Of a stretch of 64,000 bases of DNA, positions 1-64,000 are shown piece by piece. The position numbers were made by a program, and so were the translations under genes. The notes beneath the pieces were generated by a model. It had not been told where the DNA came from. It was given only the letters and a program-made list of their open reading frames with translations, and did no database searches. The stretch spans positions 124,001 to 188,000 of the forward strand of contig NZ_JANKBZ010000019.1 in the NCBI RefSeq assembly GCF_024623785.1, in the 5' to 3' direction. This DNA comes from Archangium lipolyticum. Lineage in GTDB: Bacteria; Myxococcota; Myxococcia; Myxococcales; Myxococcaceae. Position 1 is the stretch's first letter; every line of letters starts with the position of its first letter.

Positions 1-2
1 AC

Positions 3-842
3 GAGACCTCCGCCTTCCTCGCGCAGGGGACGCTGGTGCTCGGCTACCTGGCGGTGCGCCTGCACGCGCTGGTCTCGGGGCTGGGCGCGGCGGACAGCCT
101 CGCGGCGCTGGTGGGCGGGGCGCTCTTCTCCGGCCTCTACGTCTTCGTGATGCGCGAGGGCGCGGGCCTGCCCGCCTTCCGCCGGCCCGCGTTGTGGGGC
201 GCCTTCCTCTTCCCCATGGCGGGCCTGCTCACCGCGCCATGGCATCAACCGCTGTACGTGGCGGCCCTGCTGGTGGGCTACGCCGCCCACTTCGCCGCGC
301 TGGCCGCGCACCCCTCGCAGCGGGGCATGTCCTCGCTGGTGTCGGTGTGCTCCTTCAACGCGGCGCTCTTCTTCGTCTGGATGGGCACGGGGGCAGGGGA
401 GCCGCAGTATTACGTCATCCCCGCGGGCCTCTCGCTGCTGGTGCTGCTGCGCGTCTTCCAGGACGCGCTCACCCCGGACACGCGGGCGAAGCTGCGCGCC
501 CTGGCCATCACCATCATCTACGTGGCCGGGGCCTGGAAGCCGCTCATGTTCCAGGACGGCCGGGCCATGCTGCTGTGCGTCTTCCTGTGCCTGGTGGGCG
601 TGGCGGCCGGCATGGCGCTGCGCATCCGCTCCTACGTGTACCTGGGCAGCGCCTTCCTGGTGACGTGTGTCATCGCCAACCTGGCGCGCTTCGGCATCCG
701 GGACCACCGCATGGGCGCCGCCTTCCTCTCCCTGCTCGGAGTGGGCGTGGTGGGCTTCATGGTGCTCTTCACCGCCAAACGCGCGGAGCTGCTCGAGCGC
801 TACGAGCGGGTGCGCGCGATGATGTCCACCTGGGAGGGCTGA
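3..842 (+). CDS. Polytopic membrane protein, 5' end outside window
   Basis: The reading frame is open to the left edge, so the GTG at 36 is not a convincing start and the gene begins outside the window. The visible 280 residues contain about nine hydrophobic segments with short polar loops and end with a charged tail rich in Arg and Glu, as in an inner-membrane protein. I recognise no catalytic motif and assign no function. It is convergent with the histidine kinase that ends 15 nt downstream. Confidence 0.7.
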   Translation, partial: ETSAFLAQGTLVLGYLAVRLHALVSGLGAADSLAALVGGALFSGLYVFVMREGAGLPAFRRPALWGAFLFPMAGLLTAPWHQPLYVAALLVGYAAHFAALAAHPSQRGMSSLVSVCSFNAALFFVWMGTGAGEPQYYVIPAGLSLLVLLRVFQDALTPDTRAKLRALAITIIYVAGAWKPLMFQDGRAMLLCVFLCLVGVAAGMALRIRSYVYLGSAFLVTCVIANLARFGIRDHRMGAAFLSLLGVGVVGFMVLFTAKRAELLERYERVRAMMSTWEG

Positions 843-857
843 GGCGGGCGCCCGGCG

Positions 858-2570
858 CTACGCCGGGACGTCCAGCAGGGGGAGCGACACGGTGAAGCGG
901 GCGCCTCGTCCGGGCTCGCTCTCCACCGACACGCTCCCGCCATGGGCCTCGACGATCTCCCGCAGGATGTAGAGCCCCAGCCCGAAGCCGCCGTAGTTGC
1001 GCACCGGGACGGCGCGCTCGAAGCGCCCGAAGATGCGCTGCTGGTCCTCCGGCGCGATGCCGATGCCCTCGTCCTCCACGCTCAGCAGGGCGCGGCCTTC
1101 CTCCGCCCGGCAGTGGATGTGGATGGGACTGCCCGCCCCGTACTTCATCGCGTTGGACAGCAGGTTCTCCAGCATCTGCTCCAGCCGCAGCCTGTCGCCG
1201 AGCACCACGACCGTCCCCTCCACCCGCACGTCGAGCGAGCAGCCCGCCTGCCGCACCACCTCGCGCGAGCGCTCCTCCACCTCACGCACCAGCTCCCCCA
1301 GGTCGCACGGCGCCGACTCCAGTTGCAGTGTGCCCCGCGTCAGCCGCGACATGTCCAACATGCTCTCCACCAGCCGCGTGAGGCGCACCACCTGCCGCTC
1401 GGCCACCGTCAGCCGGGCCAGCATCTCCTCGGTGGAGGGCCGCTCCCCGTGGAGCAGCCGCATGGCGCGCTGCACCCCCAGCCGCAGCGGCGTGAGTGGT
1501 GTGCGCAGCTCGTGCGAGGCGATGGCCAGGAATTCATCCCGCAGGCGCACCGCCTCCTGCGTCTCGCTCAACAACCGCGCCCGCTCCGCCTCCGTCTTCC
1601 GGCGCTCGGTGATGTCCACGAAGGTCACCACCGCTCCCAGCCGCTCGTGCTCGTTCCCGTTCTCGCGCCACACCGGGTAGGACCAGGTCTCCGCTGGAAA
1701 GCCCGTCCCGTCCGCGCGCCACAGCCACTCGTTGTCGTTGTGGGTGCCCTCCCGCGTGGCCGCCTCGTAGAGGAGGCACTCCTCCCGGGGATAGGGCTTC
1801 CCATCCTCGTGCGTGTGGTGGATGGCGTCGTGCATGATGCGCCCGATGAGCGCCGAGGCGTCCGGGTAGCCCAACAGCCGCACGCAGGTGCGGTTGGCGA
1901 AGGTGCACCGCCCCTCCAGGTCGATGCCGTAGATGGCCTCGCCGGTGGAGTCGAGCAGCAGCCGGAAGAGCTCCTCGCTCCGCCGCAGGCGCTCCTCGGC
2001 CTGCAGGCGCGCGAGACCCTGGGCCAGGGAGTCCGCCACCAGGGAGATGGCCTCCAGGGTGTCGTCCTCCAGGTGGCGGCGCGCGAACATCGCCACCACC
2101 CCCACCACCCGGCCCTCGGCCAGCAGCGGGTAGCCGGCGAAGGACACCAGTCCCTCGCGTCGGGCCCACTCCTTCCCGGGCACCCGCGGATCGTTCGGCA
2201 CGTCGTTGGTGAGGTGGGGCCGGCGCTCCTCGGCGATCCGTCCAATCTTCAGCTGCCCCACCGGAATGCGCGCGTGGGCTCCATCCAGGTGGGTGTAGAG
2301 CCCGGCGCTCGCCTTCAGCTCGAGCGTGTCCGCGCCGGGAGGCAGCTCCCAGATGCGCGCGAGGGCCACTCCGAGGTGGCGGACCATCGCCTCCGCGCAC
2401 GGTTGCAGCATCTCCCGTGGGGTGCCCGGATGGGCCAGCGCCGCGGCCACCTCCGTGCGCAGGAGGGTGGCCGCGCCGGGCTCCCTCCGCCTCGAACCCC
2501 GCCGGGAGAACCATGCTCCCGTGACACTCCCGAGCGCGCCCGCGAGCAGGCCAACGACCAGGGCCTTCAC
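858..2570 (-). CDS. Orphan sensor histidine kinase (TM-GAF-PAS-HisKA-HATPase)
   Basis: 570 residues. One N-terminal hydrophobic helix (residues 3-20) is followed by Arg-rich residues, a GAF-like domain (about 40-195), a PAS domain (about 200-325) and a helical linker. The HisKA domain carries the phospho-acceptor in ASHELRTPLTPLR (His353). The HATPase domain has N box NLLSNAMKYG, G1 DEGIGI, F box FGRFERA and G2 GFGLGLYI. All catalytic boxes are intact, so it should autophosphorylate; the GAF and PAS domains suggest a cytoplasmic small-molecule or redox signal. No response regulator is adjacent. It is divergent from a second histidine kinase across 235 nt. Confidence 0.93.
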   Translation of the reverse strand: MKALVVGLLAGALGSVTGAWFSRRGSRRREPGAATLLRTEVAAALAHPGTPREMLQPCAEAMVRHLGVALARIWELPPGADTLELKASAGLYTHLDGAHARIPVGQLKIGRIAEERRPHLTNDVPNDPRVPGKEWARREGLVSFAGYPLLAEGRVVGVVAMFARRHLEDDTLEAISLVADSLAQGLARLQAEERLRRSEELFRLLLDSTGEAIYGIDLEGRCTFANRTCVRLLGYPDASALIGRIMHDAIHHTHEDGKPYPREECLLYEAATREGTHNDNEWLWRADGTGFPAETWSYPVWRENGNEHERLGAVVTFVDITERRKTEAERARLLSETQEAVRLRDEFLAIASHELRTPLTPLRLGVQRAMRLLHGERPSTEEMLARLTVAERQVVRLTRLVESMLDMSRLTRGTLQLESAPCDLGELVREVEERSREVVRQAGCSLDVRVEGTVVVLGDRLRLEQMLENLLSNAMKYGAGSPIHIHCRAEEGRALLSVEDEGIGIAPEDQQRIFGRFERAVPVRNYGGFGLGLYILREIVEAHGGSVSVESEPGRGARFTVSLPLLDVPA

Positions 2571-2805
2571 GACTCGGGAGCTCCTTCAGGCTGGGGGCGT
2601 CGCGCGTCCATGACCGCTAGATGCTCACTTTCCTGTCTCACGTGGTGCTCAACCTTCTGGGGGATTTCAACCGTCCACTAGTCGTAGCAGGGACGATGCC
2701 CAGGCGTCTGGCGGCCAACATCCCGAGGTGCCCCGGCCCTGAAGTCGTCCGATGACCCTGTATTCTTCCGAAACGCAGAGCCGCGCGGAGAGGGAGGGCT
2801 GACCC

Positions 2806-4410
2806 ATGCGGTCGCGTGAAGCCGTCGTGCAGATGCCGGTACTCCAGGACGTGGGGGCCGAGCTGTTGCGGCGCATCCTGGACGCCTTGCCCTATCCCAT
2901 CTTCTGGAAGGGAGAGGATCTCCGCTACCTCGGGTGTAACGCCGCGTTCGCCAGGCTCGCCGGCCTGGCGAACCCCGACGCGGTGGTGGGCCTCACCGAC
3001 TACGAGCTGCCCTGGCGCGCGGGGGACGCGGACTTCTACCGGTCGTGCGACCAGGAGGTGCTGCGAACCGGGGAGCCGCTGCCCGAGTTCGAGGAGCCCG
3101 TGCACGACAGCACCGGCTGGCAGCGCTGGACGCAGACGAGCAAGGTGCCGCTCCGGGACGAGCGGGGGAGCGTCACCGGCGTGCTCGGCATCCTCGTCGA
3201 CGTCAGCAGCCGGCACGAGGCGCAGGATCAGCTCCAGATGGCGCTCGAGGCGGGGGCGGCGGCCAATCGCCTGCTGAAGGCCCAGGTGCGCGAGCGCGAG
3301 TCCATGCAGCGCGCCCTGGCCACGAGCGAGATGCGGCTGCGCACGGCGGTGCGTGGCGCGCGGATGATCATCTGGGCGCTGGACGCGCAGGGAGTCTTCA
3401 CCTTCTCGGACGGAGGGGGGTTGGCGTCGTTGGGGCTCGTGCCGGGGGGACTGGTGGGGCTCAGCATCTTCGAGCACTACCGGGACAACCCGGACATCGT
3501 GCGGCAGGCCCGGCGGGCGCTGGCCGGTGAGGCCTTCTCCGAATACACCCTGTTCGACGGCATGCACCACGAGACGCACTACACGCCGGTGTTCGACGAG
3601 TCCGGCGTGCTCACCGGCGCCATCGGCATCGCCACGGACGTGGAAGAGCGCGTGCGCTACCACGAGATGCTGGAGGCGGAGCTGGAGCGGACGCGCGGGC
3701 AGCTGCTGCAGGTGGAGCGGCTGGCGACGTTGGGCACGCTGGCGGCCGGTGTGGGGCACGAGCTGCGCAACATCTCCACCGTCCTCGACAGCCTGAGGTG
3801 CTACTTCACCGAGTGCGCCGAGAGAGGCATCCCGCCGGATCCGGAGGAGCTGAAGGAGCTGGGCTGGGCCTGTGAGCACGTGGCCATGCACGGTCGGCAC
3901 CTGATGGACCTGGGCCGGCCCGGGAAGACGCGGGTGGAGCGGGTGGACCTGCGCGAGCTGGTGGCGGGCACGCTGGCCATGCTGCGCACGGCGGGCCGCA
4001 TCAAGCACGTGAAGGTGTCGCTCTCGGCACCCGAGTCTCCCCTCTGGCTCGAGGTGAGCCGGACGCGGGTGGAGCAGGTGCTGCTCAACCTGGTGAGCAA
4101 CGCCGCCGACGCGGTGGAGCCGGTGCGGGACCGGCCCGCGGAGGTGTGCGTGTGCCTCCACGAGGACGTGGCGGCGGGCCTCGTCTGCTGCCGCGTGGAG
4201 GACACCGGCGTGGGCATCCCCGAGGACACGCTGGCCAGCATCTTCGAGCCTTGGTTCACCACCAAGTCTCCGGGCCGCGGCACGGGCCTGGGCCTGCCCG
4301 TGGTGCGCACCATCATCCAGGAGTGCGGGGGAGACCTGTCGGTGGAGAGCCAGGTGGGCAAGGGCAGTGCCTTCACCTTCCGGCTCCCCGCGGCGGGCCC
4401 TCCCGGCTGA
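2806..4410 (+). CDS. Soluble NtrB-type histidine kinase with two PAS domains
   Basis: 534 residues without membrane segments. Two PAS domains lie at about 22-145 and 180-290. The HisKA domain is of NtrB type with acceptor motif GHELRN (His318). The ATPase domain shows N box NLVSNAADAVEP, G1 DTGVGIPE, F box FEPWFTTK and G2 GTGLGLPVV. The ATG at 2806 has a GGAGGG ribosome-binding site about 10 nt upstream, which fixes the start. The Zn- and ATP-lid architecture is complete. No partner regulator lies in the window, as is common for myxobacterial orphan kinases. It and the divergent kinase at 858 probably share the intergenic promoter region. Confidence 0.93.
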   Translation: MRSREAVVQMPVLQDVGAELLRRILDALPYPIFWKGEDLRYLGCNAAFARLAGLANPDAVVGLTDYELPWRAGDADFYRSCDQEVLRTGEPLPEFEEPVHDSTGWQRWTQTSKVPLRDERGSVTGVLGILVDVSSRHEAQDQLQMALEAGAAANRLLKAQVRERESMQRALATSEMRLRTAVRGARMIIWALDAQGVFTFSDGGGLASLGLVPGGLVGLSIFEHYRDNPDIVRQARRALAGEAFSEYTLFDGMHHETHYTPVFDESGVLTGAIGIATDVEERVRYHEMLEAELERTRGQLLQVERLATLGTLAAGVGHELRNISTVLDSLRCYFTECAERGIPPDPEELKELGWACEHVAMHGRHLMDLGRPGKTRVERVDLRELVAGTLAMLRTAGRIKHVKVSLSAPESPLWLEVSRTRVEQVLLNLVSNAADAVEPVRDRPAEVCVCLHEDVAAGLVCCRVEDTGVGIPEDTLASIFEPWFTTKSPGRGTGLGLPVVRTIIQECGGDLSVESQVGKGSAFTFRLPAAGPPG

Positions 4411-4426
4411 GCACCTCGGAGGCAGG

Positions 4427-4443
4427 CGGACGCCCCCCGTCCG
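4427..4443. terminator. Short GC hairpin after histidine kinase
   Basis: CGGACG and CGTCCG form a 6-bp stem around a CCCCC loop, 17 nt after the stop of the preceding kinase. There is no T tract. It is a weak terminator candidate only. Confidence 0.3.
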
Positions 4444-4514
4444 GTCGTTGAGCGTGCAGGCGACGCTGGAGGTGGATAATGTCCGCCCTCCCTCTCGCCT
4501 CACGGGAACCCCGA

Positions 4515-5288
4515 ATGCGCTGTCTCGCCCTCGTCCCGGTGTGTCTCCTCGTCGCCTGTGCCGGCACCGCGCCCGCGCTCCGTCCAGCGCTCCCGGCCGA
4601 GCCGCGCTCCGTGGCCGCTCCCCGGCCGGGCGTGGGCGGCGCCGAGTCCGCCGTGCTGGAGGGAGTGGCGCATGCGCTGATCACCACCGTCGACGCCGCG
4701 CGGCTCGTGTCCTCGTCGGCCAGCCTCCGGACCTGGCACCCCGGCGCGGCGGCAACGCCCTCGGGTGTCGCGGCCCTCATCGTCGAGCGCGCGGTGCAGC
4801 TCGTGGGGGTGAAGCGCCTGGGGAGCGTGGCGCGCGGCGTGCCGGATGACTGCTCCGGCTTCGTGCGGCTCGCCTACCAGCGGGCCGGCATCGACCTGGT
4901 CAGCCATGGCTTCCTCGGTGGGGAGAACGCCGTCTCCGCCATCTTCCGCCGTGCCCAGGACCAGGGGGCCCTCCGCCACCGCCCACGGCCGGGAGACCTC
5001 GTCTTCTTCCGCGAGACGTACGACCGCAACCGCGACGGCCTGCGCAACGATGGGATGACGCACATCGGCGTCGTCGAGAGCTTCGAGCCCGATGGCACCG
5101 TCACCTTCATCCACCGGGGCAGCAAGGGCATCGCCCGCTCGCGGATGAACCTCTTCTTCCCGCGCACCCACCGCATCGGCCAGGACGGGCCCGTCCTCAA
5201 CGACTACCTGCGGGCCGCCTCTCGCGGCCAGCGCGCCTGGCTGGCCGGGGAGCTCTTCGCCGGTTTCGCCGCTCCCGGGCCGTTGTAG
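4515..5288 (+). CDS. NlpC/P60-family cell-wall hydrolase lipoprotein
   Basis: 257 residues if started at ATG 4515, which places a lipoprotein signal at the N-terminus (MRCLALVPVCLLVAC, lipobox LVAC). The upstream in-frame ATG at 4479 would bury that signal. The C-terminal half has the NlpC/P60 arrangement: catalytic Cys in DDCSGFVRLAYQ, then PGDLVFF, then the histidine in MTHIGVV, followed by a distal HRG. Family members cleave peptidoglycan peptide bonds, commonly D-Glu to diaminopimelate. Predicted location is a membrane-anchored periplasmic face. It is a single gene with its own spacing on both sides. Confidence 0.85.
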   Translation: MRCLALVPVCLLVACAGTAPALRPALPAEPRSVAAPRPGVGGAESAVLEGVAHALITTVDAARLVSSSASLRTWHPGAAATPSGVAALIVERAVQLVGVKRLGSVARGVPDDCSGFVRLAYQRAGIDLVSHGFLGGENAVSAIFRRAQDQGALRHRPRPGDLVFFRETYDRNRDGLRNDGMTHIGVVESFEPDGTVTFIHRGSKGIARSRMNLFFPRTHRIGQDGPVLNDYLRAASRGQRAWLAGELFAGFAAPGPL

Positions 5289-5345
5289 GAACTCCTGTGC
5301 CCATGTGGGTTTGAAGCCGGGCGCCGTTCCTGCGTCAGGAGGCGC

Positions 5346-5756
5346 ATGCGAATCGTCCTGCTTCTTGGATTGCTCAGTCTCGCACCGGGTTGTGTCCTGC
5401 ATACCGGCCGGGGTCACTACCCACGGCCCGCGCCAAGTCCCGCGCCGCCTCCGCCGCCCCGCTCCATGTCCTATGACGAGGCCGTGTCGCTCGGCCTGGG
5501 GCAGTGCCAGTCGCGCGGCTACCGGTGCGAGCTGAAGGAGGCCCACCTGAAGGGCCACGACGTGTGGAAGGTGAAGTTCCGCGCCTTCGCGCCCGGCGCC
5601 AGGGGCCACCTGCACCTCGACTACGACGCCTACTCCCGCGCGCTCCTCAAGGTGGACGAGAAGGTGAAGTCCAGGGGCGACGACTGGGATGACGATGATG
5701 ACGGCCGGGGGCATGGCCGCGGCAGGAAGAAGGGCCATGCGAAGTGGGATGACTGA
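5346..5756 (+). CDS. Small lipoprotein with proline linker and acidic tail
   Basis: 136 residues. The N-terminus MRIVLLLGLLSLAPGC is a lipoprotein signal (lipobox APGC). A Pro-rich linker of about 15 residues follows, then a compact domain with paired cysteines (GQCQSRGYRC) and alternating beta-type residues, and a tail of Asp, Lys, Arg and Gly (DDDDD, HGRGRKKGH). The domain resembles PepSY-like or small secreted inhibitor domains only in size; I do not assign a function. A ribosome-binding site AGGAGG lies just before the ATG. It is convergent with the kinase-cyclase gene. Confidence 0.7.
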   Translation: MRIVLLLGLLSLAPGCVLHTGRGHYPRPAPSPAPPPPPRSMSYDEAVSLGLGQCQSRGYRCELKEAHLKGHDVWKVKFRAFAPGARGHLHLDYDAYSRALLKVDEKVKSRGDDWDDDDDGRGHGRGRKKGHAKWDD

Positions 5757-5787
5757 GGTGGCATGAGCCCGGGAGGGGCGGGGACGC

Positions 5788-8445
5788 TCACTTCTTCGTC
5801 AGCGTCTTGACGGCGTCCTCCGCCTCGTCCTGGCCGCAGTTCCTCGGGCCCGACTTCTCCCGGGGCAGCTTGCTCAGCTGCTCCAGCGCCGGCAGGGCGT
5901 CCGGATTACCCAGGCCCGCCAGCCGCCGCGCCGCGCGCGCCCGCACGCCGCAGTTCTTCGACTCGAGCGCTCCCGAGTACAGCTTCACCAGGTCCAGCCC
6001 GGCCGTGGTTTGCACCGCCTCCAGGTAGCGCAGCGCGCCCCACTGTCTCGGCGAGTGCTCCTCCTCGGCCAGCTCCTCGAAGTGCTCCTTCACCCGCTCC
6101 TTGGGGAACGTGGACAGCAGCTTGCGCAGCCCCTTGTCCCCCTCGTCCTCGCCGAAGTCCTCGGCCAGCCCGTCCAGCACCGGGTCCTCGAGGGACTCCC
6201 GCGCCTCCGCGTCCAGCCCCGTCAGCACCGAGTGCTCCTCCTCGTGCCGGTCCAACGCGTGCAGCGCCCACGCGCGCACCTGCGGCACCGCCCCGTCCTT
6301 CTTCGCCTCCGCCGGGATTTCCGCCAGACGCTTCAGCGCCTCCGCCGCCTGGCCCTCTTCCACCAGCACGCGCGCCTGGTACACCGGGTTGCCTCGGCGC
6401 ACCACCTCGTACGAGCCGACGCCCAGCACCGCCACCACGCCCAGGCTCACGCCCACCGTCTGGCCCGGGTAGGCGCGGGCGAGCGCCACCACCCGCTCGA
6501 CGAGCCTTTCCACCACCGGCCGGGCCACCTGCTCCAGCCGGCTCCAGGCCGCCCGCATCGGCCGCATCACCGGGGCCAGCTGCTCGGTGAGCGGAGGACG
6601 CATGGACACCTCGTCCTGGCCTCCGAAGGGCAGGCCCTCCGGGGCGCGGCGGCAGCGGTGGAGGCGCAGCGGCTCGCCGCTGCCCGGCATGGGCACGCTG
6701 CCGCACGGCTCGGAGTCTCCCTCCACCCGGCCGCGCGCGAGGTTCACCGACTCGGTGAAGACGACCTCGCCCGCCTCGGCCACCTGCTCCACCGCCTTCA
6801 CCACCTCCACCGGCTCGCCCAGCACCGCGTCGCGCGTGACGAGCACCTCGCCCGTGTGGAGGCAGATGCGCACCGGCAGCCGCTCCTCCGGGTCGCACTG
6901 CTGGTTGTGACGCCACAGCCGGTCCTGCATCGCCATGCCACACAGCACCGCGTGGGTGGGCGAGGAGAAGACGGCCAGCAGCGAGTCGCCCCGCTTCTGC
7001 ACCAGCTTCCCGCCGTACTCGCGCAGCTGGGGCAGCAGCAGCCCGTCATGCGTCTCCAGCATGCGCGCGTTCTGCTCGTGCGTCTGCCGGGAGGTGCGCT
7101 CGGTGTAGCCCTGCAGGTCGGTGAGCATCACCGTCAGGTTGCGCGGGGTACCCGTGAGCGTCCCGCCGCCGAGGGCGGGCAGCAGGTCCGTGAGCCTCGG
7201 GCCGGGAGCGTTGGTCCTGCCTCGTACCTGGTTCATGGCGGGCAGGGCCTCGAGGGCTTCGGGAGAGGAGCGGGTGCGCGCGCGCGAGGGAGAGATGCCT
7301 TCGATGGCCGCGAGGGCCGCGGGCGCCTTGGAAGGGCGGGTGCGCGCGCTGGAGGACGAGGGCCGGTTGGAGGACGAGGGACGGGCGGGCACGGTCACGT
7401 CGCGCACCCCGAAGGCGGCCGTGCCCGAGGCGGGGGAGGGGGCCGGGGCCGGCGCTGGCGCCGGGGCGGGCACGGCGAAGGCGACCGTTCCGCTCCCGCC
7501 CTCGGTGGGCAGCTCGGGGATGAGGAAGTCCGAGATGCTCGGGGAGGTGGAGGAGGACGCGCCGGCCGCCACCGCCAGACCCATTCCGCTCTGGCTTCCA
7601 ACGGACGCCACCGCGCCGAGCATGTCCACCAGTGCGTTCGCGCTGGGCAGCCGCTGGGCGGGGTCCTTGTTCAGCAGCTGCATCACCAGCGCGACGAGCG
7701 CGGGTTGGCCCATGAGCGTGGGCGCGGCCTCGATGAGGGGAAGGGGCGCCGAGGCGGCGTGCTGGGCGACGTACTGCGTGGGTCCCGGTCCGGGGAAGGG
7801 GAGCTGTCCGGAGAGCACGCGGTAGGCGAGCACTCCAAAGGAGTACAGGTCGCTGCGCGGGTCCACCGGCGCGCCCGTGGCCTGCTCCGGCGAGAGGTAC
7901 TCCGGCGTGCCCACCACCAGCCCCACCTGGCTGAGGTTGCTCGCGGTGTCCGGCTCCACCAGCCGGGCGATGCCGAAGTCCAGTAGCCGCGCCTGCTCGC
8001 CGCGCAACCCCCGGGTGAGGAGCACGTTCTCCGGCTTCAGGTCGCGGTGGATGATGCCCTTGTCGTGGATGGCCGCGAGGCCCTCGGCCAGCTGGTAGAG
8101 CAGCGGCAGCGCGCGCGAGGGCGCCATGGCTCCGGCCTGGAGCACGTCATAGAGGTTCTCGCCCTCCACGTACTCCATGACGAGGCACGCGCCGACACCC
8201 GTCTCGCCGTAGTCGATGACGCGCACCACCGACGCGTGCTCCACCGCGGACAGCAGCCGGGCCTCGCGCTTGAAGCGCTCGATCATGCTCGCGTGCAGCA
8301 TCAGGTCCGCGTGCAGGACCTTGATGGCCACCTTGCGTCCCAGCGACACCTGCTCGCCGAGATACACCTCGCCCATACCGCCCGCTCCGAGCAGTTGGAG
8401 CACACGGAAGCGGCCATCCAGGACGAGGGTACCGGTATCGATCAC
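5788..8445 (-). CDS. Ser/Thr protein kinase fused to class III nucleotide-cyclase-like domain and HEAT-like tail
   Basis: About 885 residues from GTG 8445; an open extension to 8706 has atypical composition and overlaps the upstream gene, so I prefer the shorter start. The kinase domain (1-270) has GAGGMGEVY, the Lys of VAIK (K42), HRDLKPEN, LDFGIA and GTPEYLSPEQ, so it is active in appearance. A Pro/Ala/Ser linker follows. A cyclase-homology domain (about 435-600) keeps both metal Asp residues (LTDLQGYT, KRGDSLLAVF), but the usual VNxAxR segment reads PVEVVKAVEQ. A transmembrane helix lies near 660-680 and the C-terminus is helical repeat. It probably senses or signals at the inner membrane, with kinase and cyclase domains cytoplasmic. 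Confidence 0.88.
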   Translation of the reverse strand: MIDTGTLVLDGRFRVLQLLGAGGMGEVYLGEQVSLGRKVAIKVLHADLMLHASMIERFKREARLLSAVEHASVVRVIDYGETGVGACLVMEYVEGENLYDVLQAGAMAPSRALPLLYQLAEGLAAIHDKGIIHRDLKPENVLLTRGLRGEQARLLDFGIARLVEPDTASNLSQVGLVVGTPEYLSPEQATGAPVDPRSDLYSFGVLAYRVLSGQLPFPGPGPTQYVAQHAASAPLPLIEAAPTLMGQPALVALVMQLLNKDPAQRLPSANALVDMLGAVASVGSQSGMGLAVAAGASSSTSPSISDFLIPELPTEGGSGTVAFAVPAPAPAPAPAPSPASGTAAFGVRDVTVPARPSSSNRPSSSSARTRPSKAPAALAAIEGISPSRARTRSSPEALEALPAMNQVRGRTNAPGPRLTDLLPALGGGTLTGTPRNLTVMLTDLQGYTERTSRQTHEQNARMLETHDGLLLPQLREYGGKLVQKRGDSLLAVFSSPTHAVLCGMAMQDRLWRHNQQCDPEERLPVRICLHTGEVLVTRDAVLGEPVEVVKAVEQVAEAGEVVFTESVNLARGRVEGDSEPCGSVPMPGSGEPLRLHRCRRAPEGLPFGGQDEVSMRPPLTEQLAPVMRPMRAAWSRLEQVARPVVERLVERVVALARAYPGQTVGVSLGVVAVLGVGSYEVVRRGNPVYQARVLVEEGQAAEALKRLAEIPAEAKKDGAVPQVRAWALHALDRHEEEHSVLTGLDAEARESLEDPVLDGLAEDFGEDEGDKGLRKLLSTFPKERVKEHFEELAEEEHSPRQWGALRYLEAVQTTAGLDLVKLYSGALESKNCGVRARAARRLAGLGNPDALPALEQLSKLPREKSGPRNCGQDEAEDAVKTLTKK

Positions 8446-8665
8446 GGGCGCTGCATCTTCGCCGGAAACGGGGAGCGCGGGCAGGGGGCGTTGCGTGAAG
8501 CGGGGCCGGTACTCTGCCCGCCCTCCAGCCAGCGGAACAGCAAAACCCGAGGGCCTGTCGCCCTGGATGTGTCTCCAGATGACTGCTGGTGAACCTCTCG
8601 CGTGGAGGTCCCCGTGGAGTGTGGGTACATGTGAGATCCACGCGAGCAAGCGTGGAGGCCACGAC

Positions 8666-9796
8666 TCACTCGGGCCGTGCTTCGGGCACCCCCCGCGCTC
8701 CGGCACGCACGAGGCGCAGGACGGTGGAACGCAGGCCGAGGATGGGGCGCTCGACCCAGCGGAAGAGGCCCTCCGTCACCACGGCGGTGACGAGGAGCGC
8801 CGCGCCCAGCTGCCACACGGGAGGCCGCACACCAGGGGGCGGCAGCATCCAGCGCAAGATGATGAGGTGGTACAAATACAGGCCATAGGAACGCTGTCCC
8901 ACCACCACGAGCGGGTGCCAGGAGAGCAGCCGGCCGAGGAGTGAGCCGGGGGTGCTGGCGCGGACCGAGAACAGCACCAGCGAGGCCGCCGCGAGGTTGG
9001 CCAGTGAGATGGCGAGCACCCAACCCAGGCCCGCGTCCAGGCGCACCGTGAGGGCCCCCACCGCGAGCAGCACCGTGGAGAGCACCGCGCTGAACGGATG
9101 GGAGAGTCCGCGGACGAGCGCGCCCTCCGGCCGCCTGTCGAGCAGTATCGCGCAGGCGCAGCCCAGGCTCAGACCATCCAGCCGTGCGGCGGTGTGCATA
9201 TAGGAGAAGGACTCGCTCCACTGCGCCACCTGGGCCCAGAGCCGGAAGGCGGTGCTCGCGCCCGCGACGGCGAGCAGTCCCGCGAGGAGGGCCTCGGAGG
9301 AGACCCGCGAGCGCAGCAGCATCCAGAGGAGGACGGGCCACACCAGGTAGAACTGCTCCTCGATGGAGAGCGACCAGGTGTGACTGAGGATGCCCATGGC
9401 ATCCGGGTCGAACGCCGTCACCCAATTGCTGGCGTACAGCAGCACCGCCGCGATGCCGTAGACGTAGGGCATGGCCCCGGGGTCGGGCCCGATGGAGGCC
9501 ACCGCGAGCCCACCGAGCAGGAGCGCGCAGAGGGAGGCCGGCATCAACCGCAGCACGCGGCGCACGTAGAAGGCGCGGAGATCCACGTCACCGTCCCTCG
9601 CGTGTTCCTTGAGCAGCAGCGTGGTGATGAGGAAGCCGCTGAGCACGAAGAACACGTCCACACCCAGGAAGCCGCCGGGCACCCGGGCCGTCACGTGGTG
9701 GAGGACCACGGCGAGCACGGCGAGCCCCCGGACGCCATCGAGCGCCGCGTAATGCCGGAAGCTTGACGAGTGAGGGAGTTCCATCGAGCGGGCCAC
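8666..9796 (-). CDS. Acyltransferase family 3 (OafA/YrhL-like) membrane protein
   Basis: 376 residues with about ten membrane helices. The diagnostic N-terminal pattern is present: ALDGVRGLAVLAVVLHH, with the conserved Arg and His, followed by GVDVFFVLSGFLIT and later SLSIEEQFYLVWP. The family transfers acyl groups such as acetyl to exported carbohydrates, lipids or peptides at the inner membrane. The GTG at 9796 and the ATG at 9784 are both possible starts; neither has a clear ribosome-binding site. It lies upstream of the kinase-cyclase on the same strand with about 220 nt between them. The acceptor cannot be read from sequence. Confidence 0.9.
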   Translation of the reverse strand: MARSMELPHSSSFRHYAALDGVRGLAVLAVVLHHVTARVPGGFLGVDVFFVLSGFLITTLLLKEHARDGDVDLRAFYVRRVLRLMPASLCALLLGGLAVASIGPDPGAMPYVYGIAAVLLYASNWVTAFDPDAMGILSHTWSLSIEEQFYLVWPVLLWMLLRSRVSSEALLAGLLAVAGASTAFRLWAQVAQWSESFSYMHTAARLDGLSLGCACAILLDRRPEGALVRGLSHPFSAVLSTVLLAVGALTVRLDAGLGWVLAISLANLAAASLVLFSVRASTPGSLLGRLLSWHPLVVVGQRSYGLYLYHLIILRWMLPPPGVRPPVWQLGAALLVTAVVTEGLFRWVERPILGLRSTVLRLVRAGARGVPEARPE

Positions 9797-9860
9797 TGTA
9801 CCGGGTCAGACGCGTTGCTCACGAAGCGGCGCTCGAGGGCTCCGCTGCTCCCCAGCCCGG

Positions 9861-10325
9861 CTAGGAGGCTCGTGGGTGTTCTTCTCCGCGGTGCGTGTCC
9901 GGGGGCGGACCGAACCTCGGGCCCTCCATGCACTTCGCCGTCCACCGCACCGCTTCGGACATGGAGGTGGTCGTGAAGTACGGGAAGGGCATGGGGATGA
10001 GGTGGAGGACGATGCTCGCGGTCAGCTGCATCACGGGCGAGGTGATGATGGCAGCGCAGCCCAGCACCTGGGCGCGTATCTGTGCGTCCTGTTCCCTGGC
10101 GAACAGAGCCAGGTTGCGGCGATGCTCAGCCGTCATCATCCGCACCTCGCGGGTGTCGAGGATGCCGACGAACTTCTCCTTGCGCCGCAGGTAGGTGCGC
10201 AACTGGTGGAAGTACTCGTCCTGTTGCTGGAGCGAGGGCACCCCCACGAACCTGGCCACCAGCAGGGGCCAGTGCGAGTCATCGAGGGTGATGGAGGCGG
10301 AGGAGTCCATTCCGGGGCGCGCCAT
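9861..10325 (-). CDS. Conserved-looking small soluble protein, STAS/SpoIIAA-like fold suspected
   Basis: 154 residues, no signal peptide and no long hydrophobic stretch apart from one near 90-115. The pattern of a DSHWPLLVARF strand, a helix, then KFVGILDTREV and a helix full of Arg and Glu resembles STAS/SpoIIAA-type proteins found widely in myxobacteria. That is a fold guess, not a motif match. The start overlaps a perfect 7-bp palindrome (10325-10340). It is tandem with the acyltransferase. Function unknown. Confidence 0.6.
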   Translation of the reverse strand: MARPGMDSSASITLDDSHWPLLVARFVGVPSLQQQDEYFHQLRTYLRRKEKFVGILDTREVRMMTAEHRRNLALFAREQDAQIRAQVLGCAAIITSPVMQLTASIVLHLIPMPFPYFTTTSMSEAVRWTAKCMEGPRFGPPPDTHRGEEHPRAS

Positions 10326-10340
10326 CCTGACCTGTCAGGA
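10325..10340. promoter_or_regulatory. Palindrome abutting start codon
   Basis: TCCTGACCTGTCAGGA consists of 7-bp perfect arms separated by CT. On the minus strand it lies directly against the ATG of the 9861-10325 gene and contains its AGGTCAGG ribosome-binding-like sequence. It could be an operator or an RNA hairpin that hides the start. Confidence 0.4.
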
Positions 10341-10457
10341 GCGTGCCTGCTTGAACAACGTGTTGAGGGCTTCGTCAACTGTCCGGGCGAAATCAGCCGC
10401 GAGGACTTCTTCTCGAATTCTCGATTCTTGGAACCCGGGGCCGGACGCTGTTGTCAT
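10335..10457 (-). CDS. Possible 40-residue peptide
   Basis: A short minus-strand frame begins with ATG at 10457 and ends 9 nt before the next gene on the same strand. Its second half (residues 18-40) is amphipathic and helical with a plausible protein composition. It lies in the gap between the STAS-like gene and the divergent membrane protein. It may be a leader peptide or chance; there is no homology that I recognise. Confidence 0.25.
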   Translation of the reverse strand: MTTASGPGFQESRIREEVLAADFARTVDEALNTLFKQARS

Positions 10458-10476
10458 GGGGCCCGCGATATCCTCC

Positions 10477-12249
10477 ATGAACGACCCCACCTCGAAGCGC
10501 TGGTCCGACCTCCCGCGAGCCTTCTGGCTCTCCCTTCTCGCCGCCCTGGTGCTGGCCCTGCCCACGCTGGGGATGGGATTCGTCCTGGATGACTACATCC
10601 ACCTGCTCATCTTCGAGGGCCGGTGGCCCCTGGGCTCGTCCCTGGATCTCTTCCGCTTCGCCGGGGGAGACCCCGAGGGCATGCGGCGCATCGTGCAGGA
10701 GGGCCCCTATCCCTGGTGGACGCTGCCCGATCTGAAGATCGCCTTCTGGCGCCCCCTGGCGAGCGCGCTCGGGGCGCTGGATCACCGCCTCTTCGGCCGC
10801 GAGGCGCTGGGCTACCACGTGCACTCGATGGCCTGGTACCTCGGGCTGGTGGCCGTCTTCGGCACCCTGCTGCGGCGCTTCCTGCCCGGGGCGCTCGGGG
10901 CGCTCGCGCTGTTCCTCTTCGCCGTGGATGACGCGCACCTGATGCCCGTGGGGTGGATCGCCAACCGCAACGCCGTGGTGGCCGCCACCCTGGCGCTGCT
11001 CGGCCTGTGGCTGCACCTGGAGTGGCGCGAGGCCCGGCGGCCCTGGGCCCTGCCCCTGTCCCTGGCGGCGCTCGCCGCGAGCCTGACGGCCGGGGAGACG
11101 GCCCTGGGCGTCTTCGCCTACCTGCTGGCGTATGAGCTGCTCGGCGCCCGGGGGACGGTGGCGGAGCGGCTCCGGGCCGTGGCTCCCGCGGCGGTGCTCG
11201 CGCTCGCGTACCTCGGGGTCTACAAGGCGCTCGGGTACGGCGCCCATGGCTCCACCATGTATCTGGATCCGGTGGGAGAGCCGGGACGCTACCTGGAGGC
11301 CGCGCTCGGCCGGGTGCCCGCGCTCATCGCCGGGCTGCTGGGTGCTCCCGTGGATCTCTGGGGACTCAGTGCGGGCAGCCGGCCCGTGCTGGTGGGCGTG
11401 GGGTTGGTGGGGCTCGCGCTGGTGGGTCTGTTGCTGCGCTCGGCCTGGCCCGGCCTCTCCGAGGAGGAGCGCCGGCACTGCCGCTGGCTCGCCGCCGGTG
11501 CGGGGCTGTCCCTGCTGCCCGTGGCCTCCACCCTGCCCATGAGCCGGGTGCTGCTCGTGCCGGGCCTGGGGGCCTCGGCGCTGCTGTCCGTGGTGCTGCT
11601 GCATGCGTGGCGCTCGCGGAAGCAGCGGGGCTGGAGCCGCTGGGGCGCCATCGTCACCGGCGGGGTGCTCGCGCTCTTCCACCTGGTGCTCGCGCCCCTG
11701 AGCTGGCCCGCGATGGCGATGATGATCCGCCAGCTCGGCTCGAGCACCGAGGAGCTGGCGCGGAAGGCGGGACGCGAGGTGGACTTCGCGCGGCTGCCCT
11801 CGCAGCGGGTGGTGGTGCTCGATGCCCGGGACGTCGGCGTGGCCCTGTACACCCCCGTCATGTGGGCCTTGCAGGGCCAGCCGTTCCCGCGCTCCTGGTG
11901 GCCGCTGTCGTTGGCGCCGATGTCCCCCGTCTTCACCCGCACCGGACTGGCTTCGATCGAGCTGGAGCTCACCGAGGGACACTTCCTCGCCAGTGATGCC
12001 GAGCAGAGCGTTCGCGGCTCTCAGTACGTGCTCGGCACGGGGGCGAAGGTGGCGCTGGAGGGGATGACGGTGACGGTGCTGGCCGCGGACGCCGGGGGGC
12101 CGACCCGCCTGGGCTTCGAGTTCGATGTGCCGCTGGAGGACCCCTCGCTCGTGTTCCTGCGCTCGAGCGAGGGGGGACTGATCCGGTTCACACCGCCACC
12201 CGTGGGGACGCGGCTCGCGCTCTCGACCGTGGCGGCTGGCGGCCCGTGA
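10477..12249 (+). CDS. GT-C-like polytopic membrane glycosyltransferase, function unknown
   Basis: About 590 residues from ATG 10477 (alternative 10456). The open frame runs further upstream, but the sequence there is not protein-like. An N-terminal helix is followed by FVLDDYIHLL, an acidic DD pair in the first extracytoplasmic loop, which is the layout of GT-C lipid-linked sugar transferases. About eleven more membrane helices and a soluble C-terminal domain of some 130 residues follow. Family members glycosylate exported proteins or lipids. No lipid-sugar pathway genes are adjacent, so donor and acceptor are unknown. Confidence 0.75.
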   Translation: MNDPTSKRWSDLPRAFWLSLLAALVLALPTLGMGFVLDDYIHLLIFEGRWPLGSSLDLFRFAGGDPEGMRRIVQEGPYPWWTLPDLKIAFWRPLASALGALDHRLFGREALGYHVHSMAWYLGLVAVFGTLLRRFLPGALGALALFLFAVDDAHLMPVGWIANRNAVVAATLALLGLWLHLEWREARRPWALPLSLAALAASLTAGETALGVFAYLLAYELLGARGTVAERLRAVAPAAVLALAYLGVYKALGYGAHGSTMYLDPVGEPGRYLEAALGRVPALIAGLLGAPVDLWGLSAGSRPVLVGVGLVGLALVGLLLRSAWPGLSEEERRHCRWLAAGAGLSLLPVASTLPMSRVLLVPGLGASALLSVVLLHAWRSRKQRGWSRWGAIVTGGVLALFHLVLAPLSWPAMAMMIRQLGSSTEELARKAGREVDFARLPSQRVVVLDARDVGVALYTPVMWALQGQPFPRSWWPLSLAPMSPVFTRTGLASIELELTEGHFLASDAEQSVRGSQYVLGTGAKVALEGMTVTVLAADAGGPTRLGFEFDVPLEDPSLVFLRSSEGGLIRFTPPPVGTRLALSTVAAGGP

Positions 12250-12264
12250 TGGCCATCCGCGGGG

Positions 12265-14031
12265 CTAGCGCGCCTTCTGTGCCGGCACGAACTCCTCGCG
12301 CACCGCCCTGGCCAGCAGGTCCGGCGGCAGCAGTCCCTGGTCGAGGAGGAAGTTGTTGAAGGCGAGCCGGTCGAACTTCGCGCCGAGGGCGAGCTCCGTC
12401 TCGGCGCGCATCTCCAGGATGCGGGTGTAGCCGTAGAAGTAGCTCCCGGCCTGGCCCGGAGAGCGGAAGGTGTAGCGGTCCAGCTCCTGCCGGGCCATGG
12501 GCGCGGAGAGCACGACCTCCTCGGTGAGGACGCGGCCGGCCTGCTCGCGCGTGAGCTGACCCAGGTTGAGCATGGGGTCGAGCATGGCGCGGGCCGCGCG
12601 CAGCAGGCGGAACTGCAGGGCGATCAGCTGACCCTCGGGCGGCTCGTGGGGGACCATCTCCGCCTCGGCGTAGAGCGCCCAGCCCTCGACGTTGACGGAG
12701 TTGAAGGCGAACATGCTGCGCGCCAGGGACACGCCGCGCTCCACCATGGCGGTGAACTGCAGCTCGTGGCCCGGACGGCCCTCGTGCGCGGTAAGGGACC
12801 AGGCCGCGGCGGCGAAGGTGAAGTCGTCGTAGGCCTCGCCCTTGCCGCTGCTCGCCGGGCTGCCCAGCGGCAGCACGAACTGGCCTTGCTCGCCTGTGTT
12901 GTTGATCAGCGCGGGCGGGTCCATGTGCGGCGCGGGCTGGGCGGCGCTCTCGGCCTCCGAGGCCAGGCGCATCACCATCGGACGCTTCGGCAGGTCCACC
13001 ACGCGGTGCTGGGAGATCCGCTGCTCCATCTGCGTGATGACCTCGCGGTAGTGTCCTTCGATCCGATCGCGGTCGAGCTGCTCCTTCTTCAACAGGCGGA
13101 TGACGTCCCGGTAGTCGGTGGCGTCGAGCCCCCGGGCCTTCGCCACGAGCGGAGCGAGCACCTGCATCTGCGCGCGGACCGAGAGGTACTCGACCTGCGC
13201 GCGGCGCATCAGCTGCTCGGGCGGGATGTCGATGCCGAACTGCAGGAGCCCGAAGGCGTAGAGCTCCGGTGGGAGGCGGAAGTCCTCGCGTGCCCGTGGC
13301 AGCACCACCTTGCGCTCCCAGGCGACGTAGTCCTCGACCTGCTTCTCGAGCGCGGCCAGGGCGGGCTCGGCATCGGCGATCTTGTACTCCGTGAACAGCT
13401 CCCGGATGCCCTTCACGTAGGTCCGCGCGTTGGCCAGGGACTGCTCCACCTCGAGCTTCACCGGGCCCAGCAGCTTCGGGTTGGAGCGCTTCTCCTCGAA
13501 GCGCGCCTTGGCCAGCTCGGTCAGCGGCTTGCTGCCCGGCGCAAGGCCGGTGTAGCGCTGGAGGCGGGTCAGGGCCTTGGCCCGGCGCTCGGGGGCCACC
13601 TCTTCCTGGAGGAGCTGCTGAATGCTCTGGAACACCACCTCCGGGACGTCGACCCAGGTGAGCAGGTAGCGCTCGTTGAGCGTGGAGCCCTGGATGTTCT
13701 CCTTCGCCGCCTTCACCAGGATGAGGAGGTCCTGACGGACGTTCGGGTCCTTCTCCGTGGCGAGGCGCTTCTCCAGCTCGGCCTGGGCCCTGGCCATGGC
13801 GGCGCGGGTGCGCTCACCCAAGCGAGGTCCGAGGTCGAGCACCTGGTCGTCATGGGTGGCCATGCCGAAGGCCGAGGCGAGCTCCGGGGTGAAGCGGGCG
13901 GTGGTGTCCAGCAGCACCTGCGCGTGGGCGTTGCTGCGCGCCACCCAGTCCGGGTTCGCGGCCTTCTGCTGGGCTGGTGCAGCGAAGGGGATGAGGAGGA
14001 GGGCCAATCCAAGGAGGAGTCGAGCGCGCAT
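12265..14031 (-). CDS. Secreted DUF885-family putative metallopeptidase
   Basis: 588 residues. A signal peptide (MRARLLLGLALLLIPFAAPA) is cleaved near AAPA/QQ. The body is all-helical, and the diagnostic DUF885 motif AHEGRPGHELQ appears about two-thirds along, with a downstream EGWALYAEAE helix that usually supplies the third metal ligand. The length matches the family. DUF885 proteins are gluzincin-like and thought to be zinc carboxypeptidases or oligopeptidases; the substrate is unknown. The gene is convergent with the membrane protein before it and divergent from the giant TPR gene. Confidence 0.87.
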   Translation of the reverse strand: MRARLLLGLALLLIPFAAPAQQKAANPDWVARSNAHAQVLLDTTARFTPELASAFGMATHDDQVLDLGPRLGERTRAAMARAQAELEKRLATEKDPNVRQDLLILVKAAKENIQGSTLNERYLLTWVDVPEVVFQSIQQLLQEEVAPERRAKALTRLQRYTGLAPGSKPLTELAKARFEEKRSNPKLLGPVKLEVEQSLANARTYVKGIRELFTEYKIADAEPALAALEKQVEDYVAWERKVVLPRAREDFRLPPELYAFGLLQFGIDIPPEQLMRRAQVEYLSVRAQMQVLAPLVAKARGLDATDYRDVIRLLKKEQLDRDRIEGHYREVITQMEQRISQHRVVDLPKRPMVMRLASEAESAAQPAPHMDPPALINNTGEQGQFVLPLGSPASSGKGEAYDDFTFAAAAWSLTAHEGRPGHELQFTAMVERGVSLARSMFAFNSVNVEGWALYAEAEMVPHEPPEGQLIALQFRLLRAARAMLDPMLNLGQLTREQAGRVLTEEVVLSAPMARQELDRYTFRSPGQAGSYFYGYTRILEMRAETELALGAKFDRLAFNNFLLDQGLLPPDLLARAVREEFVPAQKAR

Positions 14032-14195
14032 TCGTTGTGTTTTCCGGTGGGAGCGGTGACCTGGGTCTCACGAATGGGGGCAGGGGCCATTTCAGCCGGC
14101 TGTTTCTCCGCCTGCCCCCCGGGCGGGGGAATAGCAAAAATTCCGGGGGCTTAGACCACGTGGTAGTTTCGGGTGCTCCTTAGAAGCCCCCGCAG

Positions 14196-17100
14196 ATGGC
14201 CACCGACAGCGACTCGCCCAAGCCCGCGTCCGAAGCGCAAGCCGCCGCCCCCGAGCTGCGCCTGTTGGATCGGCGCGCCTTCGTGGGGTTTCCGCCCCTC
14301 GAGTTGGCGCCCGGGCTGTCCATCGCCGACTTCGCGCTGCAGATTCCGGACGTCACCTTCCCCTTCAACGTCAGCGCGGGTGCCTCGCGCTACCAGCGCA
14401 AGAAGCTGCTCTTCGGCTTCCTGGAGCTGCACGTCGACGCGGACCTGGTGACGCGCAAGGTGGCCGAGCTGGCCGGACGCGTGGCCGGGCTCGAGAACCT
14501 GAAGCTGCACTTCCGCCCCGGCTACCTGGAGGGCCAGGCCTTCCTCCAGGCCCCGGAGCGCACCCCGCTCACCTTCAAGATGGCCTTCGACGCGGACGGC
14601 GAGCGGCTCGCCCTCTACCTCTACGACGTGCGCCTGTACGGCTTCGCCTCCACGCCGTCGGTGCAGGTGCCCGGCCTCATCGCCGCCACCGTGGCCGAGC
14701 TGGGCCTGCTGCCCGAGGTGGAGGTGCGCGGCGCCACCGGCTTCTCCACCCGCGTGCTGCCCGCGCTGTGCCAGAAGTCCGCCGTCAGCCGGGGCTTCAA
14801 GATGCCCGTGCTGGACACCGCGCGCCTCTCCTCCGTCGAGGTGAGCAGCGCGGGCCTGCGCCTGCGCTTCTCCGCCGGGGGACTGCCGCCTCCCTCGCCG
14901 CCCGACGAGGAGCTGCTGCTGGCCCTCGAGGGCGCCCGCGCCTTCGCCGACGCCGAGGCCCTCATCGCCCAGGGCAAGCTCGCCGAGGCCCGCGACGCCT
15001 ACCTCCAGGCCGGTGACGCCCAGGACGCCCACCCCTTCGCCGCCGAGCGGCTGCTGTCGCTCCTCGTGGCGGATCCGCAGGCGCACGACATGGCCCTCGA
15101 CGTGGCGGCCACGCTGCTGCGCCGCCGCGAGCGCAGCCCCGCCGCCCTCTGGGGCGAGGCCGTGGTGCGCGAGCGCCGGGGTGAGCACGCTCGCGCCGCC
15201 GAGCGCTACCTCGCGCTGTGCGCCCTCGCGCGCCGCGCCTCCGAGGAGTCCTCCGCCTTCTTCGCCGCCGAGTCCGCCGCCCGTGCCGCGCGCGACCACG
15301 CGCCCCAGGTGGCCGTGAAGGCCCTCCACGAGGTGCTCGGCCTCAAGCCGGACCACCTGCCTTCGCTCAAGGCCCTCGCGCGTGCCTCGGACCAGAGCCG
15401 CGACCGTGCCGGGGCCGTGCGCGCCTACCGCCGCATCGCCGCGCTCGCGAGAGATCCCTCCGAGGCCGCCGACGCGCACGTGCACCTCGCGCGCCTGTGC
15501 GCCCAGACGGAGGACGATGTCGCTGGCGCCCGCCTGCACTGCGAGGCCGCGCTGCGCCTCTCGCCGGACCAGCCGGACGCGCTGCTGCTGCTGGGCGAGC
15601 TGTGCCACCTCGGGGGCGAGCACCTGCGCGCCCTCAAGGCCCTGGACCGCCTGCGCGAGGTGGCCATGGCCCGCCACGAGCTGGACCGCGTGGGCCGCGC
15701 CAACCTGCTCGCCGGCCGCATCTGGGAAGAGGGCCTCCAGCAGCCGGACAACGCGCTGCTGCGCTACCGCGAGGCCACGTCGCTGCTGCCCGGCGAGCCC
15801 GAGCCCCTCTTCGCCACCGCGCGCGTGGCCGAGAAGCTGGGGAAGATGCAGGAGGCGCTCGCCGGCTACCAGCAGGCGCTGGAGCTGGCCGGCCCCGCTC
15901 CGCGCTCCGAGCCCATCCGCCAGGCCGCGCACCGCAGCCACCACGCCCTGGCGCGCCTGTACCGCACGAAGCTCGGCGACCCGGCCCGCGCCCGCGAGCA
16001 CCTGGAGGCCGCGCTCGCGTTGGATCCGCGCGATGGCGCCGCGCTCGACGAGCTGATTCCGTACTTCCGCGCCACCGGTCGGGCCCAGGAGCTCGCCGAG
16101 GCCCTGGAGAAGGCCGCCGCCGTCCACGAGGAGCCCGGCCGCCGTGCCGCCCTCTGGGCCGAGGCCGGCGAGCTGTTCCGCGGCCGCCTGCAGCAGCCCG
16201 AGAAGGCCGAGCGCCTCCTCACCTCCGCGTTGGAGGCCGACCCGGACCACAAGCCCGCGCTGGAGTCCATGCTGGCGCTCGCCGAGGCGCGCCGCGATGG
16301 CGGGCTGCTCACCCGCTGCCTCTCCGCCCTCGCGCGCCTCACCCCCGAGCCCAAGGAGCGCGCGCAGAAGTACCGCCGCCTCTCCGTGGCCGCGCGCGAC
16401 CTCGCCTTCGACCTGGACCTCGCCGCCACCGCCCTTCAGGAGGTGCTGAAGGCGGAGCCGGACGACCTGCCCACGCTGGGCGAGCTGTGCGCCTTGCAGC
16501 GCAAGCGCTCGGACATGGCGGGCCTGGCCACCGCCCTCGACGATCGGGCGCGCGTGGCCGAGGCGCAGGGTGACAAGCGGCTCGCGGCGGCGGCGCTGCG
16601 CGAGCTGGCCAATGTGTTGGAAGCGCGGCTCGGCCGCCTCGGCGAGGCGTTGGTGGCCCTGGAGAAGGCCGCGCGTCTCTCCCCGGACCAGGCCGTGCTG
16701 CTGGAGCTGGCGGACCTCTCGCTGCGCTGCGAGCGCCCCGAGCATGCCCGGCGCGCGCTGGAGACGCTGCTGTCCACCCTGCCGCGCACCACCGCTCCCG
16801 AGCGCCTCGCGGACATCCGCTCCCGCCTGGGCCGCGCGTGCGAGCAGATGGGGGACCGCGAGGCCGCCATCGCCGCCTACGCCCAGGCCTTCCCTCTGCG
16901 CCGCCTGGACGACGCGCTCGCCTCACGGTTGGAGGCCCTCTATACCGAGGCCGGTGAGACGCGCGAGCTGGCCGAGCTGTGGGCCTCTCGTGCCCAGGCC
17001 CTCGTCGCCGCCGAGCGCTCCGCCGAGGCCGCGCCCCTCTTCCTCCAGAGCGCCCGCGTCCTCCTGGAGCGCGGAGAGAAGGGCCCGGCCCTCCTGCGCC

Positions 17101-20100
17101 TCTCCTCGGCCCTCGACGCGAGCCCCTCTGGCCCGCTGGCCGCCGAGGCTCTCGATGCGCTCGCCGAGCTGGAGCTGGAGCGCGGCGAGAAGCTGGAGGC
17201 CGCCCGCCTCTTCGCGCGCAAGGCCGCGCTGGTGACGGACGCCCGCGCGGGCTCGAAGCTCCTCTTCCGTGCCTCCGTGCTCGCCATGGGCACCAGCCGC
17301 GAGGAGGCCTTCCTCGCAGAGGCCCTGGAGCGGGACGCCTCCTTCGCTCCCGCGCGCATGCGCCGGGGCGAGCTGCGGTTGCAGGCGGATGCACGCTCCG
17401 CGCTGGAGGACTTCGAGGCCGTGCTGGCCCTGCCTCCGGCGGACCCGGACGCGCTGCGCGAGGAGGAGCTGCTGGAACTCACCCGCCGCGCCTCCTCCGC
17501 CGCCGTGCGCGCGGGCCGAGCGGATGCCGCCCGGCGCCTGCTCGCGCAGTACTGCACCCTGGCCCCCGAGGACCTCGAGGCCCAGGTGGAGCTCGCGGGC
17601 CTCCACCGCAAGGCGGGCGCGCGCGAGCCGCTGGCCGACCTCCTCGTCACGCTGTGGCCGCGCCTCTCCGGTGAGGCGCGCCGCTCCGCCCGCCGCGAGC
17701 TGGCCGAGCTGTCCCTCGCCCTCGGCCGCACCGCCGAGACCACCGACGCCCTGCGCAGCCTCCTCGCCGAGGAGCCTCACGACACCTGGGCCACGCAGGC
17801 CCTGCTGGAGCTGCTGCCCCCGCCAGGCACTGGCACTCCCCAGGAGGAGACCGAGCGCCTCTCACTGCTGGGCACCCTCATCTCCGCCTCCGAGGGCGAT
17901 GCCCGCGCCGAGCTGCTTTCCCGCCGCGCCGCCCTCCACCGAAACGCGGGCCGCTCCCAGTCCGCGCGCGATGACTTCCTCGCGGCCACGAAGCTCTCCC
18001 GCCGGCCCGCGCCCCTGTGGCTCGCCATCGCCGCGCTCGCCCGCGAGGCGGGTGACGACGTGGACGAGCTGGCCGCGTGGCGCAACGTCGTCACCTCCGA
18101 GCCGGAGCTCGCCGAGCGCGCCCGCGTGCGCCTGCTCGCGCTGGCCCACACGCTGGTGGAGAAGGACGCGCGTGCTCCGGCCCGCGAGGCCCTGCTCGCC
18201 GCCGCGGCGCTCCCGCTCTCCCCGGCCGAGCGCTGCGATGCCTTCTTCGCCCTCGCCACGCTCGAGCGCCGCGACGGGCGGCCGGACGCCGAGGCGCAAG
18301 CGCTCGCCGAGGCCGCGCGCCAGGGCCCCGTGCCCCGCCGCGTGGAGGCCCTGCTGGAGCGGGCGCGCCTGCTGGAGAAGGCGGGCAACCTCCCCGAGGC
18401 CGCCGCCAGCCTGGAGTCCGCGCTCACCCTGGCGCCGCGTCATGCCGGGGCCACCACCGCGCTTCAGCGCGTGCTGCGCGAGCTGGAGGACTGGGCACGC
18501 CTCGCGGACCTGATCGCCGCCGAGGCCCCGCACGCTCCGCCCGCCGAGGCCGCCGTGCTCTACGCGGAGCTGGGCACCCTCCACCTGGAGCGCCTGGAGC
18601 AGCCCGAGGCCGCCGAGGCCGCGCTGCGGCAGGCGGTGCGCCTGGCTCCCGACAACCTCGACGTGCGCCGCCGGCTGGTGGCCATCGTCGCGGGCCGTGG
18701 GGACTCCGCCGAGGCCGCGAAGCTCCTCGATGTCGGCGCGAGCGACATTCCTCCGGCCGAGGTCGCCACCCTCCTGCGAGAGGGCATCTCCCATGCCCGT
18801 GCCGCCGGGGACATGGCCCGGGCCCTCGAGCTGGCCCGCCGTGCCCATGCCCTCGTCCCCGCGCGGGACGCGCAGCTCGCCGAGCTGGCCGAGCTCCTCT
18901 TCCTCCACGGTGACGTGAAGGAGGCGCTGCCCCTGCAGGAGCAGCTCGCCGCCGCCGCCGACTTCGCCACCGAGCCCGAGCGCGCCGAGAAGGCCTGGCT
19001 GCGCCTGGGAGCGCTCGCGGAGAAGCTCGGGGACTCGCGGCGCGCGGTGTCCGCGTACAAGCGCCTCCTCGCCGAGCGCCCGCTGAATGAAGTCGCCGTG
19101 CTCCGGCTCGCCGCGCTGCTGGAGAAGGACGAGCCTCGCGCTTCCTTCGAGGTGCTCGTCGCCCACGCGCGCGCCCTGCCTCCGTCCGAGGACACGGCGA
19201 AGCGCCTCGTCTCGCTGTCGGAGCGGGCCCGCGACTCGCTGGCCGACTCCTCGCTCGCCGCCTCCCTGCTGACGCGCGCGGCGGAGATGGCGGAGGAGCC
19301 GCTGCCGCTGCACCTGTCGCTCGCCAACCTCTACCGCGACGCGGGCCGCGTCCCCGAGCTGGTGGCCCAGCTCCAGGTGGTGGCCCAGCTCAGCCAGGAG
19401 GCGGGAGACCTCGACGGCGCCATCGCCGCCTGCGCGGAGCACGCGCGCCTGGCCGAGGAGTCGGGCCGGGTGGACGAGTCCCTGCGCTCGCTGGAGGCAC
19501 TGCGCTTCCTCCTGGAGAAGGAGGACCGGAAGGACGAGGCCGCCACCTACGAGCGCCACCGCGCGGAGATGCTGCGCGACGCGAAGCTGGACCTGCCGGC
19601 GGCGGAGGCCGCGCTGGAGCGGGCCTTCGCGCTGTCCGAGCAGCTCGACACGGCGCGCATGGGCATCGAGCTGGCCGTGCGCCGGGAAGACACCGTCGCC
19701 GAGGCCCGCTGGCTGGAGCGCGCCCTGCCGTTGCTGCCCGGGACGCGGGAGAAGGCCACGTCGCTGCTGCGGCTCTCGAAGCTGCACCTGGACGTGCTGG
19801 ACGACTCCGGCAAGGCCGAGGGCTTCCTGCGCGAGGCGCTCCGCCACGACCGCTCCCTGCAGGAGGCCGAGACGCTCCTGTGCGAGCTGCTCGAGCGCGA
19901 GGGGCGGGTGGCCGAGCTGGCCGCCTGGTTCGAGGACTCCGCTTCCCATGAGGAGCAGCCCGCCCGCCGCGCGCAACTGCTGCTGCGCGCCGCCACCCTC
20001 TACCGCGAGCACGCCGGGCGTCCGGACGCGGCCGTCATCGCGCTGCTCGCGGCACGCTCCGCGCGGCCGGACGACCTGGACCTCACCCGTCAGGCGGCGG

Positions 20101-23100
20101 ACCTGCTCCACGAGATGGGGCGCGAGGAGGACGCCGCCGAGTTCGACGGCCTGCTGCTGGAGGCGAACCCCTTCCTGGAGCCCGTCTACGGCCGTCACCG
20201 TGCGTGGCTCTCCGAGACGGGAGACCTCCAGTCGCTCGCCGCGCTGATGTTGCGCCGGGCGCAGCGGCAGATGCCCGTCGAGGCCGCGGAGAGCTACCTC
20301 GCCGCCGCGAAGGCGTTCCGCGAGGCCGGTGCGCTGGAGCGCGCGCTGCTGTGCGAGGACCGGGCCTTCGAGCTCGCGCCCGCCAGCGCCGAGGCCTTCC
20401 ACCTGCTGCGAGCCCGTGCCACCGGGGACGTGCGCCGCCAGGCGGAGCTGCTCTCCCTGCGTGCCGCGGCCCTGGAGCCCGAGGCGGCCCTGCCGCTGCT
20501 GCGCGAGCGCGCGGACATGTTGCTGGAGGCGGGGGAGGCGCTGCTCGCCGCCGAGGCCTTCGACGACTACCTCTCCAAGGCCGGAAACGACGTGGACGCG
20601 CTCGCCGCGCGCGCGGAGCTGGCCGCCGAGGGCGGTGGCCCCACCGCGGCCCAGCCGTATGACCGGCGCCTGCTCGCCGCCGGAGGCGACTCGCTCCCCG
20701 TCCCGGTGCGCGTGCGCACGCACCTGCGGCTCGGCCATGCCTCGCTGTCCTCGGGTGCGCTCCGCGATGCGGCGGAGTCCTTCGAGGCCGTGGTGTCGCT
20801 CGACCCCGAGGGCACGCGGGGCCAGGAGGCGCTGTCCCTCCTCACCGAGGTGTACGGCCGCACGGGGGATTCCAAGGGCCTGTACCGCGCCTCGTTGAAG
20901 CTCGCGCGCAAGGCGGACGCCGCCACCGCGGAGGTGCTGTACCGCCGCGCCGCGGACCTCTTCGAGGACCCGAAGGAGTCCATCGACGCGCTGTTGCACC
21001 TGGCGCGCCTGCGTCCCGCGGACGCGCACATCATCGACCGGGCGGTGGTGGGCCTGCGCGCCCTGGGCCGTCCCTCGGACCTGCTCGCCGTCTACGAGGC
21101 GGGGGCACAGGCCGCCGGGGGCTCGCGCGCCGCGGAGCTGCTGCTGGCGGCCGCCGATGTCGCCGCGAACCAGCTCGATGATCCGCGACGCGCCACGGCC
21201 CTCCGGGAGCGCGCGGCCGAGGCGGACCCGTCCAACGTGGCCGCGCTCCGGGCGCGGGTGGTGGGCTTGCGCCAGCGGGGAGACACGGCCGCGTTGCTGG
21301 AGGCGCTCGAGCGGCTGATTCCAGAGACGGAGGACGCGGACGAGGCCTCCCTCCTGCGGTTGGAGCTGGCGTCGCTGGCCAGTGCCTCGGACCGTCAGTC
21401 CGTCGCCCGCGAGGCGCTGGAGACAGTGGTGGCGCGGGGTACCTCCGGTGCCGGCTACGCCGAGGCGCTGGAGGCCCTGGAGCCGTTGCTCACGGACGAG
21501 CCGGGCCGCCTCGCCGAGGTGCGGCTGGCCCGGGCGGAGCTGTTGCCCAACACGGAGCGCCGGGAGCTGCTGTTGTCCGCGGCACGCGACCTCGAGTCCG
21601 CGAAGCGTCTTCCGGAGGCGCTGCGAGCGGCCCGGGCCGCCGTCGCCATCGAGGCCGACCTGGAGTCGCTGCGGCTGGTGGCCACGCTGTACCAGGTGTC
21701 CGGAGAGCCGGGACGTGCGGCGCAGGCGCTGTTGCAGGCGGCGCGCCTCGCGTACTCCGCCGAGCGTCCGGCGCTGCTGCTGGAGTCGGCCGACCTGTGG
21801 GAGTCCGCGGGCGATCGCGCCGAGGCCCTCGAGGTGCTGGAGCGTCTGGCGACCGAGACCCAGGACGCGCTGAGTCCGGCGGAGCTGGCCGAGCGCTTCC
21901 ACCGGCTGGGTGCTCCCGCGCGCGCCGTCGAGGTGGGCTTCGGCCCCGCGCTCGAGTCCGGCGACCTGCTGGGGGCGCTCGCGCTCGCCGAGCGCGCCGG
22001 GGATTCGGCGCGTGTCCGTCAGGCGCTCTGGGCGCTGGTGGAGAAGCCGGACGCGGATGCGGCGCACATCACCGACCTGGTCTCGGGCCTGCGCGCGGAG
22101 GACGACTGGGAGGGACTGCTGCGGCTGGCGGACCTGCTCTCGGAGACGGACGCGGCGCTGTCCACGGAGCTGCGGGGCGAGGTATTGCTCGCACCGGGTG
22201 CCGCGGCCGAGCCGCGCCTGCGCGCGCTGAAGTCGCTGGTGGCCCTGCCGGGTTTCTCCGAGCGCCTGCGGAAGCTGCTGCCGGAGCTCGGGAGCTGCCC
22301 CGCGGAGCTGTCCGAGGCGGTGCTCGAGCTGGTGCGGGAGCTGCCCCTGGACGAGCGCGTCGAGGCGCTCTCCGAGGCGGCGGATGGCTGGCCGGAGCGG
22401 CGCGGCAAGCTGCTGCGCGAGCGCTTCCGCTTGCAGCGGGACGCTGGCCGCATGGCGGACGCGGCGGACACGCTGGGCCTGCTCATCCTGTTGGAGACGG
22501 AGCCCAAGCTTCGCGCGGGCCTCCACGTGGAGCATGGCGACATGCTGATGTGGGCGGGTGAAAAGGCGCGCGCGCAGGAGGCCTTCGAGCGGGCGCTCGA
22601 GGACGCGCCGGGCACCATCCGTGCGCTGGAGTTCCTGCTGCCCATCTACGACGAGACGCGCAACCACGCGCGCTTCGTGGCGGTGGCGGAGCAGCTCGCG
22701 GCCATGCTCGCGGGCCCGGCGGCGATGGGGCTGTGGCGTGAGCGTCTGGCCGAGGCCTACGAGGCCCTGGGCCGTCTGCCGGAGGCGGCGGAGCAGCTCA
22801 AGCTGTTGCCGGAGACTCCGGAGCGGCTGGAGCGCCGCGCGAGGATCGCCGAGGCGCAGGGGCTCACGGGCGAGGCGTTGCAGTTGCGCGAGCGGCTCAC
22901 GGAGGAGCCGGCGGCGCTGGAGGAGATCCTCCGCAAGTACCTGGACTCGCAGCTGGTGGTGTTCGCGGTGCGGCTGGCCGAGCGGCTCTACCAGGCGGGC
23001 CAGCTGTCGCCGGAGGCGAAGCGCCTGGTGGCGGAGAGGCTGTCACCGACGTACGAGGGCTCGGCGCTGGCCATCCACCTCTGGCCGGAGCTGCTGCGGC

Positions 23101-23738
23101 AGCAGCCGGTGGACGCGGATGGGTGGACGCTGTACGCCGAGGCGCTGGCGGCCTGGGACGACGTGCCCCGCGAGGTGGCGCGCGTGGACGGCTTCGGTGC
23201 GGCGCTCGTGTCCAGCACGGCGAGCGCGTCGGCCGCGACGCTGTCTCCGGTGGCCCGGCCCGAGGGCTTCGCCCACGCGTTGCCTCCGGACGCGGTGCCC
23301 GTGACGGACGAGCAGATGCCGCGCCTGCACGCGGTGCTGCGGCCCACGCTGAAGGGGCTGGGGGTGGAGGACCTGAGCGTCTACCTGAACCCGGCGGGTG
23401 GAGTGGAGGCGTACCTCGCCACGCCGGACCAGCTGGTGCTGGGGGCGGGTGCGCTGGCCTGCTTCGGGGTGGTGGAGCTGGGCTATCTCTGTGCACTGGC
23501 CCTCTGCCTGGGTGCATCCGGCGAGGCGCTCGCCCGGCCCGGTCCGGTGCCCGGCTTCGACGAGGCGGCGGTTGCGGCCTTCCGTGCCGTGCCGGCGTCG
23601 CTCGCGGCGTCGCGCGTGGTGGCGCACCTGTCCGCCGAGGTCCGCGGGGGAGATCCCCGGACGGTGGACGTGGGCGCGGTGCTGCGGACGAGCACGGCGT
23701 TCCGCGAGGTGGCCCTTGCCGCGCTGGAGACCGTGTAA
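14196..23738 (+). CDS. Giant tetratricopeptide-repeat protein (3,180 residues)
   Basis: No signal peptide. Residues 1-235 form a non-repeat N-terminal domain with beta-rich segments (ADFALQIPDVTFPFNV, then KKLLFGFLEL). Residues about 240-2,950 are nearly uninterrupted TPR-type helix pairs rich in Ala, Leu, Glu and Arg; typical A helices read AREHLEAALALDP and DALLLLGELCHLGG. The last 200 residues are again non-repeat, with one hydrophobic helix (VLGAGALACFGVVELGYLCALAL). TPR superhelices are protein-protein scaffolds, so the likely role is assembling a large complex. It is followed after 15 nt by a lipoprotein gene and probably heads the run through queC. The very high GC makes long antisense frames, which are not genes. 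Confidence 0.93.
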   Translation: MATDSDSPKPASEAQAAAPELRLLDRRAFVGFPPLELAPGLSIADFALQIPDVTFPFNVSAGASRYQRKKLLFGFLELHVDADLVTRKVAELAGRVAGLENLKLHFRPGYLEGQAFLQAPERTPLTFKMAFDADGERLALYLYDVRLYGFASTPSVQVPGLIAATVAELGLLPEVEVRGATGFSTRVLPALCQKSAVSRGFKMPVLDTARLSSVEVSSAGLRLRFSAGGLPPPSPPDEELLLALEGARAFADAEALIAQGKLAEARDAYLQAGDAQDAHPFAAERLLSLLVADPQAHDMALDVAATLLRRRERSPAALWGEAVVRERRGEHARAAERYLALCALARRASEESSAFFAAESAARAARDHAPQVAVKALHEVLGLKPDHLPSLKALARASDQSRDRAGAVRAYRRIAALARDPSEAADAHVHLARLCAQTEDDVAGARLHCEAALRLSPDQPDALLLLGELCHLGGEHLRALKALDRLREVAMARHELDRVGRANLLAGRIWEEGLQQPDNALLRYREATSLLPGEPEPLFATARVAEKLGKMQEALAGYQQALELAGPAPRSEPIRQAAHRSHHALARLYRTKLGDPARAREHLEAALALDPRDGAALDELIPYFRATGRAQELAEALEKAAAVHEEPGRRAALWAEAGELFRGRLQQPEKAERLLTSALEADPDHKPALESMLALAEARRDGGLLTRCLSALARLTPEPKERAQKYRRLSVAARDLAFDLDLAATALQEVLKAEPDDLPTLGELCALQRKRSDMAGLATALDDRARVAEAQGDKRLAAAALRELANVLEARLGRLGEALVALEKAARLSPDQAVLLELADLSLRCERPEHARRALETLLSTLPRTTAPERLADIRSRLGRACEQMGDREAAIAAYAQAFPLRRLDDALASRLEALYTEAGETRELAELWASRAQALVAAERSAEAAPLFLQSARVLLERGEKGPALLRLSSALDASPSGPLAAEALDALAELELERGEKLEAARLFARKAALVTDARAGSKLLFRASVLAMGTSREEAFLAEALERDASFAPARMRRGELRLQADARSALEDFEAVLALPPADPDALREEELLELTRRASSAAVRAGRADAARRLLAQYCTLAPEDLEAQVELAGLHRKAGAREPLADLLVTLWPRLSGEARRSARRELAELSLALGRTAETTDALRSLLAEEPHDTWATQALLELLPPPGTGTPQEETERLSLLGTLISASEGDARAELLSRRAALHRNAGRSQSARDDFLAATKLSRRPAPLWLAIAALAREAGDDVDELAAWRNVVTSEPELAERARVRLLALAHTLVEKDARAPAREALLAAAALPLSPAERCDAFFALATLERRDGRPDAEAQALAEAARQGPVPRRVEALLERARLLEKAGNLPEAAASLESALTLAPRHAGATTALQRVLRELEDWARLADLIAAEAPHAPPAEAAVLYAELGTLHLERLEQPEAAEAALRQAVRLAPDNLDVRRRLVAIVAGRGDSAEAAKLLDVGASDIPPAEVATLLREGISHARAAGDMARALELARRAHALVPARDAQLAELAELLFLHGDVKEALPLQEQLAAAADFATEPERAEKAWLRLGALAEKLGDSRRAVSAYKRLLAERPLNEVAVLRLAALLEKDEPRASFEVLVAHARALPPSEDTAKRLVSLSERARDSLADSSLAASLLTRAAEMAEEPLPLHLSLANLYRDAGRVPELVAQLQVVAQLSQEAGDLDGAIAACAEHARLAEESGRVDESLRSLEALRFLLEKEDRKDEAATYERHRAEMLRDAKLDLPAAEAALERAFALSEQLDTARMGIELAVRREDTVAEARWLERALPLLPGTREKATSLLRLSKLHLDVLDDSGKAEGFLREALRHDRSLQEAETLLCELLEREGRVAELAAWFEDSASHEEQPARRAQLLLRAATLYREHAGRPDAAVIALLAARSARPDDLDLTRQAADLLHEMGREEDAAEFDGLLLEANPFLEPVYGRHRAWLSETGDLQSLAALMLRRAQRQMPVEAAESYLAAAKAFREAGALERALLCEDRAFELAPASAEAFHLLRARATGDVRRQAELLSLRAAALEPEAALPLLRERADMLLEAGEALLAAEAFDDYLSKAGNDVDALAARAELAAEGGGPTAAQPYDRRLLAAGGDSLPVPVRVRTHLRLGHASLSSGALRDAAESFEAVVSLDPEGTRGQEALSLLTEVYGRTGDSKGLYRASLKLARKADAATAEVLYRRAADLFEDPKESIDALLHLARLRPADAHIIDRAVVGLRALGRPSDLLAVYEAGAQAAGGSRAAELLLAAADVAANQLDDPRRATALRERAAEADPSNVAALRARVVGLRQRGDTAALLEALERLIPETEDADEASLLRLELASLASASDRQSVAREALETVVARGTSGAGYAEALEALEPLLTDEPGRLAEVRLARAELLPNTERRELLLSAARDLESAKRLPEALRAARAAVAIEADLESLRLVATLYQVSGEPGRAAQALLQAARLAYSAERPALLLESADLWESAGDRAEALEVLERLATETQDALSPAELAERFHRLGAPARAVEVGFGPALESGDLLGALALAERAGDSARVRQALWALVEKPDADAAHITDLVSGLRAEDDWEGLLRLADLLSETDAALSTELRGEVLLAPGAAAEPRLRALKSLVALPGFSERLRKLLPELGSCPAELSEAVLELVRELPLDERVEALSEAADGWPERRGKLLRERFRLQRDAGRMADAADTLGLLILLETEPKLRAGLHVEHGDMLMWAGEKARAQEAFERALEDAPGTIRALEFLLPIYDETRNHARFVAVAEQLAAMLAGPAAMGLWRERLAEAYEALGRLPEAAEQLKLLPETPERLERRARIAEAQGLTGEALQLRERLTEEPAALEEILRKYLDSQLVVFAVRLAERLYQAGQLSPEAKRLVAERLSPTYEGSALAIHLWPELLRQQPVDADGWTLYAEALAAWDDVPREVARVDGFGAALVSSTASASAATLSPVARPEGFAHALPPDAVPVTDEQMPRLHAVLRPTLKGLGVEDLSVYLNPAGGVEAYLATPDQLVLGAGALACFGVVELGYLCALALCLGASGEALARPGPVPGFDEAAVAAFRAVPASLAASRVVAHLSAEVRGGDPRTVDVGAVLRTSTAFREVALAALETV

Positions 23739-23753
23739 CCTGCCCGACCCTAT

Positions 23754-24383
23754 ATGCCCGCATCCCGACGTTGCCTGCTCCTCATATCGCTCCCCGTGCT
23801 CGCGGTGGCGGTCGCCGCCGCGTGCGTGCCCGAGACGGTGTACCCGGGGGACCTGACCATCGGGACCTTCGACTTCCAGGCCCAGGCCAACTGGGCGCTC
23901 ACGGACTGCAAGCGGGACGGGGGTGACTTCAACCGGCTGGTGGACGGGGGCTTCGCCTTCTCGGGCACCTTCTCGCGAGACAGCCTGGACGGTGGGGTGT
24001 GGTTCACCATCGACGGCTTCTCGCGCAAGGCGGTCTTCGACGCTCCGACACAGCGGTACGTGACGACCCACCGGGCCGGGGCGCAGATTCCGAGCTGTGG
24101 CGAGGGCTGCAAGGGCGCGGAGATAGAGGAATCGATGTCGGTGGTGGTGCTGAGCGACAGCCAGGACCGGGCCATTGGCAGCCGGTGCGCCAACCTGACG
24201 GATGGAGGATTGCCGGATGGCTCGGTGCCGGGCCCGACGTTGAATGGCTATGACGCCGAGCGGGCCTGCGGGGAGCTGAAGGTGGTGTTCCTGCCGGGGA
24301 AGAGCGTTGAGTGCAAATGCGTGACGTCGTGCACGGCGGTGTACGGCGTGGAAGGGAAGCGGCACTTCAATGGCGGTAAGTAA
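23754..24383 (+). CDS. Lipoprotein of unknown function
   Basis: 209 residues. The lipoprotein signal is [20 protein letters not shown] followed by a lipobox at AAAC (residue 24). The mature protein has eight Cys, Gly/Asp-rich loops and no recognisable catalytic motif; repeated LTDGG/VDGG turns are typical of myxobacterial secreted proteins. It starts 15 nt after the TPR gene and its last 14 nt overlap the start of queC, implying translational coupling. It probably sits in the inner leaflet of the outer membrane. Confidence 0.75.
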
Positions 24384-25068
24384 GAAGGCGGTGGTGTTGC
24401 TGTCGGGAGGGCTGGACTCCACCACCTGCCTGGCGATGGCGAAGGCGGAGGGCTTCGAGCCGGTGTGCCTGGCGGTGTCCTACGGGCAGCGGCACGCGGT
24501 GGAACTGGAGCGGGCGCGGCGGGTGACGCAGGCCATGGGCGTGAAGGACTTCCGGATCGTGACGGTGGATCTGCGGCAGGTGGGCGGCTCGGCGCTGACG
24601 GCGGACATCGACGTGCCGAAGGACCGGCCGGAGGGGGAGATGTCGCACGGCATTCCCATCACCTACGTGCCGGCGCGCAACGCGCTCTTCCTCTCGCTGG
24701 CGCTGGGGTTGGCGGAGGTGGTGGGGGCGAGTGACATCTACATCGGTGTGAACGCGGTGGACTACAGCGGCTACCCGGACTGCCGGCCGGAGTTCATCCG
24801 GGCGTTCGAGCAGATGGCGACGCTGGCGACGAAGGCGGGGGTGGAGGGGACGCGCTTCAAGGTGCACGCGCCGCTGTCGGGGATGACGAAGGCGGACATC
24901 ATCCAGGCGGGTGTGAAGTTGGGCGTGGACTACGGGATGACACACTCCTGCTACGACCCGGATCCAGAGGGGCGGGCGTGCGGACGGTGTGACAGCTGCG
25001 TGCTGAGGCGTCGTGGATTCGAGCAGGCGGGGGTAGCGGACCCCACGCCGTACGTAAAGGGAGCCTGA
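24370..25068 (+). CDS. queC: 7-cyano-7-deazaguanine synthase QueC
   Basis: 232 residues, normal family length. QueC converts 7-carboxy-7-deazaguanine plus ammonia and ATP to preQ0 in the queuosine pathway. The PP-loop ATP-binding motif is [10 protein letters not shown] (residues 10-19). [15 protein letters not shown] and [17 protein letters not shown] are typical family segments. The zinc site is the C-terminal cysteine cluster [18 protein letters not shown]. Its ATG overlaps the preceding lipoprotein gene by 14 nt and the following dipeptidase gene starts 3 nt after its stop. No other que gene is visible, so preQ0 formation must be completed elsewhere. Confidence 0.96.
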
Positions 25069-25071
25069 GAG

Positions 25072-25698
25072 ATGGCGGGACCTGCGAGCGTGGCGTTGGG
25101 GCTGTGGCTGGCGGCGGGGAGTGGGCCGCTGGTGGACGGCACCGAGAAGGTGAAGGACCTGGTGGTGGACATGAAGTACGCCACGCCGGACAACTTCCTG
25201 AAGAGGAAGGTGTATCCGGACGGGGCGAGGTGCCTGCTGTTGCCGGACGCGGCCGAGCGGCTGGCGAAGGCGGCGGAGACGCTGCGCAAGCAGGGATACC
25301 GGCTGAAGGTATACGACTGCTACCGGCCGATCGCGGTGCAGTGGGAGATGTGGAAGATCTACCCGCACCCGGGCTACGTGGCGAACCCGAAGAAGGGGGG
25401 CAACCACAACCGGGGAGCGGCGGTGGACCTGACGTTGGTGACGCTGGATGGTGGCGAGGTGGAGATGCCGACGCCATTCGACTCATTCGAGAAGGCGGCG
25501 CACCACGGGTACGCGGGGGGCACGGAAGCTTCGCGGAAGCACCGGGAGATCCTCCGGGAGGCGATGGAGGGGGCGGGCTTCAAGAAGAACAAGATGGAGT
25601 GGTGGCACTACGACTTGCCGGGAGCGACGAAGCTGCCGGTGCAGGACGTGCCCTTCACGAAGCCGGAAGAGACCCAGGCACCCAAGGGAGCCAAATAA
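25072..25698 (+). CDS. VanX/DdpX-type D-alanyl-D-alanine dipeptidase (M15D)
   Basis: 208 residues. The family catalytic set is complete: Arg85 in YDCYRP, zinc ligands His112 and Asp119 in NHNRGAAVDL, Glu176 and zinc ligand His179 in MEWWH. The spacing matches VanX. The N-terminus (GPASVALGLWLAAGSG) could be a weak signal or anchor, so the location is uncertain. The enzyme hydrolyses D-Ala-D-Ala, relevant to wall turnover or scavenging of prey peptidoglycan rather than vancomycin resistance, since no vanH or vanA partner is present. It is translated in series with queC. Confidence 0.92.
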   Translation: MAGPASVALGLWLAAGSGPLVDGTEKVKDLVVDMKYATPDNFLKRKVYPDGARCLLLPDAAERLAKAAETLRKQGYRLKVYDCYRPIAVQWEMWKIYPHPGYVANPKKGGNHNRGAAVDLTLVTLDGGEVEMPTPFDSFEKAAHHGYAGGTEASRKHREILREAMEGAGFKKNKMEWWHYDLPGATKLPVQDVPFTKPEETQAPKGAK

Positions 25699-25752
25699 CC
25701 CTCTCCCTCTGGGAGAGGGACGGGGTGAGGGTCTCTCTCCCCCGTCCTCACC
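25699..25752. repeat. REP-like palindromic repeat and probable bidirectional terminator
   Basis: Perfect 9-bp arms CCCTCTCCC and GGGAGAGGG surround a TCT loop (25699-25719). They are followed by a second palindromic part in which GGTGAGG (25724) pairs with CCTCACC (25746). The element fills the convergent gap between the dipeptidase and threonine synthase genes. The CCCTCTCCC...GGGGTGAGGG consensus recurs in many high-GC proteobacterial genomes as a dispersed REP element. Confidence 0.75.
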
Positions 25753-25764
25753 ACTGCGTGAACC

Positions 25765-26970
25765 TCACAGCGTGGCGTTGAGCTCGAGCACGGGCAGCTT
25801 GGGCGACATGACATCCGGGTACTTGATACCCGCGCCGGTATTGAGGAGCAGCACGCGCTGACCGGGGTCCAACCACCCATCGCGCAGCAGCATACGAGCG
25901 GCCCCGACGAGCGCGGCGCCCTCTGGGCAGATGAAGGCGCCCTCCAGGCGGCTGATGCGTTCCAGGCCCCACATCGTATCGGCATCTGGAACGGCCACGC
26001 AGGTGCCGCTCGTTTCGCGCACGGCCTGGAGCACGAGGAAGTCGCCAAGAGCCTTGGGTACGCGAATGCCCTGGGCCACGGTGGAGGCGTTCTCCCACTT
26101 GTCGGAGACGTCCTTGCCCTCGCGGAAGGCCTTCACGATGGGCTGGCAGCCCTCGGCCTGGACGGCGACGAGCCTGGGGAAGCGGACGTTCTCGGGCAGC
26201 CAACCCATCTCGCGCATCTCCAGAAGCGCCTTGTAGATGCCGATGATGCCCACGCCGCCGCCGGTGGGGTACAGAATGACGTCCGGCAGGCTCCAGGCGA
26301 GCTGTTCGGCGATCTCATAGCCCATCGTCTTCTTGCCCTCGATGCGGTACGGCTCCTTGAGGGTGGCGGCTTCGAACCAGCCATGTGCCTTGGCCGAGCG
26401 GCCGACGATGGCGCCGGCGTCGGTGATCTGCCCCCGGACCATGTACGCATTGGCGCCGACGGCGGTGGCCTCCAGCACGCTCATGGCGGGGGCATCGGTG
26501 GGCATCACCAGGGTGACGGACATTCCGGCGCGGGCCCCATAGCTGGCCCAGGCGCCGCCCGCGTTGCCATTGGTGGGCATGGCGAGCGCGGTAATACCCA
26601 GCTCCTTGGCCCGGCTGACGCCGGTGGCGGCGCCGCGAGCCTTGAAGGAGGCGGTGGGGTTGAGGCCCTCGTCCTTGAGCCAAAGGTCGCGCAGACCCAG
26701 CTCGGCGCCCAGGCGAGGGAGGGGGAAGAGGGGCGTCATGCCCTCGCCGAGGGTGATGATGTTCTTGGGATCCCGGACGGGCAGCAACTCGCGGTAGCGC
26801 CACAGGGAGGCGACGCGGCCGCACAGGTCGGCGGGGCGCAGGGAGCGGGCGGCGGCCTTCAGGTCATAACGAACGAGCAGCGGGCCGCCGCAGTCGCACA
26901 GGTTCTGGACCTGGTCCGCGTCATGGCTCTTGTGGCAGCGGGAGCATTCGAGATGGGAGAGGAAGGACAT
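25765..26970 (-). CDS. thrC: Threonine synthase
   Basis: 401 residues. It is a PLP-dependent enzyme converting O-phosphohomoserine to threonine. The N-terminus has a zinc-ribbon-like set, CSRC (residues 9-12) and CDC (25-27), common in the archaeal/actinobacterial-type threonine synthases. The PLP lysine is K110 in TASFKARGA; the phosphate-binding loop is seen in TGGGVGIIGI. TLGEGMTPL is a typical family strand. Its start lies 10 nt after the end of the mutarotase gene, so the two are probably co-transcribed. A cysteate-synthase or generic PLP paralogue is a less likely alternative. Confidence 0.9.
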   Translation of the reverse strand: MSFLSHLECSRCHKSHDADQVQNLCDCGGPLLVRYDLKAAARSLRPADLCGRVASLWRYRELLPVRDPKNIITLGEGMTPLFPLPRLGAELGLRDLWLKDEGLNPTASFKARGAATGVSRAKELGITALAMPTNGNAGGAWASYGARAGMSVTLVMPTDAPAMSVLEATAVGANAYMVRGQITDAGAIVGRSAKAHGWFEAATLKEPYRIEGKKTMGYEIAEQLAWSLPDVILYPTGGGVGIIGIYKALLEMREMGWLPENVRFPRLVAVQAEGCQPIVKAFREGKDVSDKWENASTVAQGIRVPKALGDFLVLQAVRETSGTCVAVPDADTMWGLERISRLEGAFICPEGAALVGAARMLLRDGWLDPGQRVLLLNTGAGIKYPDVMSPKLPVLELNATL

Positions 26971-26980
26971 GGCCCGCCTT

Positions 26981-27817
26981 TTACCGGACGAAGCGAGCCA
27001 GAGGCGCGACGCTGATCTCGAACTCGGAGGAGAAGGTGGATCCGGGGGCCACGGTCAGCAGCCCCTGGTGTGTCTGGAGCGCACCTCCGGGGGCGGTCCA
27101 GGGCTCCACGCAGACGAAGTCACGGCCTCCGAGTGTCCACACCACGAGCGTGGTGAAGGAGGGGCTCCAGGCGAGCTCCACGGGGCGCAGGCCCGGTCCG
27201 CGCTCGAGCGTGGTGCCCTGGGGCGAGTGGTCGATCAGGTGCATGTCCAGCTCGGGCCCGGTGAGGTCCAACCCGGTGAAGGGGACGTGGGCGCCCTGGC
27301 GGTTGTCCCAGGCGCGCGAGGCATCGGTCTCGACGCGGGCCGAGGCCTTGTTGGCTTGGGGGACATGGAAGTACGGGTGGTAGCCGAGGTGCAGGGGCAT
27401 GGGCCGGGAGTCCCGGTTCTCGGCGGAGAAGGTGAGGTGGAGCGCGGAGCCCCGGAGCGTCACGGTGAGGAGCGCCTCGAAGCGCCAGGGGAACTCGCGC
27501 AGGGTCTGCTCCGAGTGCCCGAGCGCGAGCACCACGCGCGAGGCCTCCTGGGTGCGCACGTCCCAGGGCAGGTCGCGGGCGAAGCCATGGCGGCGGATGG
27601 GGTACTCGCGGCCGTCCACCAGGTACTTGCCGCCGGGGGTGACACCGGGAGCGGGGAAGAGCACGGGGATGCCGCCGCGCACGTTCTTGGTGGCATCCGC
27701 GAGGGTGCTCTCGTCGAGGTAGAGGATGGGCTCGCCCTCGACGGTGAAGCGGCTGACGAGTGCTCCTCGCTCGGGGACGACCTCGGCGCGAGAGCCACCA
27801 TCCGTGAGGACCACCAT
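26981..27817 (-). CDS. Aldose 1-epimerase (mutarotase) family protein
   Basis: 278 residues forming the galactose mutarotase-like beta-sandwich. Visible family landmarks are GGIPVLFPAPG, the conserved His of RRHGFAR, LGYHPYF in the middle and EPWTAPGGAL near the end, with the catalytic Glu of that last motif. It resembles the YeaD/glucose-6-phosphate 1-epimerase branch and lacks a signal peptide, so it acts on cytoplasmic sugars. It lies directly upstream of threonine synthase in the same direction (10-nt gap), a pairing without an obvious metabolic reason. Confidence 0.88.
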   Translation of the reverse strand: MVVLTDGGSRAEVVPERGALVSRFTVEGEPILYLDESTLADATKNVRGGIPVLFPAPGVTPGGKYLVDGREYPIRRHGFARDLPWDVRTQEASRVVLALGHSEQTLREFPWRFEALLTVTLRGSALHLTFSAENRDSRPMPLHLGYHPYFHVPQANKASARVETDASRAWDNRQGAHVPFTGLDLTGPELDMHLIDHSPQGTTLERGPGLRPVELAWSPSFTTLVVWTLGGRDFVCVEPWTAPGGALQTHQGLLTVAPGSTFSSEFEISVAPLARFVR

Positions 27818-27939
27818 GTGTTCGCCTCCTGGGCCCGCGCGCCGGACGCGGCGCGGGTGCTGGCTTTTAACAGGGGAGGGCCTCTGGCCACCTCGGGAAG
27901 CGGCGCACCCTGTCGTCTTCCATGCAGGGGAGCGGTGCG

Positions 27940-28701
27940 TCAGGGGGCGTGACGGCGCACCTGGATGAGCTCGCCCACGATGGAGACGGCGATCTCCTCC
28001 GGTGTCAGCGCGCCGATGTCCACGCCCATGGGGGAGCGCATCCGCTCCACGGCGGCCTCGGGGAAGCCCGCGGCGCGCAGCCGCATCCGGAAGCGCTCGG
28101 CCTTGCGCCGGCTGCCAATCACTCCCAGGTACGCCGAGGGCTTCTCCAGCAACGCCTCCACCACGGCCTGGTCCAGCGGGTGGTCGTGCGTGGTGACGCA
28201 GAAGTACTGATCCTCACCACCGGTCAGGGCCCGCGCGTGGTCCGCCGGATCCTTCACCAGCAGCTCGACACCGGGAAAGCGCTCGGGATTGGCCCACTCG
28301 GGCCGGGCATCCACCACGGTGACGCGAAATCCCACCCGGTGCGCGAGCGCGGCCAGCTCCTTCGCCACGTGCCCCGCGCCGAACACGGTGAGCCTCGGGG
28401 GCGCTCCGTGCTTCTCCAGGAACACCTTCATCCGCCCCCCACAGCACATGCCCAGCTCGTGCGTGAGGTGCGTCTCGATGACGCGCGTGCGCTCCGGGGC
28501 CTGGAGCAGGGCCAGCGCGGCCTGGATGATCTGATGCTCGATGGCGCCGCCGCCCACGGTGCCCCGCAGGCCGCCATCGCCGAGCACCACCAGCTTCGAG
28601 CCCGGCTTCTGCGGCGTGCTGCCGGCGCTCTCGATGACGGTGGCCAGCACGAACGGACGGCCCTCGGACACGAGGGCCGCCATCTCCGCGTACAGGTCCA
28701 T
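27940..28701 (-). CDS. XdhC/CoxI-family molybdenum hydroxylase maturation protein
   Basis: 253 residues. The N-terminal XdhC domain has FVLATVIESAGSTPQKPG and the diagnostic CCGG motif near residue 100. The C-terminal Rossmann domain has VFGAGHVAKELAALA and VVDARPEWA. XdhC proteins insert or sulfurate molybdenum cofactor in xanthine dehydrogenase-type enzymes. No molybdenum hydroxylase gene is in the window. The ATG at 28701 directly abuts the stop of the phosphofructokinase gene with no gap, so its translation is probably coupled to that gene. Confidence 0.9.
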   Translation of the reverse strand: MDLYAEMAALVSEGRPFVLATVIESAGSTPQKPGSKLVVLGDGGLRGTVGGGAIEHQIIQAALALLQAPERTRVIETHLTHELGMCCGGRMKVFLEKHGAPPRLTVFGAGHVAKELAALAHRVGFRVTVVDARPEWANPERFPGVELLVKDPADHARALTGGEDQYFCVTTHDHPLDQAVVEALLEKPSAYLGVIGSRRKAERFRMRLRAAGFPEAAVERMRSPMGVDIGALTPEEIAVSIVGELIQVRRHAP

Positions 28702-29739
28702 CTACCCGAAGAACACCTGGGCGACCTCGAAGAACTCCTGGGGGACCTTCTTGAGCTCGCGGGTGGCCTCGGACAGGTCCACGCTGATGATCTCATTGCC
28801 CCGGAGCGCGGCCATCTTGCCGAACTCGCCGCGGGCCACCATGTCGCACGCATGGACGCCGAAGCGCGTGGCGAGCACGCGGTCGTGCGCGGTGGGCGCG
28901 CCGCCGCGCTGGATGTGGCCCAGCACCGACACGCGCGTCTCGTAGCCCGTGCGCCGCTCGATTTCATGGGCCACGATGGCACCCACGCCGCCCAGCCGGG
29001 GCCGGCCGGCCTCGTCCAGGGCGCCCGAGGTGACCAGGTGCTCCTGCTCGTCCGCGCCCGTCTTGATGCGCGTGCCCTCGGCCACCACCACGATGGAGAA
29101 CGAGCGCCCGGTGGAGTGCCGGTGCTTGATGTGCTCGGCCACCCGCACCAGGTCGGCGGGGACCTCGGGCACCAGGATGACGTCCGCGCCGCCGGCCATG
29201 CCCGCGTAGGTGGCGATCCACCCCACGTGACGGCCCATCACCTCGCACACGATGACGCGCTTGTGCGACTCGGCGGTGGAGTGCAGCCGGTCGATGGCCT
29301 CGGTGGCGATGGCCACCGCGGTGTCGAAGCCGAAGGTGAAGTCCGTGCCGTTGAGATCGTTGTCGATCGTCTTCGGCACGCCGACGATGCTCAGCCCCTC
29401 CTGGGACATGCGGGTGGCGGCGGACAGGGTCCCCTCACCGCCAATGGCGATGACGGCATGGATTTCATTGCGCTCCATGGCCCGCTTCACCTTCTCCAAC
29501 CCATTCTCCACCTTGAACGGGTTGACGCGGGAGGTTCCCAGGATGGTGCCTCCCCGGTGGAGGATGCCGGAGGTGGTCTCGCGCGTGAGGCGGAAGTGGT
29601 TGTCCTCGAGGAGACCCTTCCAGCCGTCGCGCAGACCCATCATTTCGAAGCCATGGGCACTGGCCCGGCGGACGACGGCGCGGATGACCGCATTGAGGCC
29701 GGGGCAATCGCCCCCGCCCGTGAGAACGGCGACTTTCAT
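28702..29739 (-). CDS. pfkA: 6-phosphofructokinase, ATP-type
   Basis: 345 residues from ATG 29739, which has AGAAGGG upstream. It phosphorylates fructose 6-phosphate in glycolysis. Seen: GGGDCPGLNAVIR at the N-terminus, GGEGTLSAA for the nucleotide loop, PKTIDNDL with the catalytic Asp pair, and EVMGRHVGW for sugar phosphate. The Gly after GGE is kept (Gly104 of the E. coli enzyme), which indicates ATP rather than pyrophosphate as donor. The Lys of PKTIDND is shared with pyrophosphate enzymes but also with actinobacterial-type ATP enzymes. Myxococcus xanthus Pfk is recalled to be paired with the kinase Pkn4; here the neighbour is xdhC. Confidence 0.92.
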   Translation of the reverse strand: MKVAVLTGGGDCPGLNAVIRAVVRRASAHGFEMMGLRDGWKGLLEDNHFRLTRETTSGILHRGGTILGTSRVNPFKVENGLEKVKRAMERNEIHAVIAIGGEGTLSAATRMSQEGLSIVGVPKTIDNDLNGTDFTFGFDTAVAIATEAIDRLHSTAESHKRVIVCEVMGRHVGWIATYAGMAGGADVILVPEVPADLVRVAEHIKHRHSTGRSFSIVVVAEGTRIKTGADEQEHLVTSGALDEAGRPRLGGVGAIVAHEIERRTGYETRVSVLGHIQRGGAPTAHDRVLATRFGVHACDMVARGEFGKMAALRGNEIISVDLSEATRELKKVPQEFFEVAQVFFG

Positions 29740-29911
29740 GAGGTGCCCTTCTAACGCACCTGGGGGACGAATCATCCGCGAAGTTGGTGTAAACCGCCCG
29801 GCAGCCACGGTGGCGGTCGGCCAGAGGTGGATGACCCGAGGTCGTTAAGGGAGCGGACGGACGGGGCCTCCCCCGATCGCGGACCCTACTTGGCTCGAAT
29901 CCAGGCGGGGC

Positions 29912-30733
29912 ATGATGCGATGGGTGACGTGCCGCTTTGTCGGAGCGCGCGCTTTGGCTATGCTGCCCGCTCTCTCTCGCTCCGGCCACGCCTTGAACGT
30001 CCGCGTCTTCGCCACCGAGCTGGAAGCTGCCACCGCCTGTGCCGGCCTCGTGGCCGCTGCCATCCGGGAGAAGCCCTCGTTGGTCCTCGGGCTGCCGACC
30101 GGACGCACTCCGCTCAACGTGTACCGGGAGATGGGGGCCCTGCACCGGCGCGGGGAGGTGGACCTCTCGCGGGTGACCACCTTCAACGTGGACGAGTTCC
30201 TCGGCCTGCCGCCCGACGACCCGGGCAGCTTCCGGGCCTACATGGAGCGACACCTCTTCCAGCACGTCAACCTGGCCCCCGAGCGCATCCATTTCCTGGA
30301 TGGGAGCGCGGAGCGGGCCGAGCGCGAGTGCGCCCGCTATGACGCGCAGCTGGCGATGGCGGGAGGGTTGGACCTGTTGCTGTTGGGCGTCGGCTCGAAC
30401 GGGCAGGTGGCCTTCAACGAGCCGGGGGAGAATCTGCAGTCGGCGAGCCACCGGGCGAGGCTGTCCCGGGATTCACGCCAGGCCCTGGCCTCCTTCTTCG
30501 GGGAGGACGTGTCGAAGGTGCCGCTGGCGGGGCTCACGCTGGGCATGGGCTCGTTGCTGCAAGCGCGCCGGGTGGTGCTACTGGCCTTCGGGGTGAACAA
30601 GGCGGCGGCGGTGACGGCGCTGGTGCGCGGCCCCCTGACCACCCAGTGCCCGGCCTCGCTCCTCCAACTCCACGGCAACGTGGAGGTCTGGGTGGACGCG
30701 GCGGCCGGGCGAGGCCTCGAAGGCTCCCGCTAG
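29912..30733 (+). CDS. NagB-family (glucosamine-6-phosphate deaminase-like) protein lacking the catalytic His
   Basis: 273 residues as drawn; the protein-like part begins near residue 29 and a later start is possible. Family motifs: VLGLPTGRTPLNVY phosphate loop, TFNVDEFLGLP (Asp94), GVGSNGQVAFNEPG and the Lys in FGVNKAAAV (K230). In NagB the last loop reads GxDGHIAFNEP. Here the His is Gln165 and the Asp is Asn163, while Glu170 remains. The Asn occurs in some active enzymes, the Gln is unusual. It may be a weak deaminase, a 6-phosphogluconolactonase-type relative or a sugar-phosphate sensor. It is divergent from phosphofructokinase and its stop abuts the VWA gene. Confidence 0.82.
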   Translation: MMRWVTCRFVGARALAMLPALSRSGHALNVRVFATELEAATACAGLVAAAIREKPSLVLGLPTGRTPLNVYREMGALHRRGEVDLSRVTTFNVDEFLGLPPDDPGSFRAYMERHLFQHVNLAPERIHFLDGSAERAERECARYDAQLAMAGGLDLLLLGVGSNGQVAFNEPGENLQSASHRARLSRDSRQALASFFGEDVSKVPLAGLTLGMGSLLQARRVVLLAFGVNKAAAVTALVRGPLTTQCPASLLQLHGNVEVWVDAAAGRGLEGSR

Positions 30734-32428
30734 CTACTCGCGGGCCAGGGCGGGGGTGCGGTGCTCGCGCGCCAGCCGCAGCAGGCCGAGGAACTCGGCG
30801 CGGTCGCTCATGCCGTCCACGGCGTCCTCGGCGAGCGACTCGGCGGTGGCCAGGCTCCAGTCCCCGGCCTGGGGCGCGCCCCGGAGGATGTCCGCGGTGC
30901 CGGCCACGGCGGTGGCGAAGCGCAGGTCCGAGGAGGCCTCTTCCAGCGAGCCGCGCAGCTGCGCGCGTGCCAGGGAGAAGCGCTGCTCGGAGGCCTCGGC
31001 CCCACCGGGCTTCTTGGCGCGCACGCGCACGGTGGCCACGTCCTGGCCCTCGCCGGTGAGCTCCACCTCGTAGAGGGCGGTGACGGTGTGGCCGGCGCCG
31101 ATCTCTCCCGCGTCCACCTTGTCGTTGCGGAAGTCCTTGTCGGCGATGGCGCGGTTCTCGTAGCCCAGCAGCCGGTAGCCGCGCACGGTGGCGGGGTCGA
31201 ACTCCACCTGCACCTTCACGTCCTGGGCGATGACCTCCAGGGTACCGGCGAGCCGCTCCTGGAAGACGCGGCGGGCCTCGCGCTCGCTGTCGATGTAGAA
31301 GCAGTTGCCGTTGCCCTTGTTGGCCAGCTTCTCCATCAGGTCATCGCGGTAGTTGCCCATGCCCAGGCCGATGGTGGTCAGCGTGACGCCCTCCTGCACG
31401 TAGCCGTGGACGCTCTGGAGCATGCTCTCGGCGGTGAGGTTGGGGCCGAGGTTGGTGTCACCGTCGGTGAGCACGACGACGCGGGAGACGGCCTTGGAGC
31501 TGGCCTTCTTCACGGCGTGCTTGTAGGCGAGCTCCAACCCGCTGCCCATGGCGGTGCCGCCGCCGGCGGTGAGCGAGTCGATGGCGTCGAAGAGGGTGGA
31601 GCGCTGGGAGGCGGGGGTGGGGGGCAGCACGTCGCGCACGCTGCCGGCGTAGGTGACGAGCGCCACGGTGTCCGACTCGTTGAGCCCGTCCACCATCAGC
31701 TTCATGGCCTTCTGCGCGAGCGGCAGTTTGTCGGGCTGGGACATGGAGCCGCTGGTGTCCACCAGGAAGACGAGGTGGGTGGGCTTGCGCTGGCTCTTGG
31801 CGAGGGTGCGGCCCTGGACGCCCACGCGCACCAGGTGGCGGCCCCGGGTGAAGGGGGAGGGGGCGCCCTCGAGGTCCACCCGGAAGTCACCCTCCTCGGG
31901 CTTGGGGTAGCGGTAGGTGAAGTAGTTCACCCACTCCTCCACGCGCACGGACTCGGGCGGGGGGAGGGAGCCGCCGGTGATGGAGCGGCGGAAGAGGGTG
32001 TAGGAGGCGGTGTCCACGTCCACCGCGAAGGTGGAGAAGCGGTCCTCGGTGGTGAGGGTGTAGGGGTTGGGCCGCTCGGCGGCGTGGGTGTTGCCGGTGG
32101 TGACGGGCTCGGCCATCCGCGTGGCCTGCGCCGGCACCACGGCTGCGGACCTCGGAGCAGAGGCCGGAGTCGGAGCCGGAGCCGGTGCCGCGTACGAATC
32201 GCCCTCGTCGTCCTTGTTCGCGCCGAAGTTCCTCAGCGACTTGCGCTGGAGTTGACTGGTGGCCCCCCCCCGGTACGCCGACAGCTCCGAGGTGCCGGCG
32301 AGTGACTCCGCGCTGGCGCCGAAGAGCTTGCGGAGGTTGTTGCCGAAGAGGGTGAAGGCGCCGAGCAGGACGGCGAGGACACCCACGGTGATGAAGGCGA
32401 GCTTCGAGAGTCCCGGGATTCGTTTCAT
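30734..32428 (-). CDS. YfbK-like von Willebrand factor A domain protein
   Basis: 564 residues from ATG 32428; an upstream TTG at 32509 adds only Pro/Asp-rich sequence. One N-terminal membrane helix (LAFITVGVLAVLLGAFTLF) anchors the protein with the rest outside. An Ala/Pro linker is followed by the YfbK-type N-terminal domain (STFAVDVDTASYTLFRR, then EEWVNYF). The VWA domain has an intact MIDAS (DTSGS, TAMGS, LTDGD), and the C-terminal domain is of DUF3520 type. VWA proteins bind metal and partner proteins; no partner AAA ATPase gene is beside it. A C9 tract (G9 on the coding strand) lies near codon 52-55. Confidence 0.88.
   Translation of the reverse strand: MKRIPGLSKLAFITVGVLAVLLGAFTLFGNNLRKLFGASAESLAGTSELSAYRGGATSQLQRKSLRNFGANKDDEGDSYAAPAPAPTPASAPRSAAVVPAQATRMAEPVTTGNTHAAERPNPYTLTTEDRFSTFAVDVDTASYTLFRRSITGGSLPPPESVRVEEWVNYFTYRYPKPEEGDFRVDLEGAPSPFTRGRHLVRVGVQGRTLAKSQRKPTHLVFLVDTSGSMSQPDKLPLAQKAMKLMVDGLNESDTVALVTYAGSVRDVLPPTPASQRSTLFDAIDSLTAGGGTAMGSGLELAYKHAVKKASSKAVSRVVVLTDGDTNLGPNLTAESMLQSVHGYVQEGVTLTTIGLGMGNYRDDLMEKLANKGNGNCFYIDSEREARRVFQERLAGTLEVIAQDVKVQVEFDPATVRGYRLLGYENRAIADKDFRNDKVDAGEIGAGHTVTALYEVELTGEGQDVATVRVRAKKPGGAEASEQRFSLARAQLRGSLEEASSDLRFATAVAGTADILRGAPQAGDWSLATAESLAEDAVDGMSDRAEFLGLLRLAREHRTPALARE
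32263..32271. repeat. C9 homopolymer inside VWA gene
   Basis: A run of nine C on the plus strand (nine G in the coding strand) encodes Gly-Gly near residue 53. It is long enough for slipped-strand length changes that would shift the frame. Confidence 0.6.
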
Positions 32429-32893
32429 GCGAGGGGGAATCGCACGTTCCCGGGACGTCGCGCGTCCGTCATCGGGAGGAGGTCGGTCATCCGGAGGAGG
32501 GTCGGTCAACCGGGGGATGGCGAACCGCGTGGGCCGAACAGCGGCAACAGCGAGCCCATCTCCGTGCCGCAGGATCTGCGTCTGGCGCGCCAGCTCGGGG
32601 ATGCCCGGTTCACTGCAGACCTGCCCACTCCCTCAACACGCCTCCCATCCTTCTTATACGCCTCAGCCGCGTCTACACGCAGATGCCCGAGGGCAAGGTC
32701 TTCGCGAAGAACATGAACCGGCTGGCGAAGGCGAGCCTCGTGTGGGGCGACGAGGTGCTGGACCGGGTGGCCTCGCGCGTCTTCCACCTTGAGGAACTGG
32801 AGAAGCGCTGACGGCGTCGGCGGGATGGCCCGTAATGGAGCACCTGACTGGAGTCGCGGTAGTGGGGCTCCATGTGTATCCTCACGGGCGACC
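32429..32893. other. Intergenic region left of defence-like cassette
   Basis: It separates the VWA gene from the methyltransferase-ATPase fusion. The only protein-like content is a plus-strand tail at 32683-32811. No clear promoter hexamers or terminator were found. Confidence 0.5.
32683..32811 (+). pseudogene. C-terminal remnant or very small gene
   Basis: A 42-residue plus-strand frame from ATG 32683 to TGA 32809 has strong protein character (VFAKNMNRLAKASLVW, then DRVASRVFHLEELEKR). The frame stays open with sensible residues for some 10 codons upstream, so it looks like the tail of a lost helical protein. It ends 82 nt before the methyltransferase-ATPase gene and may mark the left break of the inserted cassette. 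I do not recognise the family. Confidence 0.4.
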
Positions 32894-35812
32894 ATGCCGA
32901 CGCCTCGTGAAGTCCTGGAGCTCCTCCCGAGGGCCGACCTCCTCTGGCTGGCCGATCGTCTCGGTGTCGAACCGCCCGGGCGGCGCAGCAAGCAGCCGAT
33001 CGTGGACGCTCTGGTCTCGTTGCCAGGAGGGAAGGCCGAGGAGATGTTGCTCCTGCTCAGCCGGGAGCAACTGAAGGAGTTGTGCCGCAAGCTGGGCCTG
33101 GAGACAGGTGGGCGGGACAAGGCTGGATTGGTTGCGCGCCTGCTCTCCGAGAGCACCAGCGAGGCTGTGGAGGCGGCAGAACCTGTTTCTGTTTACGGTG
33201 AAGCCCCGACCTCGGTCTCAATAGTGGCCGCCTTTCCCCGAAGGGTGAGTGGGGCGCAGCTCCTCGACCAGCTCCTCGGTTCCTTTGAATTCTTGCGTGG
33301 CACGGGAGAGCCGGTCCATCACCGGACATCCCTCTCCGTTCTGCTCTTGCTGAAACGCCTCAACGACGTATTCGAAGAGCGCGTCGCCGAACTCCTGGCG
33401 GAAGGAGCACCCGAGGCTGTTGCCTATGGAGACCCCGATGAACACGAGTTCTTCATCCCTGAGGAGGCGAGATGGTCAAGGCTCAGGTACCTCTCGCATC
33501 TCCACATCGACCATGATCTGAACCGCGCCTGTTCGATCATTGAGCATGCGAATCCACAGCTCGAGCGTGTACTCACTTCGGTCGATTTCGCGGATGAACG
33601 ATGGTTCGGCGGTCCTTCCCAGCGGAAGTCATTGCTTCAAACGCTTGTCCATTCTTTCTCAGGGCTCCCGCTCCATGAGCTCGCTCTGGCAGAACCGGGT
33701 GCGCTTGGGCATGCCTATTCGGCCTTTCTCGAGCAGACAGCGCATCGGGCTAGGAAACGTGGGGGAACATCCTTTACGCCCGTGATGCTCGTGAGGCTCA
33801 TGGTCGAACTCCTCGATCCACAAGAAGGCATGAGCATTTGTGATCCGGTGTGCGGCACAGGCTCGACGTTGCTCGGATGCGCGGAGTACGTCGAAGCACA
33901 CGGAGGCGATGCAAGGAATATCCGACTCGAAGGGCAGGAGAAGCAGATCGACAATTGGGTTCTGGCCAGGATCAACATGCTCCTGCACGGGCTGCATGAA
34001 GCCAGGATTGAAGCGGGCGATACGATTCGAGAGCCCAGGCTGGTGACGGATGGTCAGTTGGACCGCTATGACCGAGTGATTGCCAATCCTCCCTTCTCCC
34101 TCCGTTGGTGGGGGCACGAGGTAGCGTCGTACGATCCCTACGGACGTTTCCGGTATGGCATGCCGCCTCGGGATCACGGCGACTTCGCCTTCCTCCAGCA
34201 CATGGTCGCGACGTTGAAGCCGAGTGGTCAGCTCGCGACGGTCGTACCGCATGGTGTGCTGTTCCGCGGGAAGGTGGAGGCGAAGATACGCGCCGCGATG
34301 CTAGGCGATGATTTGTTCGAGGCAGTGATAGGGCTTCCTGGTGGGCTGTTCCTTGGCACCTCTCTCCCGGCGGCGATCCTGGTCTTGAACCGGAGTAAAC
34401 CAGAGAAGAGGAAGGGAAAGGTCCTCTTCATCGATGCCTCGCAGGAATTCCATGAAGAGCGTCCGTGGAACCGCCTACGCGCCGAGGATGTCGCCAGAAT
34501 CGTCACGACCTTCAACGAATTCGTGGACGTCCCGCGCTATGCCCGTGTGGTTGGCCTGGACGAGATCTCCGCGAATGAGTTCAGTCTCGCCATCCACCGT
34601 TACGTCGAAGCCCGGCCGCTGGCTGCGGAGGAGCGGACGGAGAGTCTGGAGCAGATGTGGCGCCGCATCGAGCTCAAGAACTACCGGAGCATCGCCGAGG
34701 CCAGCGTGGAACTCGCTCCCTTCACGGTGGTGGTGGGTCCCAATGGCAGCGGAAAGTCCAACTTCGCCGATGCCTTCGTGTTCGCGCGGGACGTAGCGAC
34801 GGATGCCGAGACGGCCGTGGAGCGGCGCGGAGGCCTAGTGGGTCTCCGGCGCTGGCAGCCTGGAGAGGATGCCGACCTGTCCGTGGACATCCGCTCAGCC
34901 ACGTCCCGCGCTGGCCTGGATACCGACTATCTACGCCATCAATTCACCATTCGTAGCGGAGGCGCGCGGGGCTGGTCCTTCCGCGGTGAGACCATCGAAC
35001 TCTTCTCCCGAGGAGAGCCGGTGTTTCGCCTCGAGAGAACGCCCGACGGTGTGGAGATCGAGCCAGAACGGCTGGCTGAGTCGGTCGGACGGATTCCCAA
35101 ATTGAGCGAGACCGCCAGCGCGATGGTCTTCGCCCGTCAGATGGCGCTCCTGTCCCGCCGCGCGGCTCTCCGAAACGTGACGCGGATCCGCCTCAACCCG
35201 GACTCCATGCGCCAGCCGCAGTCCGCCACGGAGAACACGCGCTTGGAGGAGTCGGGGAGCAATATCGCGGTGGCCTTCAGGAGCCTCGACGCCACGGGGC
35301 AGGAGCGTGTGGTCACGGCTATGCAGCGGATCGTCCCCGGGCTCCTCCGCATGTTCGTGGAGTCGTTCGATCGCTTCCTGCTCTTGCGTTTCGAGCAACA
35401 GCAGGCCGCTGGTCAGGTGGCGAGGTTCTCGACGAGCGAGATGTCGGAAGGCGCCTTGCGTGCTCTCGGAATCCTCGTTGCCACGCAGCAGATGGCTCGG
35501 GACGAGCTCCTCATCATCGAGGAGCCGGAGGTCGCCATCCATGTCGGAGCGGCCCAGTTGCTCTTCGATGTCTTGAAGGACGCCTCGACCCAAGGCTCGG
35601 TGCTCATCACCACGCACAGCGCGGATCTCCTCGATGCCGCGCGCGAGGAGGAGATTCTCGTGTGCTCCTATCGTGACGGGGTGACGCAGGTAGGCCCGCT
35701 CGCGTCCGTGCAGCGTGAGGTCGTCCGGCAAGGGCTGTTTACCGTGGCTGAGCTCATGCGCTCCGAGCCTCTCCGGATCGAAGGTGACGAGCCCGGCATC
35801 GTCCAACTCTGA
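32894..35812 (+). CDS. SAP-SAP-HsdM adenine methyltransferase fused to OLD/AAA_21-type ATPase
   Basis: 972 residues from ATG 32894. Residues 5-38 and 48-82 resemble two SAP DNA-binding motifs (LADRLGVEPPGRRSKQ; LCRKLGLETGGRDKAGL). An HsdM-type N-terminal helical domain follows. Methyltransferase motifs are intact: SFTPVMLVRLM near 290, motif I DPVCGTGS at 317, motif IV NPPF at 398-401, GLPGGLFLGTS near 480 and the terminal SLAIHRYVE near 563. From Met588 a new module starts as a free ATPase would (MWRRIELKNYRSI): Walker A GPNGSGKSN (K621), SEGALRALGIL, Walker B LLIIEEPE (876-877) and TTHSADLLD (H908). The methyltransferase half is about 55-60% GC in sampled lines. No HsdS or HsdR is adjacent. 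Predicted DNA modification plus ATP-driven sensing. Confidence 0.9.
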   Translation: MPTPREVLELLPRADLLWLADRLGVEPPGRRSKQPIVDALVSLPGGKAEEMLLLLSREQLKELCRKLGLETGGRDKAGLVARLLSESTSEAVEAAEPVSVYGEAPTSVSIVAAFPRRVSGAQLLDQLLGSFEFLRGTGEPVHHRTSLSVLLLLKRLNDVFEERVAELLAEGAPEAVAYGDPDEHEFFIPEEARWSRLRYLSHLHIDHDLNRACSIIEHANPQLERVLTSVDFADERWFGGPSQRKSLLQTLVHSFSGLPLHELALAEPGALGHAYSAFLEQTAHRARKRGGTSFTPVMLVRLMVELLDPQEGMSICDPVCGTGSTLLGCAEYVEAHGGDARNIRLEGQEKQIDNWVLARINMLLHGLHEARIEAGDTIREPRLVTDGQLDRYDRVIANPPFSLRWWGHEVASYDPYGRFRYGMPPRDHGDFAFLQHMVATLKPSGQLATVVPHGVLFRGKVEAKIRAAMLGDDLFEAVIGLPGGLFLGTSLPAAILVLNRSKPEKRKGKVLFIDASQEFHEERPWNRLRAEDVARIVTTFNEFVDVPRYARVVGLDEISANEFSLAIHRYVEARPLAAEERTESLEQMWRRIELKNYRSIAEASVELAPFTVVVGPNGSGKSNFADAFVFARDVATDAETAVERRGGLVGLRRWQPGEDADLSVDIRSATSRAGLDTDYLRHQFTIRSGGARGWSFRGETIELFSRGEPVFRLERTPDGVEIEPERLAESVGRIPKLSETASAMVFARQMALLSRRAALRNVTRIRLNPDSMRQPQSATENTRLEESGSNIAVAFRSLDATGQERVVTAMQRIVPGLLRMFVESFDRFLLLRFEQQQAAGQVARFSTSEMSEGALRALGILVATQQMARDELLIIEEPEVAIHVGAAQLLFDVLKDASTQGSVLITTHSADLLDAAREEEILVCSYRDGVTQVGPLASVQREVVRQGLFTVAELMRSEPLRIEGDEPGIVQL
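34655..34657 (+). promoter_or_regulatory. Possible internal start of free ATPase
   Basis: This in-frame ATG is codon 588 of the fusion. TCTGGAGCAG just upstream supplies a GGAG ribosome-binding sequence. The residues after it are the canonical first residues of AAA_21 ATPases, so a 385-residue ATPase could be made separately. Confidence 0.4.
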
Positions 35813-35822
35813 ACCGTGCACC

Positions 35823-36422
35823 ATGAAGAAGCTCGTCTGCATCGTCGAGGGAAAGGGCGAGGTGGGGGCGGTCCCGAACCTGTGTATGCGGATCCTGCGC
35901 CAGCATCTCAATGACTTCGAGTGGGTCGTTGACAATGCGCCCATCCGGCACCCACGCGGCAAGTTGGTGGATGAGAAGAAGAGGAGCCCGCAGCGCACCT
36001 GTCAGGAAGAAGGTCTGCGGAGGGCCATCCAACTCGCGAAGCAGACCCGGAAGGCGAATGCGGTGCTCGTATTATGCGACGCTGACGATGACTGTCCTGC
36101 GACATGGGGCCCTGATGCCGCGCGTGTGGTGAGCAGCCTCTCGTTGGGAGGCGCGGTCATGGCTCTTCGAGAGTACGAGACCTGGCTGTTGCTCAACTAC
36201 ACGGACGAGCAACTGGCGGGCGCTGGTGCGCCAGAGCCTGAACGCAAGCGGGGAGCCAAGGAAGCGTTGGCCAGACTCGTCCCAAGTTATCTCCCGACGA
36301 CCCACCAGCTGCGGGAGACTCAGAAGCTCGATATCGCTCGTGTCCGCAAGCGTTCCGACAGTTTCGACAAGCTCGTCCGCGTGTTGGCGTCCATCTCGGG
36401 AACGACTCCACCCGCTCGATAG
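35823..36422 (+). CDS. DUF4276 / TOPRIM-like protein, probable effector partner of the ATPase
   Basis: 199 residues from ATG 35823, 10 nt after the fusion gene, so the two form an operon. The N-terminal strand carries the acidic residue of a TOPRIM-type fold (LVCIVEGKGEVGAVPNL) and a middle strand carries the acidic cluster LVLCDADDDCP. Both are features of DUF4276 proteins. A basic C-terminal part (ERKRGAKEAL, RVRKRSDSF) follows. TOPRIM-class partners of OLD/AAA_15 ATPases, such as AriB of PARIS and RloB, act as nucleases. By analogy this is the likely toxic or cutting component, released or triggered by the upstream ATPase. The nuclease role is inference. Confidence 0.82.
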   Translation: MKKLVCIVEGKGEVGAVPNLCMRILRQHLNDFEWVVDNAPIRHPRGKLVDEKKRSPQRTCQEEGLRRAIQLAKQTRKANAVLVLCDADDDCPATWGPDAARVVSSLSLGGAVMALREYETWLLLNYTDEQLAGAGAPEPERKRGAKEALARLVPSYLPTTHQLRETQKLDIARVRKRSDSFDKLVRVLASISGTTPPAR

Positions 36423-36573
36423 TCCCGGCGAGGAACCTTCGCGAGGGCTATGGCGTCCAAGGGTGCCGCCCGGATGACCCGGGCTCGCACTTGAGGAGGC
36501 CGCGGAGGATGCGCTGGAGCAGGGGGGCCTCCGTGAGGGTGTCAAAGAACTTGAGCGACACCACGCGGCGAGA

Positions 36574-36593
36574 CACGTGGCGGGAAGGAGAAG
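36574..36593 (+). repeat. 20-bp direct repeat, copy 1
   Basis: CACGTGGCGGGAAGGAGAAG is identical to 37194-37213 in the same orientation. The pair brackets the tectonin fragment and looks like a recombination scar. Confidence 0.7.
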
Positions 36594-36625
36594 CGAACAC
36601 GTCCACCGCGAATGTCCTGCGCGGC

Positions 36626-36712
36626 AACTCTGCCTGGTCCACTCGCGGCGTCCTCTCCCTCATCGGTTCCTTCCTGGCCGCTGCCTCGAGCGCTACGCTC
36701 GCCTCCTCACCT
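36626..36712 (+). repeat. Inverted repeat arm A flanking cytochrome operon
   Basis: About 87 bp, roughly 90% identical by eye to the reverse complement of 39216-39305. It encodes a hydrophobic peptide containing AWSTRGVLSLIGSFLAAA. Most differences are at codon third positions, so both arms derive from the same coding sequence. The protein family is not recognised. Confidence 0.75.
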
Positions 36713-36732
36713 GCTTGGGCGAGCACCTGTCG

Positions 36733-37110
36733 TCAGATGTTGTTGGCGTTGCCCACGGACACGTAGGTCATTCCCGCGGGGAGGCTGGCGTCCCACCCGG
36801 TGCCGGTCCAGCGCAGCACGCGGTTGGCGTCCGGGGGGTTGGTGGCCCACTGCGTCCCGTCCGGGGCGGCGGAGATGGTGCTCACGGTGCCGGCCTTCTT
36901 CTCCCAGGCGGAGCCGTTCCACTTCCAGGGGGAGCCAGCGGTATCGAGCACCCAGATGGCATTCGCGCTCCCCACCGAGATCTGCTTGAGCGTGACGCCC
37001 ACGGGCGCCGGCACGTTCACCCAGCGCCTCGCAACCGGCGCCGCGGCCGGAGGGAACAGCTCGCTCCACGTCATGGCGATCTTCGCGTCCGACTGGCCAG
37101 CGAACGTCAC
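36733..37110 (-). pseudogene. Truncated tectonin-repeat beta-propeller protein
   Basis: About 125 codons on the minus strand. Two blades typical of tectonin/TECPR proteins can be seen (KQISVGSANAIWVLD, WKWNGSAWEKK, then RVLRWTGTGWDASL and YVSVGNANN). A complete propeller needs six or so blades, so this is a fragment. The upstream limit is a GTG at the junction with the 78-bp repeat and there is no signal peptide. Tectonins are secreted or surface lectins that bind sugars or methylated lipopolysaccharide. Likely a non-functional leftover. Confidence 0.7.
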
Positions 37111-37112
37111 AC

Positions 37113-37190
37113 CGCTCGCGGGAGCTACGCCCTCGCCGCGAGCACCATCTGCCGCATGTGGTAGTCGACGGACACGGCCGGGTCGGGGCG
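37113..37190 (+). repeat. 78-bp direct repeat, copy 1 (methyltransferase gene tail)
   Basis: Identical by eye to 40054-40131 in the same orientation. On the minus strand it encodes the last residues of a methyltransferase (PAVSVDYHMRQMVLAARA, stop at 37125-37127). Here the tail is joined to unrelated DNA, so it is a translocated or duplicated fragment. Confidence 0.8.
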
Positions 37191-37193
37191 CTC

Positions 37194-37213
37194 CACGTGG
37201 CGGGAAGGAGAAG
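37194..37213 (+). repeat. 20-bp direct repeat, copy 2
   Basis: Second copy of the 20-bp element at 36574-36593. It directly adjoins the 78-bp methyltransferase-tail repeat. Confidence 0.7.
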
Positions 37214-37238
37214 AGAAGACGGCGGGATTCGACCCCGT

Positions 37239-38489
37239 CTACTCAGGCGCGCCCTGCTCTATCCACGTGTAGATCAGATCGATCTCCTCGTTGGGAATGG
37301 GTGGGAGGCCGAGGGGCATGCCCATCACCGCCGGGTCGTAATTCCCGCTCAGCTCGGCGTGGCGGGCGAGCAGGCTGGCCACCAGCCGGGGCGTGCCATT
37401 CTCGAGCCGATCCGGGAGCCCGCGGAACCGCCCGTCCCGCTTGATGCCTCGGAGGATGCCCTCCCGCGTGGCGAGATCGAGCGAGACGCCGTCGTAGCCG
37501 AACCCGCCGCTGTTGCCCGGCCCCTGGTCACCCTCCCGGTTCCTGTCGGAGTGGCAGTGGAAGCAGAGGTGCCGCGAGAGCTTCTGCGCGACCTCCTGGT
37601 AGTGCACCTCTCGCTCGAGCCGGCGCGGCCGGTACGCGGGGCGCGGCTCGGCCGCTACCCCTGGCAGAGGCTCGCTGAGGAAGGTCGCCAGGTCCTCGAT
37701 GTCCTTCGAGGTGAACGGGAAGGTGGGCATCTCGGTGTCGGGGAGGATGCGGTGCGGCTCACCCAGCCAGCTTCGTAGCTGCGCGAGCGACATGCGGCTG
37801 CGCACGAACCGCAGGTCGGGGGCGCGCCTGCGAGCCGAGGGGCCGCGGAACTCGGGCGCGCCGTAGCGCAGCGACTCGAGCGGGGCGTCTCCGCGATAGT
37901 GACAGCTCGAGCACTGGCTCTTCTCGTAGAGCGCCCGGCCCGCCGCCGCGTCACCTCGCGGGAGCTCTGGGGAGTCCTCCTCGGTGACCTCGAAGAAGTC
38001 GGCGATGAGCTCGGCCTCCCGCGGGCCGATCTTCATCTTGGGCATGGTGGCCCCGTAGAGGGGCCTCACCACGTGCGGCGCCTGGAGCCAGGTGGTGAGC
38101 CAGCTCCGCTTGACGCGCTGGCCCAGCGAGCCGAGGTCCGGCGTCCGCACCAGATGCGTGAGGTGCTCCTTCCACCGCTGGACGTAGGCTGCTTTGTACC
38201 AGAGGTCGAGCCGCCCGGCGGTGATGGCCTGATGGCAGGTGACGCAGTTCTCGCTCATGCGAGCCGAGGTCGGCTCGATGCCGGGCACCACGTGGCACCG
38301 GTTGCACTGGAAGTGCTCCACGGCATCGCGTGGACTCTCGAGCGAGTGCTTCGTGGGGGCAAGGACTCGCGTTGGCAGTCGCAGCGCCAGCACATCGGCG
38401 TCGCGGACCAGCACGAAGCCGCCTCCGGCAATCACTGCAAGGAGCGCGGCACCGGAGAGGTAGGCGAGCGGAAGGGAGCGCGTGGCCAA
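37239..38489 (-). CDS. Membrane-anchored tetraheme c-type cytochrome
   Basis: 416 residues. An uncleaved N-terminal helix (LAYLSGAALLAVIAGGGFVLV) anchors a periplasmic body. Four haem-binding CXXCH motifs occur in order: CNRCH, CVTCH, CSSCH and CFHCH. Candidate distal Met ligands lie in ATMPKMKIG, DTEMPTFPF and VMGMPLG. The spacing suggests two or three fused cytochrome c domains. It should carry electrons at the periplasmic face of the inner membrane. The gene for an inner-membrane protein lies 21 nt upstream in the same direction, so the two form an operon. The operon is bracketed by an inverted repeat. Confidence 0.9.
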   Translation of the reverse strand: MATRSLPLAYLSGAALLAVIAGGGFVLVRDADVLALRLPTRVLAPTKHSLESPRDAVEHFQCNRCHVVPGIEPTSARMSENCVTCHQAITAGRLDLWYKAAYVQRWKEHLTHLVRTPDLGSLGQRVKRSWLTTWLQAPHVVRPLYGATMPKMKIGPREAELIADFFEVTEEDSPELPRGDAAAGRALYEKSQCSSCHYRGDAPLESLRYGAPEFRGPSARRRAPDLRFVRSRMSLAQLRSWLGEPHRILPDTEMPTFPFTSKDIEDLATFLSEPLPGVAAEPRPAYRPRRLEREVHYQEVAQKLSRHLCFHCHSDRNREGDQGPGNSGGFGYDGVSLDLATREGILRGIKRDGRFRGLPDRLENGTPRLVASLLARHAELSGNYDPAVMGMPLGLPPIPNEEIDLIYTWIEQGAPE

Positions 38490-38510
38490 GAGGGTGCTCC
38501 AGGGGGTAGC

Positions 38511-39098
38511 TCAATCGTCGGGGGGGCGGTAGCCTCTGGCGAAGAAGTTCGGCGAGGACCGGCAGAGTTCGGGGAGGAACACCGTATCGCGAGTCACCGC
38601 CATCACGAACACCAGCACCGCCGAGGTGGCCACCAGGCTCACGAGAACGGCAACCCCCTTCTTTCCGGCTGACCGGTTGGCCCATCCATGGAAGAGCGCG
38701 GCCTGCAGGGTGAAGAGGACGACAGGGCAGAGCACCAGCACCACCAGGACGGAGTGGTTCACCCAGCATGTGGAGAAGCCTGCCGAGCTACGGCTGAGAA
38801 GAGGGCCTCCGGCCACGATCATGGCCAGCAGCACGACGACAGCGCCGAAGACGAGCAGGAAGAAGTAGCGGAGGAGCAATGAAGGCCCGGCCTGACCCTC
38901 GGCGGTCGGTCCCCAGAGCTTCACGAGGACGACGCGGTTCAAGAACACCGCGCCCGCGCTCCAGAAGAGCAGATCGACCCAGAGAGGCTGGGTGAAGCTG
39001 ATTTCGCTGGACTCCATCGAGTTGCTGCAGGCGAGCACATGCAGAGGCCAGGCGAGCGAAGCGCAGAGGACGATGGGAACGAGTGCGCGGCGAAGCAT
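38511..39098 (-). CDS. Inner-membrane protein upstream of cytochrome
   Basis: 195 residues. An N-terminal signal-like helix ends at LHVLACSNS, so a lipoprotein or cleaved signal is possible. Four further membrane helices follow (SLLLRYFFLLVFGAVVVLLA and others), with paired Cys in loops. No quinone- or haem-binding motif is certain. It ends 21 nt before the tetraheme cytochrome gene and probably supplies a membrane partner for it. I do not recognise the family. Confidence 0.75.
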   Translation of the reverse strand: MLRRALVPIVLCASLAWPLHVLACSNSMESSEISFTQPLWVDLLFWSAGAVFLNRVVLVKLWGPTAEGQAGPSLLLRYFFLLVFGAVVVLLAMIVAGGPLLSRSSAGFSTCWVNHSVLVVLVLCPVVLFTLQAALFHGWANRSAGKKGVAVLVSLVATSAVLVFVMAVTRDTVFLPELCRSSPNFFARGYRPPDD

Positions 39099-39372
39099 CG
39101 GCCAAGAGTAGCCTCCCGGCGCGTGCGGGTCCCCTTCTTCTCGGAGGAGGCTTGAAAGGTAATGAACAACCCGTGGATGCCCTCATGCGCATCCTCGTCG
39201 CGGCCCTCGTCACGCAGGTGGGGAGAAGGCGAGCGTGGCACCCCAGGCAGCGGCCAGGAAGGAACCGATGAAGGAGAAGACGCCGCGAGTGGACCAGGCG
39301 GGGTTGTTCAGGAGGACGTTCAACTTTGCCGTGTTGAAATCCAAGATGGAAAGAAGAGAATAAAAATTCGAT
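39099..39372. other. Intergenic with inverted repeat arm B
   Basis: It contains the 39216-39305 repeat. GC falls sharply after 39310, with an A-rich stretch (39340-39368) just before the next gene. No clear promoter hexamers. Confidence 0.5.
39216..39305 (-). repeat. Inverted repeat arm B flanking cytochrome operon
   Basis: 90 bp, the inverted partner of 36626-36712 with a 3-bp length difference. On the minus strand it encodes a peptide containing AWSTRGVFSFIGSFLAAA. It lies upstream of the cytochrome operon, so the two arms enclose it. Confidence 0.75.
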
Positions 39373-39783
39373 ATGGCCCATGACATCATAACGGAGACGT
39401 ACGAACCCATCGATGTGGGCACCTCAGGGTTCAAGGGCCTTGAATGCAAAAGCCTGATCGACACGCATCTGGGCTTGCAAATCATCCTCGGCGACGTCGC
39501 CAGCGAGCGATCTATCGAGTTAACATTCGAGGGGTTCGTAGGATACCGAAATATCAACGAGAGCTTCCGCCTCCGAACCTGGCATAAGCGCACGCCCTAT
39601 TCCACTTCTGGCGTCTTCCTGGTGGGTAATTCTCTTTGGCTGGAGTGGCTTCGAGCGGAGTCGGGAGGAGTTCTGGACCACGTTGTCAACCTCCGTCACT
39701 ACGCCATTTACACAGGCGAGGACTGTATTGATGTGGCGTCGGAATTTCCTCCCACCTTTACCAGCGCTCGTTTGGACTCCTAG
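39373..39783 (+). CDS. Orphan low-GC small protein
   Basis: 136 residues. The first 60 bases around the start are about 47% GC against roughly 70% in neighbours, a sign of recent acquisition. A purine-rich GGAAAGAAGAG lies 12-25 nt before the ATG. The protein is soluble, beta-rich and ends with an acidic segment (YTGEDCIDVASEF). Size, composition and isolation in a fragment-rich region resemble orphan immunity proteins of polymorphic toxins, but no motif proves it. Confidence 0.65.
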   Translation: MAHDIITETYEPIDVGTSGFKGLECKSLIDTHLGLQIILGDVASERSIELTFEGFVGYRNINESFRLRTWHKRTPYSTSGVFLVGNSLWLEWLRAESGGVLDHVVNLRHYAIYTGEDCIDVASEFPPTFTSARLDS

Positions 39784-39977
39784 GAAGCCTCTCAGGGTGT
39801 GTCAGGGTGGTTCGGCTACGGTGTTGCGAGAAGGTTGGGGCGTACCCCAGGTGGAAGGGGGAAAGCCGGCATACTTCCGCTGACGGGATGCATGGCAACA
39901 CCCATGCCAACAGGCCTCTCCGAGTGAAGCGGACTGGGAGCCGTGGGGGAACCCATGTCGGAACGCGTGCTGACGCG

Positions 39978-40053
39978 TCAGCCGCGGGCGGCGGGGAGCG
40001 AGAAGCGGAAGGTGCTGCCCTGCCCACCGCCATCTTCCTGAACGTGCAGCAGG
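39978..40053 (-). pseudogene. Histidine kinase C-terminal remnant
   Basis: Minus-strand codons ending at TGA 39978-39980 read GGGQGSTFRFSLPAARG, the standard end of a HATPase domain (compare GKGSAFTFRLPAA in the kinase at 2806). Nothing of the rest of a kinase remains; the fragment is joined directly to the methyltransferase tail. Confidence 0.6.
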
Positions 40054-40131
40054 CGCTCGCGGGAGCTACGCCCTCGCCGCGAGCACCATCTGCCGCATGT
40101 GGTAGTCGACGGACACGGCCGGGTCGGGGCG
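40054..40131 (+). repeat. 78-bp direct repeat, copy 2
   Basis: Same sequence and orientation as 37113-37190. This copy is in its probable native place, as the end of the methyltransferase fragment at 40066-40383. Confidence 0.8.
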
Positions 40132-40383
40132 TTCCGCGAGCTCGCGGAGCTCCGCCTCCAAGGCATCGAGCTGCACGGCGGAGTAGTGGCTCGACACGAA
40201 GGCGTCGCTCCGCCAGGTCTGGATGTTGAGGTAATGGAGCATGGCCATGCGATGGCCCGGCAAGGTCATGCGAACCACCTGGTCGCGCACGACCTCCACG
40301 CCGGCCTCCCGCGCGAGCGCGGGGAGCGCCCTGCCCACGTGCAGGTCCTGCCCGTGCGCGCGGCACGGGGTCGTCACGGCCAT
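40066..40383 (-). pseudogene. 5'-truncated SAM-dependent methyltransferase
   Basis: 105 codons from ATG 40383. The content is the C-terminal third of a class I methyltransferase (HVGRALPALAREAGVEVV, then strand-helix elements to VDYHMRQMVLAARA). The SAM-binding GxGxG part is missing, so it cannot be an active enzyme. The frame begins 2 nt after the stop of the DUF4336 gene. The last 22 codons are repeated at 37125. Confidence 0.65.
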
Positions 40384-40385
40384 GT

Positions 40386-41051
40386 TCAGGTCGCGTAGCC
40401 CCGCTCGCGCAGTGCGGCGAGCAGCTTTGCCTTTCCTTCGTTCGACACCACGCCCCCATGCGCGGGAGCGACGTGCGCGAAGTCGAGCGCGGCGATTCGT
40501 TGGATTGACTCCAGAAACGCAGCTCGATCTTTCACGGCGCGGAGGAACAGGCGGCTGGCACCCAACCGGCGATACGTGCCGAACAGACTGAGGATCAGCC
40601 ATGCGCCGATGCCACGTGGCTCCTCGATGTTGAAGACCAGGTCGCTCACGAGCAGCACCCGCGAGCGCTCGTGCAGGAACACGCTCTCATTGAAACCGGG
40701 CATTCCTCCAAGGGCCACGTGACGGAGCTCACCTTCGTACGGCCAGGCGTCGACTCCCAGGATGCCGTGCCACGAGAGCGCGGGGAGCTTTTCCCGGATG
40801 CCGACCGGGCCCCAGAGGCGGGCACGCGGGTGGACGGCCGCGGCGCTCTTCATTCCGGCGGTATGAAGGAGGCTGGGAGCGATGATGTCGGTGACCTCTC
40901 CCGCGTCGCGAAGCTTCGCCTCGGTGAGCGTCGAGGCCGGTGACAAGAGCACTCGTGCGCGCTCGAGCTCGATGAGGCTCGTGCGCACCGGAAGCTTCAT
41001 GAGCGGCATCTGGATCTCGACTTCGAGGAACTTCAAATGGTCGAAGGTCAT
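40386..41051 (-). CDS. DUF4336-family metallo-beta-lactamase-fold protein
   Basis: 221 residues from ATG 41051; the open frame extends upstream with sequence of non-coding character. The order of strands in a metallo-beta-lactamase-like fold is visible: VRTSLIELERARVLLSPAS, a DIIAPSLLHTAG helix, VLLVSDLVFN and AHVAPAHGGVV. The His/Asp metal ligands of true hydrolases (HxHxDH) are absent, as is usual in DUF4336. It is cytoplasmic and its biochemical role is unknown. It is divergent from the GH64 gene across 251 nt. Confidence 0.75.
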   Translation of the reverse strand: MTFDHLKFLEVEIQMPLMKLPVRTSLIELERARVLLSPASTLTEAKLRDAGEVTDIIAPSLLHTAGMKSAAAVHPRARLWGPVGIREKLPALSWHGILGVDAWPYEGELRHVALGGMPGFNESVFLHERSRVLLVSDLVFNIEEPRGIGAWLILSLFGTYRRLGASRLFLRAVKDRAAFLESIQRIAALDFAHVAPAHGGVVSNEGKAKLLAALRERGYAT

Positions 41052-41302
41052 GGCGTGGAATCTCGCACAACCCTGGGCAGCTACGGGCGTACGAATTTCC
41101 AGTCGGTGTCGTTCGACCCCTGCTGAGCAGGTTCTTGCCTCCTCCGGCTCCGCCCCTGCTTGAGGGAACGATGAAATTCCCTGGGTCACCAGTCACGGGT
41201 AAGGGCCTTCGGACGTCCATGGGTTGGTAGGGGCGCGGCGAACGCGGGGGATTTCACCCGTGAACGGTTATTTCCTGGCAGCTCAACTTCACGAGGCGTT
41301 GC

Positions 41303-42490
41303 ATGTCACTCGACAAGTCCTCTCGTCCAACCCTTCCGTTCACGATCTTCAACAACAGTGGATCGAGCAAGCCGGCGTACCTCTACCTGTTCAGTAACAA
41401 GACGCTGGAGTACCTCGTCGATCGCGAGGGCACTGTCGCGCGGTTTCCAGCAAGCCAGCCGGGTGGCTCGTATGGTCTCGCGCTGGAGCCTGGCGAGAAT
41501 CGGCTGAAGTTGCCACAGCTCGAGGCCATGCGGGCGTATGTCTCGTTTGGCCGAAAGCTGCAAGTCGGCACGGATGGCACCGGTCGCCCGATAACGGTGG
41601 ATGCCGGAACTCCGAAGGGTAATCCAAACTACGACATCGTATGGGACTTCATCGAGCTCAACTGGCTCGCGACGGCCAATGGCGGGGTCGAAAAATCCCG
41701 GTTACACGCCAACGTGACCCAGGTGGACGCGTTCGGGCTCGCACTGCGGCTCCAGTTTAGCGGCTATGATCCTGGCGATCCGACCCGGGAGAAGCGCTTC
41801 GACATGGGGTTTGCCAGCGATTCCGCCCGGGCGGAGATCTTCGCCAGGCTGGAGGCGGCGGAGCCATGGCGGCGGCTGGTCATCAAGAACGCGCAGGGGG
41901 AGCGGGTCAGGGCGCTGATGCCGGGCTTCGCGATCGCCTACGGTGACCTCTATCCCGTCGATCTCCGGTTTCCCGAAACCCAGCTCGAGCCATACATTGA
42001 CGCGTGCTTGAGCTATTACAAAGACCGGGAACACCCATTGGTCCTCGAGTATGATGGCGCGGAATATCGGTGCGTCATCGAGGCGGACCAGTTCACGTTC
42101 ATCCGCGGCACCGATGGGCAGAAGTACACGATGGGTGTCAAGGGCCTCAAGCCACCGATCACGAGGACCGGGACGGGGACTGAGGCAGTCTATCGCAATG
42201 CGATTCAGTCACACCCGAACGACGGGCCGGGCAACCGGATCGCGGCGGTGTTGGGGGCTTCGTTGTTGCGGTCAACGCTCATGAACGATTCGCGCTTTCC
42301 GGTTCCGCAGGCCGACCGGGGCCTTTATTACCAGAATGATCCGGTCTTTCTATATGCCAAGGCGATCCATGAGCGCGCCATTGCCAGGCATGCATTCTGT
42401 TTCGGCTACGACGAGGTGGAGCTCGACGCGGGTAACGGCGAGGTGATCAATCCCACGTCGCTAACCCTCACGATAAACGCGGGCGCCTGA
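41303..42490 (+). CDS. Glycoside hydrolase family 64 beta-1,3-glucanase-like protein
   Basis: 395 residues. Family landmarks: the N-terminal FTIFNNSGSSKPAYLYLF strand of the thaumatin-like domain, NYDIVWDFIELNW with a candidate catalytic Glu118, TQVDAFGLALRL with Asp142, and a terminal GYDEVELD segment. GH64 enzymes release pentasaccharides from beta-1,3-glucan and bind triple-helical glucan, suiting attack on fungal prey. No signal peptide is present at the chosen start (MSLDKSSRP), unlike most family members. ACGAGG about 10 nt upstream is a modest ribosome-binding site. GC is lower than its neighbours. Confidence 0.82.
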   Translation: MSLDKSSRPTLPFTIFNNSGSSKPAYLYLFSNKTLEYLVDREGTVARFPASQPGGSYGLALEPGENRLKLPQLEAMRAYVSFGRKLQVGTDGTGRPITVDAGTPKGNPNYDIVWDFIELNWLATANGGVEKSRLHANVTQVDAFGLALRLQFSGYDPGDPTREKRFDMGFASDSARAEIFARLEAAEPWRRLVIKNAQGERVRALMPGFAIAYGDLYPVDLRFPETQLEPYIDACLSYYKDREHPLVLEYDGAEYRCVIEADQFTFIRGTDGQKYTMGVKGLKPPITRTGTGTEAVYRNAIQSHPNDGPGNRIAAVLGASLLRSTLMNDSRFPVPQADRGLYYQNDPVFLYAKAIHERAIARHAFCFGYDEVELDAGNGEVINPTSLTLTINAGA

Positions 42491-42520
42491 TGCTCGAACC
42501 TGAGCGCAGCGGGTGGAGCT

Positions 42521-42544
42521 CTCGTAGGCCTCGAACCCTACGAG
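42521..42544. terminator. Hairpin after GH64 gene
   Basis: CTCGTAGG and CCTACGAG form an 8-bp perfect stem with an 8-nt loop, 30 nt after the glucanase stop. There is no T tract, so confidence is moderate. Confidence 0.45.
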
Positions 42545-42865
42545 CAGCCGAGGGCTCAACGGAGGCCGTGGGAGGCTGACGGTGATGTGTGCCCTGGCAA
42601 GGTGTGGCAGGGGAGGGGCAGGTGGAGGAGTGGGCCTGCCTACGGCAGGTGCGAGGCTGGCCCCGGCGCGCGAGCCCCCTCGGGCCGCGTGGTGTTGAGG
42701 CTCAAGCCGCCCCAGCCAGGCTACCTTTGTCCTTCTCGTCAACGCACTCAAATCGAGGCGGCCAGCTCGGCCCATGAAGTTCGCTCGCGCTTGACCATGT
42801 CTGTGGCAGTCACGGTGTTCTTTCTTTTTCGTAGAATCAGAAAAAACGTGCAGCTCTTGATTTGA

Positions 42866-42896
42866 TTGACATGATTCAACCACTTGCTCCGATAAT
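42866..42896 (+). promoter_or_regulatory. Sigma-70-like promoter candidate
   Basis: TTGACA at 42866-42871 and GATAAT at 42891-42896 are separated by 19 nt, slightly long. They lie in the most AT-rich stretch of the region and 59 nt upstream of the lipoprotein start. Confidence 0.4.
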
Positions 42897-42954
42897 CGTG
42901 GTGGCGGCGCATTCGTCGCCATGACTGTCCACCTAGCGCCTCACCTCGAGCCCC

Positions 42955-43530
42955 ATGAAACGAACCTTCCTTGCCGCATCACTCGCGCTGCTCCCCTTGG
43001 CGTTTGCCTGCCAGCCGGAACTCGATGCCTCCAGTGAGCAGGAGCCCGCGACGGCGGTCCCGTCCACCGCTCAGAGCCCGGATGGGACCATCACGCTGGA
43101 GAAGAAGAGCGGCACCTCCTTCGACGCCAACCGCGACGCGCTGTCCTCGGGAGACCTGAGCGTCATGGGTTTGGCCGGGGTGCCCTTCGCCACCATGGAG
43201 GAGGTCGAAGCCGCGCGGTCTGAAAACCCATGGTACGTCTACGTGGCGACGGACTACTACGTCACCTTCTGGGCCGATCGCGCCCGCACCATCCCCGTCA
43301 ATCTGGGCGCCGCCATCCAGCTGAACTATCTCTCCACGTACTATAACTACAAGTACAACACCTCGATGAGGTCCAACCTCAGCACCAACCTCCAGCCTGG
43401 CAGTCACCGCTATTACCTCGGAAGTGGCACCTATGAGTGCGACTACGACGCGAATGGCAATCCGGATCATCGTTGCGATTCGACCAGTTTGTCCCTCAGG
43501 ACCGGCGTCGGCTATGACCCGAGCTATTGA
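42955..43530 (+). CDS. Lipoprotein of unknown function
   Basis: 191 residues. The signal is MKRTFLAASLALLPLAFAC with the lipobox at AFAC (Cys19). A Ser/Thr/Pro-rich spacer, a repeated acidic region and a Tyr/Asn-rich C-terminal half (YYNYKYNTSMRSNL, then two Cys) follow. No catalytic motif. It has its own promoter-like sequence upstream and is convergent with the AraC regulator 3 nt away. Confidence 0.75.
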   Translation: MKRTFLAASLALLPLAFACQPELDASSEQEPATAVPSTAQSPDGTITLEKKSGTSFDANRDALSSGDLSVMGLAGVPFATMEEVEAARSENPWYVYVATDYYVTFWADRARTIPVNLGAAIQLNYLSTYYNYKYNTSMRSNLSTNLQPGSHRYYLGSGTYECDYDANGNPDHRCDSTSLSLRTGVGYDPSY

Positions 43531-43533
43531 GCG

Positions 43534-44442
43534 CTAACGACTCATGAAGCGATGGGGCACCCTGAGGACCCGCTCGGGGGCCCCTGTCTGAGAGGGTGTG
43601 CCTGGCGGAGTCGGAATCGAGCAGCTCCCGAGTCGCTCCGTGGTGTCGTGGAGATCGGCCTCCGCCTCGCCGGAGCCGCACCGAACGCCCCGATCGCCCG
43701 CACGCTTCACGAAGGCGCCCGGTGTGAGCCCGACGAGCTCCCGGAAGTCGGCAATGAGGTGCGCCTGGTCGTAATAGCCCGCGTCCGCGGCGATGCGTCC
43801 CCAGTCCTTCGAGGTCGCAGCCATCCCCACGGCACGCCGCAGGCGAACGGCCCGCGCGAAATCCTTCGGCCCGATGCCGACGCTCTCCGTGAACGCGCGG
43901 CGAAGATGCCGCGCCGTGACGCCAAGCCGCTCCGCCACGCTCTCCACCCGAACCTCGTCTCCTTCGAACAAGCGAACCGCGCGGCGAGCGAGCCGTGCCG
44001 ATGCCGGGTCGGATGTCTGGTGGGCACGAAGGGCGATCGCGTGGGAGAGTCGGTCGAGCATCTCCGGCAGGCTTCGCGCCGCGAGGAGCTTGAGGCAGAG
44101 GTCGCCGCCCGAACGGCCCCAGATGTCTTCCAGCTGCACGATCCGGTCCGTCAGCTCGCTCGCGGCCACGCCCAGGAGCTGCGCCGACCAGCCTGGCTTG
44201 AACTGAAGCATTACCGCCCGCGTGACGCCGGTTGCGTTCTTGAACAGCGCCCGCGTTCGCGGGCCCGCGACGCACACATCCCCTTTCCGATCCTCCTCGA
44301 ACACTCGAAAGACAAGGATCGTTCTTCCGTCGGGCAGCCGTTCGTGACTTGCGCGTCCATCGACTGGCACGACACCGCGAACGTCCTCGACGAAGCGGGA
44401 AATTGAGAAGGTCGAGGCGGCAAAGTCCATCGTGCGAGACAT
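43534..44442 (-). CDS. AraC-family transcriptional regulator
   Basis: 302 residues from ATG 44442, with AAGGAT upstream. The N-terminal ligand/dimer domain resembles the DUF6597-type sensor (LFKNATGVTRAVMLQFKPG). The C-terminal AraC double helix-turn-helix is clear: ESVAERLGVTARHLRRAF and the second half RIAADAGYYDQAHLIADFR followed by LVGLTPGAF. A further 45 residues trail the domain and look like extended noncoding-derived sequence. It is divergent from an alpha/beta hydrolase gene over 162 nt, so it probably controls that hydrolase and itself. Confidence 0.9.
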   Translation of the reverse strand: MSRTMDFAASTFSISRFVEDVRGVVPVDGRASHERLPDGRTILVFRVFEEDRKGDVCVAGPRTRALFKNATGVTRAVMLQFKPGWSAQLLGVAASELTDRIVQLEDIWGRSGGDLCLKLLAARSLPEMLDRLSHAIALRAHQTSDPASARLARRAVRLFEGDEVRVESVAERLGVTARHLRRAFTESVGIGPKDFARAVRLRRAVGMAATSKDWGRIAADAGYYDQAHLIADFRELVGLTPGAFVKRAGDRGVRCGSGEAEADLHDTTERLGSCSIPTPPGTPSQTGAPERVLRVPHRFMSR

Positions 44443-44604
44443 CCTCGTATCCTTGCGCGTCCACTGCGGCCATTCAATCCGGCGCGGAAGGAACGATGAA
44501 AATGTCCGGTCCTTCCAATTCACGGATCGCGCCGCGCAGCATGGTTCGCGCTCTCGTCTCCGGGCGTTTTCACGGGGCCGAGCCCATGAAAGGAAATCAG
44601 GATC

Positions 44605-45561
44605 ATGAGCGAACCGACTTTCGCGGCCAACACCCCCAGCGCACCCACGCCGGTCCTCTCGGTCAGCCCCGTCGTGCTGCCAGCTCCCGGCCGCGCCGTC
44701 GATCTCCAGGTGCGAGTCTCCGCGCCCGTGACCGGAAGCGAACTGCCCATCCTCTTGCTCTCGCACGGCCACGGCCGCTCCAACCACCTCTCCTCATTGA
44801 ACGGCTACGCCCCACTCGCCAACTACTTCGCGGCACACGGCTTCGTCGTGATCCAGCCCACCCATCTCGACTCAAAGACGCTCACCCTCGACTCCAATGA
44901 CCCCGATGCGCCTCTGTACTGGCGAGCGCGGGCCGAGGACATGAAGCGCATCCTCGACCAACTCGACGCGATCGAGCGCGCCGTCGCTGCGCTCGCCGGG
45001 CGCTTGGACCGAAGCAAGGTGGCCGTCGTCGGGCACTCGATGGGCGGGCACACCGCGAGCCTGCTGCTTGGCGCGCGGCACACGGATCCCCACGACGGAA
45101 CGGAAGTGAACTTCGCCGAGCCCCGGATCAAGGCGGGCGTGCTGCTCGCCGCGCCCGGCAGAGGCGACGCCCTCAGCAAGTTCGCGGCCGAGAACTACTC
45201 CTTCTTCTCGACCATCGATTACTCCAGGATGACGACGCCCGCGCTCGTGGTCGCCGGCGACAAGGACGACTCTCCCCACCTGACGGTCGCAGGCGCCGAC
45301 TGGCACGCCGATCCCTACTTCCTCTCCCCAAGCCCCAAGTCCCTGCTCACCCTGTTCGACGCAGGGCACGGGCTGGGCGGAGTCTCGGGATATGACGTCG
45401 CCGAGACCACGGACGAGAACCCCGAGCGAGTGGCTGCCGTTCAGCTTCTCACCTGGGCCTACCTCCGCACCGCGCTCTACCCCGGAGACTCCGCCTGGCA
45501 GGAAGCGCAAAACGCGCTGACTGGCGTAGCCAGGCCGCTCGGACGGGTCGAGTCCAAATAA
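44605..45561 (+). CDS. Alpha/beta hydrolase, chlorophyllase/dienelactone-hydrolase-like
   Basis: 318 residues without a signal peptide. Oxyanion strand LPILLLSHGHG, nucleophile elbow GHSMGG (Ser145), acid candidate Asp in VVAGDKDDSPH and His in DAGHGLGG make a full triad. AAGGAAATCAGG upstream of the ATG is a good ribosome-binding site. It belongs to the group of cytosolic esterases often annotated chlorophyllase-like. The substrate is unknown; the divergent AraC regulator suggests induction by a small molecule. Confidence 0.88.
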   Translation: MSEPTFAANTPSAPTPVLSVSPVVLPAPGRAVDLQVRVSAPVTGSELPILLLSHGHGRSNHLSSLNGYAPLANYFAAHGFVVIQPTHLDSKTLTLDSNDPDAPLYWRARAEDMKRILDQLDAIERAVAALAGRLDRSKVAVVGHSMGGHTASLLLGARHTDPHDGTEVNFAEPRIKAGVLLAAPGRGDALSKFAAENYSFFSTIDYSRMTTPALVVAGDKDDSPHLTVAGADWHADPYFLSPSPKSLLTLFDAGHGLGGVSGYDVAETTDENPERVAAVQLLTWAYLRTALYPGDSAWQEAQNALTGVARPLGRVESK

Positions 45562-45638
45562 GCGGAGGCCCATCGAGGCGCAGCGCGGTGACGGTTTGAC
45601 GGGGCCGTGGTGTTCCATGGGGAGGAGGAACAGCACCC

Positions 45639-46217
45639 ATGGATTTTCAGTTACCTGTCACCCAGCGGCTGGCGCTCGCCGCGGTGATATCTGCTGCCGC
45701 TCTTCTCTCTTCCCCGGCCCGTGCCGATGAATCGCCGACGCGCCTTCCGCTGACCGTGGCGTACTTTGGAGAGACGCTCGTTCATCCGGGACTTACCGTT
45801 GGGACGGAGCTGAGCCTGGTTCGTGGTGGCAGCGGTGCCATCGTTCTGACGGGCAATCTGGGCGGCTACGTCCACTCGCGCAACCACGTGGGGCTCTTCG
45901 CCTCCGCCGAGGTAGGCGGACGCCTCACGGCTCCCTTTGGCCTGTATGGAGAGCTGCTCGCCGGTGCTGGTTACCTGCACACCTTCCTGCAAGGCCCGGC
46001 CTATGGGGTCTCGCCGGACGGCGCCGTGCAGCCGGCCGCGGATGCTGGCAGGCCTGCCCTCATGCCCACCGCCAGCCTGGGCCTGGGGTGGGACCTGCAA
46101 CGCAATGGAGTGGCCCCGCTTGCCCTCTTCACCCGCGTGACGCTCTTCGGTCAATTCCCCTTCAACCAGCGGCTGTTGCCCCATGCGGCCGTGCAACTCG
46201 GAGTCCGCTTCCAATGA
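45639..46217 (+). CDS. Small outer-membrane beta-barrel-like protein
   Basis: 192 residues. A signal peptide ends near SSPARA/DES. The mature part alternates hydrophobic and polar residues in about eight strands (GLTVGTELSLVRGG, GLFASAEVGGRL, GLYGELLAGAGYL) and finishes with AVQLGVRFQ, an aromatic-rich C-terminus typical of outer-membrane barrels. GGAGGAGG precedes the ATG. Its TGA overlaps the ATG of the next gene (ATGA), so the barrel and a lipoprotein hydrolase are coupled. Confidence 0.78.
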   Translation: MDFQLPVTQRLALAAVISAAALLSSPARADESPTRLPLTVAYFGETLVHPGLTVGTELSLVRGGSGAIVLTGNLGGYVHSRNHVGLFASAEVGGRLTAPFGLYGELLAGAGYLHTFLQGPAYGVSPDGAVQPAADAGRPALMPTASLGLGWDLQRNGVAPLALFTRVTLFGQFPFNQRLLPHAAVQLGVRFQ

Positions 46218-47239
46218 GAACCCTCGCGACCGTCGCCCTGTTGCTCGCCGCGCTCCTGACTGGCTGCGGCCGGTTCCAGACCGAGGGCGATTTCTTCTTC
46301 GTGCGCAGTGCTGGCGCGGACCTGCCGGTGTGGGTGCGTGGCAACACGGACTCCGGTGTCTTCATGGTGGTGCTCGCCGGAGGCCCTGGTAATTCGAGCA
46401 TGTCCTATGTGTCGCCCGTCACGGAGTCCCTCGAGGAGAAGTACGCCGTCGTCTACTGGGACCAGCGCGTCACCGGGGTGGCCCAGGGTAACCCCACACC
46501 CGAGACGCTCTCGCTCGGGCAGTTCGTCGCGGACACCCACGCCGTCATCAGTACGCTTCGCCAGCGCCATGATGTCCAGAAGCTCTTCCTCTTGGGTCCG
46601 AGCTGGGGCGGCACCCTGGGGGCCGCCTACCTCCTCGAGCACCAGGAGGGCGTGGCCGGATGGATCGACCTGGATGGCAACCACGACTGGCAGAAGAACT
46701 GGGACTTCGCGCTCGACTACGTGAAGGTCCACGCCGAGCGGAAGCTGGCCGCGGGCGAGGAGGTGGACACGTGGCGCGGCGTTCCCGAGTGGGCCGAGTC
46801 GATGAAGGGGACGCGGATGATCAGCGACAACCTCTGGAAATGGCAGCGCTTGTGCACCAAGGCGGGGGGCTACTTCCATGATCCGTCGAATTCGCCCGGC
46901 CTTGGCGCGGATATGCTGCTCTTCTCGCCCTTCTCGATGGGGGCCCTGCGCACGAACAACGGTGTCGTCCTCGAGAAGATCCTCTCCGACGACACCTTCT
47001 ACGACGCGCTGCGGATGTCCCCGAAGCTCTCGCGCATCACCATTCCCTCACTCGTGCTGTGGGGGCGGCACGACGGCGCGGTGCCGGTTGCCATGGCGCA
47101 CGACGCCTATGACAACCTGGGTACACCTCCCGAGCACAAGTTCCTCGTCATCTTCGAGAAGTCCGCGCACATGGCACCCTTCGAGGAGCCCGAGGCCTTC
47201 CTTACCGCGGTGACTCAGTTCATCGAGAAGTACCGCTGA
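46214..47239 (+). CDS. Alpha/beta hydrolase lipoprotein (proline-iminopeptidase-like)
   Basis: 341 residues from ATG 46214. Lipoprotein signal MRTLATVALLLAALLTGC (Cys18). The body has the iminopeptidase-like pattern VLAGGPGNSS (oxyanion hole), VVYWDQR, nucleophile LLGPSWGGTLG (Ser130), acid in WGRHDGAVP and His in EKSAHMAPFE. Such enzymes cleave N-terminal residues or esters. The lipid anchor places it in the periplasm or outer membrane. It overlaps the barrel gene by 4 nt. Confidence 0.87.
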   Translation: MRTLATVALLLAALLTGCGRFQTEGDFFFVRSAGADLPVWVRGNTDSGVFMVVLAGGPGNSSMSYVSPVTESLEEKYAVVYWDQRVTGVAQGNPTPETLSLGQFVADTHAVISTLRQRHDVQKLFLLGPSWGGTLGAAYLLEHQEGVAGWIDLDGNHDWQKNWDFALDYVKVHAERKLAAGEEVDTWRGVPEWAESMKGTRMISDNLWKWQRLCTKAGGYFHDPSNSPGLGADMLLFSPFSMGALRTNNGVVLEKILSDDTFYDALRMSPKLSRITIPSLVLWGRHDGAVPVAMAHDAYDNLGTPPEHKFLVIFEKSAHMAPFEEPEAFLTAVTQFIEKYR

Positions 47240-47259
47240 GCCAGCGCGGGCTTCGTCCG

Positions 47260-49743
47260 CTACCAGGTCTTCGCCGCGGCGAGCGCCTCGTCGAAATCCA
47301 GGCCGTTGACCGGCATCACCGCGAGCCAGTTGATGGGCCCCACGACGTCGAAGACGAGGCCCTTGCCTCCGGTGGCTTCGACGATGCCGGCTCCCGCCGT
47401 GTTGCCCGCGCCGACGCCGTAGACGATGCCCGCGCCCGCGAGCTCCACGCTCGCGAGGCCCGAGCCGAAGGTGTTGTCTCCCACGGACGCCGCCACATGG
47501 TACCGGCCATCGGGAACCTGGAGCCGGAACTTCCCTCCGGTCGTCAGCACGTAGCTGGCGAGGCGCGGATCCTTGGTGCCGTTGCGGTCGCCTCGGGTCT
47601 GAAGACCGGCCGCGTCCTGCCAGCCCCAACCACGGGCCGCGTCGAAGGCGGAGTCGTCGGCCACCTCCCAGCCCGCCACCGCCGGTGGTCCCGGAGGCTG
47701 GAAGTTCAGGGCGAAGAGCTCCCGGGTCGCGTTCAGAATGACCTCGAGGGCTGCCTGGGCGTCGACCTGCCCGACCTTCGCGTGGAGCGTCGTGCCTCCC
47801 TCCGAGCGTCCCTGCACCGTACCGCCGGTCACCGTGGCAATGGACGGATTGTCGGAGTTCCAGGTGGCATCGCAGGTGACGTCGCGGGTGAAGACGTCGG
47901 CGCCGCGGTGGAAGGAGCCGACGGCCGTGTAGCGTGCCGACATTCCGCGGAGCACCTTGAGCGCCGATGCTGGCTGAATCTTCAGCGCGTCGAGTACGAC
48001 GTCACCGGCCATCGGCACCACTTCGAGCTCCAGGGCTCCGACCAGCCCGCGCCGGGTGAGCGGGTCGGTGTAGCTCGCCTGCAGCCGGGCCTGGCCCGGG
48101 TTGATTGCCCGGAAGGTGCCATCCTCGTCCACGGTCGCCACCTCCGGGTCGAGCGAGCTGAACGTGACCCCCGACGTGGCGACGAACGAGCTTCCGTCCT
48201 GGAATACCGCCGTCACCTGCAGCTTGCCGGTCGTGTTCGTCTCGACGGAGGCCTTGGGCGCCTTCACGTCGATGCGCCGCAGCAGGCGAGGGGGCTTCGA
48301 ATCGAGCCGGTAGACGAAGACATTCGTGTCGACGGTATTGACCACCACGAAGACGTTCAGGCCTGGCACGTAGCGGAACCGCCCGAAGGTCCCGTTCATG
48401 TTGGCCGGTCCGGGCACCACCGTGCCCAGTGCCGGATGCTTCGTCCAGACGCGGGTGTCGATGTCCAGCGTGTAGATGTCCCCGCCTCCCTTCCACGCCA
48501 CGATGCGATCGTTCACCGGATCGTAGTCGACGCCGGGATTGCCCCCGTCCTCAATCTCCCTGGCGCCCGTCGTCGCGAGCCGCACGTGCTTGGGAACGAA
48601 CTTCCCCAGCGCGTCGATGGTCCAGGTCTCGGTGAAGCCCTGACCCACCGCGACGTACAGCTTGCGCCGGGGGTCGACGACCGCGTTCCGGTAATAGCCA
48701 AGGTCATCCGTCTCACCGCGGATGGTCCACTTGCCAGTGGCCGGGTCCCAGAACGACATCGCCCCTCCGCCGGCGTGGTACCAGAGGACGCGGGTGCCGG
48801 GGTCGTAGGCACTGTTGGCGCCGGTGCGCATTCCGAGCTGGGGAAGGTCGGGGTGATTCTCCCAGCGGTTCGTGTCGAGGTTGAGCGCCGTCTGCGGCCA
48901 GCCATCCCAGCCGATCGCGAGGAACCGGTCGAAGGGCGGAGGCAGGTACTCGAGCCCATCGTAGGTGTGGATGGCGCAGTTGACACCCAGCGCCCGGTCG
49001 GGACACTCCGCTCCGGGGCTGACCGGATCCGGGTCGGTCAGGCGCAGCCACGCCCCAGTGCGCAGATCGAAGCCGTAGATTTCGTTGCCGAAGTAGCCGT
49101 TGTGGCCGCCGCCGGTGATGTAGAGCCGGTCGCGCTGGGTGTCCAAGGCACCGCTCGACCAGTCATTCATGATTCCGCTGATGCCCTCGCCCCAGGCGAG
49201 CCACTGATACTTGTCGGGCGTCGGCTTCAGGGCCGCGGCCCGCAGGTTCGAAGCCGGGAACTCGTACCAGTGTCCCGCCGCCAGCCTGGAGATCGCATCC
49301 GGCTGGGGATTCGGGATGGTCACCGTCACCGGGTTCGACGGGACACTCTCTCCCCCGTCGTCGGTGAGCGCGGTGACGGTGTATGTGTACGTCTCGCCCG
49401 GGACGGCCGGGCGGTGAGTGAAGGACGGCCGATCGACCTGTCCGACCTGCGCCGCGCCCAGCAGCACGCGGTAGCGCTTGACCGAGGCATCCGGCGATGG
49501 CTCCCACGCCAGTGAGACTTCGAAGGAGGAGACGCTTGCCGCGGCGAGCTTCGTCGGCGAGGCGGGGCGCGCCGGCCCCGGACCGCACGCGCTGACACCG
49601 GCGTCGAACCCCGCGTCAGTGCCGGCGTCGGCTCGCCCGACAACTCCGCCGTCATCTGTTCCATTGTTTGAGCCGGTGCAGCCGGCTGAGGCCAGAACCA
49701 ACACACTGACGACAAGGTTTCGAACGAGTGATTGAATGAGCAT
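47260..49743 (-). CDS. Large mosaic secreted lipoprotein (Fn3, beta-propeller, Big-like, carbohydrate-type domain)
   Basis: 827 residues. The lipoprotein signal ends at ASAGC and is followed by an Asp/Gly-rich linker. Domain order: fibronectin-III-like (about 65-145), a six-bladed Kelch-type propeller (about 180-500; RLYITGGGHNGYFGNEIYG, VLWYHAGGGAMSFWD), two bacterial Ig-like Big_2 repeats (about 505-675; YTDPLTRRGLVGA, IATVTGGTVQGRSEG) and a C-terminal malectin-like module (PDGRYHVAASVGDNTFG). No catalytic residues are evident. Surface adhesion or binding is the plausible role. It is convergent with the lipoprotein hydrolase. Confidence 0.82.
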   Translation of the reverse strand: MLIQSLVRNLVVSVLVLASAGCTGSNNGTDDGGVVGRADAGTDAGFDAGVSACGPGPARPASPTKLAAASVSSFEVSLAWEPSPDASVKRYRVLLGAAQVGQVDRPSFTHRPAVPGETYTYTVTALTDDGGESVPSNPVTVTIPNPQPDAISRLAAGHWYEFPASNLRAAALKPTPDKYQWLAWGEGISGIMNDWSSGALDTQRDRLYITGGGHNGYFGNEIYGFDLRTGAWLRLTDPDPVSPGAECPDRALGVNCAIHTYDGLEYLPPPFDRFLAIGWDGWPQTALNLDTNRWENHPDLPQLGMRTGANSAYDPGTRVLWYHAGGGAMSFWDPATGKWTIRGETDDLGYYRNAVVDPRRKLYVAVGQGFTETWTIDALGKFVPKHVRLATTGAREIEDGGNPGVDYDPVNDRIVAWKGGGDIYTLDIDTRVWTKHPALGTVVPGPANMNGTFGRFRYVPGLNVFVVVNTVDTNVFVYRLDSKPPRLLRRIDVKAPKASVETNTTGKLQVTAVFQDGSSFVATSGVTFSSLDPEVATVDEDGTFRAINPGQARLQASYTDPLTRRGLVGALELEVVPMAGDVVLDALKIQPASALKVLRGMSARYTAVGSFHRGADVFTRDVTCDATWNSDNPSIATVTGGTVQGRSEGGTTLHAKVGQVDAQAALEVILNATRELFALNFQPPGPPAVAGWEVADDSAFDAARGWGWQDAAGLQTRGDRNGTKDPRLASYVLTTGGKFRLQVPDGRYHVAASVGDNTFGSGLASVELAGAGIVYGVGAGNTAGAGIVEATGGKGLVFDVVGPINWLAVMPVNGLDFDEALAAAKTW

Positions 49744-50005
49744 GCGCGTGCAATCCTACGGTGCTCTCTTCCATCCCCAACAGTTTTCGTGAACGACAGA
49801 CAGGGTCTGGAGCGCATCCGCGCCTGGCGCAACGTCGTTGCCTTCGTCACCCGGGTGCGTGAGGCAGGAACTGTGGGGAGCGCGGGCTACAGAGTGTGGG
49901 GGTGGCCCCCCACCACTTCAGGGCTCAGGGCCCGTGCCATGGCCCCTGCTCCCAGGAGAGCCCGCGCGAGCGCCCCATGGCATGTGAGTTGCTCGGGGGC
50001 AGCTC

Positions 50006-51883
50006 ATGCACCCCTGTCTTTCAACTTCTTCCGGCTCCGACCGAAAGCTCCCCCCTCCATGGCTGGCAGCCGCGCGATGCGCGCACTCCCTGCTGTGGGT
50101 CCTTCCACTGCTGTTCTGGCTGGGATGCTCCACCGGCAGCACGACGACTCCCATTGACAATCCCGGTGGCCAGGACGCTGGCTGCGTCGAGCCCCCGCCC
50201 AAGGACGGCTCCAACGCGGGTGTGCCGGCCGACGTGCTCGCCCCCAGCCGCCTGTTGCGGCGTGCCTCGCTGGCGCTGAGGGGAACGCCTCCGACGGACG
50301 AGGAGTTCGCCGCGCTGGAGGCCGCCGGGGACGAGGCCGCGCAGCGCGCCTACGTCTCGGCCTTCGTGGACCGGGCGCTCGAGCAGCCCTCCTTCTACCG
50401 GACGCTGTTCGAGACGGCGCGCGACTGGTTCAACATCCCGCCCGTGGGGCCGTCGGCGGATCCGCCGGAGTATGGCTTGCAGCAGCAGCGCTCCCTCGTC
50501 CGGTGCGCGGCCGACACCCCGAAGGCCGGGGCCTGGAAGTACTTCCGCGGCGACGAGAAGGCCTGTCAGGGCCAGAAGCCGGATGGAACCCCCGCGGCGG
50601 AGCGCTCCATCGAGCCCTGGTGGGCGCCGGGCACGACGGCGGTGCTGGTCGGTTACGCGGCGAGCGTGGCGGCCACGGGGCAGACCTACGACGCGAGCGG
50701 CTTCCCGGTGACGGTGACCTGCGCCACCGCGGGCCCGGTCGCCAACTGTGGCTGCGGGCCCGCTGCCGTGCGCTGCCACGCCGACACGGGAAGCTATCCG
50801 GGCTGGGAGGACTACGGGCTCCACAACCCGCAGGGGCAGCGGCGGCTCGTCGCCGAGGAACCCGCCCGGCTGTTCGCGCACCTCGGCTGGCACGACCGGC
50901 CGATGACGGACCTCATCCTCGGCAGCTACTCCGTGGGGCCCACGCGCCTGCAGGCCGCCTACGTGATGCAGGGGCTCGCCGGCGAGTTGACGTACCTGCT
51001 CGACGACGACTCCTGGTGGAGGCCGTCGCGCTTCGCCAGCGCGCCGGTCGACCCCGAGCACTCCCAGGGCGATCCGACCGCCTGGCGCGAGTACTCCGTC
51101 CCGGCCCGCAACCCCTTCTTCCTGGAGGAGCGAGACTACCGGTACGACCCGCGCACGCAGTCCACGGCCATGAAGGGCATCCCCGCCGCGGGCATGCTCA
51201 CCAGCCTCGGCTTCCTCAGCGCCTTCACCCGCGAGCGCGTGCGCGGCGCGCGGGCGCTGGAGATGCTGGCGTGCGAGGAGCTCTCCCCGCCGCAGGGACA
51301 GGAGTTCAACGAGTACCGGAGGGACCCGGGGACGGAGGGGCCCTGCCAGCACTGCCACCGCCGGGTGGATCCGGCGGCCATCCACTTCAAGCGCTACGCG
51401 AAGATAGGGCACGGGTTCGAGGGCCATGGTGCGACCTACCCGATGCCGGGCGTGGGCACGGTGTGGCACTGGCCCGCGCGGTGGCGCACCGGCGAGTACC
51501 CCTATCACTCCGACCCGTTCAGCCATTGGAACCGCTGGTACATGCCCGACACGCTCCTGACGCCCGTCACGCAGGCCCAGGCCGAGGCGAACCCGGAGGC
51601 CGTCTTCATCGACTTCCTCCCGCCGGAGCAGAACCTGCTGGGCCAGGTGAGTGACGGGACGGTGGGGCCGCTGGGCTTCGCCAAGCTCATCGTCGCCTCG
51701 GGCTCGTTCGACCGGTGTGTCGTGCGCCACCTGCACGCGCAGGTGATGGGGCGGGACATCGACCCGGCGAAGGAGGCGGGCTACCTGGAGGACCAGGTGG
51801 CGCGCTTCATCTCCGGGGGCCGCAAGGTCCGGCCGTACGTCAAGGCACTCACGCAGTCGGACCTCTTCAAGAGGGGGCGCTGA
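50006..51883 (+). CDS. DUF1592/DUF1588/DUF1585-type secreted lipoprotein with one haem motif
   Basis: 625 residues. A lipoprotein signal lies about 40 residues in (LLWVLPLLFWLGC); the first 27 residues may be an extended n-region or the true start may be later. The N-terminal part (SRLLRRASLALRGTPPTDEE) matches DUF1549/1592-type helices. The middle has CQHCH followed by RRVDPAAIHFKRYAKIG as in DUF1588, and the end FAKLIVASGSFDRCVVRHL with MGRD as in DUF1585. Such proteins are abundant in Planctomycetes and handle complex carbohydrate or redox work outside the cell. It begins a three-gene operon with a haem lipoprotein and a DUF1501 protein. Confidence 0.8.
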   Translation: MHPCLSTSSGSDRKLPPPWLAAARCAHSLLWVLPLLFWLGCSTGSTTTPIDNPGGQDAGCVEPPPKDGSNAGVPADVLAPSRLLRRASLALRGTPPTDEEFAALEAAGDEAAQRAYVSAFVDRALEQPSFYRTLFETARDWFNIPPVGPSADPPEYGLQQQRSLVRCAADTPKAGAWKYFRGDEKACQGQKPDGTPAAERSIEPWWAPGTTAVLVGYAASVAATGQTYDASGFPVTVTCATAGPVANCGCGPAAVRCHADTGSYPGWEDYGLHNPQGQRRLVAEEPARLFAHLGWHDRPMTDLILGSYSVGPTRLQAAYVMQGLAGELTYLLDDDSWWRPSRFASAPVDPEHSQGDPTAWREYSVPARNPFFLEERDYRYDPRTQSTAMKGIPAAGMLTSLGFLSAFTRERVRGARALEMLACEELSPPQGQEFNEYRRDPGTEGPCQHCHRRVDPAAIHFKRYAKIGHGFEGHGATYPMPGVGTVWHWPARWRTGEYPYHSDPFSHWNRWYMPDTLLTPVTQAQAEANPEAVFIDFLPPEQNLLGQVSDGTVGPLGFAKLIVASGSFDRCVVRHLHAQVMGRDIDPAKEAGYLEDQVARFISGGRKVRPYVKALTQSDLFKRGR

Positions 51884-51884
51884 C

Positions 51885-52874
51885 ATGAACCGCTACGCTT
51901 TGCTCCTCGTACTCCCCTGGCTTGCCTCCTGTAGCTCGGAGGTGACTCAGGCCACCATCCTCGACCAGTGCGGCACGCCGGCGACCTCGGAAACCCTGCG
52001 CGTCATGGAGGGCCTCAAGCCGCACTGCGAGGGGTGTCACGCGCAGGGCACGCGCGGCTACTTCGCCTCGGTGGAGGCCTTCCAGAGCCTGCTCGTCTCG
52101 GACTCCCGGCTGGTGAAGGCGGGCAGCCCCGATGACAGCGAGCTGGTGAAGCTCCTGGAGGGCCGGGGCACCGGCGCCTTCAAGCAGATGCCCATCGGCC
52201 AGAAATCCTACGCGCAGCTCGTCTCGGAAGGCTCCGCGACGCTCACCGTGGAGGCTGTGCGCGCATGGATAAAGGGGATCGGCGTGCAGCAGCGCGACTC
52301 CCGGCCGAACCCCGACGCCCCGCGCATCACCCGCATGAGCGCCGACCAGGTTCAGCGCGCGCTCTACCAGCAGCTCGGGCTGGGGTACGACGACTTCTTC
52401 GTCAATGCCAAGGAGTTCGGCTTCGACATGGCGGAGTCCCGGGGCGAGGACCACCTCCCGCTCCAGTCGCCGGACGCCATCCCCTCACCCCGGCAGTACA
52501 TCTCCGGCGAGCGCTACCACGGGCTGGGCGGAGGCTCGGTGATGAACCAGGTCTCCGCGGACCGGACCCCCGCGCCCACCTTCGCCCTGACGCTGACGCA
52601 GGTCTCCCAGCGCTGGTGCCGGCGGGCCCTCGCCAAGCCGGACAACACGGCGCTGTTCCCGAAGGGCGCGGCGCGCACGGCGAACCCGGCCGACGTCAAG
52701 GCCACGCTGAAGCGCTGGTCTCTCCACTTCCTGGGGGAGCGCTTCACCGACGCGCAGGTGGACGAGCTGTACACGGACGTCTTCGTGCCGCTCGCGACTC
52801 CGACCGACACCGAGCCCGCCTACGTGGGGGCCTGCTCGTACTTCATTCGCCACCCGCACTGGATCTTCTACTGA
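51885..52874 (+). CDS. Haem-binding lipoprotein of the DUF1501 cluster
   Basis: 329 residues. Signal MNRYALLLVLPWLASC with lipobox at Cys16. A single haem motif CEGCH occurs near residue 50 (GLKPHCEGCHAQGTRGYF). The C-terminal two-thirds is helical and unrecognised, with Trp/Tyr-rich segments. Its ATG lies 1 nt after the preceding stop and it ends 7 nt before the DUF1501 gene, so the three are co-expressed. It probably passes electrons to or from its neighbours in the periplasm. Confidence 0.8.
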   Translation: MNRYALLLVLPWLASCSSEVTQATILDQCGTPATSETLRVMEGLKPHCEGCHAQGTRGYFASVEAFQSLLVSDSRLVKAGSPDDSELVKLLEGRGTGAFKQMPIGQKSYAQLVSEGSATLTVEAVRAWIKGIGVQQRDSRPNPDAPRITRMSADQVQRALYQQLGLGYDDFFVNAKEFGFDMAESRGEDHLPLQSPDAIPSPRQYISGERYHGLGGGSVMNQVSADRTPAPTFALTLTQVSQRWCRRALAKPDNTALFPKGAARTANPADVKATLKRWSLHFLGERFTDAQVDELYTDVFVPLATPTDTEPAYVGACSYFIRHPHWIFY

Positions 52875-52881
52875 GGCCCCC

Positions 52882-54474
52882 ATGAAACTCTCTCGTCGCA
52901 ATCTCTTTCAAGCGGCCTTCGGGGCCGCGCAGGTCGGGCTGCTGGCGCGGTATGGACTGCCGACGTCGATGGCGCAGTCAGCGTCGGGCCGGCCCACGAA
53001 GATGCTGGCCATCTGGCTGGTGGGCGGACTGCATTGGGAGTCCTTCTTCGCGCCGATGACTCGCGCGGGCATCCAGAAGTTCATTCCTCCCGCGCAGGGA
53101 GGCAACTACGCCTACGGGTACAACCCCGAGCAGGTGGAGCACCTGGACCGCTCTCCGGTGGACCTGCTGGCCCCCGGGCCCGCGCGCAAGCTGCGCGTGC
53201 CCGTCTACTGGAACTGGGCCAACCCGGCGGACAGGAACGGGAGCAATCCCGTCGTCGGCAACGCCCAGATCTACCGCCCGGAGGGGTACGTGTGGGCCGA
53301 CCCGAAGTACAAGCTCTACGAGAAGGCGGTGCTGCTGGTGGGGGCGGACCAGGGGACGGCCGCGCACGCCAGCGGCCTCATCGCGAGCATGTCCGGTGTC
53401 GCCGGCTCCACCTTCCGGGCCCCGGCGGTGCAGGCCGTCGTCGCCAACGCCATGGCGTCACGCTTCCCGGACCGGGCCCTGCCCAATGTCGCCCTGGGCG
53501 GAATGCTGCCCATGGCGCTCGGGCTGCCCGCGCTGGCGAACCCGACGCTGCTCTCCTCCAGCGCGACGGTGGAGCCCACGCTCTCCGACCGGCGTGACGG
53601 CACGTGGAACGGCCTGCGAGCGCGGAAGGATGAGCCGAATCTCGCCTTCGATGGCACGCCGATGTCCGGCACGGTGCCCGCGACGGCGGTGGACTCGGCC
53701 CTGCTCAAGGCAGTGCGGCGCGAGCGCGGCACCTCCACCGCTGGCACGGATGCGTACATGGAGCAGCTCTACGACACGTACAAGGGCGCCAGCCGCACGA
53801 TTCGCCGGGACATGCTGTCGGTGCTCGAGAAGACGCCCGCCTGGGAGAAGCTCAAGGCCGACCCCGCCTATCCCGAGGACTGGATGGCCTGCACCGGCTA
53901 TGCGGATGCCTGCGGCATGATGCAGTCGATGGGGGACTATGCGTTCGCGCTCCAGTTGCTGAAGTCCGACCTGGTGTCGACCGTCACCCTGCGGGGGACG
54001 AGCATCGAAGGCTTCACCTTCGACTCCCACTTCGTCAACGGGCAGATCGTGCATGCCCAGTACCTGCGCATCGCGTTCGAGATGGTGGGGCGCATGTGCC
54101 TGGAGATGAGCCTGACTCCGAGCCGCTCGGACCCGTCCCGTTCGCTGCTGGATGAGACGCTCGTCTACGTCTACAGCGACTTCGGGCGGACGTTCCCCAA
54201 GGTGGGCAGCGACCACCACCCCGCGACGTGTGCCCTCCTGGTGGGGGGCGGCATCCAGGGGAACCAGATGCTCGGCGGCTACGACGAGACGATGGAGGGC
54301 TCGCCCATGGGCATTCCGGTGAGGCTCGTCGAGGAGTCCGGGGACATCGTGACGCGGTCGCCGCGCTCGCAGGACATCGCGGCGACGGTGCTCCGCGCCT
54401 ACGGGTTGGTGCCCGGGAAGGACTTCTTCATCCCGGGAGGCTACGGCGTCTTCGATGGCGTCGTGAGGACCTGA
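52882..54474 (+). CDS. Tat-exported DUF1501-family protein
   Basis: 530 residues. A twin-arginine signal is seen (LSRRNLFQAAFGAA). Family features: LAIWLVGGLHWESFF at the N-terminus and YVYSDFGRTFPKVGSDHHP near residue 430, the alkaline-phosphatase-superfamily metal-site strand. DUF1501 proteins occur beside DUF1549/PSCyt-type proteins in Planctomycetes. Folding in the cytoplasm before Tat export fits a metal cofactor. It is third in the operon and is followed by a strong hairpin. The reaction is unknown. Confidence 0.87.
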   Translation: MKLSRRNLFQAAFGAAQVGLLARYGLPTSMAQSASGRPTKMLAIWLVGGLHWESFFAPMTRAGIQKFIPPAQGGNYAYGYNPEQVEHLDRSPVDLLAPGPARKLRVPVYWNWANPADRNGSNPVVGNAQIYRPEGYVWADPKYKLYEKAVLLVGADQGTAAHASGLIASMSGVAGSTFRAPAVQAVVANAMASRFPDRALPNVALGGMLPMALGLPALANPTLLSSSATVEPTLSDRRDGTWNGLRARKDEPNLAFDGTPMSGTVPATAVDSALLKAVRRERGTSTAGTDAYMEQLYDTYKGASRTIRRDMLSVLEKTPAWEKLKADPAYPEDWMACTGYADACGMMQSMGDYAFALQLLKSDLVSTVTLRGTSIEGFTFDSHFVNGQIVHAQYLRIAFEMVGRMCLEMSLTPSRSDPSRSLLDETLVYVYSDFGRTFPKVGSDHHPATCALLVGGGIQGNQMLGGYDETMEGSPMGIPVRLVEESGDIVTRSPRSQDIAATVLRAYGLVPGKDFFIPGGYGVFDGVVRT

Positions 54475-54515
54475 GCGAAGAAGTGAGCGAGGCAGGACCT
54501 CCCTGCCCCTCATGC

Positions 54516-54542
54516 CCCGCCTCCGGTCTTCCCGGAGGCGGG
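54516..54542. terminator. Terminator of DUF1501 operon
   Basis: CCCGCCTCCGG and CCGGAGGCGGG form a perfect 11-bp stem with a TCTTC loop, 42 nt after the stop. There is no T run, but the stem is very stable. Confidence 0.65.
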
Positions 54543-54668
54543 CGCCGTTCGAAGCCGCGAGGAACCGTCATGCGGAAAAGAGCTCCAGGCCCCTGCCACG
54601 CACCAGAGGGGAGCGCGGCCTGTCCACCCTGGTCAGCCAAGGGGTGAGGGTCGTCGCGTACGGGAACG

Positions 54669-56717
54669 TCAAGGCTTGCCGGAAGCCTGTGCCGCCTGCT
54701 TCTCGAAGACGTAGCGCTGCTGGGGCAGCTCGAGCACGAGCGTGGTGCCCCCCGCTTCCTGCTTGGCCTGGAGCTCGAAGCCGGCCAGGGGCGGGTCCAT
54801 CAGGATGAGCGTGCGCGAGCCGTCCTTCTCCTGCTTCTCGCCCACGCTGCTGCGCCACTCGCCCGCGTCGAACACCGCGCCCGAGCCCTCGACGCGCAGG
54901 GTGACGCGCCCGAGGCCCTCGTTGTGCCAGGTGCCGGCCAGCGTCTTCAGCCACTCCAGGTCCGGCTTCACGCGGATGTCGGTCATCCCCTTCTCGAGCT
55001 GCTCGCGCCGGTTCTTCAGGGTGAAGTCGAGCTGATTGCGCGCCTCGTCGCGGCCGTCGAAGAGGATCTCCAGGAACTTGCGGCGGACGGCGTTGCGGAA
55101 GGGGCCATCACCCTGGACGTTGGTGAGGAGGACGACGCCCACGTTGGCATCGGGCAGGAAGAACATGTCCGAGCTGAAGCCCAGCGTGTTGCCGCCGTGT
55201 TGGATGAGGCGGGCGCCGTGGTCCTCGCCCACCATGAGCCCCAGCCCGTAGCTCTTCGTGTTGGTCATCTTCACCTGGGGCTCGCGGCGCGCGAGCAGGT
55301 TGGCCTCGGAGACGAGCTGCTGGCCCTCGGGTGTGCGGCCGTTGGAGAGCTCGAGCATCACGTAGCGCTCCATGTCCCGGAGGTTGGACCAGGCGCCGCC
55401 GGCGGGGCGGACGGGGACGACGGCTTCTTCGACGGACAGAGGCAGGGGCGCGTATTCGAACGTCGCCGTCATCCCGTGCGGAGAGGCGTGCTCGAGCTTC
55501 GCGGCGCGGGCGAAGTCGAAGGTGGTGGACTTCATGCCGAGCGCATCGAAGACGCGCGTCTGCATCACGCGGTCATACGCCTGGCCGAGCGGGAGCCTCG
55601 GCTCGGCGGCGTGCGCGGCCATGTAGCCACCGGCCGTCACCATGGGGTTGCTGTACTGGTACGTCTCGCCGATGCCCGTGGTGGGCTTCATCCGGCGCAT
55701 CTCGGCGATGCGCTGCTCGCCGGTGAAGCCCGCGTACTCGAAGAGCATCTCCATGTCCTGGCGCGGCATGCCGGTGCACGCGCACACGGTGTTCTGCACG
55801 GTGAGCTTCTTCGTCACCTCGGCATCGGCGAGCGAGAAGTCGGGCAGGAGCTGGGTTGCCGGGGTCTTCCAGGTGAAGCGGCCCTCGTCCACCAGGCGCG
55901 CCATCATCAGCGTGGTGAGCGACTTGCTCGTGGAGCCGATGAGGAAGAGCGTCCGCGGCGTCACGGGCTCCGGCTTGCCGAGCTCCCGCACCCCGAAGCC
56001 CTTCTCGTAGAGGACCCGGTTGCCCTGGACGACGGCGACGGCCACACCCGGAATCTTCATCGTCGCGCGAGCCTGCTCGAGGAAGGACTCGAAGGAGCGG
56101 AGCCGCTCGGGGGTGAGGGGCAGCGGGGCCTTGCCGGCGAAGGACTCCTCGTCGAGCCGGGCGGACTTGAAGCCGAGGAGGACCTGATTGGCCTGGGCGC
56201 CGCGGCGCTCCATGGCGGCGGCGGCACCATCCAGGAGGATGACGTAGTTGGTGTCACCCTTGCGCCGCGCGAGGCCGAGGATGACGCGCAGCTCCTGCGC
56301 GGGGGGCTCGTAGGTGTTCTGGAAGACCTCGTCCCAGCCGTCCTGCGCGGGCGGGCGGGCCGCGTGCATCACGGGGAGGGCGAAGCCGGGCCGGGTCTGC
56401 TTCCAGGCCTCGGCGAGAGCATGCTCGGCGGACGGGCCGGGCACCTCCAGCAGGGTGAGACGGAGCTGCCGCTCGGGGTCCTCGAGCAGCAGACGGCCAT
56501 CCTCCTCGGTGACGTACCACCCGGCGGACACGGTGAAGGGCGTGCTCGAGGCCGTCTTCATGGGTGTGGCCGCGTCGAGCTTCCGGGCCTGGACGGTGGT
56601 GGGCGAGGGCGCGGGAGCGGTGGCCGGGGGGGCTGGGGCGGAGGAGGGTGGAGCGGCGGTGGTCGTCGCCGCGGTACACGAGGTGAGCAGCAGAAGGGGA
56701 AGGGCGCGCAGGCGCAT
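54669..56717 (-). CDS. Class C beta-lactamase-family serine hydrolase lipoprotein
   Basis: 682 residues. Lipoprotein signal MRLRALPLLLLTSC (Cys14) and an Ala/Pro linker. An N-terminal DUF-type domain (about 45-205) precedes the serine hydrolase domain, with SxxK in GSTSKSLTTL (near 263), the Tyr motif YQYSNPM and HGGNTLGF near the end. A C-terminal lipocalin-like domain (WHNEGLGRVTLRVEG) follows, as in many D-aminopeptidase/esterase family members. Likely a periplasmic peptidase or esterase, not antibiotic resistance. It stands alone on the minus strand. Confidence 0.88.
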   Translation of the reverse strand: MRLRALPLLLLTSCTAATTTAAPPSSAPAPPATAPAPSPTTVQARKLDAATPMKTASSTPFTVSAGWYVTEEDGRLLLEDPERQLRLTLLEVPGPSAEHALAEAWKQTRPGFALPVMHAARPPAQDGWDEVFQNTYEPPAQELRVILGLARRKGDTNYVILLDGAAAAMERRGAQANQVLLGFKSARLDEESFAGKAPLPLTPERLRSFESFLEQARATMKIPGVAVAVVQGNRVLYEKGFGVRELGKPEPVTPRTLFLIGSTSKSLTTLMMARLVDEGRFTWKTPATQLLPDFSLADAEVTKKLTVQNTVCACTGMPRQDMEMLFEYAGFTGEQRIAEMRRMKPTTGIGETYQYSNPMVTAGGYMAAHAAEPRLPLGQAYDRVMQTRVFDALGMKSTTFDFARAAKLEHASPHGMTATFEYAPLPLSVEEAVVPVRPAGGAWSNLRDMERYVMLELSNGRTPEGQQLVSEANLLARREPQVKMTNTKSYGLGLMVGEDHGARLIQHGGNTLGFSSDMFFLPDANVGVVLLTNVQGDGPFRNAVRRKFLEILFDGRDEARNQLDFTLKNRREQLEKGMTDIRVKPDLEWLKTLAGTWHNEGLGRVTLRVEGSGAVFDAGEWRSSVGEKQEKDGSRTLILMDPPLAGFELQAKQEAGGTTLVLELPQQRYVFEKQAAQASGKP

Positions 56718-56811
56718 GTGCTGGAATCTCCGGACAGGAAGACTGCTTCGGCAGCCTCGCCCAGAACGAACGGGCGGGAATCCGATTGCGTCCGATGCTC
56801 CAGCGTCATCG

Positions 56812-57195
56812 ATGAGTCGGTTATACGGTGAGCAGCATCGCGCCTTGCAGGAGAGATTTCACACCAGCAAGCTGGCGGACCGCGTCGAAGAGCTCGTGGT
56901 CCAGTCCGAGGTTACGGGCGACAATAAGGCCTTTAAGGTGATTGATCCCAAGACCGTTATGTTCCCCAGCTTCGACGGCAACGGCATGTTCCTCTCGATG
57001 GGCAACATCGCCGACCACGCGCAGATTGGAATGTTCGCCGGATGGAAGCGCATCGACCTGATGCAAGCAGCCTGGATAGCAGGCGGACTGCCATGGCTGT
57101 TCATTCGCGGATGCCCTGACCTCCCCTACGAACAAAGGTTGCCGCACTTCCCAGCGCGCACCGTTCGTGATGCTGGGGCGACTCTGCTCCAGTAG
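56812..57195 (+). pseudogene. Decayed pyridoxamine-5'-phosphate-oxidase-family protein
   Basis: 127 codons from ATG 56812. The first 35 residues match the start of PPOX-family proteins (MSRLYGEQHRALQERF, LADRVEELVV). The part that should carry the flavin-binding strand (SRDMFFL...YKGG) is missing: VTGDNKAF is joined directly to KVIDPKTVMFPSFDGNG. After GNIADHAQIGMF the rest no longer resembles the family. So both an internal deletion and a late frameshift are present, and no function is expected. Confidence 0.7.
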
Positions 57196-57205
57196 AGGGG
57201 GAGAC

Positions 57206-58543
57206 ATGAAACGACAAGCCCAATGGATGGGCCTCTGGAGCGTGCTGGCACTCGCGAGCCTGGCAGCGTGTGGTGGCCCGCGGGATTCAGGGGAGGTGGA
57301 GCCAACTCTCGCGGAGCAGGAGGTCTCTGAAATCGCGGGACTCTCGGGTGACACGGAGCACCGGAACCACTCGAGGCCTCCGGAGCAGAAGTGGGTGCGG
57401 ATGATCTCCGCGACCTCGGAGGCCGAGACGCAGGCCATCGCGCACGATCCGGACCGCAACGTCATCGTGATGCTGACCGACGTCGGAGGTCCCATCGACT
57501 TCGGCACCGGGCCTGTCAGCCCGCCGTTCCCGTCCGGCCGCATCGGCGGGCTCGCCAAGTACTCACCCGAGGGGAGCCTGTTGTGGGCATTCATCCTCCC
57601 GATCGAGCCCACCGACACCGTCCCCTTTCCCTCCGGCTTCGGCTTCGCGCTGGCGACTGACGGCAAGGGCAACATCCTGCTCTCCCTGGTCGTCGGTGGG
57701 CGGTTCGTCAAGGACGGCCTCACCCTGACGTCGGGGGAGTACCTCCTGAAGCTCGACAAGGACGGGAGAGCGGTCTGGGCGCGCCGGCTGCCTACCCGGG
57801 CCAGGGCACTCACGGTGGATGACGAGGACAACATCGCCATCACCGGCACCCTCGAGGGCACCACGGAGCCCGTCACCGAGTTCGACTTCGGCAATGGCCC
57901 CATCATTGGTGCGGACTTCCACGCGTTCGTCGCCCGGTACTCCCCGCGGGGCAAGCTGGACTGGGTCTTTGTCGATGACGAGGTTGTCCGCACGGCCGCC
58001 ATCAAGGCGGACTCGCAGGGGAACTTCTACTTCGCGGGCATCCGCTTCCCGGAGATCCCCAGCGGCACCGGCACGCCCTACTTTCGTAAGGTATCCTGCT
58101 CTGGCGAGGGCAGGTGGTCCCGCATGCTCGAAGGGAGCCAGGGCGACATCAGGGATCTCGCGGTGCGTGGCAACACGGTCGTCGTGGTGGGATCCTTCTT
58201 CGGCTCGTTCCACTTCAACGGACGGACCTTCAGCGCTCCGCCAGATGATCCGGACAGATTCGTGCTGGCCTTGTCACGCCAGGGCCAGGATCGCTGGGGG
58301 CATCAGACCGAGGAGTCGTTCGCGGCAGTCGAGATGGACAGCCAGGGAGGGGTGCTCGTCGCTGGCGGAAGCGGCGGCCCCGATCCCCTGCTGCGCATCA
58401 CACGCTTCCAGCAGAGCAACGGCCGAAGGCTCTGGGCGCGCACCTTCGCCGAGCTCCCGTCGGCCACGGATGCCTCGCTGTCGACGAAGGATGAGCTGGC
58501 CATCACCGGCGGCCGCATCTACATCCTCCAGCTCAAGCGCTGA
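57206..58543 (+). CDS. Beta-propeller lipoprotein
   Basis: 445 residues from ATG 57206, with AGGGGGAGAC just upstream. Lipoprotein signal ending at LASLAAC. The mature protein has about six repeats of the type GLAKYSPEGSLLWAF, YLLKLDKDGRAVWARRL and FVARYSPRGKLDWVFV, the SBBP/YVTN-like propeller common in myxobacterial secreted proteins. No catalytic site. It begins 10 nt after the decayed PPOX gene but has its own ribosome-binding site. Likely surface or periplasmic binding. Confidence 0.83.
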   Translation: MKRQAQWMGLWSVLALASLAACGGPRDSGEVEPTLAEQEVSEIAGLSGDTEHRNHSRPPEQKWVRMISATSEAETQAIAHDPDRNVIVMLTDVGGPIDFGTGPVSPPFPSGRIGGLAKYSPEGSLLWAFILPIEPTDTVPFPSGFGFALATDGKGNILLSLVVGGRFVKDGLTLTSGEYLLKLDKDGRAVWARRLPTRARALTVDDEDNIAITGTLEGTTEPVTEFDFGNGPIIGADFHAFVARYSPRGKLDWVFVDDEVVRTAAIKADSQGNFYFAGIRFPEIPSGTGTPYFRKVSCSGEGRWSRMLEGSQGDIRDLAVRGNTVVVVGSFFGSFHFNGRTFSAPPDDPDRFVLALSRQGQDRWGHQTEESFAAVEMDSQGGVLVAGGSGGPDPLLRITRFQQSNGRRLWARTFAELPSATDASLSTKDELAITGGRIYILQLKR

Positions 58544-58634
58544 GCCACGGCGGGCCTGCCGGATGGGCCTTCACGGCACCGACTCCGGCGGGCCCTCCGA
58601 TGCGTTGCCCGGACCGCCCCGTCGGAACGTAGAA

Positions 58635-58653
58635 CCTACCTGCGCAAGGTAGG
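58635..58653. terminator. Hairpin between convergent genes
   Basis: CCTACCT and AGGTAGG pair in a 7-bp stem around GCGCA. It lies between the propeller lipoprotein gene and the decayed hydrolase gene, which face each other, so it could serve both. Confidence 0.45.
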
Positions 58654-58677
58654 GGCGGGGCTTTGGGCGAGTTGTGT

Positions 58678-59096
58678 TCAGGGGCGTGACGCGCGGGCCA
58701 GGATGGGCTCGAGCACCGCAGCCAGGTCACCCATCACGTTGATATACCCCGTGATGTACCGGTCGGTTGCGGGCACATAGAGCATGAAGCTCTGGTAGCC
58801 AGCCGTGGTGCCCAGGTGCCCGATGGCGACGGCCCCTCGGACTCGAGCCGCATCACGCCGAGCCCGTATCCGACCAGCCGAGACTCGGGCTCGGGTGCCG
58901 ACTCGAACGAGAGCATGGCGGTCAGGGTGTCCGCGCGCTCGAACAGCGCACTGGCGCGGAGCTTCTTCCAGAAGGTGGTGAGGTCGAAGACCGTGGTCAC
59001 CAGGGCGTGACCGCCGGAGGCCCCGGCCATCGAAGGGTCGACCGCGGTGAAGTCCATCAGCTCATCGTCGAACGGGACGTACTCCTGCCGGAGACC
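58678..59096 (-). pseudogene. Frameshifted, 5'-truncated beta-lactamase-family serine hydrolase
   Basis: Reading on the minus strand, the frame gives GLRQEYVPFDDELMDF and SRLVGYGLGVMRLESEG, then shifts frame near 58840. In the new frame it continues AIGHLGTTAGYQSFMLY to a stop at 58678-58680, the standard C-terminus of class C-type serine hydrolases. The SxxK half is absent: sequence is replaced near 59095 by the end of the DoxX gene. Non-functional. Confidence 0.75.
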
Positions 59097-59490
59097 TGCC
59101 CAGCGCATAGGCCCCGCCGCCAATCAGCGCCTGTGTCACCAGCGCGAGGATGAGGAAGGCGACGTACTCCCAGCCGCCCCCGGCGTTGGTGAACATCCAC
59201 CCGTTGGCAAGGTGCGGCTTGAGCGCGCCAAGCATCACCGGCACCAGCCCCAGCGCCACCAGGCGCGTCCTGAACCCGGCCACCAGCGCCAGCCCGCCAA
59301 GCAACTCCGCCAGGAATACGGGCCACGCGGTCCACCCAGGGAAGCCATGCGCCTCGAAGAACTGCTCCGTGCCCGCGAAGGTGAAGATGAACGCCTTGGC
59401 CCCCGCGTGCGCGAGGAACACCGCGCCCAGGGCGACGCGAAGCACGGTGGCTCCCAACTCTTGAGAAGCGAAATCATCGAAGCGGCTCAT
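59062..59490 (-). CDS. DoxX-family membrane protein
   Basis: 142 residues from ATG 59490 (CTGGAG upstream). Four membrane helices: LGATVLRVALGAVFLAHAG, WPVFLAELLGGLALVAGF, LGLVPVMLGAL and YVAFLILALVTQALIGG. PVFLAELLGG is the usual DoxX signature. Family members are quinone-linked or oxidative-stress-associated membrane proteins. The last 15 residues (RSPAGVRPVRR) come from fused pseudogene DNA, so the natural C-terminus has probably been changed. It lies 120 nt downstream of a LysR gene on the same strand. Confidence 0.85.
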   Translation of the reverse strand: MSRFDDFASQELGATVLRVALGAVFLAHAGAKAFIFTFAGTEQFFEAHGFPGWTAWPVFLAELLGGLALVAGFRTRLVALGLVPVMLGALKPHLANGWMFTNAGGGWEYVAFLILALVTQALIGGGAYALGRSPAGVRPVRR

Positions 59491-59610
59491 GACAGCGACT
59501 CCAGGAAGCGCGAGGGGAACGATTGCCCCTCGGACGCCCCAAGGAATGCCGTCCCCACCTCCCGTCCGGAAGGTGCCGCTCCCGAACGAATCGTTCTCCC
59601 AGGAGAACAA

Positions 59611-60513
59611 TCACTCCCACTTCGAGGAACGGAACTCCGCCGCCAGCACATCGAGCAGGGCCCGCAGCCGTGGAGCAGGAGTGCGCCCGGACGCATGAAC
59701 CGCATAGATGCCCAGCGGCCTGGGAGCGAAGTCATCCAGCACGGTGACGAGCCGCCCCGAGCGCAGGTCCGCATCCACCATGAAGCGCGGCAGCATGGCC
59801 AGACCAATGCCCTGCGCCGCGGCCTCACGGAGCATGGTCCCATTCCCCGTGGCCAGCGACCCGGACACCGGCACGCGGATGCGGCCCTCCGGGCCATAGA
59901 AGCGCCACTCGTCCTCGGTGCGCAGGTGCGTGTAGCGCAGGCAGTCGTGATGAATCAGGTCCTCCGGCCGCTCGGGAGTCCCCCGCCGCGCCAGGTACGC
60001 GGGCGCCGCGCACACATGCAGCGACGTGGTGGCCAGCTTGCGAGCAATGAGGCTGGAGTCCCGCAGCCGCGTAATCCGCAGCGCCACGTCCACCCGCTCC
60101 TCCACCAGGTCCACCAGTCTGTCACTCAGCACCACCTCCACCGTGGTGTCCGGATGCAACGCCAGGAACCGGGCCAGCGGAGCGGCGAGGTACAACTGCG
60201 CGAAACTGACGGGCACGTTGAGGCGCAGCGTCCCGCGGCCCGCGTCGGAAGCCCCGCGAGTCGCCGCGCCCGCCTCCTGGAGCATCCGCGCGCAGTGGCC
60301 ATACACCTCCATGCCCGCATCCGTCACGGTGAGCTTGCGCGTGGTGCGGATGAGCAACCGCTCCCCCACGCGGGACTCCAGCCGGGCCACGCGCCCGCTG
60401 ACCACGGACTTGGACACGCCCAGCGCCGTCGCGGCCTGGGTGAACGAGCGGAGCTCCACCACGCGCGCGAAGCACGCGAGGCCGAGCAGGTCATCGAACA
60501 GGGGTTCACTCAC
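59611..60513 (-). CDS. LysR-family transcriptional regulator
   Basis: 300 residues from GTG 60513; upstream in-frame sequence is not protein-like. The winged helix (LACFARVVELRSFTQAATAL, GVSKSVVSGRVARLE) is followed by a linker helix and the two-lobed effector domain (LRLNVPVSFAQLYLAAPL, MLPRFMVDADLRSGRLV). It belongs to the CrgA/DmlR-like LysR group that often controls nearby detoxification genes. The DoxX gene downstream on the same strand is a candidate target. Confidence 0.9.
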   Translation of the reverse strand: MSEPLFDDLLGLACFARVVELRSFTQAATALGVSKSVVSGRVARLESRVGERLLIRTTRKLTVTDAGMEVYGHCARMLQEAGAATRGASDAGRGTLRLNVPVSFAQLYLAAPLARFLALHPDTTVEVVLSDRLVDLVEERVDVALRITRLRDSSLIARKLATTSLHVCAAPAYLARRGTPERPEDLIHHDCLRYTHLRTEDEWRFYGPEGRIRVPVSGSLATGNGTMLREAAAQGIGLAMLPRFMVDADLRSGRLVTVLDDFAPRPLGIYAVHASGRTPAPRLRALLDVLAAEFRSSKWE

Positions 60514-60593
60514 GCGGTGCAGACTGCCACGGCGGCGCGAAGCCGAATGGACAGGGTGCAACCTGGCGGCCGCAATGACTTTCAAAACGAGAA

Positions 60594-60624
60594 GGACCGG
60601 CCAGGGTCTCTCCCTGGCCGGTCC
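60594..60624 (-). terminator. Terminator of secreted-protein operon
   Basis: GGACCGGCCAGGG and CCCTGGCCGGTCC form a perfect 13-bp stem with a TCTCT loop. On the minus strand it is followed by TTCTCGTTTT, so it is a good intrinsic terminator for the genes at 60653-62566, 29 nt after the last stop. Confidence 0.85.
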
Positions 60625-60652
60625 CTTGCACTCCTCGTTCAACGACCCGTGA

Positions 60653-61618
60653 CTACCGCTCGCCGCCGCCCAGTAGCGGGATGAAGAGCTCCTGGCCCGC
60701 GTCCACGGGACGGCCCGAGTCCTCGGGCTGCTCGACGGGGGCGGCGCGTACCACCAGCGCGGGGATGTACTCGTCCTGGCTCACGTTCACGGTGCGGTAC
60801 GTCCGCTCCTCCTCCAGGCCCGCGCCGCCCTCCACGAGCCGCGTCGGCACATAGGCGATGTAGGACTTCACCTGACCCAGGGCGCAGGGGGTGTTGCTGG
60901 CGCGCAGTTGCATCACCAGCTCCTCGTACACCTTGTCCCTGGGCAGGGTGTCCGTGGCCCTCAGGCCCGGCGACAGCCGGAAGTCGGACCAGCGCACGTG
61001 CATGCGGGCCACCTGCCCGTTGGGGTCCACGGCCGTGTGCACCTTGGAACCGTAGACGGGGAAGCCCTGCACCCGGCGCTTCATCCACACGTGCATCTCG
61101 GTGCGCGTCGAGGTGCCACGGCCCGTGACGGGGTCCTTCGTGGACGAGCGCATGGCGCGGACGACGGGAGTCTGTGTGTCCAGCTCGCCCGCGGGCACGC
61201 CGAAGCTCTGCGCGGCCCTGAGGGAGGCCTCGTACGCGGCGCCCTCGGAGAGGGTGGTGGTGCGCTCCAGCTCGCTGCGCGTGCGGTTGAGGTACGTCAC
61301 CTTGCCGCGCGTCAGGTCCACCTTCAGGGCCGAGCCAGTGGTGTTGCGGTAGTTGCAGCGGGTGGAGGTGCAGGTGGTCTCCGCCGCGAGCGTGTCGCCC
61401 ACGCTCCGCGAGGCCAGCGTGGCGTCGAAGGAGGAGGAGAGCTGCGTGGTGGCCGAGGCGGACAGCAGCCGCCCCATGATGGCCGCATCACCCACCTCGG
61501 TGGGCAGGGAGGCCCTCGCGAGCTCCTCGAAGCTGGGGCACGTCTGGGCCAGGGCACTGGCCGGGCCGAGCAGGCTGGCGGCGACGAGGCCCATCATCAC
61601 GTTCATGTTCTTCTTCAT
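60653..61618 (-). CDS. Secreted protein of unknown function
   Basis: 321 residues. Signal peptide MKKNMNVMMGLVAASLLGPA cleaved near ALA/QTC. The body has a PepSY/FTP-like look: TEMHVWMKRRVQGFPVYGSK followed by TAVDPNGQVARMHVRW, a pattern of propeptide-like inhibitory domains, although no protease domain follows. Paired Cys are present. GGAG upstream of the ATG. It is the second gene of an operon, 30 nt after the DUF6345 gene. Confidence 0.78.
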   Translation of the reverse strand: MKKNMNVMMGLVAASLLGPASALAQTCPSFEELARASLPTEVGDAAIMGRLLSASATTQLSSSFDATLASRSVGDTLAAETTCTSTRCNYRNTTGSALKVDLTRGKVTYLNRTRSELERTTTLSEGAAYEASLRAAQSFGVPAGELDTQTPVVRAMRSSTKDPVTGRGTSTRTEMHVWMKRRVQGFPVYGSKVHTAVDPNGQVARMHVRWSDFRLSPGLRATDTLPRDKVYEELVMQLRASNTPCALGQVKSYIAYVPTRLVEGGAGLEEERTYRTVNVSQDEYIPALVVRAAPVEQPEDSGRPVDAGQELFIPLLGGGER

Positions 61619-61648
61619 GGTGGTATCTCCGAAGCGAAGGGTGGGCGC

Positions 61649-62566
61649 TCAGTCGTTGGGGTCGTTGAAGGGCGTCTCGCCGGCCGGGTCGCAGCCCTCG
61701 AAGAAGCCGTAGGCCCAGCCGTGGATGGCGCCCGGGTCCGAGTAGATGTTGGTGTAGCGCTCGCCCCGGAGGCGGCTGAGGGCGTCCGAGGGAGTGGTGC
61801 CCACCGCGAGGGCCACGGGGCACTGCTCGTCGCCGGTCCCGTTCACATCGTCGTCGTACATGTTGTCCAGCCAGGCGGTGCGGATGGAGACGTCGTGCGC
61901 GTCGTCGGCGAAGTCCTCGTAATCATCCACGCGTCCGGAGCTGATCCACATGAGGCCGTGGAAGCCGTCCACCTGGTGCAGGCGCTGACCGTTGATCGCC
62001 GAGTCCCCGTCCTGGAACATGCGCCAGGCGAAGTTGATGTTGTCGTCGTCCATGCTGTAGCAGGACGAGAGGTGGAGGAACTCCAGGTCCACGTCGCCGG
62101 CGAACAGGTCGTCGGAGCTGGCGCCCTCGGCGGCATCCAGCGAGCACTGGCCGCTGGAGTCCTTCACGCGCAGGGAGCCAGCCCAGTGGTTGCCGCTGTC
62201 GGCGCCGTGCAGGGCGATGATGGCCGCGTCCGCGTCATCCAGGAACGAGTCGTCCTGGCACGAGGTGGAGGTGGGCGCGTCCGGGTCGCAGAAGCGGCCG
62301 CGGGACATGGATCCGTTGACGTAGGCTCCGTCCTTGTAGAACACGCCCTGGCTGGTGACCTCGTCGTACCAGCCGCGTGCCATGTCATCCCAAGAGTTAC
62401 GGGTGCTACCGCCGCACTCGGTGGTCCACTGGGTGATGGCGAACATCTTGGCCTCGAGACTCGCGGCCATGGCGGGAGAGGCGGACAGCAGGGCCCAGCC
62501 GAGGGACAGGGCGCCCCCCGCGCCGAGCACGCGGAGCAGTCCTCCGCGGTTCGGGGTCTTCTTCAT
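61649..62566 (-). CDS. Secreted DUF6345-family protein
   Basis: 305 residues from ATG 62566 with AAAGGAAC upstream; an upstream start would spoil the signal peptide. The signal resembles a Tat-like or long Sec signal (RGGLLRVLGAGGALSLGWAL, cleavage near AMA/AS). The mature part is rich in Asp and Trp, with AIIALHGADSGNHW, LEFLHLSSCYSMDDDN, a Cys-containing strand, and WISSGRVDDYEDFADD. This order of HG, SC and Asp resembles a caspase/gingipain-like His-Cys arrangement, which DUF6345 proteins may share. It is first in the operon with the next secreted protein. Possible peptidase, not proven. Confidence 0.72.
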   Translation of the reverse strand: MKKTPNRGGLLRVLGAGGALSLGWALLSASPAMAASLEAKMFAITQWTTECGGSTRNSWDDMARGWYDEVTSQGVFYKDGAYVNGSMSRGRFCDPDAPTSTSCQDDSFLDDADAAIIALHGADSGNHWAGSLRVKDSSGQCSLDAAEGASSDDLFAGDVDLEFLHLSSCYSMDDDNINFAWRMFQDGDSAINGQRLHQVDGFHGLMWISSGRVDDYEDFADDAHDVSIRTAWLDNMYDDDVNGTGDEQCPVALAVGTTPSDALSRLRGERYTNIYSDPGAIHGWAYGFFEGCDPAGETPFNDPND

Positions 62567-62660
62567 GTCGGGTTCCTTTGGTGGAGGGCCATCTTCCGTG
62601 GCCTCCACCCTTCAACGAACCCGGCGCCACATCTTCCCGCGCGGGATTTATTTCTCACGC

Positions 62661-62761
62661 GCCAAGGACCTGGACCTCACCGAGTCAGCCCTGCGCAACT
62701 GGGTGCGCGAGGCCGACGGAGAAAAGCAGCGGCCTTCTTCGCGAAGGAGAGCTCGACGTGA
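62661..62761 (+). mobile_element. IS3-family OrfA transposase remnant
   Basis: The plus strand reads AKDLDLTESALRNWVREAD, a helix-turn-helix segment typical of IS3 OrfA. After a frameshift it reads KAAAFFAKESST and stops at 62759-62761, the standard end of OrfA. The middle helices (about 35 residues) are deleted. No inverted terminal repeats or OrfB remain. Confidence 0.75.
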
Positions 62762-62984
62762 AGTTGGCTTACCGCGTAACCGCCCGGAATGATTGGGAGT
62801 CGAGATCTCGCCGCGTCCCTTGTAGTCCCGCCCCGTTCCAGCCCGTTCCGCACTCTCACGCGACATAGACGCAACATGGGGGCGGCTTCCTTCTGCTCCC
62901 CCTCGCGTGCTCGTCCGCCGCTGTCGAGGCGCGCTGGCATACTCCGAACAGCCCCACCAGGACCCGCCAGGTCCTGACTTGATC

Positions 62985-62989
62985 GGAGG
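62985..62989 (+). promoter_or_regulatory. Ribosome-binding site that decides an ATA start
   Basis: GGAGG lies 8 nt before ATA at 62998-63000. No ATG, GTG or TTG exists in this frame between the upstream in-frame stop (TGA) and the lipoprotein signal, so the site points to ATA as the initiation codon. Confidence 0.6.
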
Positions 62990-62997
62990 ATGTAGCC

Positions 62998-63942
62998 ATA
63001 CGTTTCCGAGCGTGCATCGCACTGCTGCTCTTTCTCTCAGCCTGCGCTACGTCAGCGCCGAGCCCAAGAGAGCCAGCGGCCCGGGACCCGAGGCTCGCCA
63101 ACCTCCAGCGAGCGGCGAAGCTGCCCTGGACGGACGGGGGGCGGTGCGCCGTCCAAGAGGCTTCCGAGCCTTGGCCCGTGCTGGCGGAGCGGTGCTATCA
63201 GGCCCTCGACCATGACCGGATCGAGTTTCATGACATCTCGGGACGATGCGCGATTGCCTCTGCGGGTGCCGCTGCAATGGGGCTCGGGGTCTGCGTCCTG
63301 GCGGCCCCGGAGATCGTCGTGGGCGCGGTAGTTGTGGCGGGCGTTGTCGTGGTGGGCTTCGCCATCAAAGAGGCCTTGGATGCGTATGAGCTGAGATGGG
63401 GCGATCCCGAGAAAGTGAGGCCCGCGCCAGAAACGAGGCCCGTGCCTGAAACGCGCCCCGTGCCTGAAGTGAAGCCCGCCCCGCAGGAGCCCTCGCCGGA
63501 AAAAAAGCTCAAGCCGGAGCCAAGAGGGCCGGATTTCCCTCCTCTGGTGCCACCCGAAGTCACGGAGCGAGATCGCTACAGGTGCGAACCCATCCCGGAA
63601 CCGCACGCGGGCAAGGATGACGCGCATAACAAGTGCGCCGATCAGTTTCCGCCTAACCGTTATCCCGGAATGGATGTGCTCGTGGGCGGCGTGAGCTTCG
63701 ATGCACTGCAAGTCGGCGTGCGTGTGCTGTGGGAAATCAAGACCCATCAATTTGATACGTACCCTGACTTTATCCAGGATCAGGAGATCGAGAAGGAAAT
63801 GAAGCAATTGGACAAGGAGCGAAACGCTGCGGCGGCATGTGGATATGGCTTCGTTATTGGCGTGAGCACCGACGCGCACAAACTCGCGCTGCTCAAGCAG
63901 GATCCCACCTTCAATATCGTTGTCACGGGGTGCAAACGATGA
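62998..63942 (+). CDS. SitA-like lipoprotein polymorphic toxin with PD-(D/E)XK-type nuclease domain, ATA start
   Basis: 314 residues if started at ATA 62998; the next usable start (GTG 63178) would lose the signal. The N-terminus RFRACIALLLFLSAC has a lipobox (Cys16). A hydrophobic helix (about 101-122) is followed by a Pro-Glu repeat linker (PETRPVPETRPVPE). The C-terminal domain (about 185-314) is conserved-looking, with Asp235 and Glu246-Ile-Lys248 in VRVLWEIKTHQF, the core of PD-(D/E)XK nucleases, and YGFVIGVSTDAH. Lipoprotein toxins of this plan (SitA) are passed between myxobacteria by outer-membrane exchange. The stop overlaps the next gene by 4 nt. Confidence 0.75.
   Translation: MRFRACIALLLFLSACATSAPSPREPAARDPRLANLQRAAKLPWTDGGRCAVQEASEPWPVLAERCYQALDHDRIEFHDISGRCAIASAGAAAMGLGVCVLAAPEIVVGAVVVAGVVVVGFAIKEALDAYELRWGDPEKVRPAPETRPVPETRPVPEVKPAPQEPSPEKKLKPEPRGPDFPPLVPPEVTERDRYRCEPIPEPHAGKDDAHNKCADQFPPNRYPGMDVLVGGVSFDALQVGVRVLWEIKTHQFDTYPDFIQDQEIEKEMKQLDKERNAAAACGYGFVIGVSTDAHKLALLKQDPTFNIVVTGCKR
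63421..63480 (+). repeat. Tandem Pro-Glu linker repeat in toxin
   Basis: About three imperfect 18-bp units encode the RPAPET/RPVPET/RPVPEV linker between the membrane-like part and the nuclease domain. Its unit number may vary between strains. Confidence 0.6.
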
Positions 63943-64000
63943 CTACGCGAAAAAGACTCAGCATCGTCGTCTACGCGCCTGCGCTTGTGTGCAACGACAG
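63939..64000 (+). CDS. Start of probable immunity gene, 3' end outside window
   Basis: ATG at 63939 overlaps the toxin stop (ATGA). The first 20 codons (MTTRKRLSIVVYAPALVCND) begin a basic then hydrophobic segment and run off the window. The position after a toxin with a 4-nt overlap is standard for its cognate immunity protein; the sequence itself is too short to identify. Confidence 0.55.
   Translation, partial: MTTRKRLSIVVYAPALVCND

What the first reader, a model, noticed from the sequence alone, without database searches (positions are those of the whole stretch)
32906..33142. Tandem SAP-like motifs at the N-terminus of the methyltransferase
Two copies of the helix-loop-helix pattern (LADRLGVEPPGRRSKQ and LCRKLGLETGGRDKAG) may provide DNA binding in place of the missing HsdS specificity subunit.
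Basis: inference. Interest (0 to 1): 0.5.

Follow-up and report, generated by a model that had tools for sequence, protein, structure and literature searches.

The report
SAP-tipped methyltransferase fused to defence ATPase
A myxobacterial DNA methyltransferase carries two small DNA-binding-type domains at its front and, unusually, is welded to a phage-defence-type ATPase at its back, where its normal DNA-recognition partner would dock.

Summary
Residues 1-88 of the 972-aa protein at 32894-35812 are two copies, 43-44 residues apart, of a helix plus helix-loop-helix. Pfam SAP hits copy 2, the copies are alike beyond shuffles, and the predicted fold resembles the tandem pseudo-SAP/SAP of human DEK. 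The same tandem SAP caps HsdM proteins in Myxococcota, Acidobacteriota, Planctomycetota and others, and HsdS adjoins them in 23 of 27 assessable loci. So SAP is an accessory of type I methyltransferases, not an HsdS substitute by origin.

This copy differs. Its HsdM lacks the C-terminal tail that docks HsdS and runs in frame into a complete HEC-01A (OLD-type ABC) ATPase, followed by the DUF4276 (TOPRIM-like) partner gene. I found no other such fusion in searches of 195 phylum genomes, plasmids and phages. Residues 118-360 changed at 46 of 100 near-invariant positions, against 4 of 73 in 361-572, while SAP diverged little more than usual. I read it as an HsdM taken out of its HsdS complex and reused as the DNA-engaging front of a PARIS-like ATPase/TOPRIM module. 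The anatomy is shown; the function is inferred.

The parts
32894..33025 (+). SAP-like repeat 1 (residues 1-44; helices 4-10, 13-23, 33-41)
   Evidence: AF2 model; Fan1_SAP 23.7 bits, below cut-off 27; repeat test
33026..33157 (+). SAP repeat 2 (residues 45-88; helices 45-54, 57-67, 76-88)
   Evidence: Pfam SAP 26.4 bits in the fragment, 22.5 in the whole protein, cut-off 23.9; AF2 model
33158..33244 (+). Low-confidence linker (residues 89-117)
   Evidence: pLDDT under 50 for residues 87-114; 8% mean identity to SAP-HsdM homologues
33245..33973 (+). HsdM N-terminal domain plus SAM-binding half (residues 118-360), strongly diverged
   Evidence: HsdM_N 134-255; 46 of 100 near-invariant positions changed
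33974..34612 (+). Catalytic half of the N6 methyltransferase (residues 361-573), NPPF kept at 398-401
   Evidence: N6_Mtase 270-574, 289 bits; 4 of 73 near-invariant positions of 361-572 changed
34613..34654 (+). Junction (residues 574-587, 14 codons): stands where homologues carry the C-terminal tail that docks HsdS
   Evidence: alignments, residue numbering checked; tail function from PMC9613975 passages
34655..35812 (+). HEC-01A / OLD-type ABC ATPase domain (residues 588-972), fused in frame; its own start codon survives as ATG 34655; Walker A 615, Walker B 873, H-loop 906
   Evidence: PADLOC HEC-01A 271.6 bits, 374 of 399 profile positions; AAA_21 79 bits; motifs; nine nearest separate relatives 47-59% identical
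35823..36422 (+). HEC-01B, DUF4276 TOPRIM-like partner gene (199 aa)
   Evidence: PADLOC HEC-01B 124.2 bits; Pfam DUF4276 34.9 bits, cut-off 30.2

Best explanation
The N-terminus is a genuine tandem SAP module. It belongs to a subfamily of type I HsdM subunits that normally work with HsdS and HsdR, where it most likely adds non-sequence-specific DNA contact. In this genome an HsdM of that kind lost its HsdS-docking tail and its hsdS and hsdR neighbours, and was joined in frame to HEC-01A, an OLD-type ABC ATPase whose DUF4276 TOPRIM-like partner follows. The SAP pair and the conserved catalytic half of the methyltransferase now most likely serve as the DNA-engaging (sensing or tethering) front of a PARIS-like ATPase/TOPRIM defence module. 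Whether the chimera still methylates is open. Shown: domains, fusion frame, missing tail, neighbourhoods, pattern of divergence. Inferred: DNA binding by SAP, coupling to the ATPase, defence role.
For: Domains and motifs. SAP fold: AF2 plus Foldseek top matches DEK pseudo-SAP/SAP (9l1x_K, prob 0.99, 90 columns, 27% id), Tho1 SAP (4uzw, 0.96), Hcc-1 SAP (2do1, 0.82); VIA: FAN1 8s5a Z 5.3, 59 residues, 2.7 A. DEK's SAP region contacts DNA (PMC12263440 passages).
HsdS adjoins SAP-HsdM in 23 of 27 assessable loci.
Tail missing: after RYVEA (569-573) come 14 codons, then the HEC-01A start M588, against 40-odd residues in relatives. PacII: M1 tail deletion abolishes complex assembly.
PacII M-M interface residues named in the passages, mapped by hand on the alignment, are altered where I could place them: D25/D33 to E139, D36 to H142, K38 to R144, R252 to A374. 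The M1 DNA contacts named there are kept: S402, R458, T489, R523. R523 is not conserved in the family, so 3 are informative; M2 R130 could not be placed; M2's DNA contacts were not mapped.
Divergence is uneven: 46 of 100 against 4 of 73 near-invariant positions, Fisher p 9.7e-10. Terminal branch 1.64 against a median of 0.13. No stop in 585 codons where about 18 would be expected in random sequence of that composition. This speaks for altered selection rather than decay.
Against: Fold matches are weak (best Foldseek E 0.11; VIA Z at most 5.4, with HOIP, pyrin and death-effector chains scoring alike). The window's SAP pair is not strongly basic (14 K+R, 13 D+E, pI 7.9; family pI 5.1-10.3). One genome only, so the fusion could be recent, inert or an assembly fault. 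The catalytic-pocket AGEF residues E and F are T and S here, which may mean a dead methyltransferase. SAP itself is also somewhat below the family average (38.9 against 46.8% mean identity). The ATPase part of the full-length model is poor, so no domain geometry is available.
Confidence: 0.5

Rival explanations
1. One reading: the SAP pair replaces HsdS, making this an S-independent, low-specificity DNA methyltransferase that happens to be fused to an ATPase.
For: No cognate HsdS found in the genome and no docking tail; NPPF, DPxCGxG and the PacII M1 DNA contacts are kept; SAP is retained while the M-M interface residues are altered.
Against: SAP coexists with HsdS in 23 of 27 assessable relatives, so it did not arise as a substitute. 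SAP domains are usually not sequence specific (established knowledge). The SAM-binding half is the diverged part, and the AGEF pocket residues E and F are replaced.
Confidence: 0.2
2. Relic: a type I operon collapsed by deletion; hsdM now only rides in front of HEC-01A. Stops are purged because they would kill the ATPase, while the methyltransferase part drifts without function.
For: Single genome; the neighbourhood is a variable slot, its sequence not matched beyond 32523 in three congeners until 41239 in one of them; sister loci show similar damage (hsdS-hsdR deletion fusion in L039/L071, truncated SAP-HsdM in L047 and L048).
Against: Riding along predicts even drift over the methyltransferase. 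Instead residues 361-572 keep 69 of 73 near-invariant positions, SAP is nearly normal, and only 118-360 diverges.
Confidence: 0.25
3. Chimera: residues 118-360 were exchanged by recombination with a distant HsdM, leaving SAP and the C-terminal half from the original gene.
For: The change of divergence near residue 360 is sharp.
Against: Residues 118-360 alone find no nearer relative in 195 phylum genomes (at most 14 candidates scored per genome): the best are again the SAP-HsdMs, at 46%.
Confidence: 0.05

Closest known systems
Type I HsdM, closest solved chain PacII M1 (PDB 7VRU chain A)
   Same: HsdM_N plus N6_Mtase, NPPF; 300 bits over residues 135-603 with the whole protein, 298 bits over 135-579 with residues 1-585 alone
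   Different: Tandem SAP in front; no C-terminal tail; M-M interface residues altered; no HsdS or HsdR in the locus; ATPase fused behind
SAP-HsdM type I operons (e.g. L034, L036, L054)
   Same: Same tandem SAP and HsdM type, 45-50% identical (six phylum members, matched from residues 1-8 to 603-606; L054 49%)
   Different: They keep the tail and HsdS, usually HsdR; no ATPase fusion
HEC-01 (PADLOC candidate: AAA_21 ATPase plus DUF4276)
   Same: Both genes present in the usual order; DUF4276 found beside HEC-01A in 22 of 24 other loci, in the two others the stretch ends within about 600 bases
   Different: In 24 of 24 other loci the HEC-01A frame has no HsdM match; here it is the C-terminal part of the methyltransferase
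PARIS (AriA OLD-ABC ATPase, AriB TOPRIM)
   Same: OLD-type ABC ATPase with a separate TOPRIM-like protein (description from PMC10568477 and PMC12839542, passages)
   Different: Partner is DUF4276; the five PADLOC hits of P0002 are all HEC-01B; ATPase fused to a methyltransferase
DEK pseudo-SAP/SAP module
   Same: Top Foldseek match, both repeats aligned
   Different: Eukaryotic chromatin protein; E 0.11 only; no homology claimed

Membership tests
SAP domain (PF02037) | Profile match over the curated cut-off | tested here: inconclusive
   Copy 2: 26.4 bits in the fragment (cut-off 23.9) but 22.5 in the whole protein; copy 1 only Fan1_SAP 23.7 (cut-off 27); 20 of 21 N-termini match SAP at E <= 0.1
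SAP domain (PF02037) | Helix, extended loop, helix fold | tested here: met
   AF2 helices 13-23/33-41 and 57-67/76-88, mean pLDDT 77.8; SAP chains among the best Foldseek rows, all with E above 0.1
SAP domain (PF02037) | Binds DNA | not testable with these tools
   needs an assay
Type I HsdM subunit | HsdM_N and N6_Mtase domains, NPPF | tested here: met
   50.8 and 289.3 bits, over cut-offs; NPPF 398-401
Type I HsdM subunit | C-terminal tail that docks HsdS | tested here: not met
   replaced by 14 codons and HEC-01A from residue 588
Type I HsdM subunit | HsdS and HsdR encoded with it | tested here: not met
   PF01420 hits of the own genome lie on C4 and C3 and the PF04313 hit on C4, none on C19
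HEC-01 | HEC-01A ATPase with HEC-01B partner | tested here: met
   271.6 and 124.2 bits; Walker A, Walker B and H-loop present
HEC-01 | HEC-01A as a separate gene | tested here: not met
   fused in frame; no HsdM match in the HEC-01A frame of 24 of 24 other loci
PARIS | AriB-type TOPRIM partner | tested here: inconclusive
   P0002 matches only HEC-01B models (5 of 5 hits); AriA not judged, as only 25 of 135 families for P0001 were shown
MADS (MAD2/MAD3) | Scores over NCBIfam cut-offs | tested here: not met
   MADS2 59.9 against 720 bits, MADS3 91.1 against 420 bits

The most novel reading that the evidence does not exclude
Integrated decoy: the SAP-HsdM front is a bait that still looks like a type I methyltransferase to phage DNA-mimic anti-restriction proteins (Ocr, ArdA) or to phage DNA, and binding of such a trigger fires the fused OLD-ABC ATPase and its TOPRIM partner. 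It would be a one-protein version of what PARIS does in guarding restriction.
Probability: 0.12. Interest if true: 0.8.

Novelty: new variant of a known kind. Interest (0 to 1): 0.5.

Why it matters
Two things look new to me within what I searched. First, a widespread N-terminal tandem SAP on HsdM subunits; two searches of the held library listed no paper on it: the 20 papers shown (of 232 with three of the four terms) each have zero 'SAP domain', and one search found none with its five terms. Second, a methyltransferase that gave up its HsdS docking tail for a defence-type ATPase. If the fusion is functional it makes testable how OLD-ABC/TOPRIM modules such as PARIS, often found beside modification systems, are coupled to DNA or to anti-restriction triggers. 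If it is not, it is a clean record of a type I operon collapsing onto an embedded module.

Tried and rejected
Fusion widespread: looked for and not found. In one search (195 phylum genomes; at most four candidates scored per genome, E <= 1e-20) only the window spans both halves cleanly. One other row, G108:C131 (residues 125-719, three TGA inside), crosses the junction on paper; read afterwards, it is an ordinary HsdM-HsdS-HsdR operon without any HEC-01A match. 0 of 3302 matching plasmid records and 0 of 108 matching phage records have one place over at least 80% of the query. Viral contigs gave 13 HsdM loci, none reaching N-terminal of residue 122, and 18 ATPase loci, all with E 9e-7 or weaker. 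The genome-contig scan used two peptide patterns and kept 80 of 311 loci; none has HEC-01A in the HsdM frame. Phyla other than the window's could not be searched whole.

Long open frames around HEC-01A in G088, G065, G192 looked like fusions, but by eye are GC-rich read-through ahead of the usual start.

'Orphan SAP-HsdM plus HEC-01 seen twice': I first noted L070 as having no HsdS. One search corrected this: half an HsdS lies further down, so HEC-01 there sits inside a type I operon.

Residue numbering: my working notes put the HEC-01A start at 586/34649; searches show M588, ATG 34655, and the report uses that.

Residues 118-360 as a frameshifted stretch: looked at by eye in the alignment, no support, not tested further. 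MADS membership: fails cut-offs.

Literature: DUF4276 gave 0 papers; HEC is not in the main text of PMC8565338, so the expansion 'Hma-embedded candidate' is my recollection. Papers were read only as passages (PMC8565338, PMC9613975, PMC10568477, PMC12263440, PMC12839542) or as listings.

Rows dropped before counts: L062, L064, L071 as duplicates of L038, L036, L039; the tree uses 48 of 86 rows (non-SAP rows numbered above L095 and short ones left out). L041 (SAP and HsdM in different frames), L047 and L048 (fragments), L060 and L081 (no room downstream) are not in the 27. The SAP and HsdS profiles were built from loci of this set, so a very different HsdS could be missed; Pfam is the independent check. 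Fisher's test treats positions as independent.
Full report
What is there. The finding lies in a + strand ORF. The longest start is TTG 32789; the likely start, judged from the homologues, is ATG 32894, giving 972 residues to 35812. Domains in order: tandem SAP (1-88), linker, HsdM_N (134-255) and N6_Mtase (270-574), then an ABC-type ATPase (588-972) that matches PADLOC HEC-01A over 374 of 399 profile positions. The next gene, 35823-36422, is DUF4276 / HEC-01B. The host belongs to the Myxococcota, probably genus Archangium: G063, placed in the same genus as the window, holds a match on a contig of the same length (53,820) as the named Archangium violaceum Cb vi76 record behind L071 (inference).

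Are the SAP motifs real? Yes. Repeat 1 and repeat 2 of the window align better than all of 1000 shuffles, and their profiles over the alignment of 21 N-termini match each other with probability 92.3. Four of the 20 rows tested singly show no repeat. Pfam SAP is found in 20 of 21 N-termini, the window's included, at E <= 0.1. For the window, copy 2 passes the cut-off only when the N-terminus is scanned alone, and copy 1 is seen only by Fan1_SAP under its cut-off. AlphaFold on the 21-row alignment gives helices 4-10, 13-23, 33-41 and 45-54, 57-67, 76-88 (mean pLDDT 77.8); in the full-length model the same region has block means of 81-93 up to residue 80. Foldseek's first four rows are DEK on the nucleosome (pseudo-SAP/SAP), followed by Tho1 SAP and FAN1, but the best E-value is 0.11. 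The second aligner ranks FAN1 among the top, but HOIP, pyrin and death-effector chains score similarly, so the fold call rests on sequence plus structure together.

Does SAP stand in for HsdS? Not in the family. The six 45-50% identical SAP-HsdMs of the phylum lie in type I operons, in several of them followed by a YgjP-like gene (by eye; tested by Pfam only for L039). In home-made profile scans HsdS adjoins the SAP-HsdM gene in 11 of 11 intact phylum loci (in L039 as part of an hsdS-hsdR deletion fusion) and in 12 of 16 assessable, distinct GTDB loci. The four others are L061, L067, L070 and L072. The same SAP pair also caps a second HsdM type (32-35% identical to the window; L042-L046), and on the first type it is replaced by a Cro/XRE-like helix-turn-helix in L040 (HTH by eye). 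It is thus a swappable N-terminal accessory, probably for DNA contact.

What is different here. The homologues end in 40-odd residues after the RYV motif. The window has 14 codons after RYVEA (569-573) and then the first residues of HEC-01A, whose separate relatives begin at or near the equivalent of M588. In PacII this tail forms the four-helix bundle with HsdS, and deleting it from M1 abolishes assembly (PMC9613975, passages read). The window's HsdM corresponds to M1 (NPPF). The PacII M-M interface residues that the passages name, mapped by hand, are altered here where I could place them (E139, H142, R144, A374), and the AGEF pocket residues E and F are T292 and S293, while the M1 DNA-contacting residues are kept (S402, R458, T489, R523). 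R523 is not a family-wide residue; M2 R130 could not be placed with certainty; M2's DNA contacts were not mapped.

Pattern of divergence. Over 85 other HsdMs, 173 positions between 118 and 572 are near-invariant; the window changes 50. The next highest are L110 with 25 of 172 and L089 with 14 of 174. The changes are lopsided: 46 of 100 in 118-360, 4 of 73 in 361-572 (Fisher p 9.7e-10; counts, test). Best identity is 45.5% against 65.1% for the two parts, where SAP members average 77.6% and 72.7% among themselves. The SAP region is 38.9% against 46.8%. Residues 118-360 have no nearer relative in 195 phylum genomes, at most 14 candidates scored in each. The terminal branch of the window is 1.64 changes per column against a median of 0.13, and its place in the tree is unsure. 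About 18 stops would be expected in random sequence of the same composition; there are none. A gene that merely rides in front of the ATPase should drift evenly; this one kept SAP and the catalytic/DNA-contact half, and let go the half that makes the HsdM-HsdM interface and much of the SAM site.

How the fusion may have arisen. HEC-01A and DUF4276 stand side by side in 22 of 24 other phylum loci read, the stretch of the remaining two ending within about 600 bases; an HsdM lies in the stretch read in 1 of the 24. In L070 the pair sits directly behind an unfused SAP-HsdM, with half an hsdS further on, and in L137 behind an HsdM and a 217-aa frame that looks like half an HsdS (by eye). A HEC-01 insertion behind hsdM, followed by loss of the tail, hsdS and hsdR, would give the window's arrangement (inference). 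The locus lies in a variable slot: G065, G062 and G061 all match the window up to 32523; G065 resumes at 41239, while no later match was seen in the G062 and G061 stretches read. GC is 0.60-0.66 across the gene against 0.69 for the window.

Mechanism. I commit to the following at about 0.5: SAP and the conserved methyltransferase half hold or present DNA to a PARIS-like OLD-ABC/TOPRIM effector. PARIS (AriA/AriB) as a two-gene OLD-type system, and OLD-ABC/TOPRIM modules as frequent companions of BREX loci, are from passages of PMC10568477 and PMC12839542. PacII binding of Ocr and ArdA is from PMC9613975 and motivates the decoy reading. The passages I read do not describe this fusion.

Limits. 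One genome; no expression or population data; whole-genome searches were confined to the window's phylum and capped per genome; the ATPase part of the full model is poor because its alignment was thin.

Noticed in passing
L039 7559-8800 (-), same as L071 (Archangium violaceum Cb vi76): hsdS N-terminal part and hsdR C-terminal part lie in one 413-aa frame behind an intact SAP-HsdM: a second deletion fusion in the same operon type and genus.
   Followed up: partly
L070 5992-13782: HEC-01A/B and further genes lie between a full-length SAP-HsdM and half an HsdS; that half is in one open frame with a kinase-like N-terminal part (by eye).
   Followed up: partly
L137 1187-6747: HsdM, a 217-aa frame that looks like half an HsdS, then HEC-01A and DUF4276 in a row: HEC-01 beside type I parts again (1 of 24 HEC-01 loci read).
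   Followed up: partly
L040 8149-9915: Same HsdM type with a Cro/XRE-like helix-turn-helix (by eye) where SAP sits in its relatives.
   Followed up: no
L072 5977-8463: SAP-HsdM in an 829-residue open frame with a weak HsdS match and HsdR directly behind; possibly an M-S fusion.
   Followed up: no
L068 8845-10083: AAA_21 ATPase gene between hsdS and hsdR of a SAP-HsdM operon.
   Followed up: partly
window 36596-36711 and 39220-39335; 37113-37197 and 40054-40138: A 116-nt inverted pair (81%) and an 85-nt direct pair (98%) lie downstream of the locus.
   Followed up: no
window 32523: Three congeners (L165, L166, L167) stop matching the window at this same base, marking a variable slot beside a vWA-type gene (vWA by eye).
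   Followed up: partly
window about 32656-32811: A short frame ending just before the locus looks like the tail of a lost gene.
   Followed up: no
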